Source: a virus. From it: a stretch of 44,492 nt of DNA. The notes beneath the pieces are model-generated. The model was not told the DNA's origin and made no database searches. It saw only the letters and a list, made by a program, of their open reading frames with translations. Numbering within the stretch: the first letter of the stretch is position 1; every line of letters starts with the position of its first letter. Positions 1 to 44,492 of this stretch are shown here, piece after piece. The DNA lies in the IMG/VR virus record IMGVR_UViG_3300006790_000035, positions 1 through 44,492 of that record; one strand, written 5' to 3'. A program made the translations under genes and the position numbers.

Positions 1-285
1 CAGGCCGGAGAGCTCTGTCCATGATGTCCCGTTCATGAAGTCCTCTTGCGACATCATGTACTCGATGCAGACAACCTTGCCCTCGTGCACGCAGTAAATT
101 GGCCCGAGCGGCAGATTTGCAGGGTTGGCCCAATGCTCTCCCATCATGGGAACGACATCGCTGATCTTCACGACATCTGAGGGCAGGACGCTTTGATCCG
201 GCAATCCGCCGTGACCGTCTGCATAGGCACTGGATGAGAAAAGTGCTCCAGCCAACACAATACCGGCAATGCTCTTGGTAACCAT
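1..285 (-). CDS. Secreted TTHB210-like protein, 3' part missing (host gene)
   Basis: The reading frame runs from an ATG at 285 off the left edge (95 codons visible, no stop). A GGGAGGAAG ribosome-binding site sits about 6 bases upstream. Residues 1-22 form a Sec signal peptide ending SSAYA, then a Gly/His stretch. The mature part contains VVPMMGEHWANP, LPLGPIYCVHEGKV and IEYMMSQEDFMNG. I recognise this pattern from TTHB210-like (DUF5602-type) periplasmic proteins of unknown function. It lies outside the prophage and is transcribed away from it. Family assignment is from memory and moderate; the signal peptide and start are clear. Confidence 0.7.
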   Translation of the reverse strand, partial: MVTKSIAGIVLAGALFSSSAYADGHGGLPDQSVLPSDVVKISDVVPMMGEHWANPANLPLGPIYCVHEGKVVCIEYMMSQEDFMNGTSWTELSGL

Positions 286-540
286 CTCCAACTTCCTCCC
301 TTGGGATGAATTGTTGTTGTCAGGTGTAGAGAATGCGCTACGCAGGCCAGAATTATCCCAGCAGAAGTGGATGTCCGCTGCTGAGAGCAAGCATAGCCAG
401 ACACCACGCCGGAAGTGTAATACGCAACCCAACTACTAGCAACGACAGCTTTTCAGCGGGAACCTGGCTCCAGGTCGCCAACAGCCGGCCAGTTTCCGGC
501 ACCCCGGGCCGAAACAGCGCACACCGCAAAACCACAAAAG
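286..540. other. Host intergenic region left of attL
   Basis: About 255 bases between the secreted-protein gene and the old tRNA terminator. Short open frames exist on both strands but have no ribosome-binding site and poor codon use, so I call none of them. It must hold the promoter of the leftward gene; I could not pick a convincing -35/-10 pair. Confidence 0.5.
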
Positions 541-576
541 GAAAACCCCAGCAACTCGGCTGAGTTACTGGGGTTC
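541..576 (-). terminator. Original tRNA-fMet terminator, now stranded at the left end
   Basis: Read on the minus strand this is a 14-bp stem (arms 544-557 and 562-575, complete in RNA if one G-U pair is allowed) with loop AGCC and the tail TTTTCCTTTT. It lies directly beyond the attL core, where the tRNA 3' end would have been before integration. The natural reading is that this was the tRNA-fMet terminator. It now lies 43.5 kb from the tRNA and downstream of the phage late operon. Confidence 0.8.
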
Positions 577-578
577 TT

Positions 579-591
579 TGGTTGCGGGAGC
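579..591. other. attL core
   Basis: TGGTTGCGGGAGC is the reverse complement of the last 13 bases of tRNA-fMet including CCA. To its left is the old tRNA terminator. To its right phage DNA starts with CGCAACAATCGCA (593-605), which is the right arm of the reconstructed attP palindrome. Confidence 0.85.
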
Positions 592-650
592 GCGCAACAA
601 TCGCACCCCCACATTCGTTCTCGCCGCTTAGTTGGGGGCACAAAGACTCG

Positions 651-983
651 CTATAGCCTGACTTTTCTCCGGGCCCTCCTGCCCTTCACATGCGGACGAT
701 CATCAGAAGGATTGGCCATCGTCAGCACTGCAGTGGGCGGACCGTCGGTGTAACCAGTGACCGGCTGCAGGATGATGCCCAGGTCTTTGCCCCCGCACGC
801 TTGGCACCGGAGAAGCCTCACCAGCGGGTTTGGGTTGCCAACCGTCACAAAGTCAGAGCCGAGACGCTCAGCCAATGCCGGGAGGTCGAGATGCGCGTGA
901 TGGTGGCACCCATAGCCATGGCAATGGGCGGAGACTGAAAACCCGCCCTCTATGAGACTGCCGATGGTGTCGTAGCTGATCAT
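651..983 (-). CDS. Phage protein with Cys/His clusters, unknown function
   Basis: A 110-residue protein and the last gene of the late operon. It has a His/Cys-rich segment (SAHCHGYGCHHH), the phrase LDLPALAERLG and later LLRCQACGGKDL, so it probably binds zinc through CxxC and the His/Cys cluster. Proteins with CxxC, LDL and RLRCxxCG in this order are common, uncharacterised phage proteins in Rhizobiales. The C-terminus is basic (KGRRARRKVRL). I chose the ATG at 983. An in-frame start at 1055 would overlap the upstream gene, and neither has a strong ribosome-binding site. Its position after the holin-type genes gives no firm hint of role. Confidence 0.65.
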   Translation of the reverse strand: MISYDTIGSLIEGGFSVSAHCHGYGCHHHAHLDLPALAERLGSDFVTVGNPNPLVRLLRCQACGGKDLGIILQPVTGYTDGPPTAVLTMANPSDDRPHVKGRRARRKVRL

Positions 984-1020
984 GGCCGGATGGAATATCG
1001 AAACCCGGCCGAGGGTCAAA

Positions 1021-1374
1021 TCACGGTCCGCCCATGAAGGCCTTTGCGGCCACATGCCCCACCCATCTGATCCCCTCCAGGATCAGGCCGCCCATGAAGA
1101 GCCAAAATATGGCCAGCACCCACAACGCGCCTTTGGATCGTTCCAGCAGACTTCCGACGCGCATGAAGACCGGGCCCATCCGCGTGACGGTGCCCTCGAC
1201 AGCCTCCATCCGGCCGGTCAAGAGCTGTGTGTCTCTGTCAACCTTCTCCAGTCGCTCATAGATTTTCGCCCTGCCTTCGGTTGATTGCTGGCCCTGCTGC
1301 TCGACAGTCTTGATGAGCGCATCGAGTTTGCCTTCGAGCCTTCCGATGGCCCGTTCGGAGTTCGTTTCCGTCAT
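1021..1374 (-). CDS. DUF1515-like coiled-coil membrane protein
   Basis: A 117-residue protein. Residues about 8-75 are heptad-rich (IGRLEGKLDALIKTVEQQG, IYERLEKVDRDTQLL) and predict a coiled coil like that of DUF1515 proteins in rhizobial phages. One hydrophobic segment near residues 88-106 (ALWVLAIFWLFMGGLIL) follows. The ATG at 1374 is preceded by AGGGCAG; longer in-frame starts upstream encode Arg-rich, unlikely sequence. It lies in the lysis cassette beside two membrane proteins, so a holin accessory or spanin-like role is possible but unproven. Confidence 0.65.
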   Translation of the reverse strand: MTETNSERAIGRLEGKLDALIKTVEQQGQQSTEGRAKIYERLEKVDRDTQLLTGRMEAVEGTVTRMGPVFMRVGSLLERSKGALWVLAIFWLFMGGLILEGIRWVGHVAAKAFMGGP

Positions 1375-1433
1375 AGTCTGCCCTGATGATGTGGAGGTGG
1401 AGAGGGGGCGGAGACGCGGGCCGCCTGTGATGA

Positions 1434-1787
1434 TCAGCGCCGCACGAAGCTCTGCACGACGCCGACGCCGAAGCGCGAGAGTATGATCCAGCCTGCCCAC
1501 TCATCGAGGGGCGGAGGCAATGCGGCAATGTCCCAGGCCTGGGGGAACGGTCCGCCCTGATGCCAAAGGATGTTGTAGACGCATATCGCGCCCCACCAGA
1601 GCGCCAGCGGGCCGATAAAGCAGAAGTCGACATACCACGGCATGGCGACCCGATTCTGCAGCCAGGTCTTCACCACATCTGCCTTGAGGCGTTCCCGGTC
1701 GCTTTCGGCGTCGATCTTCTTGTCGATCACGTCGAAAGCTCGCTGCACCACATTGCCTGTCAAGAAATTGATGATCGCGGCCCACAT
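1434..1787 (-). CDS. Holin-cassette membrane protein
   Basis: A 117-residue protein with an amphipathic N-terminus (MWAAIINFLTGNVVQRAFDVIDKKIDAESDRERLK). Two hydrophobic segments follow near residues 50-74 (MPWYVDFCFIGPLALWWGAICVYN) and 97-113. Its start overlaps the stop of the preceding holin gene (TAATG), so translation is coupled. The layout resembles the holin-family proteins that accompany Pam3-gp28-type holins in alphaproteobacterial phages. It probably acts in the inner membrane during lysis, but which of the membrane proteins forms the lethal hole cannot be told from sequence. Confidence 0.65.
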   Translation of the reverse strand: MWAAIINFLTGNVVQRAFDVIDKKIDAESDRERLKADVVKTWLQNRVAMPWYVDFCFIGPLALWWGAICVYNILWHQGGPFPQAWDIAALPPPLDEWAGWIILSRFGVGVVQSFVRR

Positions 1788-2008
1788 TATGTGGCCAACC
1801 CTTTAGCCTTTGCCCAGGCATAGACCCGTTCGGTGATGCCGGCGATTGCCGCGCCACCGACAACTATGCCCCAATTGACCGCCTCGGTGATGATCTGGAT
1901 GACGTCGGGGTCAGTGGCCAACTGGTCGGCCAGCTCCGGCGTGAACACCCCAGCACCAACCAGCACCCCGGCCAGATACCGCAGTGCAATGCGAATATAC
2001 GGTCCCAT
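1787..2008 (-). CDS. Pam3-gp28-like putative holin
   Basis: A 73-residue protein. It reads MGPYIRIALRYLAGVLVGAG, then the conserved-looking FTPELADQLATDPDV, then a second hydrophobic helix (WGIVVGGAAIAGITERVYAWAKAKG). This is the pattern of the small Pam3-gp28 family of putative phage holins, with two membrane segments around a short acidic loop. A strong AGGAGG sits 6 bases before the ATG. It lies between the endolysin gene and the 1434-1787 membrane protein gene, with which it overlaps. The expected role is a timed lesion in the inner membrane that releases or activates the endolysin. Confidence 0.75.
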   Translation of the reverse strand: MGPYIRIALRYLAGVLVGAGVFTPELADQLATDPDVIQIITEAVNWGIVVGGAAIAGITERVYAWAKAKGLAT

Positions 2009-2018
2009 GATGGACCTC

Positions 2019-2990
2019 CTATCGTTTGAAGATTGCGTTGATGATGGCCAGCAGAAGGGCCAGGAGCGGATGCACGCGCCGTTCCGCTGCCTTGGGAGCC
2101 TCAGGCGCTTCATTGCCGCCCTTGGCCGCCAGAACTTCGGCAATGGCTCGCATCGTCTTGGGCCCCGCCTTGCCGTCGATGGTCAGGCCGTGGCCAGCCT
2201 GAAACAGCCGGACATTGGCATCGGTCTCGGAGCCGAACCGCCCATCGATGCCACTCTTGAAGACGAAGCCAAGAGCCTGCAGATCGGCCTGGAGCACCCG
2301 GACCGCCTCGCCCTTCATGCCGGCTTCGAGAATGACGGCGCCGACAGGCACGACGGACTTGCGCGGCAGAGCCTTGCCGGTGTCCGCATCGATGCCCTTG
2401 GCGTGCTTGACGAAGGCGGCCGCCAGTTTGGTGTGATAGCCGTGGGTGGCATAGCTCGACCCATTGTAGGCCTTCGCCGCCGGGCGCCAGCTTTCCGGAT
2501 CGGTGAAGTCCTTGCCCCTGAGTTTTGCAGCCAGGCCCCACGACTTCAGCAGCGTCACCATGGCCAGGAGCTGTTCGCGCTCCCCCTGCTTCATGGTGGA
2601 GAACATGGCCTCGGCCGATGCGAAGCCGGCGGCCTCGTGGTTCTCACCGAGGATCTGGGGCAGGCCGTAAGAGGCAGAGCGAAAGCCCGGCTCACGAGCA
2701 ATCCCGATGGCCTTCTCCAGCCGAAGATAGCTGTCGGCAGGATAGTTCCGCTTCCACTTGGCATAAGCCAGCCCGGCAGCCACTGCAGCGGCCCGGAGAG
2801 CGCCAGCGAGGTTCCGGTAGAACACATGGGGCTCGAACAGCATCTTGGGCCGGTTCTTGCTGTCGAAGCCCCTGCCCGCCGCCTCGACCTCAAGGAAGGC
2901 CAGCAGCACAGCCGTTTCAATGCCGAGCGCGCGCGCAGCATCGCCAACGTCGCCCTGTGCCAGGCGGCGTCCAGTCCCCACGAAGTTCAT
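2019..2990 (-). CDS. Endolysin: N-acetylmuramidase (DUF3380) with peptidoglycan-binding domain
   Basis: A 323-residue protein. Residues about 20-195 match the DUF3380 muramidase type: LAFLEVEAAGRGFD (candidate catalytic Glu34 or Glu36), LFEPHVFYRNL, SYGLPQILGENH and KAYNGSSYATHGYHTKLA. Residues about 224-285 are a PG_binding_1 domain (GEAVRVLQADLQALGF, DGRFGSETDANVRLFQ, TIDGKAGPKTMRAI). The last 18 residues (HPLLALLLAIINAIFK) are hydrophobic and could tether the enzyme to the membrane. There is no N-terminal signal peptide, so release should depend on the holin. AGGA lies 8 bases before the ATG. An intrinsic terminator lies just upstream at 3011-3047. Confidence 0.9.
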   Translation of the reverse strand: MNFVGTGRRLAQGDVGDAARALGIETAVLLAFLEVEAAGRGFDSKNRPKMLFEPHVFYRNLAGALRAAAVAAGLAYAKWKRNYPADSYLRLEKAIGIAREPGFRSASYGLPQILGENHEAAGFASAEAMFSTMKQGEREQLLAMVTLLKSWGLAAKLRGKDFTDPESWRPAAKAYNGSSYATHGYHTKLAAAFVKHAKGIDADTGKALPRKSVVPVGAVILEAGMKGEAVRVLQADLQALGFVFKSGIDGRFGSETDANVRLFQAGHGLTIDGKAGPKTMRAIAEVLAAKGGNEAPEAPKAAERRVHPLLALLLAIINAIFKR

Positions 2991-3010
2991 GGTTCACGTC
3001 CTATCGATGT

Positions 3011-3047
3011 GTTGGAAAAGAAAGAGGCGGCCCAGATGGACCGCCTT
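3011..3047 (-). terminator. Intrinsic terminator between cargo gene and lysis cassette
   Basis: On the minus strand GGCGGTCC pairs with GGGCCGCC (one G-U) around an ATCT loop, followed by the T-rich TCTTTCTTTTCC. It ends the 3080-3484 gene and lies only about 20 bases before the endolysin gene. Confidence 0.75.
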
Positions 3048-3079
3048 GCATTGTTCAGTGATACGACTTGGCGCCGCGG

Positions 3080-3484
3080 CTATTCCGCAAGGTGGTCGGC
3101 CAGAACGCTCAGAAGATGACGAGTAGATCTGAAATCCCTGTCATCTTCATACGCGAGGTCGTACTCGCTCGGCAGGTTTGCCAGAACCAACTTCATCATC
3201 TCCGGGGAGGGGTTGCGCAGGCGCTGTACCACAGACGCCGAGTTCGCGATCCAGACGCTTTTAGCTTTTCTCTCTGCCTGGATTGCCTCAGCAATCGAGA
3301 GAACCGCTTCCGCCTCCCTCGCGCGTTCGAGATCACGTCCGCACCGGCCATCGTCTGACCAATCAACGTTCATCTCGGCGACGATGACGATGGCTCTTTG
3401 CCAAATATCATCGTCAATCCCGGCAGGTGCTGGCCCCAATTCCTTCAACTTTATTCGTGTCATGAGGCTCGAAGAATGTTCCAC
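3080..3484 (-). CDS. Unknown cytoplasmic protein, cargo segment
   Basis: A 134-residue protein I do not recognise. It has no signal peptide or membrane segment. The middle is rich in Ala, Glu and Arg and probably helical (ERAREAEAVLSIAEAIQAERKAK), and the C-terminal half is acidic (EYDLAYEDDRDFRST). I chose the GTG at 3484 because GGAAGGGG lies 5 bases upstream; an ATG at 3463 lacks a site. It is divergent from the 3608-3865 gene and followed by its own terminator. It is therefore a separate transcription unit between lysis and tail genes, the usual layout of a moron gene. Confidence 0.65.
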   Translation of the reverse strand: MEHSSSLMTRIKLKELGPAPAGIDDDIWQRAIVIVAEMNVDWSDDGRCGRDLERAREAEAVLSIAEAIQAERKAKSVWIANSASVVQRLRNPSPEMMKLVLANLPSEYDLAYEDDRDFRSTRHLLSVLADHLAE

Positions 3485-3547
3485 TTTTTCCCCTTCCGAT
3501 GACCGTCTCTAGCCTATCACGCCGCTACTCCAGCGGGAATGCCCGCC

Positions 3548-3577
3548 TTGCATGAGGTTTTAGGTGCGGACTACTAA
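3548..3577 (+). promoter_or_regulatory. Candidate promoter for the rightward cargo genes
   Basis: TTGCAT (3548-3553), an 18-base spacer and TACTAA (3572-3577) form a sigma-70-like pair in the divergent gap between 3484 and 3608. Prediction by eye only. Confidence 0.4.
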
Positions 3578-3607
3578 TACCGGATCAATCGCATGGGATC
3601 GGAACGC

Positions 3608-3865
3608 ATGAAATCACTTCGGCAGGTTCTTGAAGCTGTCCATTCGGAAGGAGTGTATTCTTGGCCAGAAGGCCAGGAATGCCCGCTTGGCCCGATGGCT
3701 GACACCGCTTATGAGGCCGGTTACATCCAGCGCTCCGATGACGGAGCGGCTGGCGCGTTTGAATTTTACCGGCTGACCCGTCTGGGCCGGGAATATCTTG
3801 ATCTACCGCCCACCATTGGTGACCGCCTCTTTTACGCGGTCCGTGGCATACTACTGCAGAACTAA
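3608..3865 (+). CDS. Small protein, possible winged-helix regulator
   Basis: An 85-residue protein beginning MKSLRQVLEAVHSEG. The order of helices and the phrase GAFEFYRLTRLGREYLDLPP resembles the wing of small winged-helix proteins of the restriction or PadR style, but the match is weak. An in-frame ATG at 3593 is an alternative start. It reads rightward, against the surrounding late genes, and is followed after about 80 bases by the methyltransferase gene on the same strand. A role in controlling this cargo unit is possible. I do not recognise a named family. Confidence 0.6.
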   Translation: MKSLRQVLEAVHSEGVYSWPEGQECPLGPMADTAYEAGYIQRSDDGAAGAFEFYRLTRLGREYLDLPPTIGDRLFYAVRGILLQN

Positions 3866-3944
3866 CCCGCGAATACTTTCGCTAGACCAGTTGTATGTCA
3901 GTGATCTATGACTGCGCCATCCAAACGGAAATAAGAGGCTTACT

Positions 3945-4715
3945 ATGCAGGAAAAATGGCGCGAGTCCTGGACCGAAACTGAGGGGGCCAAAGCCTATGG
4001 CGACTTGTTTTTCAAGCGCGCAACCAGCGAGCTTGGCGAGATGGAGAGCAGCAAGGCCGCCGCCGCACGAATGCAGAAACTAGTTCGCACTGGCGATGTG
4101 GTTGCGGACGTAGGTTGCGGGGCTGGGCATTACCTAGTGAGCCTCCTAAAGGCTATCCCAGAGCCTTTCCAGTATCGCGGGATTGACGCAACCCCGTACT
4201 ATGTTGACCTTGGCCAAAGAGCGTTTGCTGGCAATCCTTCCGTCCAGTTCAAACAAGGCGACATTTTTGATCTCCCAATGGAAGATCGCTCGGTCGATGT
4301 CGCCATGTGCTGTAACGTTTTGCTGCATCTCCCGTCTGTTGCTCAACCATTAGCCGAGTTGATCCGCATTGCCCGTCGCCAGGTGCTAGTCCGCACCCTG
4401 ATAGGTGAAACCAGCTTCGTCATAAAGCATGTTGATCCGCGCGAGGATGGCGCTGAATTTGAAGACGAAGAACCCCGCGGGTTTCACTTTCTGAATATTT
4501 ACAGCGAGCACTACCTTCGCCACCTCTTGGCGGGCAATAGCCGGGTCAAGGGTGTGCACATATCCCTCGACAACGACTTCGACGCTTCGAAAATCGCGGA
4601 CACTTCGAAGGCGTTGACGAATGCGTGGGATGCCACAAAGGTCGTGAATGGGATGCAGATCAGTGGCTACATCGTCCAGCCGTGGTCTTGGCTGCTGGTT
4701 GAGTTAGCCGACTAG
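3945..4715 (+). CDS. Class I SAM-dependent methyltransferase
   Basis: A 256-residue enzyme. Motif I is VVADVGCGAGHYL (residues 52-64), the acidic residue after strand 2 is Asp81 (YRGIDATP), then GDIFDLP (105-111) and CCNVLLHLP (122-130) at motif IV. This is the Methyltransf_11/25 type that acts on small molecules, lipids or proteins. There is no DNA-methyltransferase DPPY or NPPY motif and no target-recognition domain. The substrate is unknown. An AGAGG site precedes the ATG. The gene lies alone on the plus strand inside a leftward late operon, has a lower GC content than its neighbours by eye, and is best read as lysogenic cargo rather than a virion gene. Confidence 0.85.
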   Translation: MQEKWRESWTETEGAKAYGDLFFKRATSELGEMESSKAAAARMQKLVRTGDVVADVGCGAGHYLVSLLKAIPEPFQYRGIDATPYYVDLGQRAFAGNPSVQFKQGDIFDLPMEDRSVDVAMCCNVLLHLPSVAQPLAELIRIARRQVLVRTLIGETSFVIKHVDPREDGAEFEDEEPRGFHFLNIYSEHYLRHLLAGNSRVKGVHISLDNDFDASKIADTSKALTNAWDATKVVNGMQISGYIVQPWSWLLVELAD

Positions 4716-4716
4716 C

Positions 4717-5022
4717 TTATCCCTCATGCCAGCCTGTAACATTGAGTTGGCTGTCGATGCGGTTAGCCTGCAAACTACCCCCGGTTGAAAACTCGAACTG
4801 GGGGTAGAATGAGAAGGCAATGTCGATAGCGGGAAAAACATAGGACCCGTTACCACTGGAGTTCTTCGGGTAAAGCCCGGTGTATTCTACGTGGTTGCCA
4901 CCATCCATATCGAAATATTCCGCGACATGGCCAGTCGAGGCAGTGGACAAGGTCGCGGAGACGCATCACCGCTGGCCACCCACTATCAGGATCAGGCACC
5001 CGACATTTAGAGCAAACCTCAT
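4717..5022 (-). pseudogene. Small secreted protein gene interrupted by an in-frame TGA
   Basis: An ATG at 5022 opens MRFALNVGCLILIVGGQR, which looks like a signal sequence. Then TGA follows at 4968-4966, and the same frame continues with CVSATLSTASTGHVAEYFDM, a Gly/Asn/aromatic-rich 70-residue stretch, to TAA at 4717. The downstream part has coherent codon use and a beta-rich look (SYVFPAIDIAFSFYPQF). Either a nonsense mutation split a secreted protein, or translation restarts at the TTG at 4950 (77 residues). It ends one base from the convergent methyltransferase gene. Homologues unknown to me. Confidence 0.5.
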
Positions 5023-5108
5023 CCTCACCGTGGTTCGCGCAGGAATCAGGATGGCGAGTCGAAGCGAGAAACGAGAACAGGATGGTTTCGGTCGTGTGAT
5101 TTCCGATC

Positions 5109-7064
5109 TCACTCCAGCGGGAATGCCCAGACTATGCTGTTGCCAGTGTCTGCGACGTAGAGGTGATCGCCCAGCACGGCGGCGTCCTGCGGCAGGTTCA
5201 TTGCCGAACCGTCTTCCGAGAACCCAAAGCGTCCCCCGGCAAACGTCGAAATGATGCCGTCAGGCGTAACCTTGCGGACTGCATTGTTGAATTCGTCCAC
5301 AATGTAGACGTTGCCAGCTCCGTCCTCCGCCATCTGGCGAGGTGTATTCAACTTGGCCTCGGTCGCAAGGCCACCATCGCCGGAGTAGTCTCCGTGACCT
5401 TGATATGTGGTCCCCTTGATCGACCCAGCGAATGGAAAGGTCCGCCCCTCTGTGTCGATGCCCACCACGACATGATTGTAGGCATCAGCAATAAGGATCG
5501 TGCCGTCCTTACGAGTCAGAAGACCGGAAGGGTGATTGAGCGGCTGCCCCCTCGCTATCTCACCCGCCGTCCATTGCCCTGGCGCGCCCTGGCCCATGAC
5601 GTTGGACACCGTGCCGTCCACCTCAAACCGCCAAATCGTGTGATGTGTCTGGTCAACTACGAGAAGACGCCCTTCCGCGTCGAAGGCCATGCCCCGCAAC
5701 GACCCGAAGCGCGCATCTGAGAAGCTCTTTGCGTCAGTTGGGACGCCAGATGCTATGTCACCAGCGAAAATCTCGACCCTATCGTTATCGACGCGCGCTA
5801 TGCGGTAATTGGCTTCAGTTACCAGTATGTCGCCATTGGGAGCTGCGATCATGCCCGAGGGATATTGGAAGCTGAATTCGCTTGCCGACGCTGGCCCGTC
5901 ATAACCCTGCACACCATCACCGGCCACCGAAGCCACAGCCCCGGCTTTAGGGTCGTATTCCATCACCCTTGGCGTGGCATTGTCTAGCATCAGAAGGCGT
6001 TCTCCGTCTGCCTCGATCGCTACGATCTTAAAGGACACACCATCTACATTGCCAAATTGTGCAGACACCTCACCTGTGGCGGGATCAAACAGATAGACAG
6101 ATTGCCGGTCGGTGTCCGTGACGAGGAGCTCGCCGTCAACAGTCAAAGACAAGTGCCCAATATTGGCGGTTGGGAAGGGAACTGTGACCACATCGACCCG
6201 ACTAAGATCTGCAGGTACGTGCACTAGATCCGTATGGGCGCCCACCAGCCAACCGTGTTCATATGGCACGATGCCACCGCCGAATCCTGCATTGTTTAAG
6301 CCCACAGAAGTGACTTGTCCCGCCTCTTCGATTCGCACCAACTGCTCTCCAGCGATGGCAAGGATTGCTCCACCTTCGAGCCAGACGGCATCTCTAAAGT
6401 TGCCGAACTCGCTCGCCACTGCAAAGCTCCCCGGCACTTCGTTCCACCCTTCCGGCGAGCCGACAAAAAGCGCATTGGGCTCCAAGCTGTACTGCTGAGA
6501 CTCACCCTGCCAGATCACGCGCGAAGCGGTAACCAGGAAGCGCCCCTGTTGAGCGTACAGTGAGGACAAAAGGTACTCCATCTCCCAAACGCGCCCGTCG
6601 TCGTGGATGTATGGCTGCGCTTGCGGCGGCTCGAACACAACTTCCGCAGGAGCTTGGCTAAGATCCCAGACACGAGCGTTGGCGGCGTCGAGTGCAAAAA
6701 CAGACGCCCCATCTTTTGCAAGGTCCACAAATATACTCGGATGCTTGTCGCCCGGTGTGCCCGCCAAGACCGTCTCGGCGACACCTCCAAGGATGCGTTC
6801 AACGCTGAAACCCATCGCGTTCGCGACATAAATGGCGCCGTTGTCGGCTTGGACTGCCGCCTCTGGGTATGACAGGGACATCATCTCAACCGGCTTTCTC
6901 GCCAAGCTCTTGCGTCCGGCTATGATCGTTGGGGCGTCCCGGTCGGGAATGGTGCCTGTCTGGATAAGAATGGGTGAACGCACGATCTCGCCCACGGAAT
7001 ACAATGTGACCGAAATAACTACTGCCAATGCAACAAGTGCTAAGATGAGTGTCCGCTTCCCCAT
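5109..7064 (-). CDS. Membrane-anchored NHL-repeat beta-propeller protein
   Basis: A 651-residue protein. Residues 5-26 are a hydrophobic anchor after MGKR, so most of the chain should face the periplasm. The rest contains repeated NHL-type blades, for example YPSGMIAAPNGDILVTEANYR, LRGMAFDAEGRLLVVDQTHH, HPSGLLTRKDGTILIADAYN, TPRQMAEDGAGNVYIVDEFN and DAAVLGDHLYVADTGN, enough for one or two propellers. GGAAAGG lies 6 bases before the ATG at 7064. There is a 160-base gap from the tail-fibre gene with a possible -10 (CATAAT). An exported, anchored propeller is not a usual virion part; it may alter the lysogen surface. Binding partner unknown. Confidence 0.75.
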   Translation of the reverse strand: MGKRTLILALVALAVVISVTLYSVGEIVRSPILIQTGTIPDRDAPTIIAGRKSLARKPVEMMSLSYPEAAVQADNGAIYVANAMGFSVERILGGVAETVLAGTPGDKHPSIFVDLAKDGASVFALDAANARVWDLSQAPAEVVFEPPQAQPYIHDDGRVWEMEYLLSSLYAQQGRFLVTASRVIWQGESQQYSLEPNALFVGSPEGWNEVPGSFAVASEFGNFRDAVWLEGGAILAIAGEQLVRIEEAGQVTSVGLNNAGFGGGIVPYEHGWLVGAHTDLVHVPADLSRVDVVTVPFPTANIGHLSLTVDGELLVTDTDRQSVYLFDPATGEVSAQFGNVDGVSFKIVAIEADGERLLMLDNATPRVMEYDPKAGAVASVAGDGVQGYDGPASASEFSFQYPSGMIAAPNGDILVTEANYRIARVDNDRVEIFAGDIASGVPTDAKSFSDARFGSLRGMAFDAEGRLLVVDQTHHTIWRFEVDGTVSNVMGQGAPGQWTAGEIARGQPLNHPSGLLTRKDGTILIADAYNHVVVGIDTEGRTFPFAGSIKGTTYQGHGDYSGDGGLATEAKLNTPRQMAEDGAGNVYIVDEFNNAVRKVTPDGIISTFAGGRFGFSEDGSAMNLPQDAAVLGDHLYVADTGNSIVWAFPLE

Positions 7065-7226
7065 GCAAAACCTTTCCAGCAATCCGCACAAGCGCTCCTA
7101 TTATGGCTCAATCCATCCCCGCACAAGGATTGAACCTGCGCGCGCCGCTTCCAAAGGATTGCTCAGGAACCCCAACCAAAGCTCTCACCTGTTGAGCCGT
7201 GACAGTACCGATATTTCCGCCACCCG

Positions 7227-9131
7227 CTAAACCTCGACATATCCACGAATGCCAGCAGCCCGCGTTGTGCCGCTGACATTTAGCGATCCACCGGAGTAGC
7301 AATAAAGCTGAGGGCCAAAGGAAAAGACTAGCGGTGGGAACATATGGACCCAGGATTGCGATGTCGTTGCAGTCTTGTGGTAGTAGAAATCCGCAATGTC
7401 ATGATTGGAGCCATCCGTGCCCCATCGCGCAACCAAGTCGCCAGCGGAACTTGAACCGATAACGTCAGTGTGGCTAAAGATCACCGCCCCCGCCAGTGGT
7501 GAGATATGTCCATCAAAGGGCACAAGTATGGGAGTTGTAATTTCACCATTATAGTTCGCCTGCGTGTTGTCTGCACCTCTTGTGGCGACCGTCGATCCCA
7601 AGTCTCCCACATTTCGAATTTCCGCCGTGTCCATATAGCAGGCATTGAGATAGCAATAGTGATCGAAACCGGGCGGTGCGATCAGGAAGTAGTCATACGC
7701 AGCCATCGAACCAACATCGGCCAGGGTCACCGTTGTGCCCGTATTGGCGGTGACAGTGGTCAAGCGCCCTGAGAAGGCGTTCGCGCGGCTGTTCAGCGTC
7801 TCCGTGATGACCAGAACGTCTGCGCCAACCAGTGCATTGGTGGCAAACTGGTAGGTCTTACCAGCGATGGACCGCTGATTTTCTCCACCTTGGTTCAGAG
7901 TGACGACGCTGCCTGCAATCGAACCTACGCGCAGAAACGGCATTGAGCCAAGTGTAGCCGTCGCATCGCCGTCATTCGCTGCCGCAAACTGGGCGTACCA
8001 GTTCGACTTGACGTGCCAGGCTTCTGCGAACAGGTCGCCCGCCGTGCTAGACCCGTTGCCGAGGTCTATAATGTGGCGTTCGGCGCTGTCGAAAGCAGGC
8101 ATATCAAAGACCGGCGCTCGACCCTCTTTATACCGGCCCTTGAACCGGAACCCGCCCATTGCGACAGAGCGGACGCCGGTAATCTCCACCTGTGTGGCCG
8201 AGTAGTAGGCCACCGGAATGCGCGGCCCATTCGGATCGACGAGCCGGAAGTCTGCCTTGGCATCATCACCGATCTTGACGAGCGTAGCAGCGCCAGCCGC
8301 AAGTGCGCGGGTCGAGACGCCACCGGTCGCGTGTTTCGGCTCGGTAACAGCGCCGTCAGCGATCTTGACCGTGGTAACCGACCCGTCCGCTACGGCCGCC
8401 GCCGCAAGAATCTCCAGCCACGCCCCTGTGACACTGCCGACAGGATCGTCGCCGGTCGCGGAAGGGTCTTTAAGCTGATACCACTTGCCATCCGAGCCAG
8501 TGACGACCTGACCCTCAGTGTAAGTGGTCGGGGCGACATAGTCCCCCTGATGGTCGAAGGTCGCGCCGGTAGCGGACGAGAACAACTGCCGCCACTCGCT
8601 ACCCGCCTTGAAGAACAGCGTGCCAACCCCCTCGATGATGTCACCAATGGCCAGGTTGGCGCCGGAGGCAGCCTTTACGTTCTCGGCGGAACCGCCATTG
8701 AGCGTGAGCGTCACGGTGCTGGACGAGTTCGTGCCCGGTGGGTCGGGCAGCAAAACACACAATACGTCCGCTGGGTTCACCGTCGCCTCGGTCGACGCTG
8801 TGATGGCGTTTGCCGTGCCGCCGATGCTGGTCAGGACCGCAAATGTGTCAGGGAAGCCACGACCCTTCACCCACGCGCTAGCGGAGCGATAGTAGTAGCC
8901 ATTCTTGGTTGCATCAGGGTCATTAAGCACCAAGCCGCCATAGGTCTCGGCGGCCGGCGTGACCGCATCCAGAGCGGCCTTGGTCTGTTTCACCACGGCC
9001 GGCGCCGACGACGATCCGATCAGCGTCTTTAGCAGCGCGCGGATTTCCGCCTTGTCAGGTTCATGCGCCCCGCTGTGAATATCGCCCTTGATGACGTTGT
9101 CGCGGTAAACGGTATCGATATCGAGCGCCAT
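7227..9131 (-). CDS. Tail fibre / receptor-binding protein
   Basis: A 634-residue protein. The N-terminal 130 residues are typical of alphaproteobacterial tail fibres (DIDTVYRDNVIKGDIHSG, ETYGGLVLNDPDATKNGYYYRS). The middle has the chitin-binding-like or fibre phrase GDYVAPTTYTEGQVVTGSDGKWYQLK and SVTTVKIADGAVTEPK. The C-terminal part is beta-rich with Gly/Ser/Thr and aromatic residues and should form the receptor-binding tip. The start ATG at 9131 is preceded by TTGGGGC; a terminator hairpin lies just upstream, so expression needs read-through or its own promoter. The gene follows the tip protein, as usual. Confidence 0.8.
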   Translation of the reverse strand: MALDIDTVYRDNVIKGDIHSGAHEPDKAEIRALLKTLIGSSSAPAVVKQTKAALDAVTPAAETYGGLVLNDPDATKNGYYYRSASAWVKGRGFPDTFAVLTSIGGTANAITASTEATVNPADVLCVLLPDPPGTNSSSTVTLTLNGGSAENVKAASGANLAIGDIIEGVGTLFFKAGSEWRQLFSSATGATFDHQGDYVAPTTYTEGQVVTGSDGKWYQLKDPSATGDDPVGSVTGAWLEILAAAAVADGSVTTVKIADGAVTEPKHATGGVSTRALAAGAATLVKIGDDAKADFRLVDPNGPRIPVAYYSATQVEITGVRSVAMGGFRFKGRYKEGRAPVFDMPAFDSAERHIIDLGNGSSTAGDLFAEAWHVKSNWYAQFAAANDGDATATLGSMPFLRVGSIAGSVVTLNQGGENQRSIAGKTYQFATNALVGADVLVITETLNSRANAFSGRLTTVTANTGTTVTLADVGSMAAYDYFLIAPPGFDHYCYLNACYMDTAEIRNVGDLGSTVATRGADNTQANYNGEITTPILVPFDGHISPLAGAVIFSHTDVIGSSSAGDLVARWGTDGSNHDIADFYYHKTATTSQSWVHMFPPLVFSFGPQLYCYSGGSLNVSGTTRAAGIRGYVEV

Positions 9132-9144
9132 TGCGTGCCCCAAT

Positions 9145-9171
9145 AGAAAAGGCCCCGCGTTATGCAGGGCC
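9145..9171 (-). terminator. Intrinsic terminator between tip and fibre genes
   Basis: On the minus strand GGCCCTGC pairs with GCGGGGCC (one G-U pair) around ATAAC, followed by TTTTC. It lies in the 63-base gap between the tip protein and the fibre gene. Confidence 0.7.
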
Positions 9172-9194
9172 GGATGTCGGTAATTTTGAGAGAG

Positions 9195-11357
9195 TTAGGT
9201 GACCGTGAAGGAACCCGTGGCGACGGCTGTTGCCTCGTCACCAGACGAGTTGATGGCAACGATCCAGCCGTACTTGGTGCCAGCCGATAGGCCGGTAACC
9301 AGCCTGCTATCGGCCGTATTTGGAGTACCGTACTCAGTCGCAGTCGCTGTTCCGCCTGGGAACGTGTTCACGGTGTTTATGTAGATGCGAGCACCGACGT
9401 AGTTTGGACTGTTTGGCGCTGTCCAATTGAACGTCGCTTGGCCCACACCGCCGGTAGCAGAGGCGCCGCTTACAGGGCCGGGTGGAGAAGATGTCGACGA
9501 AATCGTCACATTGGGCGGTGTCGATGCCACCCAATTGCTGGCGTTTGCGGTCGCGGTCCTGAACTGAACCTGAGCTTCGTAAACATCACCTGGCGGAAGG
9601 CCGTTGATCATCAGGTAATCCTGAGACGAAGGCACCCCGATTTCGCTCCAGTCTGTGGTGCTGATCTTGCGATAGCGAACTCGCTTCAGAAGGCTGGAGC
9701 GCGGCGGCGGGTCGAACGCAACGTATAACTGCCCAGACTCCGGAGACGACGCGACAACACCGGTCGGATCAGCAATATCGTCAACCACCTCGATGTCGGT
9801 GATGGTTGATGGTTCAGGCTCATCGACCAATCCGTCAAAGGTCCAATCCGCCTGCTCGGTTGCTCTGCCCGAAACGTTCACCGACATGCCATCAGGAGCC
9901 AGAGAAACATCAGCGATCTCATAATTGGCGCTGATGCCTAGTTCTGGGTATTCCAGCCGGAAAATGCGAGAGTCGTCGCTGTCGGCCGGCATCAAAAGAA
10001 GCCCGTAGAGCTTTAGATTCATCGTCACGTCAGTTGGCGCCCGCATAGCGCGCAATGTCCGCTTCGCCACCGCACATGCCTGCGTATGGTTTGGCACCCA
10101 GTGAGCAGCGACCGACGCTTGGTTGTACGCCTCACCGTCGTCAAGCGTGACGGCCGCTGACGGATACTGGCGATAGCCAGCCGCAGGTTCGACATATTCG
10201 ACGGAAAGCGCGTTGTTTCGCACCTCACCGTCCTGCCCCTCGCCCAGTTTGATCGAGTTGATGTGTTCCGGGCGAATGGTGACTTTCGGTTCCATCCAGC
10301 GGCCGAGCTTGAAGCCAACCTTGCCGTCCGATCGGTCGTAGAACCATGCGTCACATGCAATCGCGAGTTGCTTGCGAACCTCCTCGCGCGTCTGCGAGAA
10401 GAAATAAGTTCCAGACATCTGCCACTTGGGGATGTAGTCTCCGGCCCGATTCCGGATGGTGCTGTCGGCCACGTCGGCCTCGTCTGCGACCTCGTCCCAA
10501 TCGACTTCCTGGCCGTACCCATCCGGACTCACGATCCAATCGGCGATGATCAACGCGGCGTTGAGCGTCCACTTATAGGTGCTGGTATCTCCGAGCGTTT
10601 GCGTGACATCTCGCGGGTCATAGACCTTGGAAGCGCGATACAGGGTTGAAACAGTAGGTTCCCGCCCCGATGGATAGACCTTGGCAAAGTCCTCCGGCGC
10701 GGTGTTCATGCAATTCATGAGGACCGCGGCGATGCCGACCAGTTTGTGGTCCGCGGTCCACTCAGTGAACTCGGATTGCAGATCGGCGAACGCCGTCTGG
10801 CCCGGTGCGCCCAACTTGTATTGGATGCGGATCATTGATGATCCACCAGAGAAGAAGGATGGCTCCTGAACTTGATCGAGTCCGTCCAAGGTAACCTCGG
10901 TCTCGTTCAGATAAGTCCCTTCGATGCCGTCAATCTCACCGGTGTTCAGCAGCACAACCACAAAGCGGCGGCCATTCTTGATCTTCCAGAAGGCAACGGG
11001 CCCGCCGCCGCGGACCCGCCCATAGGACTTTGACCGGTCCTGAATGGACTGGCGCAGGTTGACGATGCGCGAGCCGGGATCCTGCGCCTGGCTGGTCTGC
11101 TGTGGCCGCAGCGAATTTGCGAGCAGCGTTGCGCCGACACCAATGGCGGCCGTCAGCAGAAACCCAGGCAGGGCCGCAAGAGCACTATTGAGCAGCAGCG
11201 AGCCCAGCACCGCTGTTGGCGCCAGGAGACCTGCTGCGCCGGAGTAGCCCATCAACGTCAAAATGGAGACCGAGACAGGATCGGCCTGCGCTGGCAAAGA
11301 CATGCAGACGAGTATCGTCGTGCCCAGAAGAGCACTCCGCAAAAACCGGTTGATCAT
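9195..11357 (-). CDS. Tail tip / host specificity protein with fibronectin-like domains
   Basis: A 720-residue protein of the lambda J / gp-J functional class. Residues 95-530 contain the tip region (QSIQDRSKSYGRVRGGGPVAFW, LYRASKVYDPRD, AADWIVSPDGYGQEVDWDEV without the first residue, FYDRSDGKVGFKLGRW, LRLEYPELG-like strands). Two fibronectin-III-like domains follow (about 535-630 and 633-720: VRYRKISTTDWSEIG, GLPPGDVYEAQVQFRT; FNWTAPNSPNYVGARIYI, LVTGLSAGTKYGWIVA). Unusually the N-terminus starts MINRFLRSALLGTTILVCMSLPAQA, which looks like a Sec signal peptide, followed by a further Ala/Leu-rich hydrophobic stretch. AAGGAT precedes the ATG. Residue positions are approximate. Confidence 0.8.
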   Translation of the reverse strand: MINRFLRSALLGTTILVCMSLPAQADPVSVSILTLMGYSGAAGLLAPTAVLGSLLLNSALAALPGFLLTAAIGVGATLLANSLRPQQTSQAQDPGSRIVNLRQSIQDRSKSYGRVRGGGPVAFWKIKNGRRFVVVLLNTGEIDGIEGTYLNETEVTLDGLDQVQEPSFFSGGSSMIRIQYKLGAPGQTAFADLQSEFTEWTADHKLVGIAAVLMNCMNTAPEDFAKVYPSGREPTVSTLYRASKVYDPRDVTQTLGDTSTYKWTLNAALIIADWIVSPDGYGQEVDWDEVADEADVADSTIRNRAGDYIPKWQMSGTYFFSQTREEVRKQLAIACDAWFYDRSDGKVGFKLGRWMEPKVTIRPEHINSIKLGEGQDGEVRNNALSVEYVEPAAGYRQYPSAAVTLDDGEAYNQASVAAHWVPNHTQACAVAKRTLRAMRAPTDVTMNLKLYGLLLMPADSDDSRIFRLEYPELGISANYEIADVSLAPDGMSVNVSGRATEQADWTFDGLVDEPEPSTITDIEVVDDIADPTGVVASSPESGQLYVAFDPPPRSSLLKRVRYRKISTTDWSEIGVPSSQDYLMINGLPPGDVYEAQVQFRTATANASNWVASTPPNVTISSTSSPPGPVSGASATGGVGQATFNWTAPNSPNYVGARIYINTVNTFPGGTATATEYGTPNTADSRLVTGLSAGTKYGWIVAINSSGDEATAVATGSFTVT

Positions 11358-11364
11358 GCGATGC

Positions 11365-11769
11365 TTATCCTTGGACGGACCAGGCCGCGACGACGTTGGG
11401 CCGGGTGACGGTCATCAGACCTTCCGGCGATTTGAGAGCCCAGCGATCACCGCCCAGGCAGATCGCACCGGCAAAGGTTCGCTCGCTGAACTTGAGCACC
11501 CCGATGTCACCCCGCCCAGGGGCGTCACAGACAGGCAAACCGACCTTGGCGACGCATTCACCAACGACAGCGACCAAACCTCGTCTGACAAAGCCGGAGA
11601 CGCGATTGCAGCCCGCTCGAGTGGTGTAGCGACCGCGCAGATGCGCGGCGCCATCCTTGCCTGTCAGGTCGTGCACATAGTCGGCCAGGACAATGGCGCA
11701 GTCCGACCGACCCCAGGCAAAGTCGGTCGTGGCCCAGATGCGTAGGTGCTTGGCGACAAGGTCAGACAA
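11365..11769 (-). CDS. DUF6950-like / NlpC-P60-type tail protein
   Basis: A 134-residue protein with the phrase FAWGRSDCAIVLADYVHDLTG. A Cys after GRSD is the pattern of the DUF6950 and NlpC/P60-like small tail peptidase family in Rhizobiales phages. The matching His is not obvious, though DIGVLKF and ALKSPEGLM resemble the later strands. By position between tail-distal genes and the tip protein it corresponds to the lambda K-type cell-wall hydrolase. The only good start is TTG at 11769, overlapping the end of the 32-codon gene upstream by 8 bases with GGCGGTG just before it. Confidence 0.7.
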   Translation of the reverse strand: MSDLVAKHLRIWATTDFAWGRSDCAIVLADYVHDLTGKDGAAHLRGRYTTRAGCNRVSGFVRRGLVAVVGECVAKVGLPVCDAPGRGDIGVLKFSERTFAGAICLGGDRWALKSPEGLMTVTRPNVVAAWSVQG

Positions 11770-11860
11770 GGTTCACCGCCTGCGCCACCAGCAGCAGCGC
11801 CATTCCGACAAAACACACGCGCCAGACAAACTGATCATGCGGCAGCGGACGCTGGTCCAT
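11762..11860 (-). CDS. 32-residue membrane peptide
   Basis: The frame encodes MDQRPLPHDQFVWRVCFVGM followed by ALLLVAQAVNLV. It has a polar start and one membrane segment of about 18 residues. Its ATG is two bases after the stop of the upstream tail gene, and its stop overlaps the TTG start of the next gene by 8 bases, so it is embedded in a coupled operon. Tiny membrane peptides at this point of the tail operon are often left unannotated. Function unknown. Confidence 0.55.
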   Translation of the reverse strand: MDQRPLPHDQFVWRVCFVGMALLLVAQAVNLV

Positions 11861-11862
11861 CG

Positions 11863-12453
11863 CTAAGCTCCAAAAAGCGGCTGATCGTCGAATCCGTGAG
11901 TTGGAAGGAACTCCAGCGACGGATCGCCGCTCGCACGACGACGCTGGTCAGCATCGGTATAGCGGCCGTTGAGCGGGCGCGACCGGAGCGGGAACGGCCC
12001 CTCGCACAGCAGTGTCACCGACCGTTCCTGCGGGCCGTTGTGGGTGTAGATCAGGCGACGCATTGTAAGCGTCCTGAACTTGATCGGCTGCCAGATCGGC
12101 GCGAACATTTCCTCGAGCTCGCCAAAATACTGGAAGTATAGTCGACAAGGGCGACCGTCGATCGCCGCGACACCGTAGTCACGAATAACTTGCAACAGAT
12201 CGTCCCGATCTGGATCGTGCACATAGGACAGCGATGCTTCCCATGTCGGAGCAGAGCCGTTGCTGCTGACCTTGACTTCACCCATACGCAGAAGCGAACA
12301 ACCGATCCAATCCACACCGTTAGCGTCGCGAAAAACCCCGTTCTCTCCTGGGTAAAGCCTGATGAACCCCTCTGAAGTGTCCATCTCCATAAGCAGTGCA
12401 GCACCCACGGCTTCGTCATTGAGCCGCTGCGCAATTTCCTCTGGAATGTTCAT
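11863..12453 (-). CDS. Tail-distal protein (tail assembly)
   Basis: A 196-residue protein starting MNIPEEIAQRLNDEAVGAAL. Phrases such as FIRLYPGENGVFRDANGVDWIG, WEASLSYVHDP and YGVAAIDGRPCRLYFQYFG resemble the minor tail proteins (DUF1833/DUF2163 style) that lie between tape measure and tip in HK97-like phages. No enzyme motif is visible. Its ATG overlaps the stop of the upstream gene (ATGA), implying coupled translation. Likely part of the distal tail or baseplate; the exact lambda counterpart (L or M) is uncertain. Confidence 0.65.
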   Translation of the reverse strand: MNIPEEIAQRLNDEAVGAALLMEMDTSEGFIRLYPGENGVFRDANGVDWIGCSLLRMGEVKVSSNGSAPTWEASLSYVHDPDRDDLLQVIRDYGVAAIDGRPCRLYFQYFGELEEMFAPIWQPIKFRTLTMRRLIYTHNGPQERSVTLLCEGPFPLRSRPLNGRYTDADQRRRASGDPSLEFLPTHGFDDQPLFGA

Positions 12454-13142
12454 TCGCGGCCAGGCCCCACCCATTCAACCAGGCTCAGTTTCACACGCGC
12501 TATATCGGCAGGTTCAACCCGGCTTGCGCCTTCGAGATCGCCTTCAAGAGCGCAGATGCATGTCGCATCGAGATTGATCTCATCGTCGGGGGTCACAGCG
12601 CGACGAAGGGGCATTGCAAAATGTAGAAGCGCATCCTCACCACGCCCCTCAATCCCGGTCGCCCGGTACAGCCAATCATTGATCGAAAAAAAGTGCCCCA
12701 TGCTGATGAAGTTGCCGAGATAATCGCCGTCGATCCGGATCGACGTCGCCCCCCGCGACGCCGTTTCCAGAATGGGGGCCGTCACCCCCTGCGCGTACCC
12801 TGACCCGTCGGAGAAGCTTGATCCGTCGCCGTGATAGATAGCCCCGCCCGTATAGGCGGAGCCCATCTCCGCCCACGTCGGACGAAGGGGGTCACGAACT
12901 TTCACCCGCAGGGCATTATATCGACCATAGACTTGGTCGATTACGCCGCGCCACGACCTGATCTTGTCACGCCGAAACGTCGCGAAGTCGACACGCCCGA
13001 TCCATCTGGGCTGATTGCCAAACACAACCTGCCCCGCACCTGTGACACCAGGTTGGCCTGCATTGCCACGCCAGTCGATCTGCCAGTCAAACGACGTGGC
13101 CCAGAAATAGCGGGTATCGAGCTCAATGATCTTTCGTGTCAT
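12450..13142 (-). CDS. Tail-distal protein, putative distal tail component
   Basis: A 230-residue protein starting MTRKIIELDTRYFWATSFDW. It has strands such as WRGVIDQVYGRYNALRVKVRDP and GATSIRIDGDYLGNFISMGHFFSINDWLYRATG, the beta-rich build of proteins that sit directly after the tape measure. No enzyme motif is seen. Its ATG shares a base with the stop of the tape-measure gene (TGATG), and its own stop overlaps the next start. I infer a distal tail or adaptor role from position. Confidence 0.6.
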   Translation of the reverse strand: MTRKIIELDTRYFWATSFDWQIDWRGNAGQPGVTGAGQVVFGNQPRWIGRVDFATFRRDKIRSWRGVIDQVYGRYNALRVKVRDPLRPTWAEMGSAYTGGAIYHGDGSSFSDGSGYAQGVTAPILETASRGATSIRIDGDYLGNFISMGHFFSINDWLYRATGIEGRGEDALLHFAMPLRRAVTPDDEINLDATCICALEGDLEGASRVEPADIARVKLSLVEWVGPGRE

Positions 13143-14941
13143 CAACGATACCGTTCTTGCTGGGCCATTTGGTTGACGGTGCGGGAAACTGGCTCGACCA
13201 TGCCTTTGGTAATCTGGACAGCTTGGCCGGCGGCCTGGTTGACGATCTCGGCGCGCAGGCCATCATCGAGATGGATAGCGACAACCGACTGCCCGCCGCC
13301 CATCCGCAGTTCGTTGTTCGGGATGACCTGAGAGCCGCGCGGCAGGTTCACCAGTTCCGGTCCCCGCTCGCCCACCATTGCCAGGCCACCAGGCGCATAA
13401 TTGGTGCCGTTGGCGAAGAACGGCAGCTTGAAGCCGCCGCCACCTCCGAAGATGCCACCAATGAGCATCTCGAAGCCCTTGTGGATGATCATCTGGCCCA
13501 AAGAGCGTAGTAGATCACCAACGGCCTCCACGGCGCTCTTGGACCCATCCACCACGCTGCTGAACATGTTGGACAGGCCAGACGAAAGCGTCGATGCGAG
13601 TTCGTTTCCAGATGTCCTGGCGCTGTCGAATGCATCCTGCGCCTGGCGTACCGCACGAGTATAGGTGTCATGATCGATCGCCCCCTGCTGTAGCAACTTG
13701 TTCAGGCGCTCGACTTCAATCTTGTAGGCTTCTGCTGGGGTGCGGGTTGCTGTGAACACTGCCTGACCATCGGTCATGGCCTGCTTGAGCGCATCGACGC
13801 CAGACTTCGCCGAGCCAGCACCGGTGCCCAACGTTTCAAAAACCTCGCGAAGCCGGTCGACCGCAGAGACCGTTTCCTCGATCTTGAAAGTTCCATCCGG
13901 GTTGAGCGAAAAGCCTTCATAGAGGTTTTTGGATCCGCCACCACCGCGCTGCATCTGCCATTCGAGTTGCCGCATGATGTCGGCTTCTGCCGCGCCATAG
14001 TCCTCCGGAAAGATATTCTTGAGGCTGGTAGCACCTTCCGGCATGACAGCCTTGGTGCCGCCATGCCCCCCGATGTAATCCATGAAGTCTTTGAACGCCT
14101 TGTGAGCGCCAATGAAGACTTGTGCGATACCATCGGCAATGGCGATCGCGGCAATGGCAAAGTCCTGCATTGCCTGCATGAAATCGGGACTGGTCAGGGT
14201 GTTGATCAGGTTGTTGAGGGTCGGCAGGGCCGCCTCGGCAATCCGATTGACCATGCCCTGAAGGCCAGCTTGAAGGCGGGTGATGCTGTCGTTGAAGGCC
14301 TCAGCCGCCTTGCCGGTCTTGGTCGAGAGGGTATTTCCCAGCCGGTCGGACTCGTCGGCCATTTCTGAAAGGCCATCCTTGCCCGAATTGAGCAGCGGGA
14401 TCATCTCGGCGCCAGCGCGACCCAGCAAGTTCATTGCGAGGGCGGTCTTTTCCGCGCCATCCGGCATAGCGGCGAACCGTTCGGCGATCTCGGCAAAGAC
14501 CTCATCAGAGGACCGAAGCTTGCCTTCAGCATCGACCACCGCAATGCCCAGGGCGTCAAACGCGGTCTTGGCCTGGGCCCCCACCCCGTTCGACACATCG
14601 AGCATATTGCGGGAGAGACGCTGAAGGCCTGTCGAAAGCTGGCCGAGGCTCACGTCGGAAAGCTTGGCAGCCCATTCGAGGCGGGACAGCGCCTCGGTGG
14701 TCATGCCGATCCGCTGCGCTGTCTTGCTGAGGTCGTCGGCTCGGTCGATGCTGCCTTTCACCGCGACAGCAAGTGCAGCGCCGGCCGCCGCCGCCGCAGT
14801 GGCGACAACCTCAAGCCCGATCTTGGCCGCATTGCCGAACTTGGCGAGTCCTGCATTGGCCTTGGCCAGCCCGGCCGTGAACTCGGCGGAATCGAGACCG
14901 AGCATGACGTGAAGGGCACCAATTCGTGCTGCACCAGCCAT
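13142..14941 (-). CDS. Tape measure protein
   Basis: A 599-residue protein, short for the class. The N-terminus has GLDSAEFTAGLAKANAGL, a hydrophobic segment at about 46-64 (VVATAAAAAGAALAVAVKG) and long helical stretches (AQRIGMTTEALSRLEWAAK, LNDLINTL-like helices). The C-terminal third shows the usual phage tail ending FFANGTNYAPGGLAMVGERGPELVNLPRGSQVIPN broken by Gly-rich loops. The length should set a short tail of roughly 90 nm if 1.5 A per residue applies. GGAGA lies 7 bases before the ATG. It directly follows the two tail-chaperone genes, as expected. Confidence 0.88.
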   Translation of the reverse strand: MAGAARIGALHVMLGLDSAEFTAGLAKANAGLAKFGNAAKIGLEVVATAAAAAGAALAVAVKGSIDRADDLSKTAQRIGMTTEALSRLEWAAKLSDVSLGQLSTGLQRLSRNMLDVSNGVGAQAKTAFDALGIAVVDAEGKLRSSDEVFAEIAERFAAMPDGAEKTALAMNLLGRAGAEMIPLLNSGKDGLSEMADESDRLGNTLSTKTGKAAEAFNDSITRLQAGLQGMVNRIAEAALPTLNNLINTLTSPDFMQAMQDFAIAAIAIADGIAQVFIGAHKAFKDFMDYIGGHGGTKAVMPEGATSLKNIFPEDYGAAEADIMRQLEWQMQRGGGGSKNLYEGFSLNPDGTFKIEETVSAVDRLREVFETLGTGAGSAKSGVDALKQAMTDGQAVFTATRTPAEAYKIEVERLNKLLQQGAIDHDTYTRAVRQAQDAFDSARTSGNELASTLSSGLSNMFSSVVDGSKSAVEAVGDLLRSLGQMIIHKGFEMLIGGIFGGGGGFKLPFFANGTNYAPGGLAMVGERGPELVNLPRGSQVIPNNELRMGGGQSVVAIHLDDGLRAEIVNQAAGQAVQITKGMVEPVSRTVNQMAQQERYR

Positions 14942-14945
14942 GGCA

Positions 14946-15224
14946 TTATCTCCTGCTTGCGGCCGTCCACTGCCTGGCGATCGCCAGTTGCTCTTGCCAG
15001 GATTGCGAACGGCGCACCGCCTTCACTTCCCTGATCAGCAGCTTTTCCAGTTTCGGAAGTTTCTTCATCATTGGGATGACCGCCGTGTAGTACGCGGCCG
15101 TCATCCTCTCATTGTGCTCGCGCACCAGGCGCTTGTTCGAAGCCTTGAGCCGCTCGTTAAGCTGCCGAGGGGTCAGGCTCCAGAAGCCGTCCGGATCGTA
15201 GTGTCCCAGAGCGGCATATTCCAC
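14946..15224 (-). CDS. Second tail assembly chaperone, Phage_TAC_6-like
   Basis: A 92-residue protein with FWSLTPRQLNERLKA near its N-terminus. This matches the short GTA rcc01693-type chaperone family, whose hallmark is FWxxTPREL. The C-terminal half is basic and helical. The start is GTG at 15224, two bases after the stop of the preceding chaperone gene. In lambda-like phages the second chaperone is a frameshift extension of the first; here the two are separate frames with no clear slippery site, as in gene transfer agents. Confidence 0.7.
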   Translation of the reverse strand: MEYAALGHYDPDGFWSLTPRQLNERLKASNKRLVREHNERMTAAYYTAVIPMMKKLPKLEKLLIREVKAVRRSQSWQEQLAIARQWTAASRR

Positions 15225-15226
15225 GC

Positions 15227-15595
15227 TTAGCGCTTGCCAGTCCCAGCCCGACTGGCGTTCGGAGGGTTTGGTTTCTTGCCGCCATCATTGGCCGGAAATG
15301 CCAGCTGCAGAGCTTCGCCGACCTTGGCCATGACCTCGGACATGCCAGCCTCGCCCATGATGTCGCCGGCAGCTTCCAGCGTCAGGCCCTTGTGATTGGC
15401 TTGAAGCGCCGCCCAGAGCGCCGCTCTCCAGGCGCCGATCCGCACATCCTGGTCGTTGCCCAGAATGGCCGAGATTTCATTTACGCCCTTGTCGAGCAGC
15501 GTTTCGAGCTGCGCGATCTCGTTGATGGACATGCGCAGGACATAGGTCCGGTCGCCAACAACGAGATCGACTTCGCCACGATGGGGATTGGCCAT
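15227..15595 (-). CDS. Tail assembly chaperone, GTA-gp10-like
   Basis: A 122-residue protein starting MANPHRGEVDLVVGDRTYVL, then MSINEIAQLETLLDKGVNEI. This is the Phage_TAC_11 (GTA gp10-like) pattern: a small beta sheet followed by helices that bind the tape measure. The C-terminal 20 residues are basic and disordered. It lies between the tail tube gene and the tape measure gene. Together with the next gene it should form the chaperone pair that keeps the tape measure soluble until the tube is built. Confidence 0.75.
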   Translation of the reverse strand: MANPHRGEVDLVVGDRTYVLRMSINEIAQLETLLDKGVNEISAILGNDQDVRIGAWRAALWAALQANHKGLTLEAAGDIMGEAGMSEVMAKVGEALQLAFPANDGGKKPNPPNASRAGTGKR

Positions 15596-15597
15596 GG

Positions 15598-16293
15598 TTA
15601 TGCCGCCAGGACTGCGACGGTCTCAGGACTGGTTGCTGCAGCCGAGCCTTCGCTGTTGGTTGCCGTGATGGTGACAGTGAGGTTGTCGCCCACATCGCCA
15701 ACGACCGGCACATAGGTCTGGCTGGTGGCGCCGGAGATCGGTACACCTTCGCTGTTCCACTGGTAGGTGAAGGTCGGGCCGCCGCTCCACTGGCCGGGAT
15801 AAGCGGTAAGGGTCTCGCCTTCCTGGACGGTGCCCGAAATCGCGGGGCCGACGAGCACGGCCGGGATGGCAGCAGCCTCGACGACAGTGGAGCCGGTGAC
15901 CTTGAATGTCACCTCGGCAGTCATCTTGTCATCGGTCGGCACGGCCGGATTGTAGCCCGTGAGGAAGCCGTCGAACTTCCACACCGCTGCGTTGGGATAG
16001 GTGATGCGGCAGATGACGCGCTCACCGCTGGTGCGGATTTCGCGGATCGTCACGTCCGCCGCCGAGCCAGGCACGAAGTTCTGGCTGAAGGACGCGTCGC
16101 CCGGGTCGGTCAGACCGGCGATGAATTCGCGGGTGCGGTTGGGGCTGGCCATATGCGTGGCATCAATCACGTCGACTGCAGCACTCGGCGGGGTGATGTC
16201 GAACACCTCGCCCAGGGAGAGCCAGGTGTCGCCGCCGTCACGCGAAATGTCGAACAGCGAACCATAGCCAATGGATGCCTCGGTTGCGGGCAT
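15598..16293 (-). CDS. Major tail tube protein with C-terminal Ig-like domain
   Basis: A 231-residue protein. Residues 1-145 are the tube domain (SIGYGSLFDISRDGG, VDVIDATHMASPNRTREFIAG, YPNAAVWKFDGFLTGYNP). Residues about 150-231 form an added immunoglobulin-like domain (GTVQEGETLTAYPGQWSG, FTYQWNSEGVPISGATS, YVPVVGDVGDNLTVTITATN). Such domains on tail tubes are thought to project outward and bind cell-surface sugars weakly. GGAGA lies 7 bases before the ATG. It precedes the two chaperone genes. Confidence 0.85.
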   Translation of the reverse strand: MPATEASIGYGSLFDISRDGGDTWLSLGEVFDITPPSAAVDVIDATHMASPNRTREFIAGLTDPGDASFSQNFVPGSAADVTIREIRTSGERVICRITYPNAAVWKFDGFLTGYNPAVPTDDKMTAEVTFKVTGSTVVEAAAIPAVLVGPAISGTVQEGETLTAYPGQWSGGPTFTYQWNSEGVPISGATSQTYVPVVGDVGDNLTVTITATNSEGSAAATSPETVAVLAA

Positions 16294-16354
16294 TGTTCAT
16301 TCTCCAATGATGACTGTGAGGCGCCTGCCCACGGCGCGGAGGATGGGCGCTAAA

Positions 16355-16750
16355 TCAGGACGCGAGGCCCCAATTGATTGCGTAATCGCGGCTGTCGGTG
16401 AACCACTTGTGGCTGTCCACCTTGCCAAAGCTGGTGCGCTGCGAGACCTCGAAGCACCCCTGAAACTGATATCCGCCAAAGTCCCCGCGGAACCCGGAAA
16501 GCCGCGCCTTGAGAGCTTCGGCGATGGCCCTCGCCTTCGCCGCCGTGGCATCCCGGCAATCAAACTGGACGCGGGTGAAGACCAGCCCGGAAGCACCGGC
16601 CATGTGATAGTCCGTGATGCCGGAAACAACCGACATCGAAATCGTTCCTTCCGGTGACCCCTGAGGCAGCGTATCCCAATCGACACGATTGCCGACCAGA
16701 GCGGCCAGGGGCGCATGGGCGAGCAGCAGATTGGCCAGCTTGGTCTGCAT
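16355..16750 (-). CDS. Tail completion / terminator protein, DUF3168
   Basis: A 131-residue protein starting MQTKLANLLLAHAPLAALVG, followed by RVDWDTLPQGS and ISMSVVSG. It has the DUF3168 order of strand and helix, with the later VQFDCRDATAAKARAIAEAL. Members cap the tail tube and dock it to the head-tail connector. It sits between the HK97 gp10-like gene and the tail tube gene, the standard position. No oddities. Confidence 0.8.
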   Translation of the reverse strand: MQTKLANLLLAHAPLAALVGNRVDWDTLPQGSPEGTISMSVVSGITDYHMAGASGLVFTRVQFDCRDATAAKARAIAEALKARLSGFRGDFGGYQFQGCFEVSQRTSFGKVDSHKWFTDSRDYAINWGLAS

Positions 16751-16753
16751 GGG

Positions 16754-17182
16754 TCACTTTGCCTTTCGCGCAGCCGATCTGGCCGCCTGCTCTATGCCTA
16801 TCCACAGCCCATCGCCCAGCCGCTTGAGGACTTCGTCCTGCGTCTCATCGAATGCCGGCCGCGCGAAGGGTTGCGGCGGGTGGTTCTCATTGCCGAATTC
16901 CTGCTGCACCGCGGCGGGCCTGCTGTCCGGGCCGACATAGCGCTCCTGCTCGGCCACTTTCCGATGCGCAGACCTGGCCGACTTGGAGAGGGTCCCGGAC
17001 ACATCGATACTTTCGCGCAGCCCGCCCTGCTCGACCGGCGCCTTCGAGCGCATGGCCTTGGCCATGATTTCCCCGGCATTGTCGAGCGCCTTGCGGCCGA
17101 TCGCGCGACGCTTGCGCTCATTGAATTGCGAAAGCGCCGCGTCCAATTCCCGCCCACCCTTGAATTTCACCCTGACCTTCAT
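16754..17182 (-). CDS. HK97 gp10-family neck protein
   Basis: A 142-residue protein starting MKVRVKFKGGRELDAALSQF. It has ALDNAGEIMAKAMRSKAP, GGLRESIDVSG and the conserved end pattern VGPDSRPAAVQQEFG, then PFARPAFDET. These are marks of the HK97 gp10 family (tail-component or neck protein). Its ATG overlaps the previous stop by 4 bases. It follows the head-closure gene in the order found in HK97-like phages. Confidence 0.85.
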   Translation of the reverse strand: MKVRVKFKGGRELDAALSQFNERKRRAIGRKALDNAGEIMAKAMRSKAPVEQGGLRESIDVSGTLSKSARSAHRKVAEQERYVGPDSRPAAVQQEFGNENHPPQPFARPAFDETQDEVLKRLGDGLWIGIEQAARSAARKAK

Positions 17183-17508
17183 TCGTCGGCCGCCGCCGCT
17201 GCGCTGATTTCCAAACCCTCGCGGCGCCCGATTTCCTTGACCCCAGAGATATCGAACGTCTTGCCTTCGAAGACGACACGATCCTTGGCGTCTATCCCGG
17301 CCACAGTGGCGGAGTATCGGATCTGAAAACGCACGGAAATCGAGGCTCCAACCTCTGCCGCCCGCACTCTTTCTGCGTCCGAAACGTAGTTGACCGAGGC
17401 CCAGACGGTCGCCAGATCGGTGAACCCCTCGACCGGCTCATTGTCGGCGTTTCGGGTGATCGCGTATGTCTGGATCGTGATGCGCCGGTCGAGCGCGCCC
17501 GCATCCAT
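17179..17508 (-). CDS. Head-tail adaptor / head closure protein
   Basis: A 109-residue protein starting MDAGALDRRITIQTYAITRN, followed by DLATVWASVNYVSDAERV and VRFQIRYSATVAGIDAKDRVV broken by loops. The early LDRRITIQ and the ATVWA phrase are typical of the phage head-tail joining (SPP1 gp16-like) family. The ATG shares a base with the stop of the connector gene upstream. It should close the portal channel after packaging. Confidence 0.85.
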   Translation of the reverse strand: MDAGALDRRITIQTYAITRNADNEPVEGFTDLATVWASVNYVSDAERVRAAEVGASISVRFQIRYSATVAGIDAKDRVVFEGKTFDISGVKEIGRREGLEISAAAAADE

Positions 17509-18128
17509 CAGAACAGAACCCGGCGATAGGGCGCGACCAGGGCGTCGATCGCGGCGGTCGGAATCGGCCCTGCATCCTTGCCCAGCCGATAGGCGTCGTG
17601 CATCAGCCTCACATGGATGAGGATCGCGGCCTTGATCGCGGCGGGGACATTGGAAACTGCCGGGACGGCGGGTGTCTCGCCATCCTCGGGGATTTCAGGG
17701 GTCGTCGCATACCCGGCGAGATAGGTCACCGAAACCGGCTTGGTCTCGTTGAGATCGCCCGGCATCGAATAGTCCGACTTGAATTCGACATACGGCCCCA
17801 GCTCGTCGCAGAGCAGCGTGTAGTCATCGCTCGGTACCGTTGAAAGCTGGCCTGCCTCATCGCGCCATGTGACGCTGGTGATCGAGATCACGGGCGCCAG
17901 CGGCAGGCGCAGGCAGCGCGAGAACCCGTCAAAGTCCTGCCGCCAGGTCTGCTCGACCAGGGCGCGACCGAGTATGCCGGTCCAGCCATCCAGATGGTCG
18001 ACAGCCGCTGCGATGAAACCGGTGATCATGTCGTCGCGCTCATTGCCATCGACGGCCAGCTGTACCTTGGCTTCCTCAAGGGAAACGGGCGTCATCGCCG
18101 GCGGCGTCACCAGAACGGGACGGTGCAT
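17508..18128 (-). CDS. Head-tail connector protein, gp6-like
   Basis: A 206-residue protein starting MHRPVLVTPPAMTPVSLEEA. It has the family's VSLEEAKVQLAVDGNERDD, the helix ITGFIAAAVDHLDGWTG and RLPLAPVISITSVTW. The C-terminal helices AAIKAAILIHVRLMHDAYR are also typical of gp6-like connectors. TTGGAGA precedes the ATG at 18128. The site overlaps the tail of a strong terminator, so this gene begins a new segment of the operon after the SGNH hydrolase gene. Confidence 0.85.
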   Translation of the reverse strand: MHRPVLVTPPAMTPVSLEEAKVQLAVDGNERDDMITGFIAAAVDHLDGWTGILGRALVEQTWRQDFDGFSRCLRLPLAPVISITSVTWRDEAGQLSTVPSDDYTLLCDELGPYVEFKSDYSMPGDLNETKPVSVTYLAGYATTPEIPEDGETPAVPAVSNVPAAIKAAILIHVRLMHDAYRLGKDAGPIPTAAIDALVAPYRRVLF

Positions 18129-18140
18129 AGTGGGTCTCCA

Positions 18141-18176
18141 AAATGGAAAAACCGGTGCCGCTCTGGCACCGGTTTT
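18141..18176 (-). terminator. Strong bidirectional intrinsic terminator after SGNH hydrolase gene
   Basis: A perfect 12-bp stem (18148-18159 with 18165-18176, arms AAAACCGGTGCC and GGCACCGGTTTT) around a 5-base loop. On the minus strand it is followed by a short T run. It separates the head genes plus SGNH hydrolase from the connector and tail genes. Confidence 0.85.
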
Positions 18177-18227
18177 CACTGTCTTTAAGTCAGTCTAGCT
18201 GACGCACAGATGGGGTTAGGGTGGCAG

Positions 18228-19538
18228 CTAGGCTGCTACAGGCGGACGCACCGACATGGAGCCGATCTTGACGACAGCGTTAGTCACTGCCCCGGTGATT
18301 ACGGCAGCAACGATAGGCGTCACCTTTGTGGTGCCCGCAGCCATCGTATAGGGGTCGATTTCAGCCCTGCCCGCGAAAGAGGGTGGCAACGGACCCTTGG
18401 TCGTGTCTACGTTGAACGCATGGGCGCTGCCTAGTGTTGTGCCACCGTTGAAATGCGACATGCGGGCGTTGATGGTGATGTTGCTCGACATGCCGGATGC
18501 TTCGAGATCAACCCCGTACTCGTAAATCTCCCCCTCTGCCGCTGCGATGTCGGATGTGGGGTAGAACCAAATCTGGGCCGCGCCCGAGGTCGTTATGTCG
18601 AGTTTTTGCCAGTTCCCCGCCCCACCGTCATTGCGCGCCTCGATAGAGCAAGCGCAGGAAGTAACCGACCCGGATATCAGGTAAACCTGCATACCGGACA
18701 CCACGTTCCCAGTGATGTTCGCGCCCGTCTTTGCGCCCGCAGAGCCAAAGCCTATACCGCCATTCGGGGCCTTGTTGCCATAAGGGTTGTTGGCGGCATT
18801 GAAGGCGTCCCCAGCCGAGAAACCCCGGAACCATCCGCCCATAGGGAGAGCGTTGAAATAGTCGGCCACCGGCCCCGCCGCGAAATAGCACCCATTGTTG
18901 CCGGGGTGGATCGCTGGGCTGTCGTAGTAATAGCTGGCTATCGGATCGCCATTAGCGTTCGCGATGTCCATGAGATCGGGCGTGGCATCGATAATCACTG
19001 CGCCGTAGCGCGGCCCATTCACCATCAACCAGGTGTTCCAAGCGAAATGCTTCTGCCTGGAGCTGGCAGTGGTCCAGCCTCGGGGGAGATCGAGCAAAAC
19101 CACCGGCACAATGCCACGTGAAAGCAGTGAGGCCCAAGCGGTCAACATAGTTGACGTCATCGTGTCGAACGGGACGCCGTTCCCAATATCGTTCGTGCCG
19201 GACAGCAGCAGGCAGTGCGTGGGGATAGGATCGAGTGCCAGAACATCGGCAAGCTGACCCGGCGATCCATCTGCCGGGATCAACCCCTTTACGTTCACCC
19301 CGCCATCCCCGACATAGGAGATGCTGGTCGATGAGCTAACCGCCTTGTTATAGGTGATCGGAGACTTGACCTTCCCTTTTGTCAGGAAGGGAACCCAAGA
19401 CCCAACGGCATGCATGTAGCGGAGGATATTGCCGCCTGATGCCGCGCCACCCATAGCTAGGCGGCTATCGCCCATCTGCGCCATCAGGAAAGACGGGCGC
19501 ATAGATGCAGAGTTTTGCGCTTTGACTAGCTCAACCAT
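18228..19538 (-). CDS. SGNH/GDSL hydrolase within the head gene cluster
   Basis: A 436-residue protein. Catalytic blocks are visible: MGDSRLAMG (block I, Ser25), LLLSGTNDIGNG (block III, Asn116) and DSPAIHPGNNG (Asp206 and His211). The enzyme domain spans about residues 15-235. A C-terminal beta-rich domain (about 265-436) could attach it to the virion. Family members cleave esters, for example O-acetyl groups on surface polysaccharide. It overlaps the small gene upstream by 8 bases and is followed by a strong terminator. An esterase between capsid and connector genes is unusual, and it may be an inserted unit or a head decoration. Substrate unknown. Confidence 0.8.
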   Translation of the reverse strand: MVELVKAQNSASMRPSFLMAQMGDSRLAMGGAASGGNILRYMHAVGSWVPFLTKGKVKSPITYNKAVSSSTSISYVGDGGVNVKGLIPADGSPGQLADVLALDPIPTHCLLLSGTNDIGNGVPFDTMTSTMLTAWASLLSRGIVPVVLLDLPRGWTTASSRQKHFAWNTWLMVNGPRYGAVIIDATPDLMDIANANGDPIASYYYDSPAIHPGNNGCYFAAGPVADYFNALPMGGWFRGFSAGDAFNAANNPYGNKAPNGGIGFGSAGAKTGANITGNVVSGMQVYLISGSVTSCACSIEARNDGGAGNWQKLDITTSGAAQIWFYPTSDIAAAEGEIYEYGVDLEASGMSSNITINARMSHFNGGTTLGSAHAFNVDTTKGPLPPSFAGRAEIDPYTMAAGTTKVTPIVAAVITGAVTNAVVKIGSMSVRPPVAA

Positions 19539-19740
19539 TTAGTGGCTCCAATGCGACAACCGGCGTCCCGCGATAGGTCACGCGCTCGCCCAGATATGTG
19601 ACAAATGACCAGCGATAGCCGCTTGGCGCTGGCGTTGATGCGTAGGACGCGGCACCCCCGCCCTTTATTGGGGTGGCAACCCCCGGCCGCACGAGACCGC
19701 GCGACAGGGGGCGCACCAGATCGCGCACCACGCTAGGCAC
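19531..19740 (-). CDS. Small phage protein of the head region
   Basis: A 69-residue protein: a basic N-terminus (VVRDLVRPLSRGLVRPG), a Gly-rich linker and YRWSFVTYLGERVTYRGTPV. Proteins with this layout, a basic helix then VTYxGxRVTxxGxPV, occur at the same place in Rhizobiales phages, without known function. I chose the GTG at 19740, which overlaps the previous stop by 8 bases; an ATG at 19767 is the alternative. It lies directly before the SGNH hydrolase gene. Confidence 0.6.
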   Translation of the reverse strand: MPSVVRDLVRPLSRGLVRPGVATPIKGGGAASYASTPAPSGYRWSFVTYLGERVTYRGTPVVALEPLNG

Positions 19741-20002
19741 TGAAGACCCCGCAGGAGATGCCGGCACGGCGCGAGAAGCGGTACGTTCCGGTCCCGATGA
19801 TCTTCGCCGGATGGTTCGCCGTCAGGGCATCGACGCGGAAATACTCTCCGGCATCATCCTTGAGCAGGATGTCGACGAATGCCCCTTGGGCCACGCGCGG
19901 CCCGGCCACATCCTTGAGACAGACCGTCAGCTCCTCGCCGTCGCCGACAGCCACATCGAGTGAGTTGGCCGCGGTTGTCCCCACGGCGAGCACTTCAGCC
20001 AT
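19733..20002 (-). CDS. Head-region protein, possible decoration protein
   Basis: An 89-residue protein with small beta-strand repeats (GEELTVCLKDVAGPRVAQGAF broken after 20, VDILLKDDAGEYFRVDAL, AKIIGTGTYRFSRRAG). TAGGAGG precedes the ATG at 20002. The size, beta content and location two genes after the capsid are compatible with a capsid decoration or stabilising protein, but no motif proves it. Confidence 0.6.
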   Translation of the reverse strand: MAEVLAVGTTAANSLDVAVGDGEELTVCLKDVAGPRVAQGAFVDILLKDDAGEYFRVDALTANHPAKIIGTGTYRFSRRAGISCGVFSA

Positions 20003-20014
20003 TGCCGCCTCCTA

Positions 20015-20395
20015 TCAGAGACCGTCATCGACGGTAATGTGGAAGGTGCCGACTTTGCTGTCACCACCCTGGGCAATTGCGATCTTAACGCGGTCACGCC
20101 CGAGCGCGATCAGGTCCGCCACGGCCGTCCCACCGGCGGCAAACAGCAGTGCGGCCCCAACCTGGGAATGCGTCGGCTGGCGCGGCGCGCGCACGGCCGA
20201 GGCGTTGACATCACTCTCGGTCCAGAGCCCGATGCCAGTGGCTTCGCCGGTAATGGTGAAGTCCACGCCATTGGCGAACGGCGCAGTGCCGTCCTTCACA
20301 TATTCGATCTGCATGATCTTGCCAGAGAGGCGGGGGCTGTAGGCGGTCACCGTGCCGTCGGCAGCGGTCGTGGCAGTCACTTTGTAGCGGCGCAT
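20015..20395 (-). CDS. Head-region protein of unknown function
   Basis: A 126-residue beta-rich protein (MRRYKVTATTAADGTVTAYS, KIMQIEYVKDGTAPFANGVD, DRVKIAIAQGGDSKVGTFHI). AAAGGAG lies 9 bases upstream of the ATG. Proteins with this start and the phrase IxYVKDG..FxxGVDFTITGE occur widely after capsid genes in alphaproteobacterial phages and are annotated only as hypothetical. It could be a neck or decoration component. Confidence 0.65.
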   Translation of the reverse strand: MRRYKVTATTAADGTVTAYSPRLSGKIMQIEYVKDGTAPFANGVDFTITGEATGIGLWTESDVNASAVRAPRQPTHSQVGAALLFAAGGTAVADLIALGRDRVKIAIAQGGDSKVGTFHITVDDGL

Positions 20396-20440
20396 GAGCC
20401 AGCTCCTTTGCTTGGCGCCAGGGTGGCGCCGGTTTAGGCG

Positions 20441-20659
20441 TCAGGCCGTCTTGGCCTTGCGCCGGTTGTCGGCCTTGTTCGCCACCTTTGGCGCGGCCTT
20501 GTTGGCGGGTTTGGGGGCAGCCTTGGCATCAAGCGGCTGCAGGACATGCGGGATCAGATGGGCGAATTCGGCTTCCGTGCCCACGCGCACCTCACCCTCG
20601 ACATAGGGACGGTCACCGATATGCTGGCGGACCACCTTCCACTTCTGGACTTTGGACAT
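20441..20659 (-). CDS. Small head-region protein with Lys/Ala-rich tail
   Basis: A 72-residue protein. Residues 1-42 look folded (KWKVVRQHIGDRPYVEGEVR), and residues 43-72 are a Lys/Ala/Pro repeat (APKPANKAAPKVANKA), probably disordered and basic. It lies after the capsid gene and its terminator. The ribosome-binding block GAAAGGAGAACAGCGATG is identical to that of the prohead protease gene at 22774. Function unknown. Confidence 0.65.
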   Translation of the reverse strand: MSKVQKWKVVRQHIGDRPYVEGEVRVGTEAEFAHLIPHVLQPLDAKAAPKPANKAAPKVANKADNRRKAKTA

Positions 20660-20683
20660 CGCTGTTCTCCTTTCGGCTCATGG

Positions 20684-20713
20684 AAACGGCGGCCCCGCGA
20701 AGGGGCCGCCGTT
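20684..20713 (-). terminator. Intrinsic terminator after the capsid gene
   Basis: A perfect 12-bp stem (AACGGCGGCCCC with GGGGCCGCCGTT) around a 5-base loop, followed on the minus strand by TTTCC. Placing a stop after the capsid gene gives more capsid mRNA than downstream mRNA. Confidence 0.75.
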
Positions 20714-20733
20714 CTGCATCAACCGGCAGGCGA

Positions 20734-22053
20734 TCAGGCGGCCAGAGCCGTGTTGAAGTCGCCATAGATGAAGGCTTCGGGCCGATAGACGGCCAGAGCG
20801 ACGCGCTCTTCGCCGAGCAGCGTCACCAGGTTCTTGATGAAGTCGTCGTCGACATAGCCGCTCTCGACCCGGCCTTCCCAGCGATCGAAGATCTGCGCGC
20901 CCATGCGGAAAGCACCGGTCAAGAACTTGCCAGAGGTCATAGCCTGCGTCTCGACCACTGGCAGGTTCCAAAGGGTCGGGGACGTCGAGCCCTGGGGCTG
21001 GCCGATGATATAGCGACCGATATCATCCTTGCGCAGTTCGATCGTGGTCCAGTCGATCGGATTGAGCACATGGCCGGTGGCCGGATACTCGGCGAGGGCC
21101 GCCTGCAGCATGGCCAGGCGCATCACGTCCAAGATGGTCAGGTCTTCGATCGAGGTCACAGGCGCCGAATATGCAGTCGCCTGCGGGATGATGCCGTGCA
21201 GGTTCTGGCCGGTGCCATCGCCATTGAGCAGCTGGCTTTCCTCGACATAGGCCAGGCCGTAGAGCAGGCGCTGATCGATGATCGAACGCAGCTGCGAAAT
21301 GTCGGACAGGACCTGCTTGGATGCCTTCATCCAGTGCGCAATGACTTTGGCCGAGGTGGTGACCAGGTCGAACTTGATGTCCGATTCCGGCTTTGCACTG
21401 CCTTCAGCAACGGGGGCCGCCGAATTGGTGAAGCCGGTTTCCTTGACGTATTCAAGCGTATTGCCATCCATGCGGCCAGGCGAGAGCAGGTCGCGCACGG
21501 TCATACGCCGCTGCGCCAGCGGCAAAATGCCCGGGAGACGCGTCTGGTTGATCGCATCCCCGACCGAGCCGGCCGAGTCGGTGGTTGCCGAGGTCAGGGT
21601 AGCCTTCACCTGCATGTCGGCGCCGCGGGCGGACTTGGAAAAGCTGCTGTCCTGGAAGGCCTTGAAGCCTTCGGACTCGGTGAACTGCTCGCCGATCGAC
21701 TTGGGCTTGTCATCGCCACCAGTGCCGAGCTTGGCCATCTTCTGCTCGAAGTCGCTGGTGGCATCCTCGACACGCTCGTTGAGCTTCTTGAGCGCCTCGT
21801 CGATGTCACCCTTGAGCGTGTCGCCGAGCTTTTCGCCGTCCTTGGCCATGGAAAGCGCCTTTTCGGCAATTTCCTTGATCGGGTCGCAGGCCGCCGCAAT
21901 GTCCTTTTTGTGCTGCGCCTTGATTTCCTCGGCCATGGCCTTGATGCCCTGGTCGTTCGGCGCCTCGAAGGCGATCTGTGGCGCCATGAAATAGGTCATT
22001 GCGGGCGCACCGAAGCGGCCCCCGGCCAGAACGGCCGCGATGCTGGTCTTCAT
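20734..22053 (-). CDS. HK97-type major capsid protein
   Basis: A 439-residue protein. The first 120 residues form a charged helical scaffold (delta) domain (KAQHKKDIAAACDPIKEIAE, ALKKLNERVEDATSDFEQKM), expected to be removed by the prohead protease. The rest is the HK97 fold: RRMTVRDLLSPGRMDGNTLE, AHWMKASKQVLSDISQLRSI, ESQLLNGDGTGQNLHGIIPQ and DWTTIELRKDDIGRYIIGQP. I chose the ATG at 22053, which has AAGGA 8 bases upstream; an ATG at 22059 lies too close to that site. Cleavage probably falls around residue 125-140. Confidence 0.93.
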   Translation of the reverse strand: MKTSIAAVLAGGRFGAPAMTYFMAPQIAFEAPNDQGIKAMAEEIKAQHKKDIAAACDPIKEIAEKALSMAKDGEKLGDTLKGDIDEALKKLNERVEDATSDFEQKMAKLGTGGDDKPKSIGEQFTESEGFKAFQDSSFSKSARGADMQVKATLTSATTDSAGSVGDAINQTRLPGILPLAQRRMTVRDLLSPGRMDGNTLEYVKETGFTNSAAPVAEGSAKPESDIKFDLVTTSAKVIAHWMKASKQVLSDISQLRSIIDQRLLYGLAYVEESQLLNGDGTGQNLHGIIPQATAYSAPVTSIEDLTILDVMRLAMLQAALAEYPATGHVLNPIDWTTIELRKDDIGRYIIGQPQGSTSPTLWNLPVVETQAMTSGKFLTGAFRMGAQIFDRWEGRVESGYVDDDFIKNLVTLLGEERVALAVYRPEAFIYGDFNTALAA

Positions 22054-22081
22054 GATCATTTTCCTTGATGAATTGTGGGGA

Positions 22082-22774
22082 TCAGCCCCGGAGTGCCCGA
22101 AGGAATTCGAGCGTTTGTTCCGCTTCAGCAGGATCCCCCTGCCCTTTCAGGTGGACGCGCGCGGCACGCTCCGCCTGCGAATTCGAAAAGCCCAATCCCT
22201 TGAGCCAGGTTTCGAATTCCCGCTCAGTCAACCGGTCCCCGGCCTTGAGCTTTTCCGTGAGGTCGTGGGCAGCCTTGAGCGCCTTGACGCTGCTGACCAC
22301 GGCATTTTCATTGGCGCCGATGCTGACGACCGACACTTCGCGCAGGTCGACCCGCTCGAGCGTCCAGACCCCGCTTTCGGTATCGACTGAGTATTCCTTG
22401 ATGCGATAGCCGATGGAGAGCCCATCGATATCGCCATTCTTGAGTAGGGCATGGGCCTCGCGGGCGCGCTGCACATCCATGTTGAGCTTGCCGCGCAGAT
22501 AGAGGCCTTTTTCGTCCTCCTTCGCGTCGATCCACTTGCCGATCGGCTCCCAGCTGTCGTGCTGCCAGAACATTTTCGGCATGGTGCCGGCCGCCTTGTG
22601 GTCGGCCAGGCTCTCGGCAAACGCCCCAGGCGCGATCACATCGCCATAGCTGTCCGGCTCGCCGCCGAAGGTCGAGCCATAGCCCTCGATTTCGCCCTTA
22701 TCGCTGAGCGCCTTGATGCTGAGCACGGGGGCGGACTGGGCAAACTGCATGCCGGCATCCTTACGGTTGAGCAT
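22082..22774 (-). CDS. HK97 prohead protease
   Basis: A 230-residue protein. It has IEGYGSTFGGEPDSYGDVI, FWQHDSWEPIGKWIDAKED (catalytic His in WQHD) and LSIGYRIKEYSV (Ser in LSIGY), the His-Ser pair of peptidase family U35/S78. The C-terminal 55 residues are helical and may guide it into the prohead. The start ATG at 22774 lies inside the end of the portal gene with AAAGGAG upstream. It sits in the standard portal-protease-capsid order. Confidence 0.9.
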   Translation of the reverse strand: MLNRKDAGMQFAQSAPVLSIKALSDKGEIEGYGSTFGGEPDSYGDVIAPGAFAESLADHKAAGTMPKMFWQHDSWEPIGKWIDAKEDEKGLYLRGKLNMDVQRAREAHALLKNGDIDGLSIGYRIKEYSVDTESGVWTLERVDLREVSVVSIGANENAVVSSVKALKAAHDLTEKLKAGDRLTEREFETWLKGLGFSNSQAERAARVHLKGQGDPAEAEQTLEFLRALRG

Positions 22775-24005
22775 CGCTGTTCTCCTTTCCCGCCTCGGTG
22801 ATCGGCAGGTTCTGCATCTGCATGCGCGGAATGTCGCCACCGTCGACAGGCGGCAGGTTTTCGAGCTGCCGGACCTCGTTGATGGTCATGGCGCCCATTT
22901 GGGTCATCCGCTGATAGAATTCCGCGCGCGCCTTACTGTCTCCGCGCAGCAAACCCTCGAGGCTGAACTCGATCGTAATGCCATTGGCCCTATCCTCAGC
23001 TGTCAGCAGCTGCTTGCGCATGGCCTGTTCGATGCGCGACAGGCGCCGGCGCAGGGTGAACTTCTGAAAACCCAATGTCTGCTGCTCGAGCCCTGTCCCC
23101 CAGCTCGTCGATTTCTCGGTGTGGCCGATCATGAACGGCGGCACCCCGAAGAAACGGCAGACATCCTCTACCGACAGCGCCCGCGACTGCAGCATCTGCG
23201 CGTCTTCCGGGGTCATGGACAGTGGCGTCACCGTCTGGCCGCCCTCGGCTACGAATGGCCGGCCAGCATTGACTGCGCCGGCATACTTGGTTTCAAGTGC
23301 CTGGTGCACCTCGGTGCGGCGTTCCGTTGAAAGCCACTCCTGGAAGGCGATGACGACGCTGGGGCGCATTCCGTTGCGGAACGTGCTGCCGGCAGCCCGG
23401 TCAAGGGCCTGGGCCAGGCCAAAGGTGTGTCGACCATAGGTCAGTGTCGAGAGGCCGCCTTCCGGACCGCCGCCAAATCCCCGAACATGCAGGACTTCAT
23501 CCTGGCCGAGGTCGTAGGACTTGCCGTTCTCGGTCCAACGATACCGAAGCTCACCGGTCCGTGCTCGCGTCACACTGACAATATCCGCGCGGACAGGCGT
23601 CAAAGCCACCATCGACTTGCGGCTATTGACCGTCTTCCGGGCAATACCATTGCCTTGCAGCTCGACATTAGCCGACAGGAACTCCAGAAAATCGACCGCC
23701 GTCTGATCGGCGTTCGGGCTGTCGTGCAGGATCCTGTAGAGCGGATGATCACGCGCCACCTCGCGCATGCCATCCGAGCCGGTGCGATAAACCATCAGCG
23801 GCAAAGTGCCGATGGTGCCAGCGATGAGATTGACGCACGCCCAGGCCGAAGACAGCGCCAGCACATCGGTGCTTTCGACCCGCTCCCCGGCCCAGCTCTC
23901 GTGAGATTGCCAGTTTCGGGGCCCCGTCAGGCTCAGCGGCTCGACGCGCTCGACCGGCGCAGCAGACTTCCGGAAGGAAGCCGCAATCCTGTCAATCAAA
24001 CTCAT
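22761..24005 (-). CDS. HK97-family portal protein
   Basis: A 414-residue protein starting MSLIDRIAASF. Family phrases are visible: SSAWACVNLIAGTIGTLPLM, HPLYRILHDSPNADQTA, VDFLEFLSANVELQGNGIA, VLHVRGFGG and VCRFFGVPPFMIGHTEKST. It forms the dodecameric ring through which DNA enters. Its ATG overlaps the terminase stop by 4 bases (ATGA), and the protease start overlaps its end. The N-terminal start near residue 1 matches the usual length of the family. Confidence 0.93.
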   Translation of the reverse strand: MSLIDRIAASFRKSAAPVERVEPLSLTGPRNWQSHESWAGERVESTDVLALSSAWACVNLIAGTIGTLPLMVYRTGSDGMREVARDHPLYRILHDSPNADQTAVDFLEFLSANVELQGNGIARKTVNSRKSMVALTPVRADIVSVTRARTGELRYRWTENGKSYDLGQDEVLHVRGFGGGPEGGLSTLTYGRHTFGLAQALDRAAGSTFRNGMRPSVVIAFQEWLSTERRTEVHQALETKYAGAVNAGRPFVAEGGQTVTPLSMTPEDAQMLQSRALSVEDVCRFFGVPPFMIGHTEKSTSWGTGLEQQTLGFQKFTLRRRLSRIEQAMRKQLLTAEDRANGITIEFSLEGLLRGDSKARAEFYQRMTQMGAMTINEVRQLENLPPVDGGDIPRMQMQNLPITEAGKENSDAQP

Positions 24006-25759
24006 TGCGTTCCCACCAGGCTGTCGAGATAACCGGCAAGCCCCAGGCCAGGGACTTCCTCGGAAATGGCCAGACCAACGCCCATCACCGCAGCGACGGG
24101 CCCGTCGATCTTGTCCAGCGAGTTCTTCTTGTCGGGCACGTAGTTGAGGTTCACGTCGAACCGCACCGAACAGTGCCCCATCATCCAGCTCATCACCGGA
24201 TGCCCCCCATGCTCCACCTTGCGGGCGAAGATCAGGCGCTCCAGTTCCTTGGTCGGCTCTCCCAGGGTCGCATGCCCCTGGCGCATCTCGACCATCTTTT
24301 CGGGATCGAGCCCGGCTTCCTGCAGATCGGCAATGAGCTTGCCGGCGTTCCACGGGTCGTACCCGAACAGTTGCAGGTCGAAATGCTTCCCGGCCTTAAG
24401 GACGGCGTCCATGACAAAATTCTGGTCGACAAAGTCACCGGGCGTCGTCTGGAGCGCGCCCTCGCGCACCCATTTGTGCCAGTCGACCCGCTTGTCCTCG
24501 GCGGCACGCGCATCGAGCGTGGCCTCCGGCACCCAGAACAGCGGAATGACCACCCACTCGGCGACATCGTCATCGGGCGGCAATACGATCATTACGCAGG
24601 TGATATCGCGCGTCGAGGACACGTCGCAGGTGAGGTAGGCCTTCCGGCCCTTGTGCGCCTCGTATAGCCGCCTCCAGCTTTCCGCATCCTTCGTGCAGGC
24701 AGCCCATTTTGAGCGCGGTATCCAGCCGACAACGCCATCCACCCAGATGTTGAGGTGATAGCACTTGAACACGGCCTCGGCGGCAGGCTTGCCCTTCGCC
24801 TTCTTGTGTTCGCCGCGCAGATAGTCGAGCGTCGGCGTTAACCCAAGGCTTGGATTGGCCTTGTGCCAGGTCGCCTCGTCTTCCCAGTCATCCTCGTCAT
24901 CGGCGCCGAAGAACACGACCAGCGTGGCCGGGTCGTCGAGATCGCCCCGGACGATCGCCATCGATTCTTCGAACCATTCATAGCCGACCCGGTTCTGCTT
25001 GCGGCCAGAGGTCGAAGCGTAGAGCTCAATCGGCTGCAGGCGAGCGCCGGTCCCCTGCCGGAGCGTGTCGGCCAGCTCCCGGGTCCGCCATTCGTGGATT
25101 TCGTCGCCAACGATCACCGTGGGCGACCGGCCATGCTTGCCGTCCGGAGCGCCGGTCAGCAGCTGGCAAAGCGCCGAGGTCTGGCGAATGAAGATGCCCT
25201 TGTCGGTGTTGATGACGCGCTCGTTGCCTTGCTCGTCTTCCTTCAGCCCTTTCGCCTTGTCGATGATCGCCTGCATCTTGGCGAACGGGATTCGGCCCTG
25301 GTCTTCGTTGCGGCCAAAAACGAAGCCCTGGGCGCCGGAGATCGGTTCCATGACAAAAAAAAGTACCGCGAGCGCTGCCAGAAATTCGCTCTTGCCGTTC
25401 TTGCGCGGTATCCACAGGTCCAGCCGGCGGAACAGACGCACGTGCTCGATTTTCGGCTCGTGGGTCCAGGGGTCGAGCACCTCAATCGGCTTCTTCCAGC
25501 CGACCAGCAGCCGAACTGCTATCTCCTGCCAGGCCAGTAGCTTGAACGGTACGCCGTCGAAGCGGTCATCGGTCAGCCGGAAGATTTCCGGCCAGCGGTC
25601 GACGACCTTGTCCGCCTTCCTGTGGTCGAACCATGCGCCCGGCACCAGCTCGGCCGCGCGCCAGGCACGGATGGCCCAGCGGTAGCGCGGATCATCCTCG
25701 ACCGCCTTGAGCCAGGCCGGAAGCCCCTCATACCCGACCGGCAATGCCGTCGCGGTCAC
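24002..25759 (-). CDS. terL: Terminase large subunit
   Basis: A 585-residue protein of the Terminase_1 (YmfN/HK97-like) group. Walker A is PRKNGKS (residues 118-124), Walker B is VIVGDEIHEW (near 230), and the coupling motif ASTSGR follows. The nuclease half has YLTCDVSSTRDITC and FGYDPWNAGKLIADL with the expected acidic residues. The protein cuts concatemers and pumps DNA into proheads. Its ATG overlaps the small-subunit stop. An HNH gene two genes upstream is typical of cos-packaging relatives of HK97. Confidence 0.94.
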   Translation of the reverse strand: MTATALPVGYEGLPAWLKAVEDDPRYRWAIRAWRAAELVPGAWFDHRKADKVVDRWPEIFRLTDDRFDGVPFKLLAWQEIAVRLLVGWKKPIEVLDPWTHEPKIEHVRLFRRLDLWIPRKNGKSEFLAALAVLFFVMEPISGAQGFVFGRNEDQGRIPFAKMQAIIDKAKGLKEDEQGNERVINTDKGIFIRQTSALCQLLTGAPDGKHGRSPTVIVGDEIHEWRTRELADTLRQGTGARLQPIELYASTSGRKQNRVGYEWFEESMAIVRGDLDDPATLVVFFGADDEDDWEDEATWHKANPSLGLTPTLDYLRGEHKKAKGKPAAEAVFKCYHLNIWVDGVVGWIPRSKWAACTKDAESWRRLYEAHKGRKAYLTCDVSSTRDITCVMIVLPPDDDVAEWVVIPLFWVPEATLDARAAEDKRVDWHKWVREGALQTTPGDFVDQNFVMDAVLKAGKHFDLQLFGYDPWNAGKLIADLQEAGLDPEKMVEMRQGHATLGEPTKELERLIFARKVEHGGHPVMSWMMGHCSVRFDVNLNYVPDKKNSLDKIDGPVAAVMGVGLAISEEVPGLGLAGYLDSLVGTQ

Positions 25760-26379
25760 TGGATCCTCGTGCCAGGCGGCGGGCTGTCGGTGTCGCTCAT
25801 CAGCGACATCGGGTCAGAACCCTGCCCGTCCGGCTTGCGTTCGGGCTCTCGCATGCCGCCTCCATGCAGCGGCAGCTTGCCCTGGGACGCGTTGAATGTC
25901 TCGACACGGGTCATGTCGCTGTTCGACCGCGGCGTGAAACCGAATTCATGCTCCATCAGGCGTAGCTCGACGCCCACCTTCTGCATGAAGTCGACGCTAG
26001 GATGTGTCCGGAAGACGGTATTGCCGTCGCCCTTCGTCACTTTGACCGTCACGCCGCCGCGCGGCAGATCGCGCCGCATCTGCTCCATTGCCTCGGTCCA
26101 CTTCTGCGTCAGCGCACAGTAGCGCGCCAAGGCCGAGCGATAGCCTGGACGCCAACGGCCGCTGGCACGCAGCACGTCGACCAGCTCTCGCCAGAGATCG
26201 ATCGCCACTTTCCAGTGCGCCGGTGCGGCAGAAAAGAACCTTGGCAAATCCGGCGAGCCAGGCGCCGCATCTTCTGCGCTCGCGACCGCCGCGTCGATTT
26301 CGGCCTCGACCTGCTTGCGCCGTTTGCCCGGAAACCCCTTGGCGGCTTGCAGATGCGGATCATCCTTCCTGCGCGCCAT
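25756..26379 (-). CDS. terS: Terminase small subunit, P27 family
   Basis: A 207-residue protein starting MARRKDDPHLQAAKGFPGKR. It has the P27-type centre: APAHWKVAIDLWRELVDVLR, YRSALARYCALTQKWTEAME and THPSVDFMQKVGVELRLMEH, then EFGFTPRSNSDMTRV. The last 50 residues are disordered and rich in Pro and Gly. It should recognise the packaging site and recruit the large subunit. The ATG at 26379 has only a weak ribosome-binding site; the frame stays open upstream but encodes Lys/Arg-rich sequence I consider unlikely. Confidence 0.88.
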   Translation of the reverse strand: MARRKDDPHLQAAKGFPGKRRKQVEAEIDAAVASAEDAAPGSPDLPRFFSAAPAHWKVAIDLWRELVDVLRASGRWRPGYRSALARYCALTQKWTEAMEQMRRDLPRGGVTVKVTKGDGNTVFRTHPSVDFMQKVGVELRLMEHEFGFTPRSNSDMTRVETFNASQGKLPLHGGGMREPERKPDGQGSDPMSLMSDTDSPPPGTRIQ

Positions 26380-26496
26380 GAGCCAACCCGTCTCGATTGC
26401 TGGAAAAAAATATAAACGCCGAAATTTCGCGCGCCGTTTTTTTGTATTGACCCGCCGGTCCGGCAAGCGAGACCGCCGACTTTTGACCGCCCCCCC

Positions 26497-26895
26497 CTAC
26501 TGCCGAAGCTGCTCGGCCAGCCGCAGCGCGACCGGACTGTCGAGCCAGAGATCGGCCAACGCGATTTCCCCGCGCAACCACATCAACTCAAGCCGTTGCT
26601 TGACCACATCGTGGTGCCAACGACACGACGACTGCCAATGACTGGTGTCCCAGAACTTCGCCTGGTCGCCTTTGTGTGGCTCCACGTGATCGGTCAGCTC
26701 GGCTGCAACAACGAAACCAGCAGCCTCGCAACCACGGCAAAGTGGATGACGACGGCGATGCGAACGCGCCGCCTTGTCCCATCGCGTGTCGTAGCCGCGT
26801 TCGCGCGCTGAGCCACGCCGATTGTCGAACGATCTGTTCTGTTCCTGACGAGAGGGCTGGGATCGCAGGCGGAAGCGCTTCGGCGAAGAAGCCAT
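26497..26895 (-). CDS. HNH endonuclease next to terminase
   Basis: A 132-residue protein. The core is HPLCRGCEAAG (Cys53 and Cys56), ELTDHVEPHKGD (Asp69-His70), then WQSSCRWHHDVVKQ (Cys91, His94 and His95), a zinc-bound beta-beta-alpha-metal nuclease. An HNH protein encoded beside terminase is required for specific cos cleavage in HK97-type phages, so I infer a packaging role. The N-terminus is basic. The ATG at 26895 follows GGGGTGTGGGC. Confidence 0.85.
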   Translation of the reverse strand: MASSPKRFRLRSQPSRQEQNRSFDNRRGSARERGYDTRWDKAARSHRRRHPLCRGCEAAGFVVAAELTDHVEPHKGDQAKFWDTSHWQSSCRWHHDVVKQRLELMWLRGEIALADLWLDSPVALRLAEQLRQ

Positions 26896-26917
26896 GCCCA
26901 CACCCCGGAAACAACAA

Positions 26918-26944
26918 AGGCGCCGCGGGTTTCCCGAAGCGCCT
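26918..26944 (-). terminator. Terminator-like hairpin before the HNH gene
   Basis: On the minus strand AGGCGC pairs with GCGCCT, with an inner TTCGGG/CCCG(C)G pairing, followed by TTGTTGTTT. It lies between the 26986-27573 gene and the HNH nuclease gene. Confidence 0.6.
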
Positions 26945-26985
26945 ATCTGCAGACCTGATTTGTTGTGGTGAAGCTATGTCAATTT

Positions 26986-27573
26986 TTACGGAGCCGTCAA
27001 CACCCCTTCTTTCTTCTCCCAAGGGCGCGCCGCAACCTCCGGCCCGATGGCCTCATGGTCGACCATCTCTGCGTTGAGCAGCGGCACCAGGTCGACCAGG
27101 GCATAGCGCCACACATCATAGGCCCGGCGCGCCTCCTCGACCTCGACCGGGTCTACACCTTCAAGCACCGGCGGCGCATAACCGATGAAGCCCTTCTTGG
27201 CATCGCTGTCGATATAGAGCTTCTTCGGGTGGCCATTCCTGTCGACCTGGTCGATCCACCGGCCCGGCCCCTCCTCAATCCAGTCGGGTCGCGTCGCGTT
27301 GCGAGCATGCTTGATCACCAGCACCCAGGCGTCGGAAGGCAACGCCATCACCGCGTCGTAGATCACCGCTGCATCCTCATGGCACTGGACCGCCATGTGC
27401 ATCGCCCCAGCCGATGACGTTTGCACCCGACACCCCAACGCCAGTATCTGCGCCAGATTGCTTTCGGGTGACGCACTCAACCCCGACGGCATTAACCGCG
27501 CCGCCACAGCCTCGATCTTCTGGTCACGAAACGCCCAGATCAACAGGTCTTCTACGTCCATTGCCTTTGGCAT
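26986..27573 (-). CDS. Phage protein of unknown function before the packaging genes
   Basis: A 195-residue protein starting MPKAMDVEDLLIWAFRDQKI. Recognisable but uncharacterised phrases are AAVIYDAVMALPSDAWVLVI, KHARNATRPDW and VEEARRAYDVWRYALVDLVP. Similar proteins stand just before HNH and terminase genes in many Rhizobiales phages. No domain or catalytic motif is visible. GGGAGG lies 10 bases before the ATG. The long control region upstream suggests it is the first gene of a transcription unit; a regulatory or packaging-related role is only an inference. Confidence 0.7.
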   Translation of the reverse strand: MPKAMDVEDLLIWAFRDQKIEAVAARLMPSGLSASPESNLAQILALGCRVQTSSAGAMHMAVQCHEDAAVIYDAVMALPSDAWVLVIKHARNATRPDWIEEGPGRWIDQVDRNGHPKKLYIDSDAKKGFIGYAPPVLEGVDPVEVEEARRAYDVWRYALVDLVPLLNAEMVDHEAIGPEVAARPWEKKEGVLTAP

Positions 27574-27603
27574 TAGAGCCAAACCTCCCTTTGGGATGGT
27601 TCT

Positions 27604-27627
27604 GGGATATTCAGAAGGGAATATCCC
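27604..27627. repeat. Perfect 9-bp inverted repeat, possible operator
   Basis: GGGATATTC, six bases, then GAATATCCC. It lies 31 bases upstream of the gene starting at 27573 and could be a dimer-binding site or leader hairpin. No T run follows on either strand, so it is unlikely to be a terminator. Confidence 0.6.
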
Positions 27628-27858
27628 CCGGAAAAAGCGAAGCGATCAGAGGGTGTTATAGAGGGTGGAACACTCGGGACGGTCTGCCGTGACACATAAG
27701 GACAATTTCAGCCCCAGACCCCAATGGAAACACCCCACACCCCTTCCCCCATACTATACGCGAGCGGGCACAGTCCCGACCCTCCCAAATTCGGCGCAAA
27801 GCGTTGATTTGGCTATTGTAATTGGATTGGGACTTTTGCATTCACCATCCCGCAAATC

Positions 27859-27902
27859 TCCCAAACCTCTATCGCGCCGCGTGAGCGGCGGGAGGTTTGG
27901 GA
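27859..27902. repeat. Long nested inverted repeat
   Basis: The outer arms TCCCAAACCTC and GAGGTTTGGGA (11 bp, perfect) enclose an inner CGCCGC-GTGA-GCGGCG hairpin with a GNRA-type loop. On the plus strand TTTTCTCTTG follows after five bases, so it could terminate rightward transcription. On the minus strand no T run follows. Confidence 0.7.
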
Positions 27903-27986
27903 CTGCCTTTTCTCTTGTCTGAGGGGGTGCGGGGGCGCAGGCGCAGGGGCGGCGAATCGTCCCTGCGGGGCTCTATGGGCGAAGGG

Positions 27987-28742
27987 TCAGCCCATCATCT
28001 CGCTGATATGCTTGAGGCGAATGCCCAGATATTGGACGGTGTTCGAGGTGGTCTTGCGCTGCCCCAGCTCGGCCATGCAGCGCCCGAAGGCCGCCATGGT
28101 CATGCCAGGCCCGTTCTGCTTGGCCAGCCATTGCTCAAAATCGCGGTAGAGCACCGAGGCTTGCACGCGGCTGGATCGATCCTCGGCCGTGCGCTCGGCC
28201 AGCCATTGCCGAACAAAGTCAATCCCTTGCAGTGCCCCGCCGCGCATGGGTGGCGGCTCCTCCAGGCCAGTGGGCAGGCCGAGAACGCTCCACAGCGCCT
28301 GCGCCGCCTTGCGGCCTGCGGTCAATCGGGCCTCGCGCACCAGCTGGATTTTGGCCCCGATCGCCTCCCAGTCGAAGGTCTCGGCGGGGTCCGGGGTATA
28401 GCGGCCGGTCTTGCGGATCTGCGGCAGCAGCTCGGCCGTCACCCATTTGCGGAAGCGATGCGCCGGCGAGCCGGGCGTGGTGGCCTGGCGGGAGCGCAGG
28501 ATCAGGGTGTAGAGCCCGCCTTCCGTGACGAGCAGCATCTCTTGGTCTCCAGAGGGGGTAGGGATTAAACCCCTACCCTTCTCATCATCATCGAGTGGCT
28601 CGACAGCATCGGAAGGGTCCTTGATTGCCAGGACTGCGCACACATCCTTGGCAACAAACCAGGGCTCGCCCTCACGCAGCACCACGCGCACGGCATGGCT
28701 TTGCCCATCATCCTCGAACACGAAATTCTGTAGACTTGTCAT
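27987..28742 (-). CDS. BRO-N domain antirepressor
   Basis: A 251-residue protein. Residues 1-115 are a BRO-N domain (VRVVLREGEPWFVAKDVCAV, LAIKDPSDAVEPLDDDEKG, LLVTEGGLYTLILRSRQA, FRKWVTAELLPQIRKTG). The C-terminal part has RVQASVLYRDFEQWLAKQNG and MTMAAFGRCMAELGQRKTTS, which resembles the small winged-helix domain at the end of D5-like phage primases. BRO-N proteins usually oppose the phage repressor or bind DNA during the lytic switch. Its start overlaps the previous gene by ATGA. Confidence 0.85.
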   Translation of the reverse strand: MTSLQNFVFEDDGQSHAVRVVLREGEPWFVAKDVCAVLAIKDPSDAVEPLDDDEKGRGLIPTPSGDQEMLLVTEGGLYTLILRSRQATTPGSPAHRFRKWVTAELLPQIRKTGRYTPDPAETFDWEAIGAKIQLVREARLTAGRKAAQALWSVLGLPTGLEEPPPMRGGALQGIDFVRQWLAERTAEDRSSRVQASVLYRDFEQWLAKQNGPGMTMAAFGRCMAELGQRKTTSNTVQYLGIRLKHISEMMG

Positions 28743-29044
28743 GCGTCACTCCTTTCCACGTCCAGTTCACGACAGATGCTGTCCAGCATGTGGTTGAAGG
28801 CCTGCGCCTCTTCCGCCTTGGCCTTGGTGATCGCGCGCGATCCCGGCCGGAATTCGCGGCGCAGCGTGCGCAGCCGCACCGTGGTCCAGCGCCATTGCTG
28901 CATGGCCGCCATCAGCGGCGCCGATATGGTCAGCGGGTCGGGAAGCGGCGCGGGGGCCGGTGCGGCAACGGTGGGCAGCGCCACCAAAGGCGCGGCGGCG
29001 AGGCCGGAGAGAACAGTACGGCGGGAAAGGGGCAATTTACCCAT
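28739..29044 (-). CDS. Small protein with a twin-arginine signal sequence
   Basis: A 101-residue protein. The N-terminus LSRRTVLSGLAAAPLVALPT followed by VAAPAPAPLP has the Tat consensus (S-R-R-x-hydrophobic), a hydrophobic core and an Ala-rich cleavage region. The remaining 60 residues are helical (WRWTTVRLRTLRREFRPGSR, EEAQAFNHMLDSICRELDVE). AAGGAGA precedes the ATG. Exported proteins are unexpected among replication and switch genes; it overlaps the antirepressor gene by 4 bases. Function unknown. Confidence 0.65.
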   Translation of the reverse strand: MGKLPLSRRTVLSGLAAAPLVALPTVAAPAPAPLPDPLTISAPLMAAMQQWRWTTVRLRTLRREFRPGSRAITKAKAEEAQAFNHMLDSICRELDVERSDA

Positions 29045-29170
29045 GGCGGGTCTCCTTCGGTTCGAATGAACCCGGCGACCCCCTGCAAATGGGGTGGCCG
29101 GGCGACAGCAGGTTTGCAGACCGGCCCGAAGGAACCGGCAGGCCCGAAGGCCTCCCACTGCGCCCGACCA

Positions 29171-29210
29171 TAACAAAACCGCGCCCGGCGAACGGGTCGC
29201 GGCGCGGTTT
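29171..29210 (-). terminator. Intrinsic terminator after the helicase gene
   Basis: On the minus strand AAACCGCGCC pairs with GGCGCGGTTT (10 bp, perfect) with a 15-base loop, followed by TGTTAT after the T run of the stem. It closes the 38971-29308 early operon. The rest of the 263-base gap (29045-29307) has no gene I can support. Confidence 0.7.
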
Positions 29211-29307
29211 GGGCGCCTTCGGACGAACGGGCTGCAAATCCCGGCCGATGTCTCCACCGGCAGGCTCAACATGCGCCTATTTGTCCGAAAATTCAAGTGC
29301 GCCATCA

Positions 29308-31146
29308 TCAGTACCCCGGGTCGTCCTTGTGGCGTTTGGGAGGGCCGTCGGCCGTCGTGCCGGCCAGGTCGTCGCGCAGGCGAATGTCGACATAATAGTA
29401 GAAATTGGACCGGGTCTTCTGGAAGCCCAGGTCATTGAGCCGGTCGCCAAAGCTGCGATTGCTGGCGGCCTTGAGCTGGTTGGTCTCGCACCAGCGCAGA
29501 TACGCCTTGTAGAGATCGCCCGCCTGTACCTTGGCCTTTTCGGTGGGGTCGACCTTCTCGATCGCCACCTCGGCAAAGACGCCGACATTGTCGCGCTCCT
29601 GCCGGTAGTCCTGGGCGAAGGCCTTGGCTTCATTGGGCGTGAAATAGTCCAGCCCGTGGGTGAGGTAGAGCAAGGCGCCCTCGATCAGCCAGTTGAGCAC
29701 ACCCGAACGCTCGGCATCGAGCCGCGCCGCCAGTTCGGTAGGCGCCATGCGCTCGCCTTCAGGAATCGTCACGCCCCAGATGATGAACAGGAAGCGCCGC
29801 CAGATGCCCTCGTCGGTCCCCGAGATGGCAGGCTTGTTGTTGCCCGACAGCATGGGCGTGAACTGCGGCATGAACTCGAAGAAATCCTTGTTGAGGAACC
29901 GCGCGAGGATCTTCGTGCCACCCGTGAGCGCCTTGATCAGCTCTTCGCGCAGCGGCGTGTTCTTGGGCAATTCCTCGATCGTCACCAGGCGGGCGTTGTG
30001 CAGCCGGGCGATGTCGGGATTGGCCTGCTGGCCCCCGCGCTGCCCGTCCCCGGTGATGGTTTCTGGCGAGGCAATCTGCCGATAGCTGCCACCGAGGCGG
30101 CCGATCAGCTCGAAAAACGCGCTCTTGCCGTTGGCGCCCTTGCCATAGTGATAGAACAGCCGCTGCTCGTCATTGCCACCAAACAGCAACGCCACGGCCG
30201 TCGACACCTGGATAAAGGTGCGCCAGCGCAACTCGGGCTGCACCTTGGCCATGAAGGTCTCGTGGAAGAACGGCGCCTCGGCCTCGGCGTGATATTCGAC
30301 CTCGGCAATTTTGGTGATGAGATCGGCCCGGTTATGCTCGCGGAATTCGAAGCGGCCGATCTTGCGCACACCGCCCTCTGGCTGATCCGGGTCGATCTCG
30401 CGCCAGAAGCGCAGCGTGCCATTGGCAACGTTGAACAGGTAATGGTCAGCATCGAGCTGCTCGATCGGCAGTGCCTGGAGCGACTGGGCCTGTTCCAGCA
30501 TGGCCTTGGTCCGGGTGATGTTCCCCGACGACACGGCAAAGCTCAGGCGCGATGAGCGGCGCTTGCTCAGCGCCGTCATGATTTCGGTTGCGGTCTTGAT
30601 GACCCGCTCCTCGGCCGCGCTCAGATCGTCCTTCTTGCGCAGCAATTCCTTGGAGCGATCGAGAATGGCCTTCTGCTTGTCACTGGCCTCGAGCTCGACG
30701 GCCTCGAGCTTGATCTTGTCCACCACCATCTGGGCGAGCAGACGCACCTCGAGATCCGCCTCGTCGCGCGCCCAGTGGGTTCCGCGCCAGTAAAGCCAGC
30801 CTAGGCCGGTCACATAGCGCAGGTTCTCTCCGAACCAGGCGACCAGGCGGCGCCCATTGTCGCGATCGTTCTGGTCCAGCGCTGCACACCAGCGGATGAT
30901 AATGCGTTCGGCTTCGGCCAGGTCATCATTGCTGCCAAAATCCTCCGGGCCGTCCAGCACATCGGAATCGTCCGGCCCCGGATCGTCGCTATCCGGCTTG
31001 GGCGGCGTCTCGGCCTTCGTCTTGCCCCTGCTGCCGCGCTTCGGCTTGGTCTCGCTCTTGCCACCATCGACCACGGTGAGCGTCACCTTGGTCTGCTTTT
31101 TGGCAGCCTTCTTGACCGGATTTTCGTCGTCGGGTGTATCAGTCAT
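29308..31146 (-). CDS. D5/P4-type phage helicase (SF3) of the replication module
   Basis: A 612-residue protein. The first 65 residues are a charged, disordered linker. A D5_N-like middle follows (ERIIIRWCAALDQNDRDNGR, VANGTLRFWR). The SF3 ATPase has Walker A YHYGKGANGKSAFF (near residue 340), Walker B RLVTIEELPKN and the motif FTPMLSGNNKPAI. The final 110 residues contain a winged-helix-like Primase_C region (LYKAYLRWCETNQLKAASNR, DRLNDLGFQKTRSNF). It should unwind the phage origin as a ring. Its ATG overlaps the primase stop by 4 bases. Confidence 0.92.
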   Translation of the reverse strand: MTDTPDDENPVKKAAKKQTKVTLTVVDGGKSETKPKRGSRGKTKAETPPKPDSDDPGPDDSDVLDGPEDFGSNDDLAEAERIIIRWCAALDQNDRDNGRRLVAWFGENLRYVTGLGWLYWRGTHWARDEADLEVRLLAQMVVDKIKLEAVELEASDKQKAILDRSKELLRKKDDLSAAEERVIKTATEIMTALSKRRSSRLSFAVSSGNITRTKAMLEQAQSLQALPIEQLDADHYLFNVANGTLRFWREIDPDQPEGGVRKIGRFEFREHNRADLITKIAEVEYHAEAEAPFFHETFMAKVQPELRWRTFIQVSTAVALLFGGNDEQRLFYHYGKGANGKSAFFELIGRLGGSYRQIASPETITGDGQRGGQQANPDIARLHNARLVTIEELPKNTPLREELIKALTGGTKILARFLNKDFFEFMPQFTPMLSGNNKPAISGTDEGIWRRFLFIIWGVTIPEGERMAPTELAARLDAERSGVLNWLIEGALLYLTHGLDYFTPNEAKAFAQDYRQERDNVGVFAEVAIEKVDPTEKAKVQAGDLYKAYLRWCETNQLKAASNRSFGDRLNDLGFQKTRSNFYYYVDIRLRDDLAGTTADGPPKRHKDDPGY

Positions 31147-32369
31147 CGCGGTTGGCCTGGGCCAGAGCCTGGGGGCGAGAGGCTCACCCGCACCAGGTCA
31201 TTGAGGTCTTTGCCATCCCCGATCGGCTCGACAAAGCGAACCTCGAGCGGCGGCAGTTCGGGGTTCTCGGCACGCGCGGCCTCGCGCAGCGCCAGGGCAC
31301 GGCGCAGCCCCCGCGTCACCTTCTCCACCGTCCTGGTTTCCGGTTCGTCGCTGTCGCAGAGATAGACCAGCTCGGTGCACCACTCGGGCGGCACGAAACA
31401 GTCGCGATCGTCGAGGTTCGGCTGGTCTTCATGGCGCTTGCCATCCATGCCGAGCAGCGCACGGCCGGCCATGTTGCCCAGGTCCACCCCGGCCCAATAG
31501 GCCGTGCCGGGCTCGAAATTGTGCCGCAGCATGGTGAGCGTGGTTTCGATGCCCTCGCCCATCACGATGCGCGTCGCGCCCTTGGGCTGGAACAGCTTGA
31601 TGGCGCCACCCTTCTTGCTGCCGCGCACCTTCTTGGCGGGCAGCGCCATCGGCGCGCCATCCTTGTCGGTCTTGGTCGGGTGAAACAATTGCACCTTGCC
31701 ATTGGGCTGGCTGAGATCGATCCAGGTCTGGTGCACCGCGCCGAATGATCCATCCGCCAACACCACGGCCGCCACCATGCAGGGGCCGGTGTGGATCGTC
31801 GGATAGCTCTTGCGGCCGTTCTCGCCTTCGACCTCGACGACATAGGGATGCGCCGCGATTTCGCGGATCAGCACCCGATCGAGCTTCACGCCGATGCCGC
31901 GCAGCGCCAGATAGTCCGCCACCCCGCCAGCACCTTCCGGCTGTGGCTCGGTCGTGCGTTCCCAGATGGAAAGACCTTCATTGATCGCCCGCAGCCGGCG
32001 CTTTTCTTCCTCGGCCGCGCGCTCACGCTCACGCCGTTCCGCCTCCTGGTGGATGCGCGCCTGTTCCTCGGCCGAGATCGGATCGGCCACCGTGCGGCCG
32101 GTGATCAGCTCGCAGGCCTTCACGAACTTGACGTTCTCGGTCTTCATCACCAGGTCGATCACGCCGCCGCCGGCCAGACCGCACTGGCGGCAGTTGAAGG
32201 TGTTCTTGGTCGTATGGATGGCGAAGCGATCCGTGCCGCCGCAATTGGGGCATGGCCCGGCCTTGTCGGTCCCCGGCCCGAGCTTCCAGCCTTTGAACGT
32301 CGCCCAGCTCCAGCAGGTGACGGCCTCGGCCTCTTCCTTGAGGGTCTGCAGTTCGAGGGGCAGGCTCAT
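31143..32369 (-). CDS. DNA primase with zinc finger and Toprim domain
   Basis: A 408-residue protein. The zinc ribbon has Cys40, Cys43, Cys60 and Cys63 (CPNCGG ... CRQCG). A charged helical linker follows (about 95-135). The Toprim part has RIVMGEGIETTLTML (catalytic Glu) and ELVYLCDSDEPE (DxD). Gp4-type phage primases have this layout. The C-terminal residues SPPGSGPGQPR are encoded by a 22-bp sequence that is repeated elsewhere in the prophage. Starts overlap with both neighbours by ATGA. With the helicase it forms the replication pair. Confidence 0.92.
   Translation of the reverse strand: MSLPLELQTLKEEAEAVTCWSWATFKGWKLGPGTDKAGPCPNCGGTDRFAIHTTKNTFNCRQCGLAGGGVIDLVMKTENVKFVKACELITGRTVADPISAEEQARIHQEAERRERERAAEEEKRRLRAINEGLSIWERTTEPQPEGAGGVADYLALRGIGVKLDRVLIREIAAHPYVVEVEGENGRKSYPTIHTGPCMVAAVVLADGSFGAVHQTWIDLSQPNGKVQLFHPTKTDKDGAPMALPAKKVRGSKKGGAIKLFQPKGATRIVMGEGIETTLTMLRHNFEPGTAYWAGVDLGNMAGRALLGMDGKRHEDQPNLDDRDCFVPPEWCTELVYLCDSDEPETRTVEKVTRGLRRALALREAARAENPELPPLEVRFVEPIGDGKDLNDLVRVSLSPPGSGPGQPR
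31148..31169. repeat. 22-bp interspersed repeat, copy 1
   Basis: GCGGTTGG, CC, then TGGGCCAGAGCC. It lies at the junction of the primase and helicase genes. Two more copies, differing only at the two middle bases, lie at 39220 and 39304. Confidence 0.7.
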
Positions 32370-32683
32370 GGCTCCCTCGCATCGTCGATCAGATCGTGCC
32401 ACCGGTCGAAGCCGCGAGACTTACCCGCTGCCCGGGCCAGGTCGAATGCCACGCCCAGGCGCTTCTGTGCCTGACTGAGGCATGCCTCGACATCCGCTAT
32501 TTCGCGCTCAAGCTCCGCCCGATTGGTCCGACCGGTGTCCGGATCAACCTCGTCTAGCCCTTGAATGATGCATCGGACCGCCCGGCCAGCCAGCCCGTTG
32601 CATTCTTCGGCGAGTTTGCCGAGCACGGCGAGCCGATGCCGATCCTGTTCCGGCAGCCACGGGGAGATTTGCCCCTCGCTCAT
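32366..32683 (-). CDS. Phage protein resembling MazG-like helical proteins
   Basis: A 105-residue protein, all helical. LAVLGKLAEECNGLAGRAVR and IADVEACLSQAQKRLGVAFD resemble a helix pair with EExxE and a later EIxDV as in MazG-like NTP pyrophosphohydrolases (LEREIADVEA). One metal-ligand motif is incomplete (EECN rather than EExxE). It overlaps the primase gene (ATGA), where nucleotide-pool enzymes are often found. The assignment is tentative. Confidence 0.55.
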   Translation of the reverse strand: MSEGQISPWLPEQDRHRLAVLGKLAEECNGLAGRAVRCIIQGLDEVDPDTGRTNRAELEREIADVEACLSQAQKRLGVAFDLARAAGKSRGFDRWHDLIDDAREP

Positions 32684-32898
32684 GTCCGCACCTCTGCCCG
32701 GGGCTTGGGGCCTCTCTTGCTCAACATGCGCTGCAAGGTCCGGCGATGAACGCCCATGCGGCGAGCGGCACGGCTGACGCAGCCATCCTCTTCGTCGAGC
32801 ACGGCGCGGACATAGTGGAACTGCATTTCGCTGGGCGACAGGTCGAGCCGGACCAGCGCCAGGCGCAGCTCGTCGTGGTGGGATTGAGGGACGCTCAA
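32680..32898 (-). CDS. Fis-type DNA-binding protein resembling the RegA/ActR output domain
   Basis: A 72-residue protein. Residues 39-62, GCVSRAARRMGVHRRTLQRM, closely follow the C-terminal DNA-binding helix-turn-helix of RegA/ActR/PrrA, whose pattern I recall as VSETARRLNMHRRTLQRILAKR. It also ends LSKRGPKPR, like that family. There is no receiver domain before it, only about 38 residues of leader. In alphaproteobacteria RegA-type regulators control redox genes. A free output domain could act at the same sites or at phage sites. It lies between the Lar-type gene and the MazG-like gene, with overlaps to both. Confidence 0.8.
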   Translation of the reverse strand: MSVPQSHHDELRLALVRLDLSPSEMQFHYVRAVLDEEDGCVSRAARRMGVHRRTLQRMLSKRGPKPRAEVRT

Positions 32899-33155
32899 TT
32901 GATCGCCTCCGGTGTCAGAGATTGCTGTTCGGCCGCGTAGTCACGGCGGCCGTTCCAGGCGGCGATGGCCAGTGCTGGTGTCGTGTGGCCGGGATAGTCG
33001 CCATGTTGAGCCCCACAGGGACACGCGACAAAGTAGAAGTCTGTCTGGTCCCAGCCCTCCTCGAGCGCATCCTGTTCCGTGAATTCACATTCAACGATTT
33101 CGGCCTTGAGGCCGCCGCAGAATGGACAGTGTGCGAGCAATTCTGTGCTTGTCAT
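32895..33155 (-). CDS. Lar-family restriction alleviation-like protein
   Basis: An 86-residue protein. It has HCPFCGGLKAEI (Cys10 and Cys13), FVACPCGAQHGDYPG (Cys45 and Cys47) and the end TPALAIAAWNGR, the pattern of the Lar family. Lar proteins are zinc-binding and are thought to reduce type I restriction of phage DNA, though most family members are untested. It overlaps neighbours by ATGA on both sides. Confidence 0.8.
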   Translation of the reverse strand: MTSTELLAHCPFCGGLKAEIVECEFTEQDALEEGWDQTDFYFVACPCGAQHGDYPGHTTPALAIAAWNGRRDYAAEQQSLTPEAIN

Positions 33156-33346
33156 GCTGACACCTCGGCGTCCCGCACGATCTCGGCCGCGAGGCGCAGG
33201 TCCTTGGCCATGGCATCGAAGTGCCGCCAGTAATCGCCAGGGAACGCCCGCGGATACTTGGCATTGCCGCGATAATTGTACCGGTCGCGCATCCGCTCGG
33301 CGTTTTCCGCATGCCGGATCAGCCGGCCTGGTAAGGTCTCAGCCAT
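33152..33346 (-). CDS. Small early protein of unknown function
   Basis: A 64-residue protein starting MAETLPGRLIRHAENAERMR, then DRYNYRGNAKYPRAFPGDYW. Basic and aromatic residues dominate, and a helix pair looks likely. I do not recognise it. The ATG at 33346 overlaps the stop of the upstream 59-codon gene by 8 bases, and its stop overlaps the Lar-type gene start. Confidence 0.6.
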   Translation of the reverse strand: MAETLPGRLIRHAENAERMRDRYNYRGNAKYPRAFPGDYWRHFDAMAKDLRLAAEIVRDAEVSA

Positions 33347-33518
33347 CGGTGCGCCTGTATTTCGCCAGTCGTTTCCGCGCCTGTTCGCGGGTCTCACCGG
33401 GGATCACCCGGCGCGCGTCACGAGCCTCGGGCGTGTCGACAAACGGTCGCGGCGCCATCTGCTCCAGTTGCCGTCGCAGCCGCCTCTGACGCAGCCAGTC
33501 TCGAACCAGGCCGATCAT
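33339..33518 (-). CDS. 59-residue basic early protein
   Basis: The frame runs from ATG at 33518 to TGA at 33339. It encodes MIGLVRDWLRQRRLRRQLEQ, then MAPRPFVDTPEARDARRVIP and GETREQARKRLAKYRRTDG. It is strongly basic and probably two helices. Its ATG overlaps the ParB stop (ATGA), and its stop overlaps the next gene, so it fits exactly into the coupled operon. Short enough to be missed by default gene callers. No known family. Confidence 0.65.
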   Translation of the reverse strand: MIGLVRDWLRQRRLRRQLEQMAPRPFVDTPEARDARRVIPGETREQARKRLAKYRRTDG

Positions 33519-35311
33519 TCCGCCGCCTCCTGGACGAGAGCCGCGTCCGACCCCGGCCCGCCGTAGCTGACATTGCGAAGCGCGATCGGCAGCCAGCCAT
33601 GCTCCACCGCCAGCTTGGCAGTAGTTGCCGCCATGTCTGCCTTCTTGCCATCCTTGATGGTCTCGCCGGTGATTTCCCTGAAGGCTGCCGCAATAAGAGG
33701 CTTCTTGACGCCATCGAAGTAGACCGCAGCATCAAACTCGGGAAATGACCGCGGCTCGACGACGTCCACGAGCTGCGCCACAAGCGCCCGACGGCCTGCC
33801 TCGGGGCTCGACGAGTATTTCAGCTTCTGGTCGAGGAAGCCGTCCCGCACGTCGAGCGTATTGGCGAACATGCGGGCGATCGATGCCAGCAGTTCCTCGT
33901 CTGGCATCTCGTCGAAGTAGCGGAAGGCCTCCAGAAGTTCCTGCTTTCCGTCTCGCGAGGCATCCGTCGCATGGCCGACGCTGAGATGCGCCGGCAAAGT
34001 CCCGCCGCCCTGCCCGACGGCAAAGCAAGCTGCAAGCAGTGGCAGTGCCAGGTCCGGATCGGCGGCAACTTCCGTGCGGATGGAATCGGAAAGCGCGATC
34101 GAGAGATATTCAGAGATCGTCGGCCCCACAGCAGCAGGATCTTCAGGCGGGAGCGCTGCCTTGGCGGTCGGCGCCTTGGCGGCCTTGCGCGGTTCGCCAA
34201 TGCCGAACATGGCCCGCCCATCTTCGGGGAAATAGACGACGCCGTAGTCGCCACGCTTTTCGGCCGGATAGACGGGCTGGTTCCGCGCCTGGATTTCGTC
34301 CTGTTCCGCAACCAGCGCCGCGACTCTTGGATCGTCTTTCATGGCGCCGTCGTCACCGAGCTCATCAAGCGCACGCTCGATCGCTTCCAATCGCGCAGCG
34401 TCTTCGGCAGTCGGGGGAACATGCTCTGGGTAGAGCCGATCACGCTCCCAGAGGTCCGGCACGTCTCCGGCAGGTTTGGCCCAGCCCCATCCCTCGGCGA
34501 GCCACACGCCAATCTGGTCGGCCCATTTCGCCTCGACCAACTGGGTGATGATCTCGCGGCTGGTCCAGTAGGCATGGCTTTCGAAGAGATCGGCGACGAC
34601 TTCGCCGCCGGCAGCGAGATAGGCGCCCTTGCCGATCAGCTTGGCCAATCCGCTGTCGCTGCGCAGGTAGCTGTCGGTGATTTCCCGTCGCACGCTATAA
34701 GCGTAGAGGGAACGCGAGGCCTTGAGTGCCTTGAAAACCTCGATCTGCCTGCCCGGCTCAGCAACAGTGAAGGCCTGAGCAGTGTCGAAGTTGATCTCGC
34801 CGGCATCCAGCGCGTCCAGGACTTGCGGATGCAAAGCGGCGAGCTTGAGCCGCTGTTGCACCCGCGTGGTTGGCACGCCGAAACGTAGGGCAATCCCCTT
34901 GGCATCGAGTCCATCTTCGAAGAGTCGGCCATAGGCCCGCACCTCATCGACGGGCGACACCGGCACGCGCTCGACATTCTCGACGATGCTGAGCTCGTGC
35001 GCCCGAGCGTCGTCGATCATGTCGACAATGACAGGAACAGCATAGTCGCCATCGATCTTGCCATCGGCCTGCAACGCCTGCAGGGCCATCAGCCGACGAT
35101 TGCCTGCAACAACCTCATAAAAGGCGTCATCGACGATGCGCACCCGCAGCGACTGGACCACCCCATGCGCCAGGATTGACGCCTTGAGCTCGTCCAGGGC
35201 GCTGTCGCGAGCGGTACGGCGGGCATTGACGGAATCTCCGGCGCGCAACTCGTGTAGCGCTATGGTCTTGCTGACCGCCTGCGGAGTGGCTGCGGCTTTG
35301 GACTTGGCCAT
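33515..35311 (-). CDS. ParB/RepB-like DNA-binding protein
   Basis: A 598-residue protein. Residues about 15-115 form a ParB N-terminal (ParBc) domain (LHELRAGDSVNARRTARDSA, HGVVQSLRVRIVDDAFYEVV, AGNRRLMALQAL with the GNRR phosphate-binding motif). A helix-turn-helix follows (ENVERVPVSPVDEVRAYGRL, ALRFGVPTTRVQQRLKLAAL). The remaining 350 residues are phage-specific. This layout is shared with plasmid and phage ParB-like proteins called transcriptional regulators or partition proteins. No ParA is present. The ATG shares a base with the stop of the gene before it (TGATG). Confidence 0.85.
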   Translation of the reverse strand: MAKSKAAATPQAVSKTIALHELRAGDSVNARRTARDSALDELKASILAHGVVQSLRVRIVDDAFYEVVAGNRRLMALQALQADGKIDGDYAVPVIVDMIDDARAHELSIVENVERVPVSPVDEVRAYGRLFEDGLDAKGIALRFGVPTTRVQQRLKLAALHPQVLDALDAGEINFDTAQAFTVAEPGRQIEVFKALKASRSLYAYSVRREITDSYLRSDSGLAKLIGKGAYLAAGGEVVADLFESHAYWTSREIITQLVEAKWADQIGVWLAEGWGWAKPAGDVPDLWERDRLYPEHVPPTAEDAARLEAIERALDELGDDGAMKDDPRVAALVAEQDEIQARNQPVYPAEKRGDYGVVYFPEDGRAMFGIGEPRKAAKAPTAKAALPPEDPAAVGPTISEYLSIALSDSIRTEVAADPDLALPLLAACFAVGQGGGTLPAHLSVGHATDASRDGKQELLEAFRYFDEMPDEELLASIARMFANTLDVRDGFLDQKLKYSSSPEAGRRALVAQLVDVVEPRSFPEFDAAVYFDGVKKPLIAAAFREITGETIKDGKKADMAATTAKLAVEHGWLPIALRNVSYGGPGSDAALVQEAAE

Positions 35312-36111
35312 CACGCCGCCTCCCCAAAATAGATAATGTTTGTGGAGAGCCCCTTGTTGTAGAGCTCGGTGATTGTGCGCGCGAGGACGGTGTCGGCCGA
35401 GCCACCAGACAACTTGCGGAAGGCCTCGGCATGTGCCGTCAGTTCCACGAAACTTTTCGGTGCCAGCACTTTGACCAGTCGGTCCCGGTCGATTTTGTCG
35501 CTGGCGCGGTAGATGCGGGCCAGGGCGGTGATGAGTGTCCCGCGCAGCGACTTGGCATCCTTCGGCCAAGCAGCCCGAATGGTCTTGAGCGCGTCGACTG
35601 TGGCGCTGTCCCCATATCGGGAGATTGAGCGGCCGACTGCCGTGACCGCCATGGTATGGCCCGGCCGATACTCGCCATGAGCCGCACAGACCTCACAGTC
35701 AGCCTGGTCGAGGACCGACTTTATCCGGAGTGTCTGCGGATCCTCGGAGGCAAGACCTGCCCAGTAGATTTCGATCGTCGACACGGCCCGGCGAGCCCGG
35801 TTGATGACCAGAAAGTTCTCGGCCTCACCAGGCGTACCCTCCAATTGCAGGATCATCGCCGGCACATGAGTGACACTCGGGTGGAGCTGCGCAGCCTTCA
35901 CCCGATGCTGCCCGTCAGTGACATTGAAACGGCCATCGGCCTTTTCAGACAGAACGACAGCGCCGAAGTGATCCCAGCGAAAGGCCGCAAGGATTTTCTC
36001 GACGCTGCGACCGTCCACGTCGCGCTGATAATTATGGTCGACGTCGATCAGCGCCACGTCGACCCAGTCCAGTTTCGGCCTGTGTCCGACATCCATGCGG
36101 ATTTCACTCAT
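35311..36111 (-). CDS. ParB-fold nuclease-like protein (DUF6551-type)
   Basis: A 266-residue protein. It has YQRDVDGRSVEKILAAFRWD, VVLSEKADGRFNVTDGQHRV and KAAQLHPSVTHVPAMILQLE, a ParB-like core with the sequence DGQHR in place of GNRR. Such DUF6551-type proteins occur in phages and plasmids, and the core could bind CTP or have nuclease activity; neither is shown. The C-terminal half is helical. It directly precedes the larger ParB-like gene, so two ParB folds are encoded in tandem. It overlaps the winged-helix gene upstream by 8 bases. Confidence 0.8.
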   Translation of the reverse strand: MSEIRMDVGHRPKLDWVDVALIDVDHNYQRDVDGRSVEKILAAFRWDHFGAVVLSEKADGRFNVTDGQHRVKAAQLHPSVTHVPAMILQLEGTPGEAENFLVINRARRAVSTIEIYWAGLASEDPQTLRIKSVLDQADCEVCAAHGEYRPGHTMAVTAVGRSISRYGDSATVDALKTIRAAWPKDAKSLRGTLITALARIYRASDKIDRDRLVKVLAPKSFVELTAHAEAFRKLSGGSADTVLARTITELYNKGLSTNIIYFGEAA

Positions 36112-36442
36112 TGATTGAGCCTCCAACAATCCGGTAGCCCCTGCCCCAGACAGTCCCGATCTCGAGGCCGAGGGGCTTCAGCTTCTTTCGGGCCTTGCAA
36201 ATGAAGACATCGACGATCTTGATTTCCCGGTCGTCGAAACCGAGTCCGCTGGTCGCGGCCAGCAACTGTTCTTTGGACAAAGTGCGCGGCCTGGCCGACC
36301 AAAGCGCCTCGAACAGCGCATGCTCCGCATTGGTCAGAACCGCCGCATGGCCGTTGCCGACGACAATTCCCGCTTCGAGATCGACGCGGATCTGACTGCC
36401 TGGTCGCAGTGCGCCGCCACAGGTGGGACAGGTACAGCTCAC
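36104..36442 (-). CDS. Winged-helix protein resembling the CtrA DNA-binding domain
   Basis: A 112-residue protein with GTG start at 36442, overlapping the upstream stop by GTGA. Cys3, Cys5 and Cys8 (CTCPTCGG) may bind zinc. Residues 20-106 are an OmpR-type winged helix. IKIVDVFICKARKKL (74-88) and GTVWGRGY (96-103) closely match the signature of the CtrA output domain that I recall as LKIIDVFICKLRKKL and ETVWGRGY. The receiver domain is missing, so no phosphorylation site is present. CtrA is the cell-cycle master regulator of alphaproteobacteria. The protein could bind CtrA-like sites in host or phage DNA. This is inference from similarity only. Confidence 0.82.
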   Translation of the reverse strand: MSCTCPTCGGALRPGSQIRVDLEAGIVVGNGHAAVLTNAEHALFEALWSARPRTLSKEQLLAATSGLGFDDREIKIVDVFICKARKKLKPLGLEIGTVWGRGYRIVGGSINE

Positions 36443-36633
36443 GACGCTACACCCTCCCTTGCAAGGGAACGTGCGACAGAAACCAGTCTCGCGACTTCTG
36501 CCTCTGGAACGTGCAGCAACTCTGCGATGTCTGCTGTCGAGAATGCTCGGCTGCGCCACAGCACGAGCGTTGCGGTCGCCGCGGATCGGGACAGCCCCCC
36601 CCCAACTGCCATGCGGGCTTCAATGGTTTTCAC
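36439..36633 (-). CDS. Small helix-turn-helix-like protein
   Basis: A 64-residue protein with GTG start at 36633 overlapping the upstream stop (GTGA). ALVLWRSRAFSTADIAELLH is not exact; the visible sequence is LVLWRSRAFSTADIAELLHV then PEAEVARLVSVARSLARE. This is a compact trihelical helix-turn-helix with the recognition helix at EAEVARLVSVAR. It lies between two winged-helix genes. A role in phage gene control is likely from context, with no known family. Confidence 0.6.
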   Translation of the reverse strand: MKTIEARMAVGGGLSRSAATATLVLWRSRAFSTADIAELLHVPEAEVARLVSVARSLAREGVAS

Positions 36634-36863
36634 CGATCACCCCCATCACTGCGCACCAGGCGGTAGCCCTTGCCATCACGATCCCAGACGATGCGATCGG
36701 GGCTTATTTTCTTACGCAGGTTGCACACCTGCTGGGGCACGGCGGAATTGCCGGAGAACTTCCGGCCCAGCACCGACACCGACAGCTGCTCGGGCGTGTG
36801 CACCGCACCGTCCGCCAGCACATCGAGCAGTTTCTGTTCCATGGCGCGCAGCTCACCGCTCAT
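36630..36863 (-). CDS. Second OmpR-type winged-helix protein without receiver domain
   Basis: A 77-residue protein. The order LRAMEQKLLDVLADGAVHTP, EQLSVSVLGRKFSGNSAVPQ, QVCNLRKKISPD and IVWDRDGKGYRLVRS is that of the Trans_reg_C winged helix, with recognition helix near QVCNLRKKI and the wing at GKGYRLV. It is shorter than the 36104-36442 protein and lacks its Cys cluster. The overlap with the upstream gene is ATGA. Together the two genes give this phage two isolated output domains of the same fold. Confidence 0.75.
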   Translation of the reverse strand: MSGELRAMEQKLLDVLADGAVHTPEQLSVSVLGRKFSGNSAVPQQVCNLRKKISPDRIVWDRDGKGYRLVRSDGGDR

Positions 36864-37099
36864 CGGTTCACCTCCAGCGGCACGAAACGGCGGTTGTGAA
36901 AATCCGGCCCGCCATCGACATGGACGGTCAGCCGCTTGAACTGCGCGATGGCTTCCTCGAGCTGCTGCACCTGGCCAGCGTCATAATCAGCAATGACCAG
37001 GCCGCCATCGGTCTCGACCAGCAAGCGGTGATCACCTGAGGGATCGAGCTGGGCGCGCGGATGGATCAGCGGCGAATGATATTGCGGGGCGCGCCTCAT
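36860..37099 (-). CDS. Small early protein of unknown function
   Basis: A 79-residue protein starting MRRAPQYHSPLIHPRAQLDP, then HRLLVETDGGLVIADYDAGQ and VQQLEEAIAQFKRLTVHVDG. It seems to be an alpha/beta fold with a short helix pair. No motif recognised. ATGA overlaps join it to both neighbours, so it is a regular member of the early operon. Confidence 0.6.
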   Translation of the reverse strand: MRRAPQYHSPLIHPRAQLDPSGDHRLLVETDGGLVIADYDAGQVQQLEEAIAQFKRLTVHVDGGPDFHNRRFVPLEVNR

Positions 37100-38202
37100 G
37101 CGGCACCCGCCTTGCGCGCCTCGGCCTCGGCCGAGCGTGCCGCGTTCATCTCGTGCATATGCTCGAGATTGGTCAGCCCCAGCCGGTTAAGCCAGGTTTT
37201 GACCGTGCCCAGCGGATGGCCGAGGTCCTGTGCAAGCAGCAGCGGCGAGACCGAGGCGGCGCGGCCGGCGCGCAGCGCGGGTTCCGCTGCCTTCATAGTC
37301 AGCTTGCCGATTTGCGGTGCCAGCAGAGCAATCTCGCCCTCATAGGCTTCGCGCAGCGTGGCGGCCTCAACAAAGTGATGAGGGGCGGACTGTGTCCCGT
37401 GTTGCAGGCCTCCAATGTCCCCTTCACCAATGGCGTCGGGGAGAGGTTGACCGCCGGAGGCCTCGCGAGCCGTGCCGGACCCCTCGGGGGTATTCTCTTG
37501 TTCGCCATCCAGCGCCTTGAGCGCCGCGGTGGCGAGACTGCCCATGGCTTCAATCGCCTCTGGGGTAAACTCGACCACATCGCCATCGCGCTCGATCACA
37601 CCGGTGAATTCAGCCAGCTTGAAAATAGCCTCGCTGCCCACTCGATCGCTTGCCATGCACAGGGCCAGGACCGAGAAGCTGAACTGATGCCACTTGCGCG
37701 GCGCCAGGGGCGTCACTGGTGCAGGCTTGTCCGCCTGCACCGGTTTCGGTTTTGGCGACCGGACGACTGGCGCATCCATCGACAGGATCTTGTCCCGCGT
37801 CTGCCCGACTGCCGCTTCAAACCCCTTATCATCCAGCGCCGCCGCCTTCTGGGCGCGGCTGGAGAGCTTCTTGTCGATTCCCACTTCGGCGAGCGTGAAG
37901 GGCGTATTGTCGAAAACCGGTTCATCACCGGTACCGGTTTCCGGTTCGGTCAGATTGCTGTTGTTTGGCCGCCCGCCCTTGCTCAGCAGGCCTTCATCCT
38001 TGGCCGCGCGCAACATGATGCCCAGCTTGCGCTCGGCCCGGGCGACGATCTCGGCCGCATCCGCCTGCAGCTTCCGGTCCTTGGCGATGCGCGCATAGGC
38101 CTCGGCCTTCTGCGCCGCCGAGCGCAGCTGTGTCACTTCGTCGAACTTGACGGCTGCCGCCAGGGCTTCCCTGGCATGTTCATAGACGGCGAGCTGGGTC
38201 AT
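37096..38202 (-). CDS. Phage protein with ParB-associated N-terminal domain
   Basis: A 368-residue protein. Residues 1-145 (VYEHAREALAAAVKFDEVTQ, KAEAYARIAKDRKLQADAAE, IVARAERKLGIMLRAAKDEG, FTLAEVGIDKKLSSRAQKAA) match a widespread phage domain of unknown function that often stands near ParB-like genes. The middle is disordered. The C-terminal 60 residues (AVSPLLLAQDLGHPLGTVKT-like; seen as SVSPLLLAQDLGHPLGTVKT) contain a possible helix-turn-helix. It is probably a DNA-binding regulator or replication accessory. Neighbours overlap by ATGA. Confidence 0.65.
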   Translation of the reverse strand: MTQLAVYEHAREALAAAVKFDEVTQLRSAAQKAEAYARIAKDRKLQADAAEIVARAERKLGIMLRAAKDEGLLSKGGRPNNSNLTEPETGTGDEPVFDNTPFTLAEVGIDKKLSSRAQKAAALDDKGFEAAVGQTRDKILSMDAPVVRSPKPKPVQADKPAPVTPLAPRKWHQFSFSVLALCMASDRVGSEAIFKLAEFTGVIERDGDVVEFTPEAIEAMGSLATAALKALDGEQENTPEGSGTAREASGGQPLPDAIGEGDIGGLQHGTQSAPHHFVEAATLREAYEGEIALLAPQIGKLTMKAAEPALRAGRAASVSPLLLAQDLGHPLGTVKTWLNRLGLTNLEHMHEMNAARSAEAEARKAGAA

Positions 38203-38492
38203 GCCATCTCTCTCGCCAGGTCGAGATGGTGGGCGAACAGCGCCACATCGTTCGGCTGTTCGACAATTGGCTTGAAGAAGCAGATGGGATAGATCGCCGG
38301 GCGCCCATCGACCCCGAAATGGCCCTTTAGGCCGAGACCGACGCCATAGAGCGGGTGGTCATCCACGATCTCGATCAGGCAATATTCGTTCTTGACCGGA
38401 CCGTAGGGCACGACCTTCAGTGTCGCACCATCGATCCACGGCGTATCACGAATGCACACGCACTCCACGCCCGGCCGCGCCCAGCTGCTCAT
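38199..38492 (-). CDS. Small early protein with beta-rich fold
   Basis: A 97-residue protein starting MSSWARPGVECVCIRDTPWI. It has two Cys near the start and strands such as EYCLIEIVDDHPLYGVGLGL and GRPAIYPICFFKPIVEQPND. The pattern with VCIRDxxW and YxVxEI resembles a small family found in Rhizobiales prophages without known function. The start overlaps the CII-like stop (ATGA). Confidence 0.6.
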   Translation of the reverse strand: MSSWARPGVECVCIRDTPWIDGATLKVVPYGPVKNEYCLIEIVDDHPLYGVGLGLKGHFGVDGRPAIYPICFFKPIVEQPNDVALFAHHLDLAREMA

Positions 38493-38971
38493 TCCGCACC
38501 CTCCGCTTCGGCCTGCACCTGCAGGCGCAGGGCCAGCAATTTGACGATGGCGTCGTCGATGTCCTTTTCGATGCGCTGCACATCGCTGGGCGACAGCGCG
38601 CCATCGCTCAGCCCATCGGCGAGCGAGACAAAGACTTCGCTGGTTTCTTTCAGGGCTGCCGCCGTCACCGTGCCCAGCGCCGTACCCGATCGGGTCACGC
38701 GCGGCTCCGGCACCAGGACGTGCCCAGCCATCTTGGCCAGGGCGCGTGTCAGCACCGGCTGGCCGCACTCGCTCTCCAGGTCCGCGATGATATCGGCGGG
38801 CATGAAGCGCTCGTTGTCATCGGGCTGGGCCGAGCCATAGCGGCCGATATTCTGGTGTCCGCCTCGCGTCACGGCCGAGGCCGCCACGGCGCCACCGGCA
38901 TGGCTGATCAGCTTTCGCGTGGCGGCCTTGAGCGCGGCATAGTCATTGGCGGGAAGCTGACGGCCGATCAT
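38489..38971 (-). CDS. CII-like phage regulatory protein
   Basis: A 160-residue protein starting MIGRQLPANDYAALKAATRK. The order LISHAGGAVAASAVTRGGHQ, NIGRYGSAQPDDNERFMPAD and IIADLESECGQPVLTRALAK resembles the phage regulatory protein CII (CP76-type) family, a helical DNA-binding domain that activates lysogeny promoters in related phages. GGGAGGG precedes the ATG. It is the first gene of the tight early operon and directly follows the 388-base region with the 22-bp repeats. Confidence 0.75.
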   Translation of the reverse strand: MIGRQLPANDYAALKAATRKLISHAGGAVAASAVTRGGHQNIGRYGSAQPDDNERFMPADIIADLESECGQPVLTRALAKMAGHVLVPEPRVTRSGTALGTVTAAALKETSEVFVSLADGLSDGALSPSDVQRIEKDIDDAIVKLLALRLQVQAEAEGAE

Positions 38972-39006
38972 GGCGCAGCCCTCCCGGCGTGCGCGCCGTG
39001 ACAGGC

Positions 39007-39023
39007 TTCGCGCAATGCGCGAA
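39007..39023. repeat. Perfect inverted repeat upstream of the CII-like gene
   Basis: TTCGCGC, three bases, GCGCGAA. It lies 36 bases upstream of the CII-like start and could be an operator or leader hairpin. No T run follows. Confidence 0.45.
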
Positions 39024-39033
39024 AACCGCCCCC

Positions 39034-39354
39034 ATGAGAAGATTTCCCGACTATCGCCCCAGCACCGCCCTGCGCCAGGCCATCGAGGCCCTGCGGGAGA
39101 TAAAGGAGCGCCGGGAGGCTGCGGAGAAGCCGAAAGCCGCAGGCCATCCCGGCCAGTTGGGAGGAGCGTCCCCCGGTGTGCAACTCCCCACGCCGGGGCG
39201 AGAGGGCGCCGATATCGGTGCGGTTGGACTGGGCCAGAGCCGCAAAAGTGAGGGCTTGGGGGACAAGTCCGATACCGACGCACTCTCGTCCAGGCGCATA
39301 ACCGCGGTTGGCTTGGGCCAGAGCCAGAACAGACCACGCAAAGGGGAGGATTGA
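39034..39354 (+). CDS. Possible rightward small protein overlapping the repeat region
   Basis: A 106-residue open frame starting MRRFPDYRPSTALRQAIEAL, then REIKERREAAEKPKAAGHPG. The first 40 codons have coding-like bases at third positions and form a charged helix. The rest is low-complexity and includes two copies of the 22-bp repeat. No ribosome-binding site is visible, and it reads against the leftward operon. It may be non-coding leader DNA (38972-39359, 388 bases). I keep it only as a candidate. Confidence 0.3.
   Translation: MRRFPDYRPSTALRQAIEALREIKERREAAEKPKAAGHPGQLGGASPGVQLPTPGREGADIGAVGLGQSRKSEGLGDKSDTDALSSRRITAVGLGQSQNRPRKGED
39220..39241. repeat. 22-bp interspersed repeat, copy 2
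   Basis: GCGGTTGG, AC, then TGGGCCAGAGCC. It is 84 bases from copy 3 in the same orientation. Confidence 0.7.
39304..39325. repeat. 22-bp interspersed repeat, copy 3
   Basis: GCGGTTGG, CT, then TGGGCCAGAGCC. All three copies keep the same orientation on the plus strand and differ only at bases 9 and 10. Confidence 0.7.
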
Positions 39355-39359
39355 AGCAG

Positions 39360-39527
39360 TCATGACCGCACCGCCTTGCGCACGGCGATCTTGTCATAGG
39401 CTAGCCGCGCCTTTGCTCCAGCGACCTGCGCCAGGTCAGTCTGGCGGATGCCGGCACCGCGCATATGGCGCAGCGCATCGGCCAGAGCCGCACGGTCGGA
39501 TTTGGACATGGCGCGGGTGCGGGTCAT
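39360..39527 (-). CDS. 55-residue protein after Cro
   Basis: The ATG at 39527 overlaps the Cro-like stop (ATGA). The protein reads MTRTRAMSKSDRAALADALR, then HMRGAGIRQTDLAQVAGAKA and RLAYDKIAVRKAVRS. It is basic and helical, with a possible short helix-turn-helix at IRQTDLAQVAGAKARLAY. It is probably the second gene of the immediate-early transcript. Function unknown. Confidence 0.6.
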   Translation of the reverse strand: MTRTRAMSKSDRAALADALRHMRGAGIRQTDLAQVAGAKARLAYDKIAVRKAVRS

Positions 39528-39742
39528 GGGGTGACCTCTTCTGGGACTTCGAAGAAGAAGCGATCGCTCCACTCGAGCTTTCGGTCGGATGCAGCCGCGC
39601 GAATGGCAGTCATGTCCTCATTGGTGAATGGGCCGCCACTCTCCCATCTCGACACACTTGCCTGCGTGCGCCCAATAAGGGCCGCGAACTCGCTCTGCGA
39701 GAGGACAAAAAGCTTGGTACGAATGAAGCGCATCGGGTTCAT
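39524..39742 (-). CDS. Cro-like XRE-family regulator
   Basis: A 72-residue protein. Residues 8-45 are an XRE helix-turn-helix (LFVLSQSEFAALIGRTQASV then SRWESGG). It is divergent from the CI-type repressor gene, and its start codon lies inside the first operator (39741-39754), so binding there would block both transcription and translation of this gene. This is the standard place for Cro. A TATTAT (minus strand, 39757-39752) gives a nearly leaderless transcript if used. The C-terminal end (EWSDRFFFEVPEEVTP) is acidic. Confidence 0.8.
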   Translation of the reverse strand: MNPMRFIRTKLFVLSQSEFAALIGRTQASVSRWESGGPFTNEDMTAIRAAASDRKLEWSDRFFFEVPEEVTP

Positions 39743-39801
39743 ACGTCAACGTATAATACGCATGTGTATATTTGTGCAAGCACAATTATACGCCGACGTA
39801 T
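39741..39801. promoter_or_regulatory. Lytic/lysogenic switch operators O1-O3
   Basis: Three 14-bp sites lie between Cro and the repressor: ATACGTCAACGTAT (39741-39754), ATACGCATGTGTAT (39756-39769) and ATACGCCGACGTAT (39788-39801). Arms ATACG and CGTAT are nearly inverted copies. TTGTGCAAGCACAA (39772-39785) is a separate near-palindrome between O2 and O3. The divergent early promoters must overlap these sites. Confidence 0.8.
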
Positions 39802-39837
39802 TTTTCAGCCTGCGCGCGCAGTGCTACGCGGTTTGCC

Positions 39838-40500
39838 ATGAGCGAAACCGAACGTATGGTTAGGGCCATTCTGGCCAAGAGAAACTGGACCCAGGCACGC
39901 CTTGGTGAGGAGCTGGGGGTGTCGCAGCCGACCATTCAGCGGTGGCTGGGCGGCTCCGTGACGCCTGACACCAAGAATCGCGACAATCTGATCGCACTGC
40001 TAGAGGAAGATGAGGAAACCTCCCACCTGCTGCCAGCTAAGCGCAGCAGAAGTGCCGCCGCCGCCGGCGACATTCCGAATCTGACAATTCACGCAGGCTT
40101 AGGAAGCGGCGGCCTCGAACATATTGAAGTAGATCAGGACGGACGGATTACCGACCCCAACTACCTCGACGGCTACTGGAGCTTTCCGGATACCATAAGA
40201 GCCGGCATGGCTCATCTGCCCAAGACCCACGCGCTGCCTGTCAAAGGCGACAGTATGGAGCCCACCCTCCTTGGTGGGTCGGTTGTCTTTGTGGACACAA
40301 CCCACACCATGCCATCGCCGCCAGACCTCTACGCTGTCGATTACGGTGACGGTCTGATGATCAAACGGATCGAGCTGGTTCCGAGGTCTGACACCGTGAA
40401 GGTGATCTCCGACAACGAGCGTTATTCAACGTATGAGCTTTCTCGCGAGGAATTGCGAGTGTACGGGCGCGTGATCGCATCCTTCCAGTGGCGCCACTGA
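39838..40500 (+). CDS. CI/LexA-type phage repressor with S24 peptidase domain
   Basis: A 220-residue protein. Residues 8-50 are an XRE helix-turn-helix (WTQARLGEELGVSQPTIQRW). The C-terminal S24 domain has the nucleophile Ser139 in VKGDSMEPTLLGG and Lys176 in GLMIKRIEL. The likely self-cleavage point is Ala86-Gly87 in LTIHAGLGSGG, so RecA activation by DNA damage should inactivate it and induce the prophage. Operators flank the gene on both sides. I chose the ATG at 39838; the frame upstream runs through operator O3. Confidence 0.92.
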   Translation: MSETERMVRAILAKRNWTQARLGEELGVSQPTIQRWLGGSVTPDTKNRDNLIALLEEDEETSHLLPAKRSRSAAAAGDIPNLTIHAGLGSGGLEHIEVDQDGRITDPNYLDGYWSFPDTIRAGMAHLPKTHALPVKGDSMEPTLLGGSVVFVDTTHTMPSPPDLYAVDYGDGLMIKRIELVPRSDTVKVISDNERYSTYELSREELRVYGRVIASFQWRH

Positions 40501-40501
40501 A

Positions 40502-40548
40502 ATACGCAGACGTATATTCTGCTTGACGATTATACTTATGCGTATATT
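40502..40548 (+). promoter_or_regulatory. Operators O4-O5 and promoter of the integrase operon
   Basis: ATACGCAGACGTAT (40502-40515) and ATACTTATGCGTAT (40532-40545) match the switch operators. TTGACG (40523-40528), 16 bases and TATTTT (about 40545-40550) form a candidate promoter, and O5 covers its spacer. Repressor bound here should shut off the rightward operon, including integrase. Confidence 0.7.
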
Positions 40549-40579
40549 TTAGCCCCCAGTTTCCCCACTGGAGGGCGCA

Positions 40580-41029
40580 ATGCCACGCACCGAACCAACC
40601 ACCGGCGCCATGATCGCCGATCTCTCGGCCATGATGGCCGAACCGCCGCGCTCCGTCGCCGAGCGCATGGCCGATGTCTATGTCGACGATGCCGAAGCCG
40701 GACGGGTGACCACCAGGGATGACCTCAATCGCCTGGGCTTCTCCGCTGCCGAACTGGCTGAGCACGCGGCCGACGCTTCGAGCATCGCCGCGGCCCGGCT
40801 GAAAAAGCGGGAGGGCCGCGACATTGATGCCAGCCCGGTCAAGTCGCTGGCCGAAGTCGAGCGCGATATCGCCGACATCATCGTCTCCAACCTTCCCGAT
40901 ACGCAGTTCCTGCTCGCCGACTGCCAGGCGCGCGGCATTTCCAAGCAGCAGCTCGATCTGCTCTTCCACCGCGCCCGGGCCCGCGCCGCCCTCACCTTCT
41001 GCCATGCAGATCCTAAGGGAGCGCACTGA
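40580..41029 (+). CDS. First protein of the rightward operon, unknown function
   Basis: A 149-residue, largely helical protein (MIADLSAMMAEPPRSVAERM, ADVYVDDAEAGRVTTRDDLN, RLGFSAAELAEHAADASSIA, SKQQLDLLFHRARARAALTF). GGAGGG lies 6 bases before the ATG. Proteins of this pattern are common in alphaproteobacterial prophages at the start of small-gene clusters and remain hypothetical. It follows the repressor-controlled promoter, so it should be made early after induction or infection. Confidence 0.7.
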   Translation: MPRTEPTTGAMIADLSAMMAEPPRSVAERMADVYVDDAEAGRVTTRDDLNRLGFSAAELAEHAADASSIAAARLKKREGRDIDASPVKSLAEVERDIADIIVSNLPDTQFLLADCQARGISKQQLDLLFHRARARAALTFCHADPKGAH

Positions 41030-41211
41030 TGGGCACATATGCTGTCTATCTCGACCCGATTGCAGAGCGCCGCCTGCTGCGCATTGCGGGCGAGACCAAC
41101 CGCAGGATTGAGGATCTGATCGCCAGTGCGGCCGAGGAGGGAGCTCTTGGTTACTTCCGCCACCGTGCCGACGATCCCGGCCGGCCGCCGCAGCGCCGCG
41201 AGGTGGCGTGA
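41029..41211 (+). CDS. 60-residue protein, possible ribbon-helix-helix
   Basis: It reads MGTYAVYLDPIAERRLLRIA, then GETNRRIEDLIASAAEEGAL. A short beta strand followed by two helices resembles the ribbon-helix-helix fold of CopG-like DNA-binding proteins, but the match is loose. The ATG shares a base with the preceding stop (TGATG). Unknown function. Confidence 0.6.
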   Translation: MGTYAVYLDPIAERRLLRIAGETNRRIEDLIASAAEEGALGYFRHRADDPGRPPQRREVA

Positions 41212-41336
41212 TGGCTTCCCGCACCAAAAAGCGCAGCCGTTCCGGCGCCCACGCCGTCTGCCCGCACTGCAAGAAGCAGCTGCGCGGAGAAAAGGGCCTC
41301 AAGGCTCATATCGCCCAGGAGCACGCCAATGCTTGA
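41211..41336 (+). CDS. 41-residue C2H2 zinc-finger protein
   Basis: The frame runs ATG 41211 to TGA 41336 and encodes MASRTKKRSRSGAHAV, then CPHCKKQLRGEKGLKAH and IAQEHANA. Cys17, Cys20, His33 and His38 have the spacing C-X2-C-X12-H-X4-H of a classical C2H2 finger, with a basic N-terminal arm. Bacterial Ros/MucR fingers have a shorter X9 loop. It is overlapped by both neighbours, which supports expression. It could bind DNA or RNA with the basic arm. Function inferred only from the motif. Confidence 0.7.
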   Translation: MASRTKKRSRSGAHAVCPHCKKQLRGEKGLKAHIAQEHANA

Positions 41337-41424
41337 GCGCGCCGCCAACTTCCTCAATTCCGACGCCGGCCAGTTCTGCGCCGGCGTCCTGGCCCTTGCC
41401 GCACTGATGATGGGAATACGCTGA
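41329..41424 (+). CDS. 31-residue membrane peptide
   Basis: The frame encodes MLERAANFLNSDAGQFCAGV, then LALAALMMGIR. One hydrophobic segment of about 16 residues follows a polar start. It overlaps the zinc-finger gene by 8 bases (ATGCTTGA) and shares its last base with the start of the HD gene (TGATG). Its size and context suggest a real small membrane peptide. Function unknown. Confidence 0.5.
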   Translation: MLERAANFLNSDAGQFCAGVLALAALMMGIR

Positions 41425-42014
41425 TGAACGTCATGCTCCCCAGCCGCTCGCCGTTCTGGAAGGCCATGCCATCCGGGCTCGCTTTCGACTTTGTCGATCC
41501 GCGTCCGGACATGGTCAGTCTCGACGATATCGTGCACAGCCTCAGCCGCACCAATCGCTGGGGCGGCAATGTCGAGCCGGTCACCTATACCGTGGCCCAG
41601 CACAGCCTGCTCACCGCCTCCGCCTGCAAGCTGCCGCAATCCCGCGTCTATGCCCTGCTGCACGACGCGGCCGAGGCCTATATCGGGGATATCCCGACGC
41701 CTCTGAAGCTCTGGATTGCCGACGCCGGCGCCGACATCATGGCGCTGGAAAAGACCATCCTGTTCCAGGCGATCTTTCCCGCCTTCGGCCTGCCCAAGCC
41801 CAACTCGGCCATCTTCGCCGATGTGCACAATGCCGACCAGATCGCCCTGGCAACGGAATATCGCGACATCGTCAAGGGCCGCCATCCCGACTTCACGCCC
41901 AAGGCCCCGCCGCTGCCCGCGCGGGTCAGGTTCATCGCCACCCCGAAGGTGGAAGAACAATTCCGCCTCGCCCTCGAGGGCGCGCTGCGGCCGTTTGGGA
42001 AGGGGGCCGCGTGA
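41424..42014 (+). CDS. HD-domain phosphohydrolase, YfbR-like
   Basis: A 196-residue protein. The HD motif residues are His60 (YTVAQHSLL), His80-Asp81 and Glu84 (ALLHDAAEAYIGDIPTPLK) and Asp138 (NADQIAL). This is the layout of 5'-deoxynucleotidase YfbR and related phage enzymes, which release nucleosides from dNMPs. It could adjust nucleotide pools or degrade signals; the substrate is not shown by sequence. The ATG shares a base with the preceding stop. Confidence 0.85.
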   Translation: MNVMLPSRSPFWKAMPSGLAFDFVDPRPDMVSLDDIVHSLSRTNRWGGNVEPVTYTVAQHSLLTASACKLPQSRVYALLHDAAEAYIGDIPTPLKLWIADAGADIMALEKTILFQAIFPAFGLPKPNSAIFADVHNADQIALATEYRDIVKGRHPDFTPKAPPLPARVRFIATPKVEEQFRLALEGALRPFGKGAA

Positions 42015-42226
42015 TGTCAGAGAAACTTGGTTCGGACATCGCTGTTCGACGCCTTAAGGACGGCAAGTTTCTCTACGCGCGCCGAGGCGTCATGCTGGAG
42101 AGTGAGACGCCCAAGTTCATCTCGACCGTTGATCGGGCGATGATGGCAGTGCGCATCGACATGGGTCTTTCCCTATCGGATGTCGAGTTTGTCACCCGCG
42201 CAAGCCTGCGGGAGAAACGTCAATGA
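42014..42226 (+). CDS. 70-residue protein of unknown function
   Basis: It reads MSEKLGSDIAVRRLKDGKFL, then YARRGVMLESETPKFISTVD and LSLSDVEFVTRASLREKRQ. It looks like a small alpha/beta fold. The ATG at 42014 shares a base with the stop of the HD gene; a GTG at 42011 is also in frame. It overlaps the next tiny gene by ATGA. No family recognised. Confidence 0.6.
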   Translation: MSEKLGSDIAVRRLKDGKFLYARRGVMLESETPKFISTVDRAMMAVRIDMGLSLSDVEFVTRASLREKRQ

Positions 42227-42318
42227 CCGCGCTGCCTCCCGATTTCTTCTTTGGCACCCTTCTGGTCGTCGCCGGTGTCGTGGGCGCCGTCATCCAGCAT
42301 TGGAAGGGCGGGCACTGA
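42223..42318 (+). CDS. 31-residue membrane peptide
   Basis: The frame encodes MTALPPDFFFGTLLVVAGVV, then GAVIQHWKGGH. A single hydrophobic helix of about 18 residues fills most of the peptide. ATGA overlap with the gene before it, and the next gene starts 4 bases after its stop. It is the second tiny membrane peptide in this operon. Function unknown. Confidence 0.5.
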   Translation: MTALPPDFFFGTLLVVAGVVGAVIQHWKGGH

Positions 42319-42482
42319 CGCCATGCCCAGGCCCGCAACCACCAGCTCCCCCAGATTGACAGCAAAGCCACCTGCGCCGCAGCATGATGCCGCGCGGGCT
42401 GCCCTGCTCGCTTTTGTGGAGGCCTTGGCGGAACAGCAGGCCATTGAGGACCATCTGGCGGAGACCGGACAGGATGAAGTCT

Positions 42483-44129
<1,647 letters not shown>

Positions 44130-44164
44130 TCAAACACCCGAGCCTTGCGGCGCGGTGTGAGGGC

Positions 44165-44193
44165 TATATAGGGGGTGAACCGGCAGACCTCAA
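44165..44193 (-). promoter_or_regulatory. tRNA-fMet promoter
   Basis: On the minus strand TTGAGG (44193-44188), a 17-base spacer and TATATA (44170-44165) lie about 35 bases upstream of the tRNA. The spacing is ideal for sigma-70. The region 44194-44372 between this promoter and the reductase gene holds no other gene I can support. Confidence 0.65.
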
Positions 44194-44372
44194 CCCCCTC
44201 CAGCGGTTTCCGTGACGCTTTTTTGACGCTGCCAGCAAAAGCGCCCGATCGCCGGGCTCTGCCCTGTGGAAAAGCCCATTCATCGGTAAATGCCGCTGAA
44301 CATCTTCCATACCAGAGCCCGCTGGTTTAGGGTCCGCCGCGATTCACGCCAAGGGCTTAGGGAACACCGCAT

Positions 44373-44492
44373 ATGAACTTGAAAAAGCTCGGCCGCACAG
44401 ACGTTTCGGTCACCGATATCTGCCTGGGCACCATGACCTGGGGCAGCCAGAACACCGAGGCCGAGGGCCATGCCCAGATCGCCATGGCGCGC
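44373..44492 (+). CDS. Aldo/keto reductase, N-terminal part (host gene)
   Basis: Forty codons from the ATG at 44373 to the window edge. MNLKKLGRTDVSVTDICLGT followed by MTWGSQNTEAEGHAQIAMAR is the start of an aldo/keto reductase. LGxTxxxVxxxCLGTMxWG and the later HxQ helix match the Tas/YajO-like group. The enzyme reduces carbonyls with NADPH in the cytosol. It lies outside the prophage, with no visible link to it. Confidence 0.85.
   Translation, partial: MNLKKLGRTDVSVTDICLGTMTWGSQNTEAEGHAQIAMAR

Follow-up and report, generated by a model that had tools for sequence, protein, structure and literature searches.

Can an open reading frame (ORF) of 41 codons that specifies a eukaryote-type C2H2 zinc finger be a genuine phage gene, and what might its product do? 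The question is raised by positions 41211-41336 of a virus record from IMG/VR that is 44,492 bases long, was analysed in full and is referred to here as the window.

A short ORF interlocked with its neighbours

All genes called between 40580 and 44096 are located on the plus strand and the last of them codes for a serine integrase, in line with the initial annotation, which had placed the ORF in an operon ending with integrase. The window closes with this gene, tRNA-Met and the start of an apparent bacterial gene. The region comprises the following features:

40580-41029 (+), first gene of the operon (orf149), 149 residues, with relatives 5' of the finger gene in five other loci
41029-41211 (+), ORF of 60 residues whose stop codon overlaps the ATG of the finger gene; only a weak RHH-antitoxin-like match (E 0.12)
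41211-41336 (+), single C2H2 zinc-finger protein, 41 residues, basic (translation, homologues, dN/dS)
41329-41424 (+), hydrophobic ORF of 31 residues whose start overlaps the end of the finger gene; relatives in L003, L004 and L005 (tblastn)
41424-42014 (+), HD-domain deoxyribonucleoside 5'-monophosphate phosphatase (PHROG 318, E 1.5e-38)
42474-44096 (+), large serine integrase at the operon end (Resolvase, Recombinase, Zn_ribbon_recom; PHROG 95)
44053-44129 (-), tRNA-Met adjoining the integrase, a possible attachment region (ARAGORN)

The first gene, orf149, is without known family and gave only a very weak capH-like match; a search with orf149 alone as query returned no match. Its relatives are located upstream of the finger gene in L212, L213, L218, L228 and L229. 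Given its conservation in L003, L004 and L005, the hydrophobic ORF at 41329-41424 is also likely to encode a real microprotein. A second hydrophobic ORF of 31 residues is present in the operon (42223-42318), and a strong terminator-like hairpin on the minus strand (44019-44050; 14 pairs followed by a T-rich tail) was noted between the integrase end and tRNA-Met.

The product of 41211-41336 (+), MASRTKKRSRSGAHAVCPHCKKQLRGEKGLKAHIAQEHANA, and its gene are organised as follows:

41200-41205 (+), GAGGTG, a putative Shine-Dalgarno-like hexamer 5 nt 5' of the ATG
41211-41258 (+), basic N-terminal arm MASRTKKRSRSGAHAV, net charge +5, with a conserved K/R-S-R-S-G-A motif (alignment, column counts)
41259-41324 (+), finger Cys17-His38, with ligand codons at 41259, 41268, 41307 and 41322 (sequence, AlphaFold2)

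The spacing C-X2-C-X12-H-X4-H and the Lys/Arg-rich arm, on which the initial annotation was based, can be read directly from the translation: the ligands are Cys17-X2-Cys20-X12-His33-X4-His38, and Leu24 and Leu30 take the two classical hydrophobic core positions. The predicted interlocking of start and stop with both neighbours was likewise found. The ATG (41211-41213) overlaps the TGA of the upstream ORF (41209-41211), and the ATG of the downstream ORF (41329) precedes the TGA of the finger gene (41334-41336), resulting in an overlap of 8 bases. A claimed length below the usual gene-length cut-off did not hold as such: common gene finders use a default minimum of 90 nt, and the ORF with its 126 nt is short but not necessarily below it.

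With a product of only 41 residues, a chance ORF or a non-functional remnant in GC-rich DNA had to be considered, all the more as the looser pattern C-X2-4-C-X12-H-X3-5-H by itself has a chance expectation of 0.54 per window and is not significant. The strict motif, which adds the two core positions to the Cys/His spacing, was found once across all six frames of the window; among 150 second-order Markov windows, 0.7% contain it (mean 0.007). In 80 loci selected only for their HD phosphatase (716 kb) it was again present once, and that single occurrence is a homologue of the finger. A second weak match in the window (19857-19958) is without the full cysteine/histidine frame and was dismissed as chance.

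Conservation of the finger family

The search for homologues in IMG/VR, a check suggested along with the initial annotation, yielded a family that numbers at least 22 with the window protein; most members are about 39-70 residues long. They share K/R-S-R-S-G-A in the arm, and G-x-K-G-L is invariant in their fingers. This invariance is partly built in, since G26, K28 and G29 were specified in later scans (in the first scan G29 was fixed while G26 and K28 were left free). The conservation of the pattern-fixed residues Pro18, Leu24, Gly29 and Leu30 is partly circular and was given no weight. With the family profile, members score at least 62 bits and the next other finger 34 bits.

A syntenic homologue with 72% identity and all four ligands is encoded on L005, a related contig reached via the HD phosphatase, whereas the first operon gene (orf149) shares only 34% identity between the window and L005. 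In L003 and L004 the slot of the finger gene is taken by other small ORFs. IMG/VR was scanned at the DNA level with the degenerate pattern CPxC-x3-L-x4-GL-x2-H-x4-H, and the many matches indicate that classical fingers are no rarity among viral contigs; among the matches listed was a group of short basic proteins sharing the arm and G-x-K-G-L. Further DNA scans of IMG/VR were run with ligands left unspecified. The scan without the histidines returned 14 contigs and the one without the cysteines and the second histidine 15 contigs, all of which keep the four ligands; L230 keeps them although the usual Pro is replaced by Phe. Loss of the four ligands in related phages, which according to the initial annotation would speak against the finger, was thus seen neither in L005 nor in these two scans.

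In most pairs dN/dS was 0.08-0.27, indicative of purifying selection, and the other frames of the closest pairs did not show such a pattern; the window-L161 pair gave 0.72 from very few sites. These values well below 1, the homologues, the retained ligands and the operon junctions kept across loci (see below) leave a chance origin of the ORF hardly credible, and we regard it as refuted by conservation. As judged from sequence comparison, ORF 41211-41336 is a real, conserved phage gene.

Some members deviate in architecture or context. In the Mu-like loci L215 (7574-7933) and L222 (8389-8733) the finger is fused to a second Cys-rich stretch and to a stretch of 60 residues, respectively. The finger genes of L216, L221 and L226 specify C-terminal tails (V)GEQGPE or SEQGPE, a motif associated with tape measure proteins. 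Two different prophage contigs of one isolate genome (L170 and L233; UViG 2785510742) each carry their own member.

In tblastn searches of INPHARED phages and PLSDB plasmids with the finger protein or the family consensus, the only matches were generic C2H2 ones or at chance level. The gene is missing from the early region of four MuA-related Mu-like isolate phages (Sinorhizobium phages Aussie and StopSmel, Ochrobactrum POA1180, Microcystis Mwe-Yong1). A scan of genome contigs gave one spurious, partial match in Maribacter, and NCBIfam yielded nothing useful. Literature searches on phage C2H2 fingers, restricted to open-licence papers, brought up no account of the family. This family is new, while the classical finger as a kind is already known in phages.

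Fold and helix surface

Structure prediction, also suggested at the outset, gave a beta-beta-alpha fold for the window protein (AlphaFold2; strands 14-16 and 23-25, helix 26-37, loose arm) at moderate confidence (pLDDT about 77-84 over the finger, mean 74.7, pTM 0.42). Structural matches were weak: the best Foldseek match was the GAGA factor/DNA complex 1yui (E 0.34, TMq 0.61), with no Foldseek E value below 0.001, and the best VIA Z was 3.3. All 19 members analysed match both PF00096 (zf-C2H2) and PF13894 (zf-C2H2_4) at E <0.1. The window protein stays below the respective gathering scores (17.3 vs 25.2 and 19.1 vs 27 bits) and is therefore not filed under these families. The classical arrangement C-X2-4-C-X12-H-X3-5-H with hydrophobic core is present in the window protein and in all aligned relatives. 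Sequence and model support a classical C2H2 finger by kind, with predicted zinc binding.

Helix positions -1, +2 and +3 are Gly, Lys and Gly in 21 of 21 sequences (in part a consequence of the scan patterns), and +6 is mostly Met or Ala. Because the reading positions are Gly/Lys/Gly/Ala, the eukaryote-type spacing does not imply eukaryote-type base reading.

Weak similarities to a C2H2 protein of 47 residues in the solved entry 6skg_Bo (E 0.049) and to the dsRNA-binding zf-C2H2_jaz fingers, together with the basic arm, would fit a protein that binds RNA or the ribosome, i.e. a translational regulator or a ribosome-associated microprotein. DNA-binding fingers (GAGA, ZFAT, CTCF) are matched at least as well, the similarities rest mostly on the Cys/His frame, and we consider such a function improbable.

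Genomic setting and partners of the finger gene

The neighbourhoods of 18 relatives were compared with the window (19 loci; genes called with our own script). In all 19 the finger gene lies within a same-strand operon, with an upstream gap of at most 10 nt in 18 and a downstream gap of at most 3 nt in 18. Eleven loci are Mu-like, i.e. they contain the early genes DUF3164 and/or GemA, most of them with MuA or MuB. Of the eight loci that are not Mu-like, most have a repressor gene (S24 or HTH) upstream, with an integrase or genes of nucleotide metabolism in the vicinity. The finger family is common to unrelated temperate phages.

A small basic protein encoded in an operon that ends with a serine integrase could be the recombination directionality factor (excisionase) of that integrase. 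The relatives, however, are associated with different enzymes: serine integrases are present in the window and L214, tyrosine-type integrases in L212, L213 and L218, and Mu transposases without a serine or tyrosine integrase among the genes read in L215 and other loci. One factor would not serve all three, which argues against a dedicated excisionase. As a constant association with one integrase type was not found, this function is largely refuted and appears very improbable.

Repressor gene and operator-like dyads upstream of the operon

Immediately upstream of the operon the following features were identified:

39741-39801 (no strand), three dyads ATAC-N6-GTAT (39741-39754, 39756-39769, 39788-39801) upstream of the repressor gene
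39838-40500 (+; scanned as 39835-40497), CI-type repressor, HTH plus peptidase S24 (Pfam PF00717, 2e-14; PHROG transcriptional repressor, 2e-30)
40502-40545 (no strand), two dyads ATAC-N6-GTAT (40502-40515, 40532-40545) just before the finger operon
40523-40550 (+), promoter-like TTGACG-N16-TATTTT, between and over the two dyads (consensus scan)

ATAC-N6-GTAT occurs five times in the window vs 0.06 expected, and the five copies flanking the S24 repressor gene resemble immunity operators. The promoter consensus scan of the region found two sites vs 1.0 expected and is weak on its own. In matching places, repeated dyads of different sequence are present in L212 (TTTCC-N5-GGAAA), L218 (TAGC-N7-GCTA) and L214 (GTCACC-N5-GGTGAC); no clear repeat was seen in L213, L224 and L229, and a weak one in L228. 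The position of operator-like dyads beside the repressor gene and the operon start suggests that the finger operon is probably repressor-controlled and induced early. The dyads vary from phage to phage and the finger does not, so that the finger is unlikely to read phage-specific operators.

Proposed role

We tentatively favour, with not quite even confidence, an early accessory or host-takeover protein that grips double-stranded DNA via arm and finger and is not a sequence-specific regulator. The finger operon would be shut off during lysogeny and switched on soon after induction. Its product would bind zinc, and arm plus finger would hold nucleic acid, most likely double-stranded DNA, mainly via the backbone (Lys28 at +2, Arg25 before the helix, and the arm), with little base specificity and no canonical base reading. 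The finger would then act on a target that the hosts of these unrelated temperate phages share, and would not regulate a single phage in a sequence-specific manner.

Protein contacts are the mode of action of many small phage proteins made early, and strict conservation of a surface is just as compatible with a partner that is protein or RNA. The finger might be a module for protein-protein contact, namely a peptide produced early against the host or its defences that binds a conserved host enzyme (for example RNA polymerase, a nuclease or a nucleoid protein). The Gly/Lys/Gly reading head, mostly followed by Met or Ala, has little base-reading capacity; the surface is constant across heteroimmune, Mu-like and integrase-type phages; and the gene has an early-operon position. 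The strongly basic arm and a family pI of 9.5-11.4 (net charge +4 to +12) fit nucleic acid better, however, and the finger has no match in PADLOC, which covers defence systems, not counter-defence. On balance we judge such a module somewhat unlikely.

A broader proposal, which we hold to be rather unlikely as a whole, is that eukaryote-type single-finger microproteins of heteroimmune integrase and Mu-like phages are early host-takeover factors sharing one conserved host target. If true, the host-takeover role would be a function of classical C2H2 fingers that the open-licence papers searched do not describe in bacteria. Classical C2H2 fingers make up about 0.003% of bacterial proteins in a survey (PMC3541406); a conserved, operon-embedded family in temperate phages means that such fingers are kept under selection by phages. 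With most members of about 39-70 residues, which are easy targets for NMR as well as for zinc- and DNA-binding assays, the action of a lone finger without the normal base-reading residues is directly testable.

Comparison with known finger proteins

Ros/MucR proteins are, like the phage protein, small and have a zinc finger; they are regulators typical of Alphaproteobacteria and have C-X2-C-X9-H spacing (profile PF05443). The X9 spacing is absent from the window protein, which shows X12 and has no Ros/MucR Pfam match at E up to 1; an identity with Ros/MucR was rejected, and the eukaryote-type spacing named in the initial annotation was confirmed. The Ros fold is larger (beta-beta-beta-alpha-alpha; PMC7663847).

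Other classical fingers of phages and haloviruses (L102, L118, L163; PHROG 35915, labelled zinc-finger domain protein in PHROGs) likewise have C-X2-C-X12-H-X4-H in viral genes. They differ from the present family in being without the SRSGA arm and G-x-K-G-L, in scoring at most 34 vs at least 62 bits, and in often being part of larger proteins.

AFV1p06 (ORF59a; PDB 2LVH) of the archaeal virus AFV1 binds double-stranded DNA in vitro at micromolar concentration and is a tested precedent for a small viral single-finger protein with this activity; a regulatory role has been proposed for it, and its type of finger is absent from bacteria according to phylogeny (PMC3541406). Both it and the phage finger are small viral proteins with one classical finger plus extensions and Lys at helix +2. 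The fourth ligand of AFV1p06 is Glu and its reading positions are T/K/Q/L, whereas the phage family has C2H2 intact and G/K/G/A; the C2H-Glu ligand set is not that of the window protein. The phage family is further distinguished by its fixed SRSGA arm and its occurrence in bacterial phages, with no detectable sequence relation beyond the finger.

The Drosophila GAGA factor (PF09237, 1yui) shares with the phage protein a single C2H2 finger and a basic N-terminal arm. Its profile matches six of 19 members (best E 5.6e-05), and the window protein scores 16.5 vs a cut-off of 20.2. The GAGA factor reads bases with helix residues; the phage family has G(-1), K(+2), G(+3) and A/M(+6) in place of these side chains. 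By analogy, our best guess is that the phage finger would make a GAGA- or AFV1p06-like grip on DNA, or contact a common host target.
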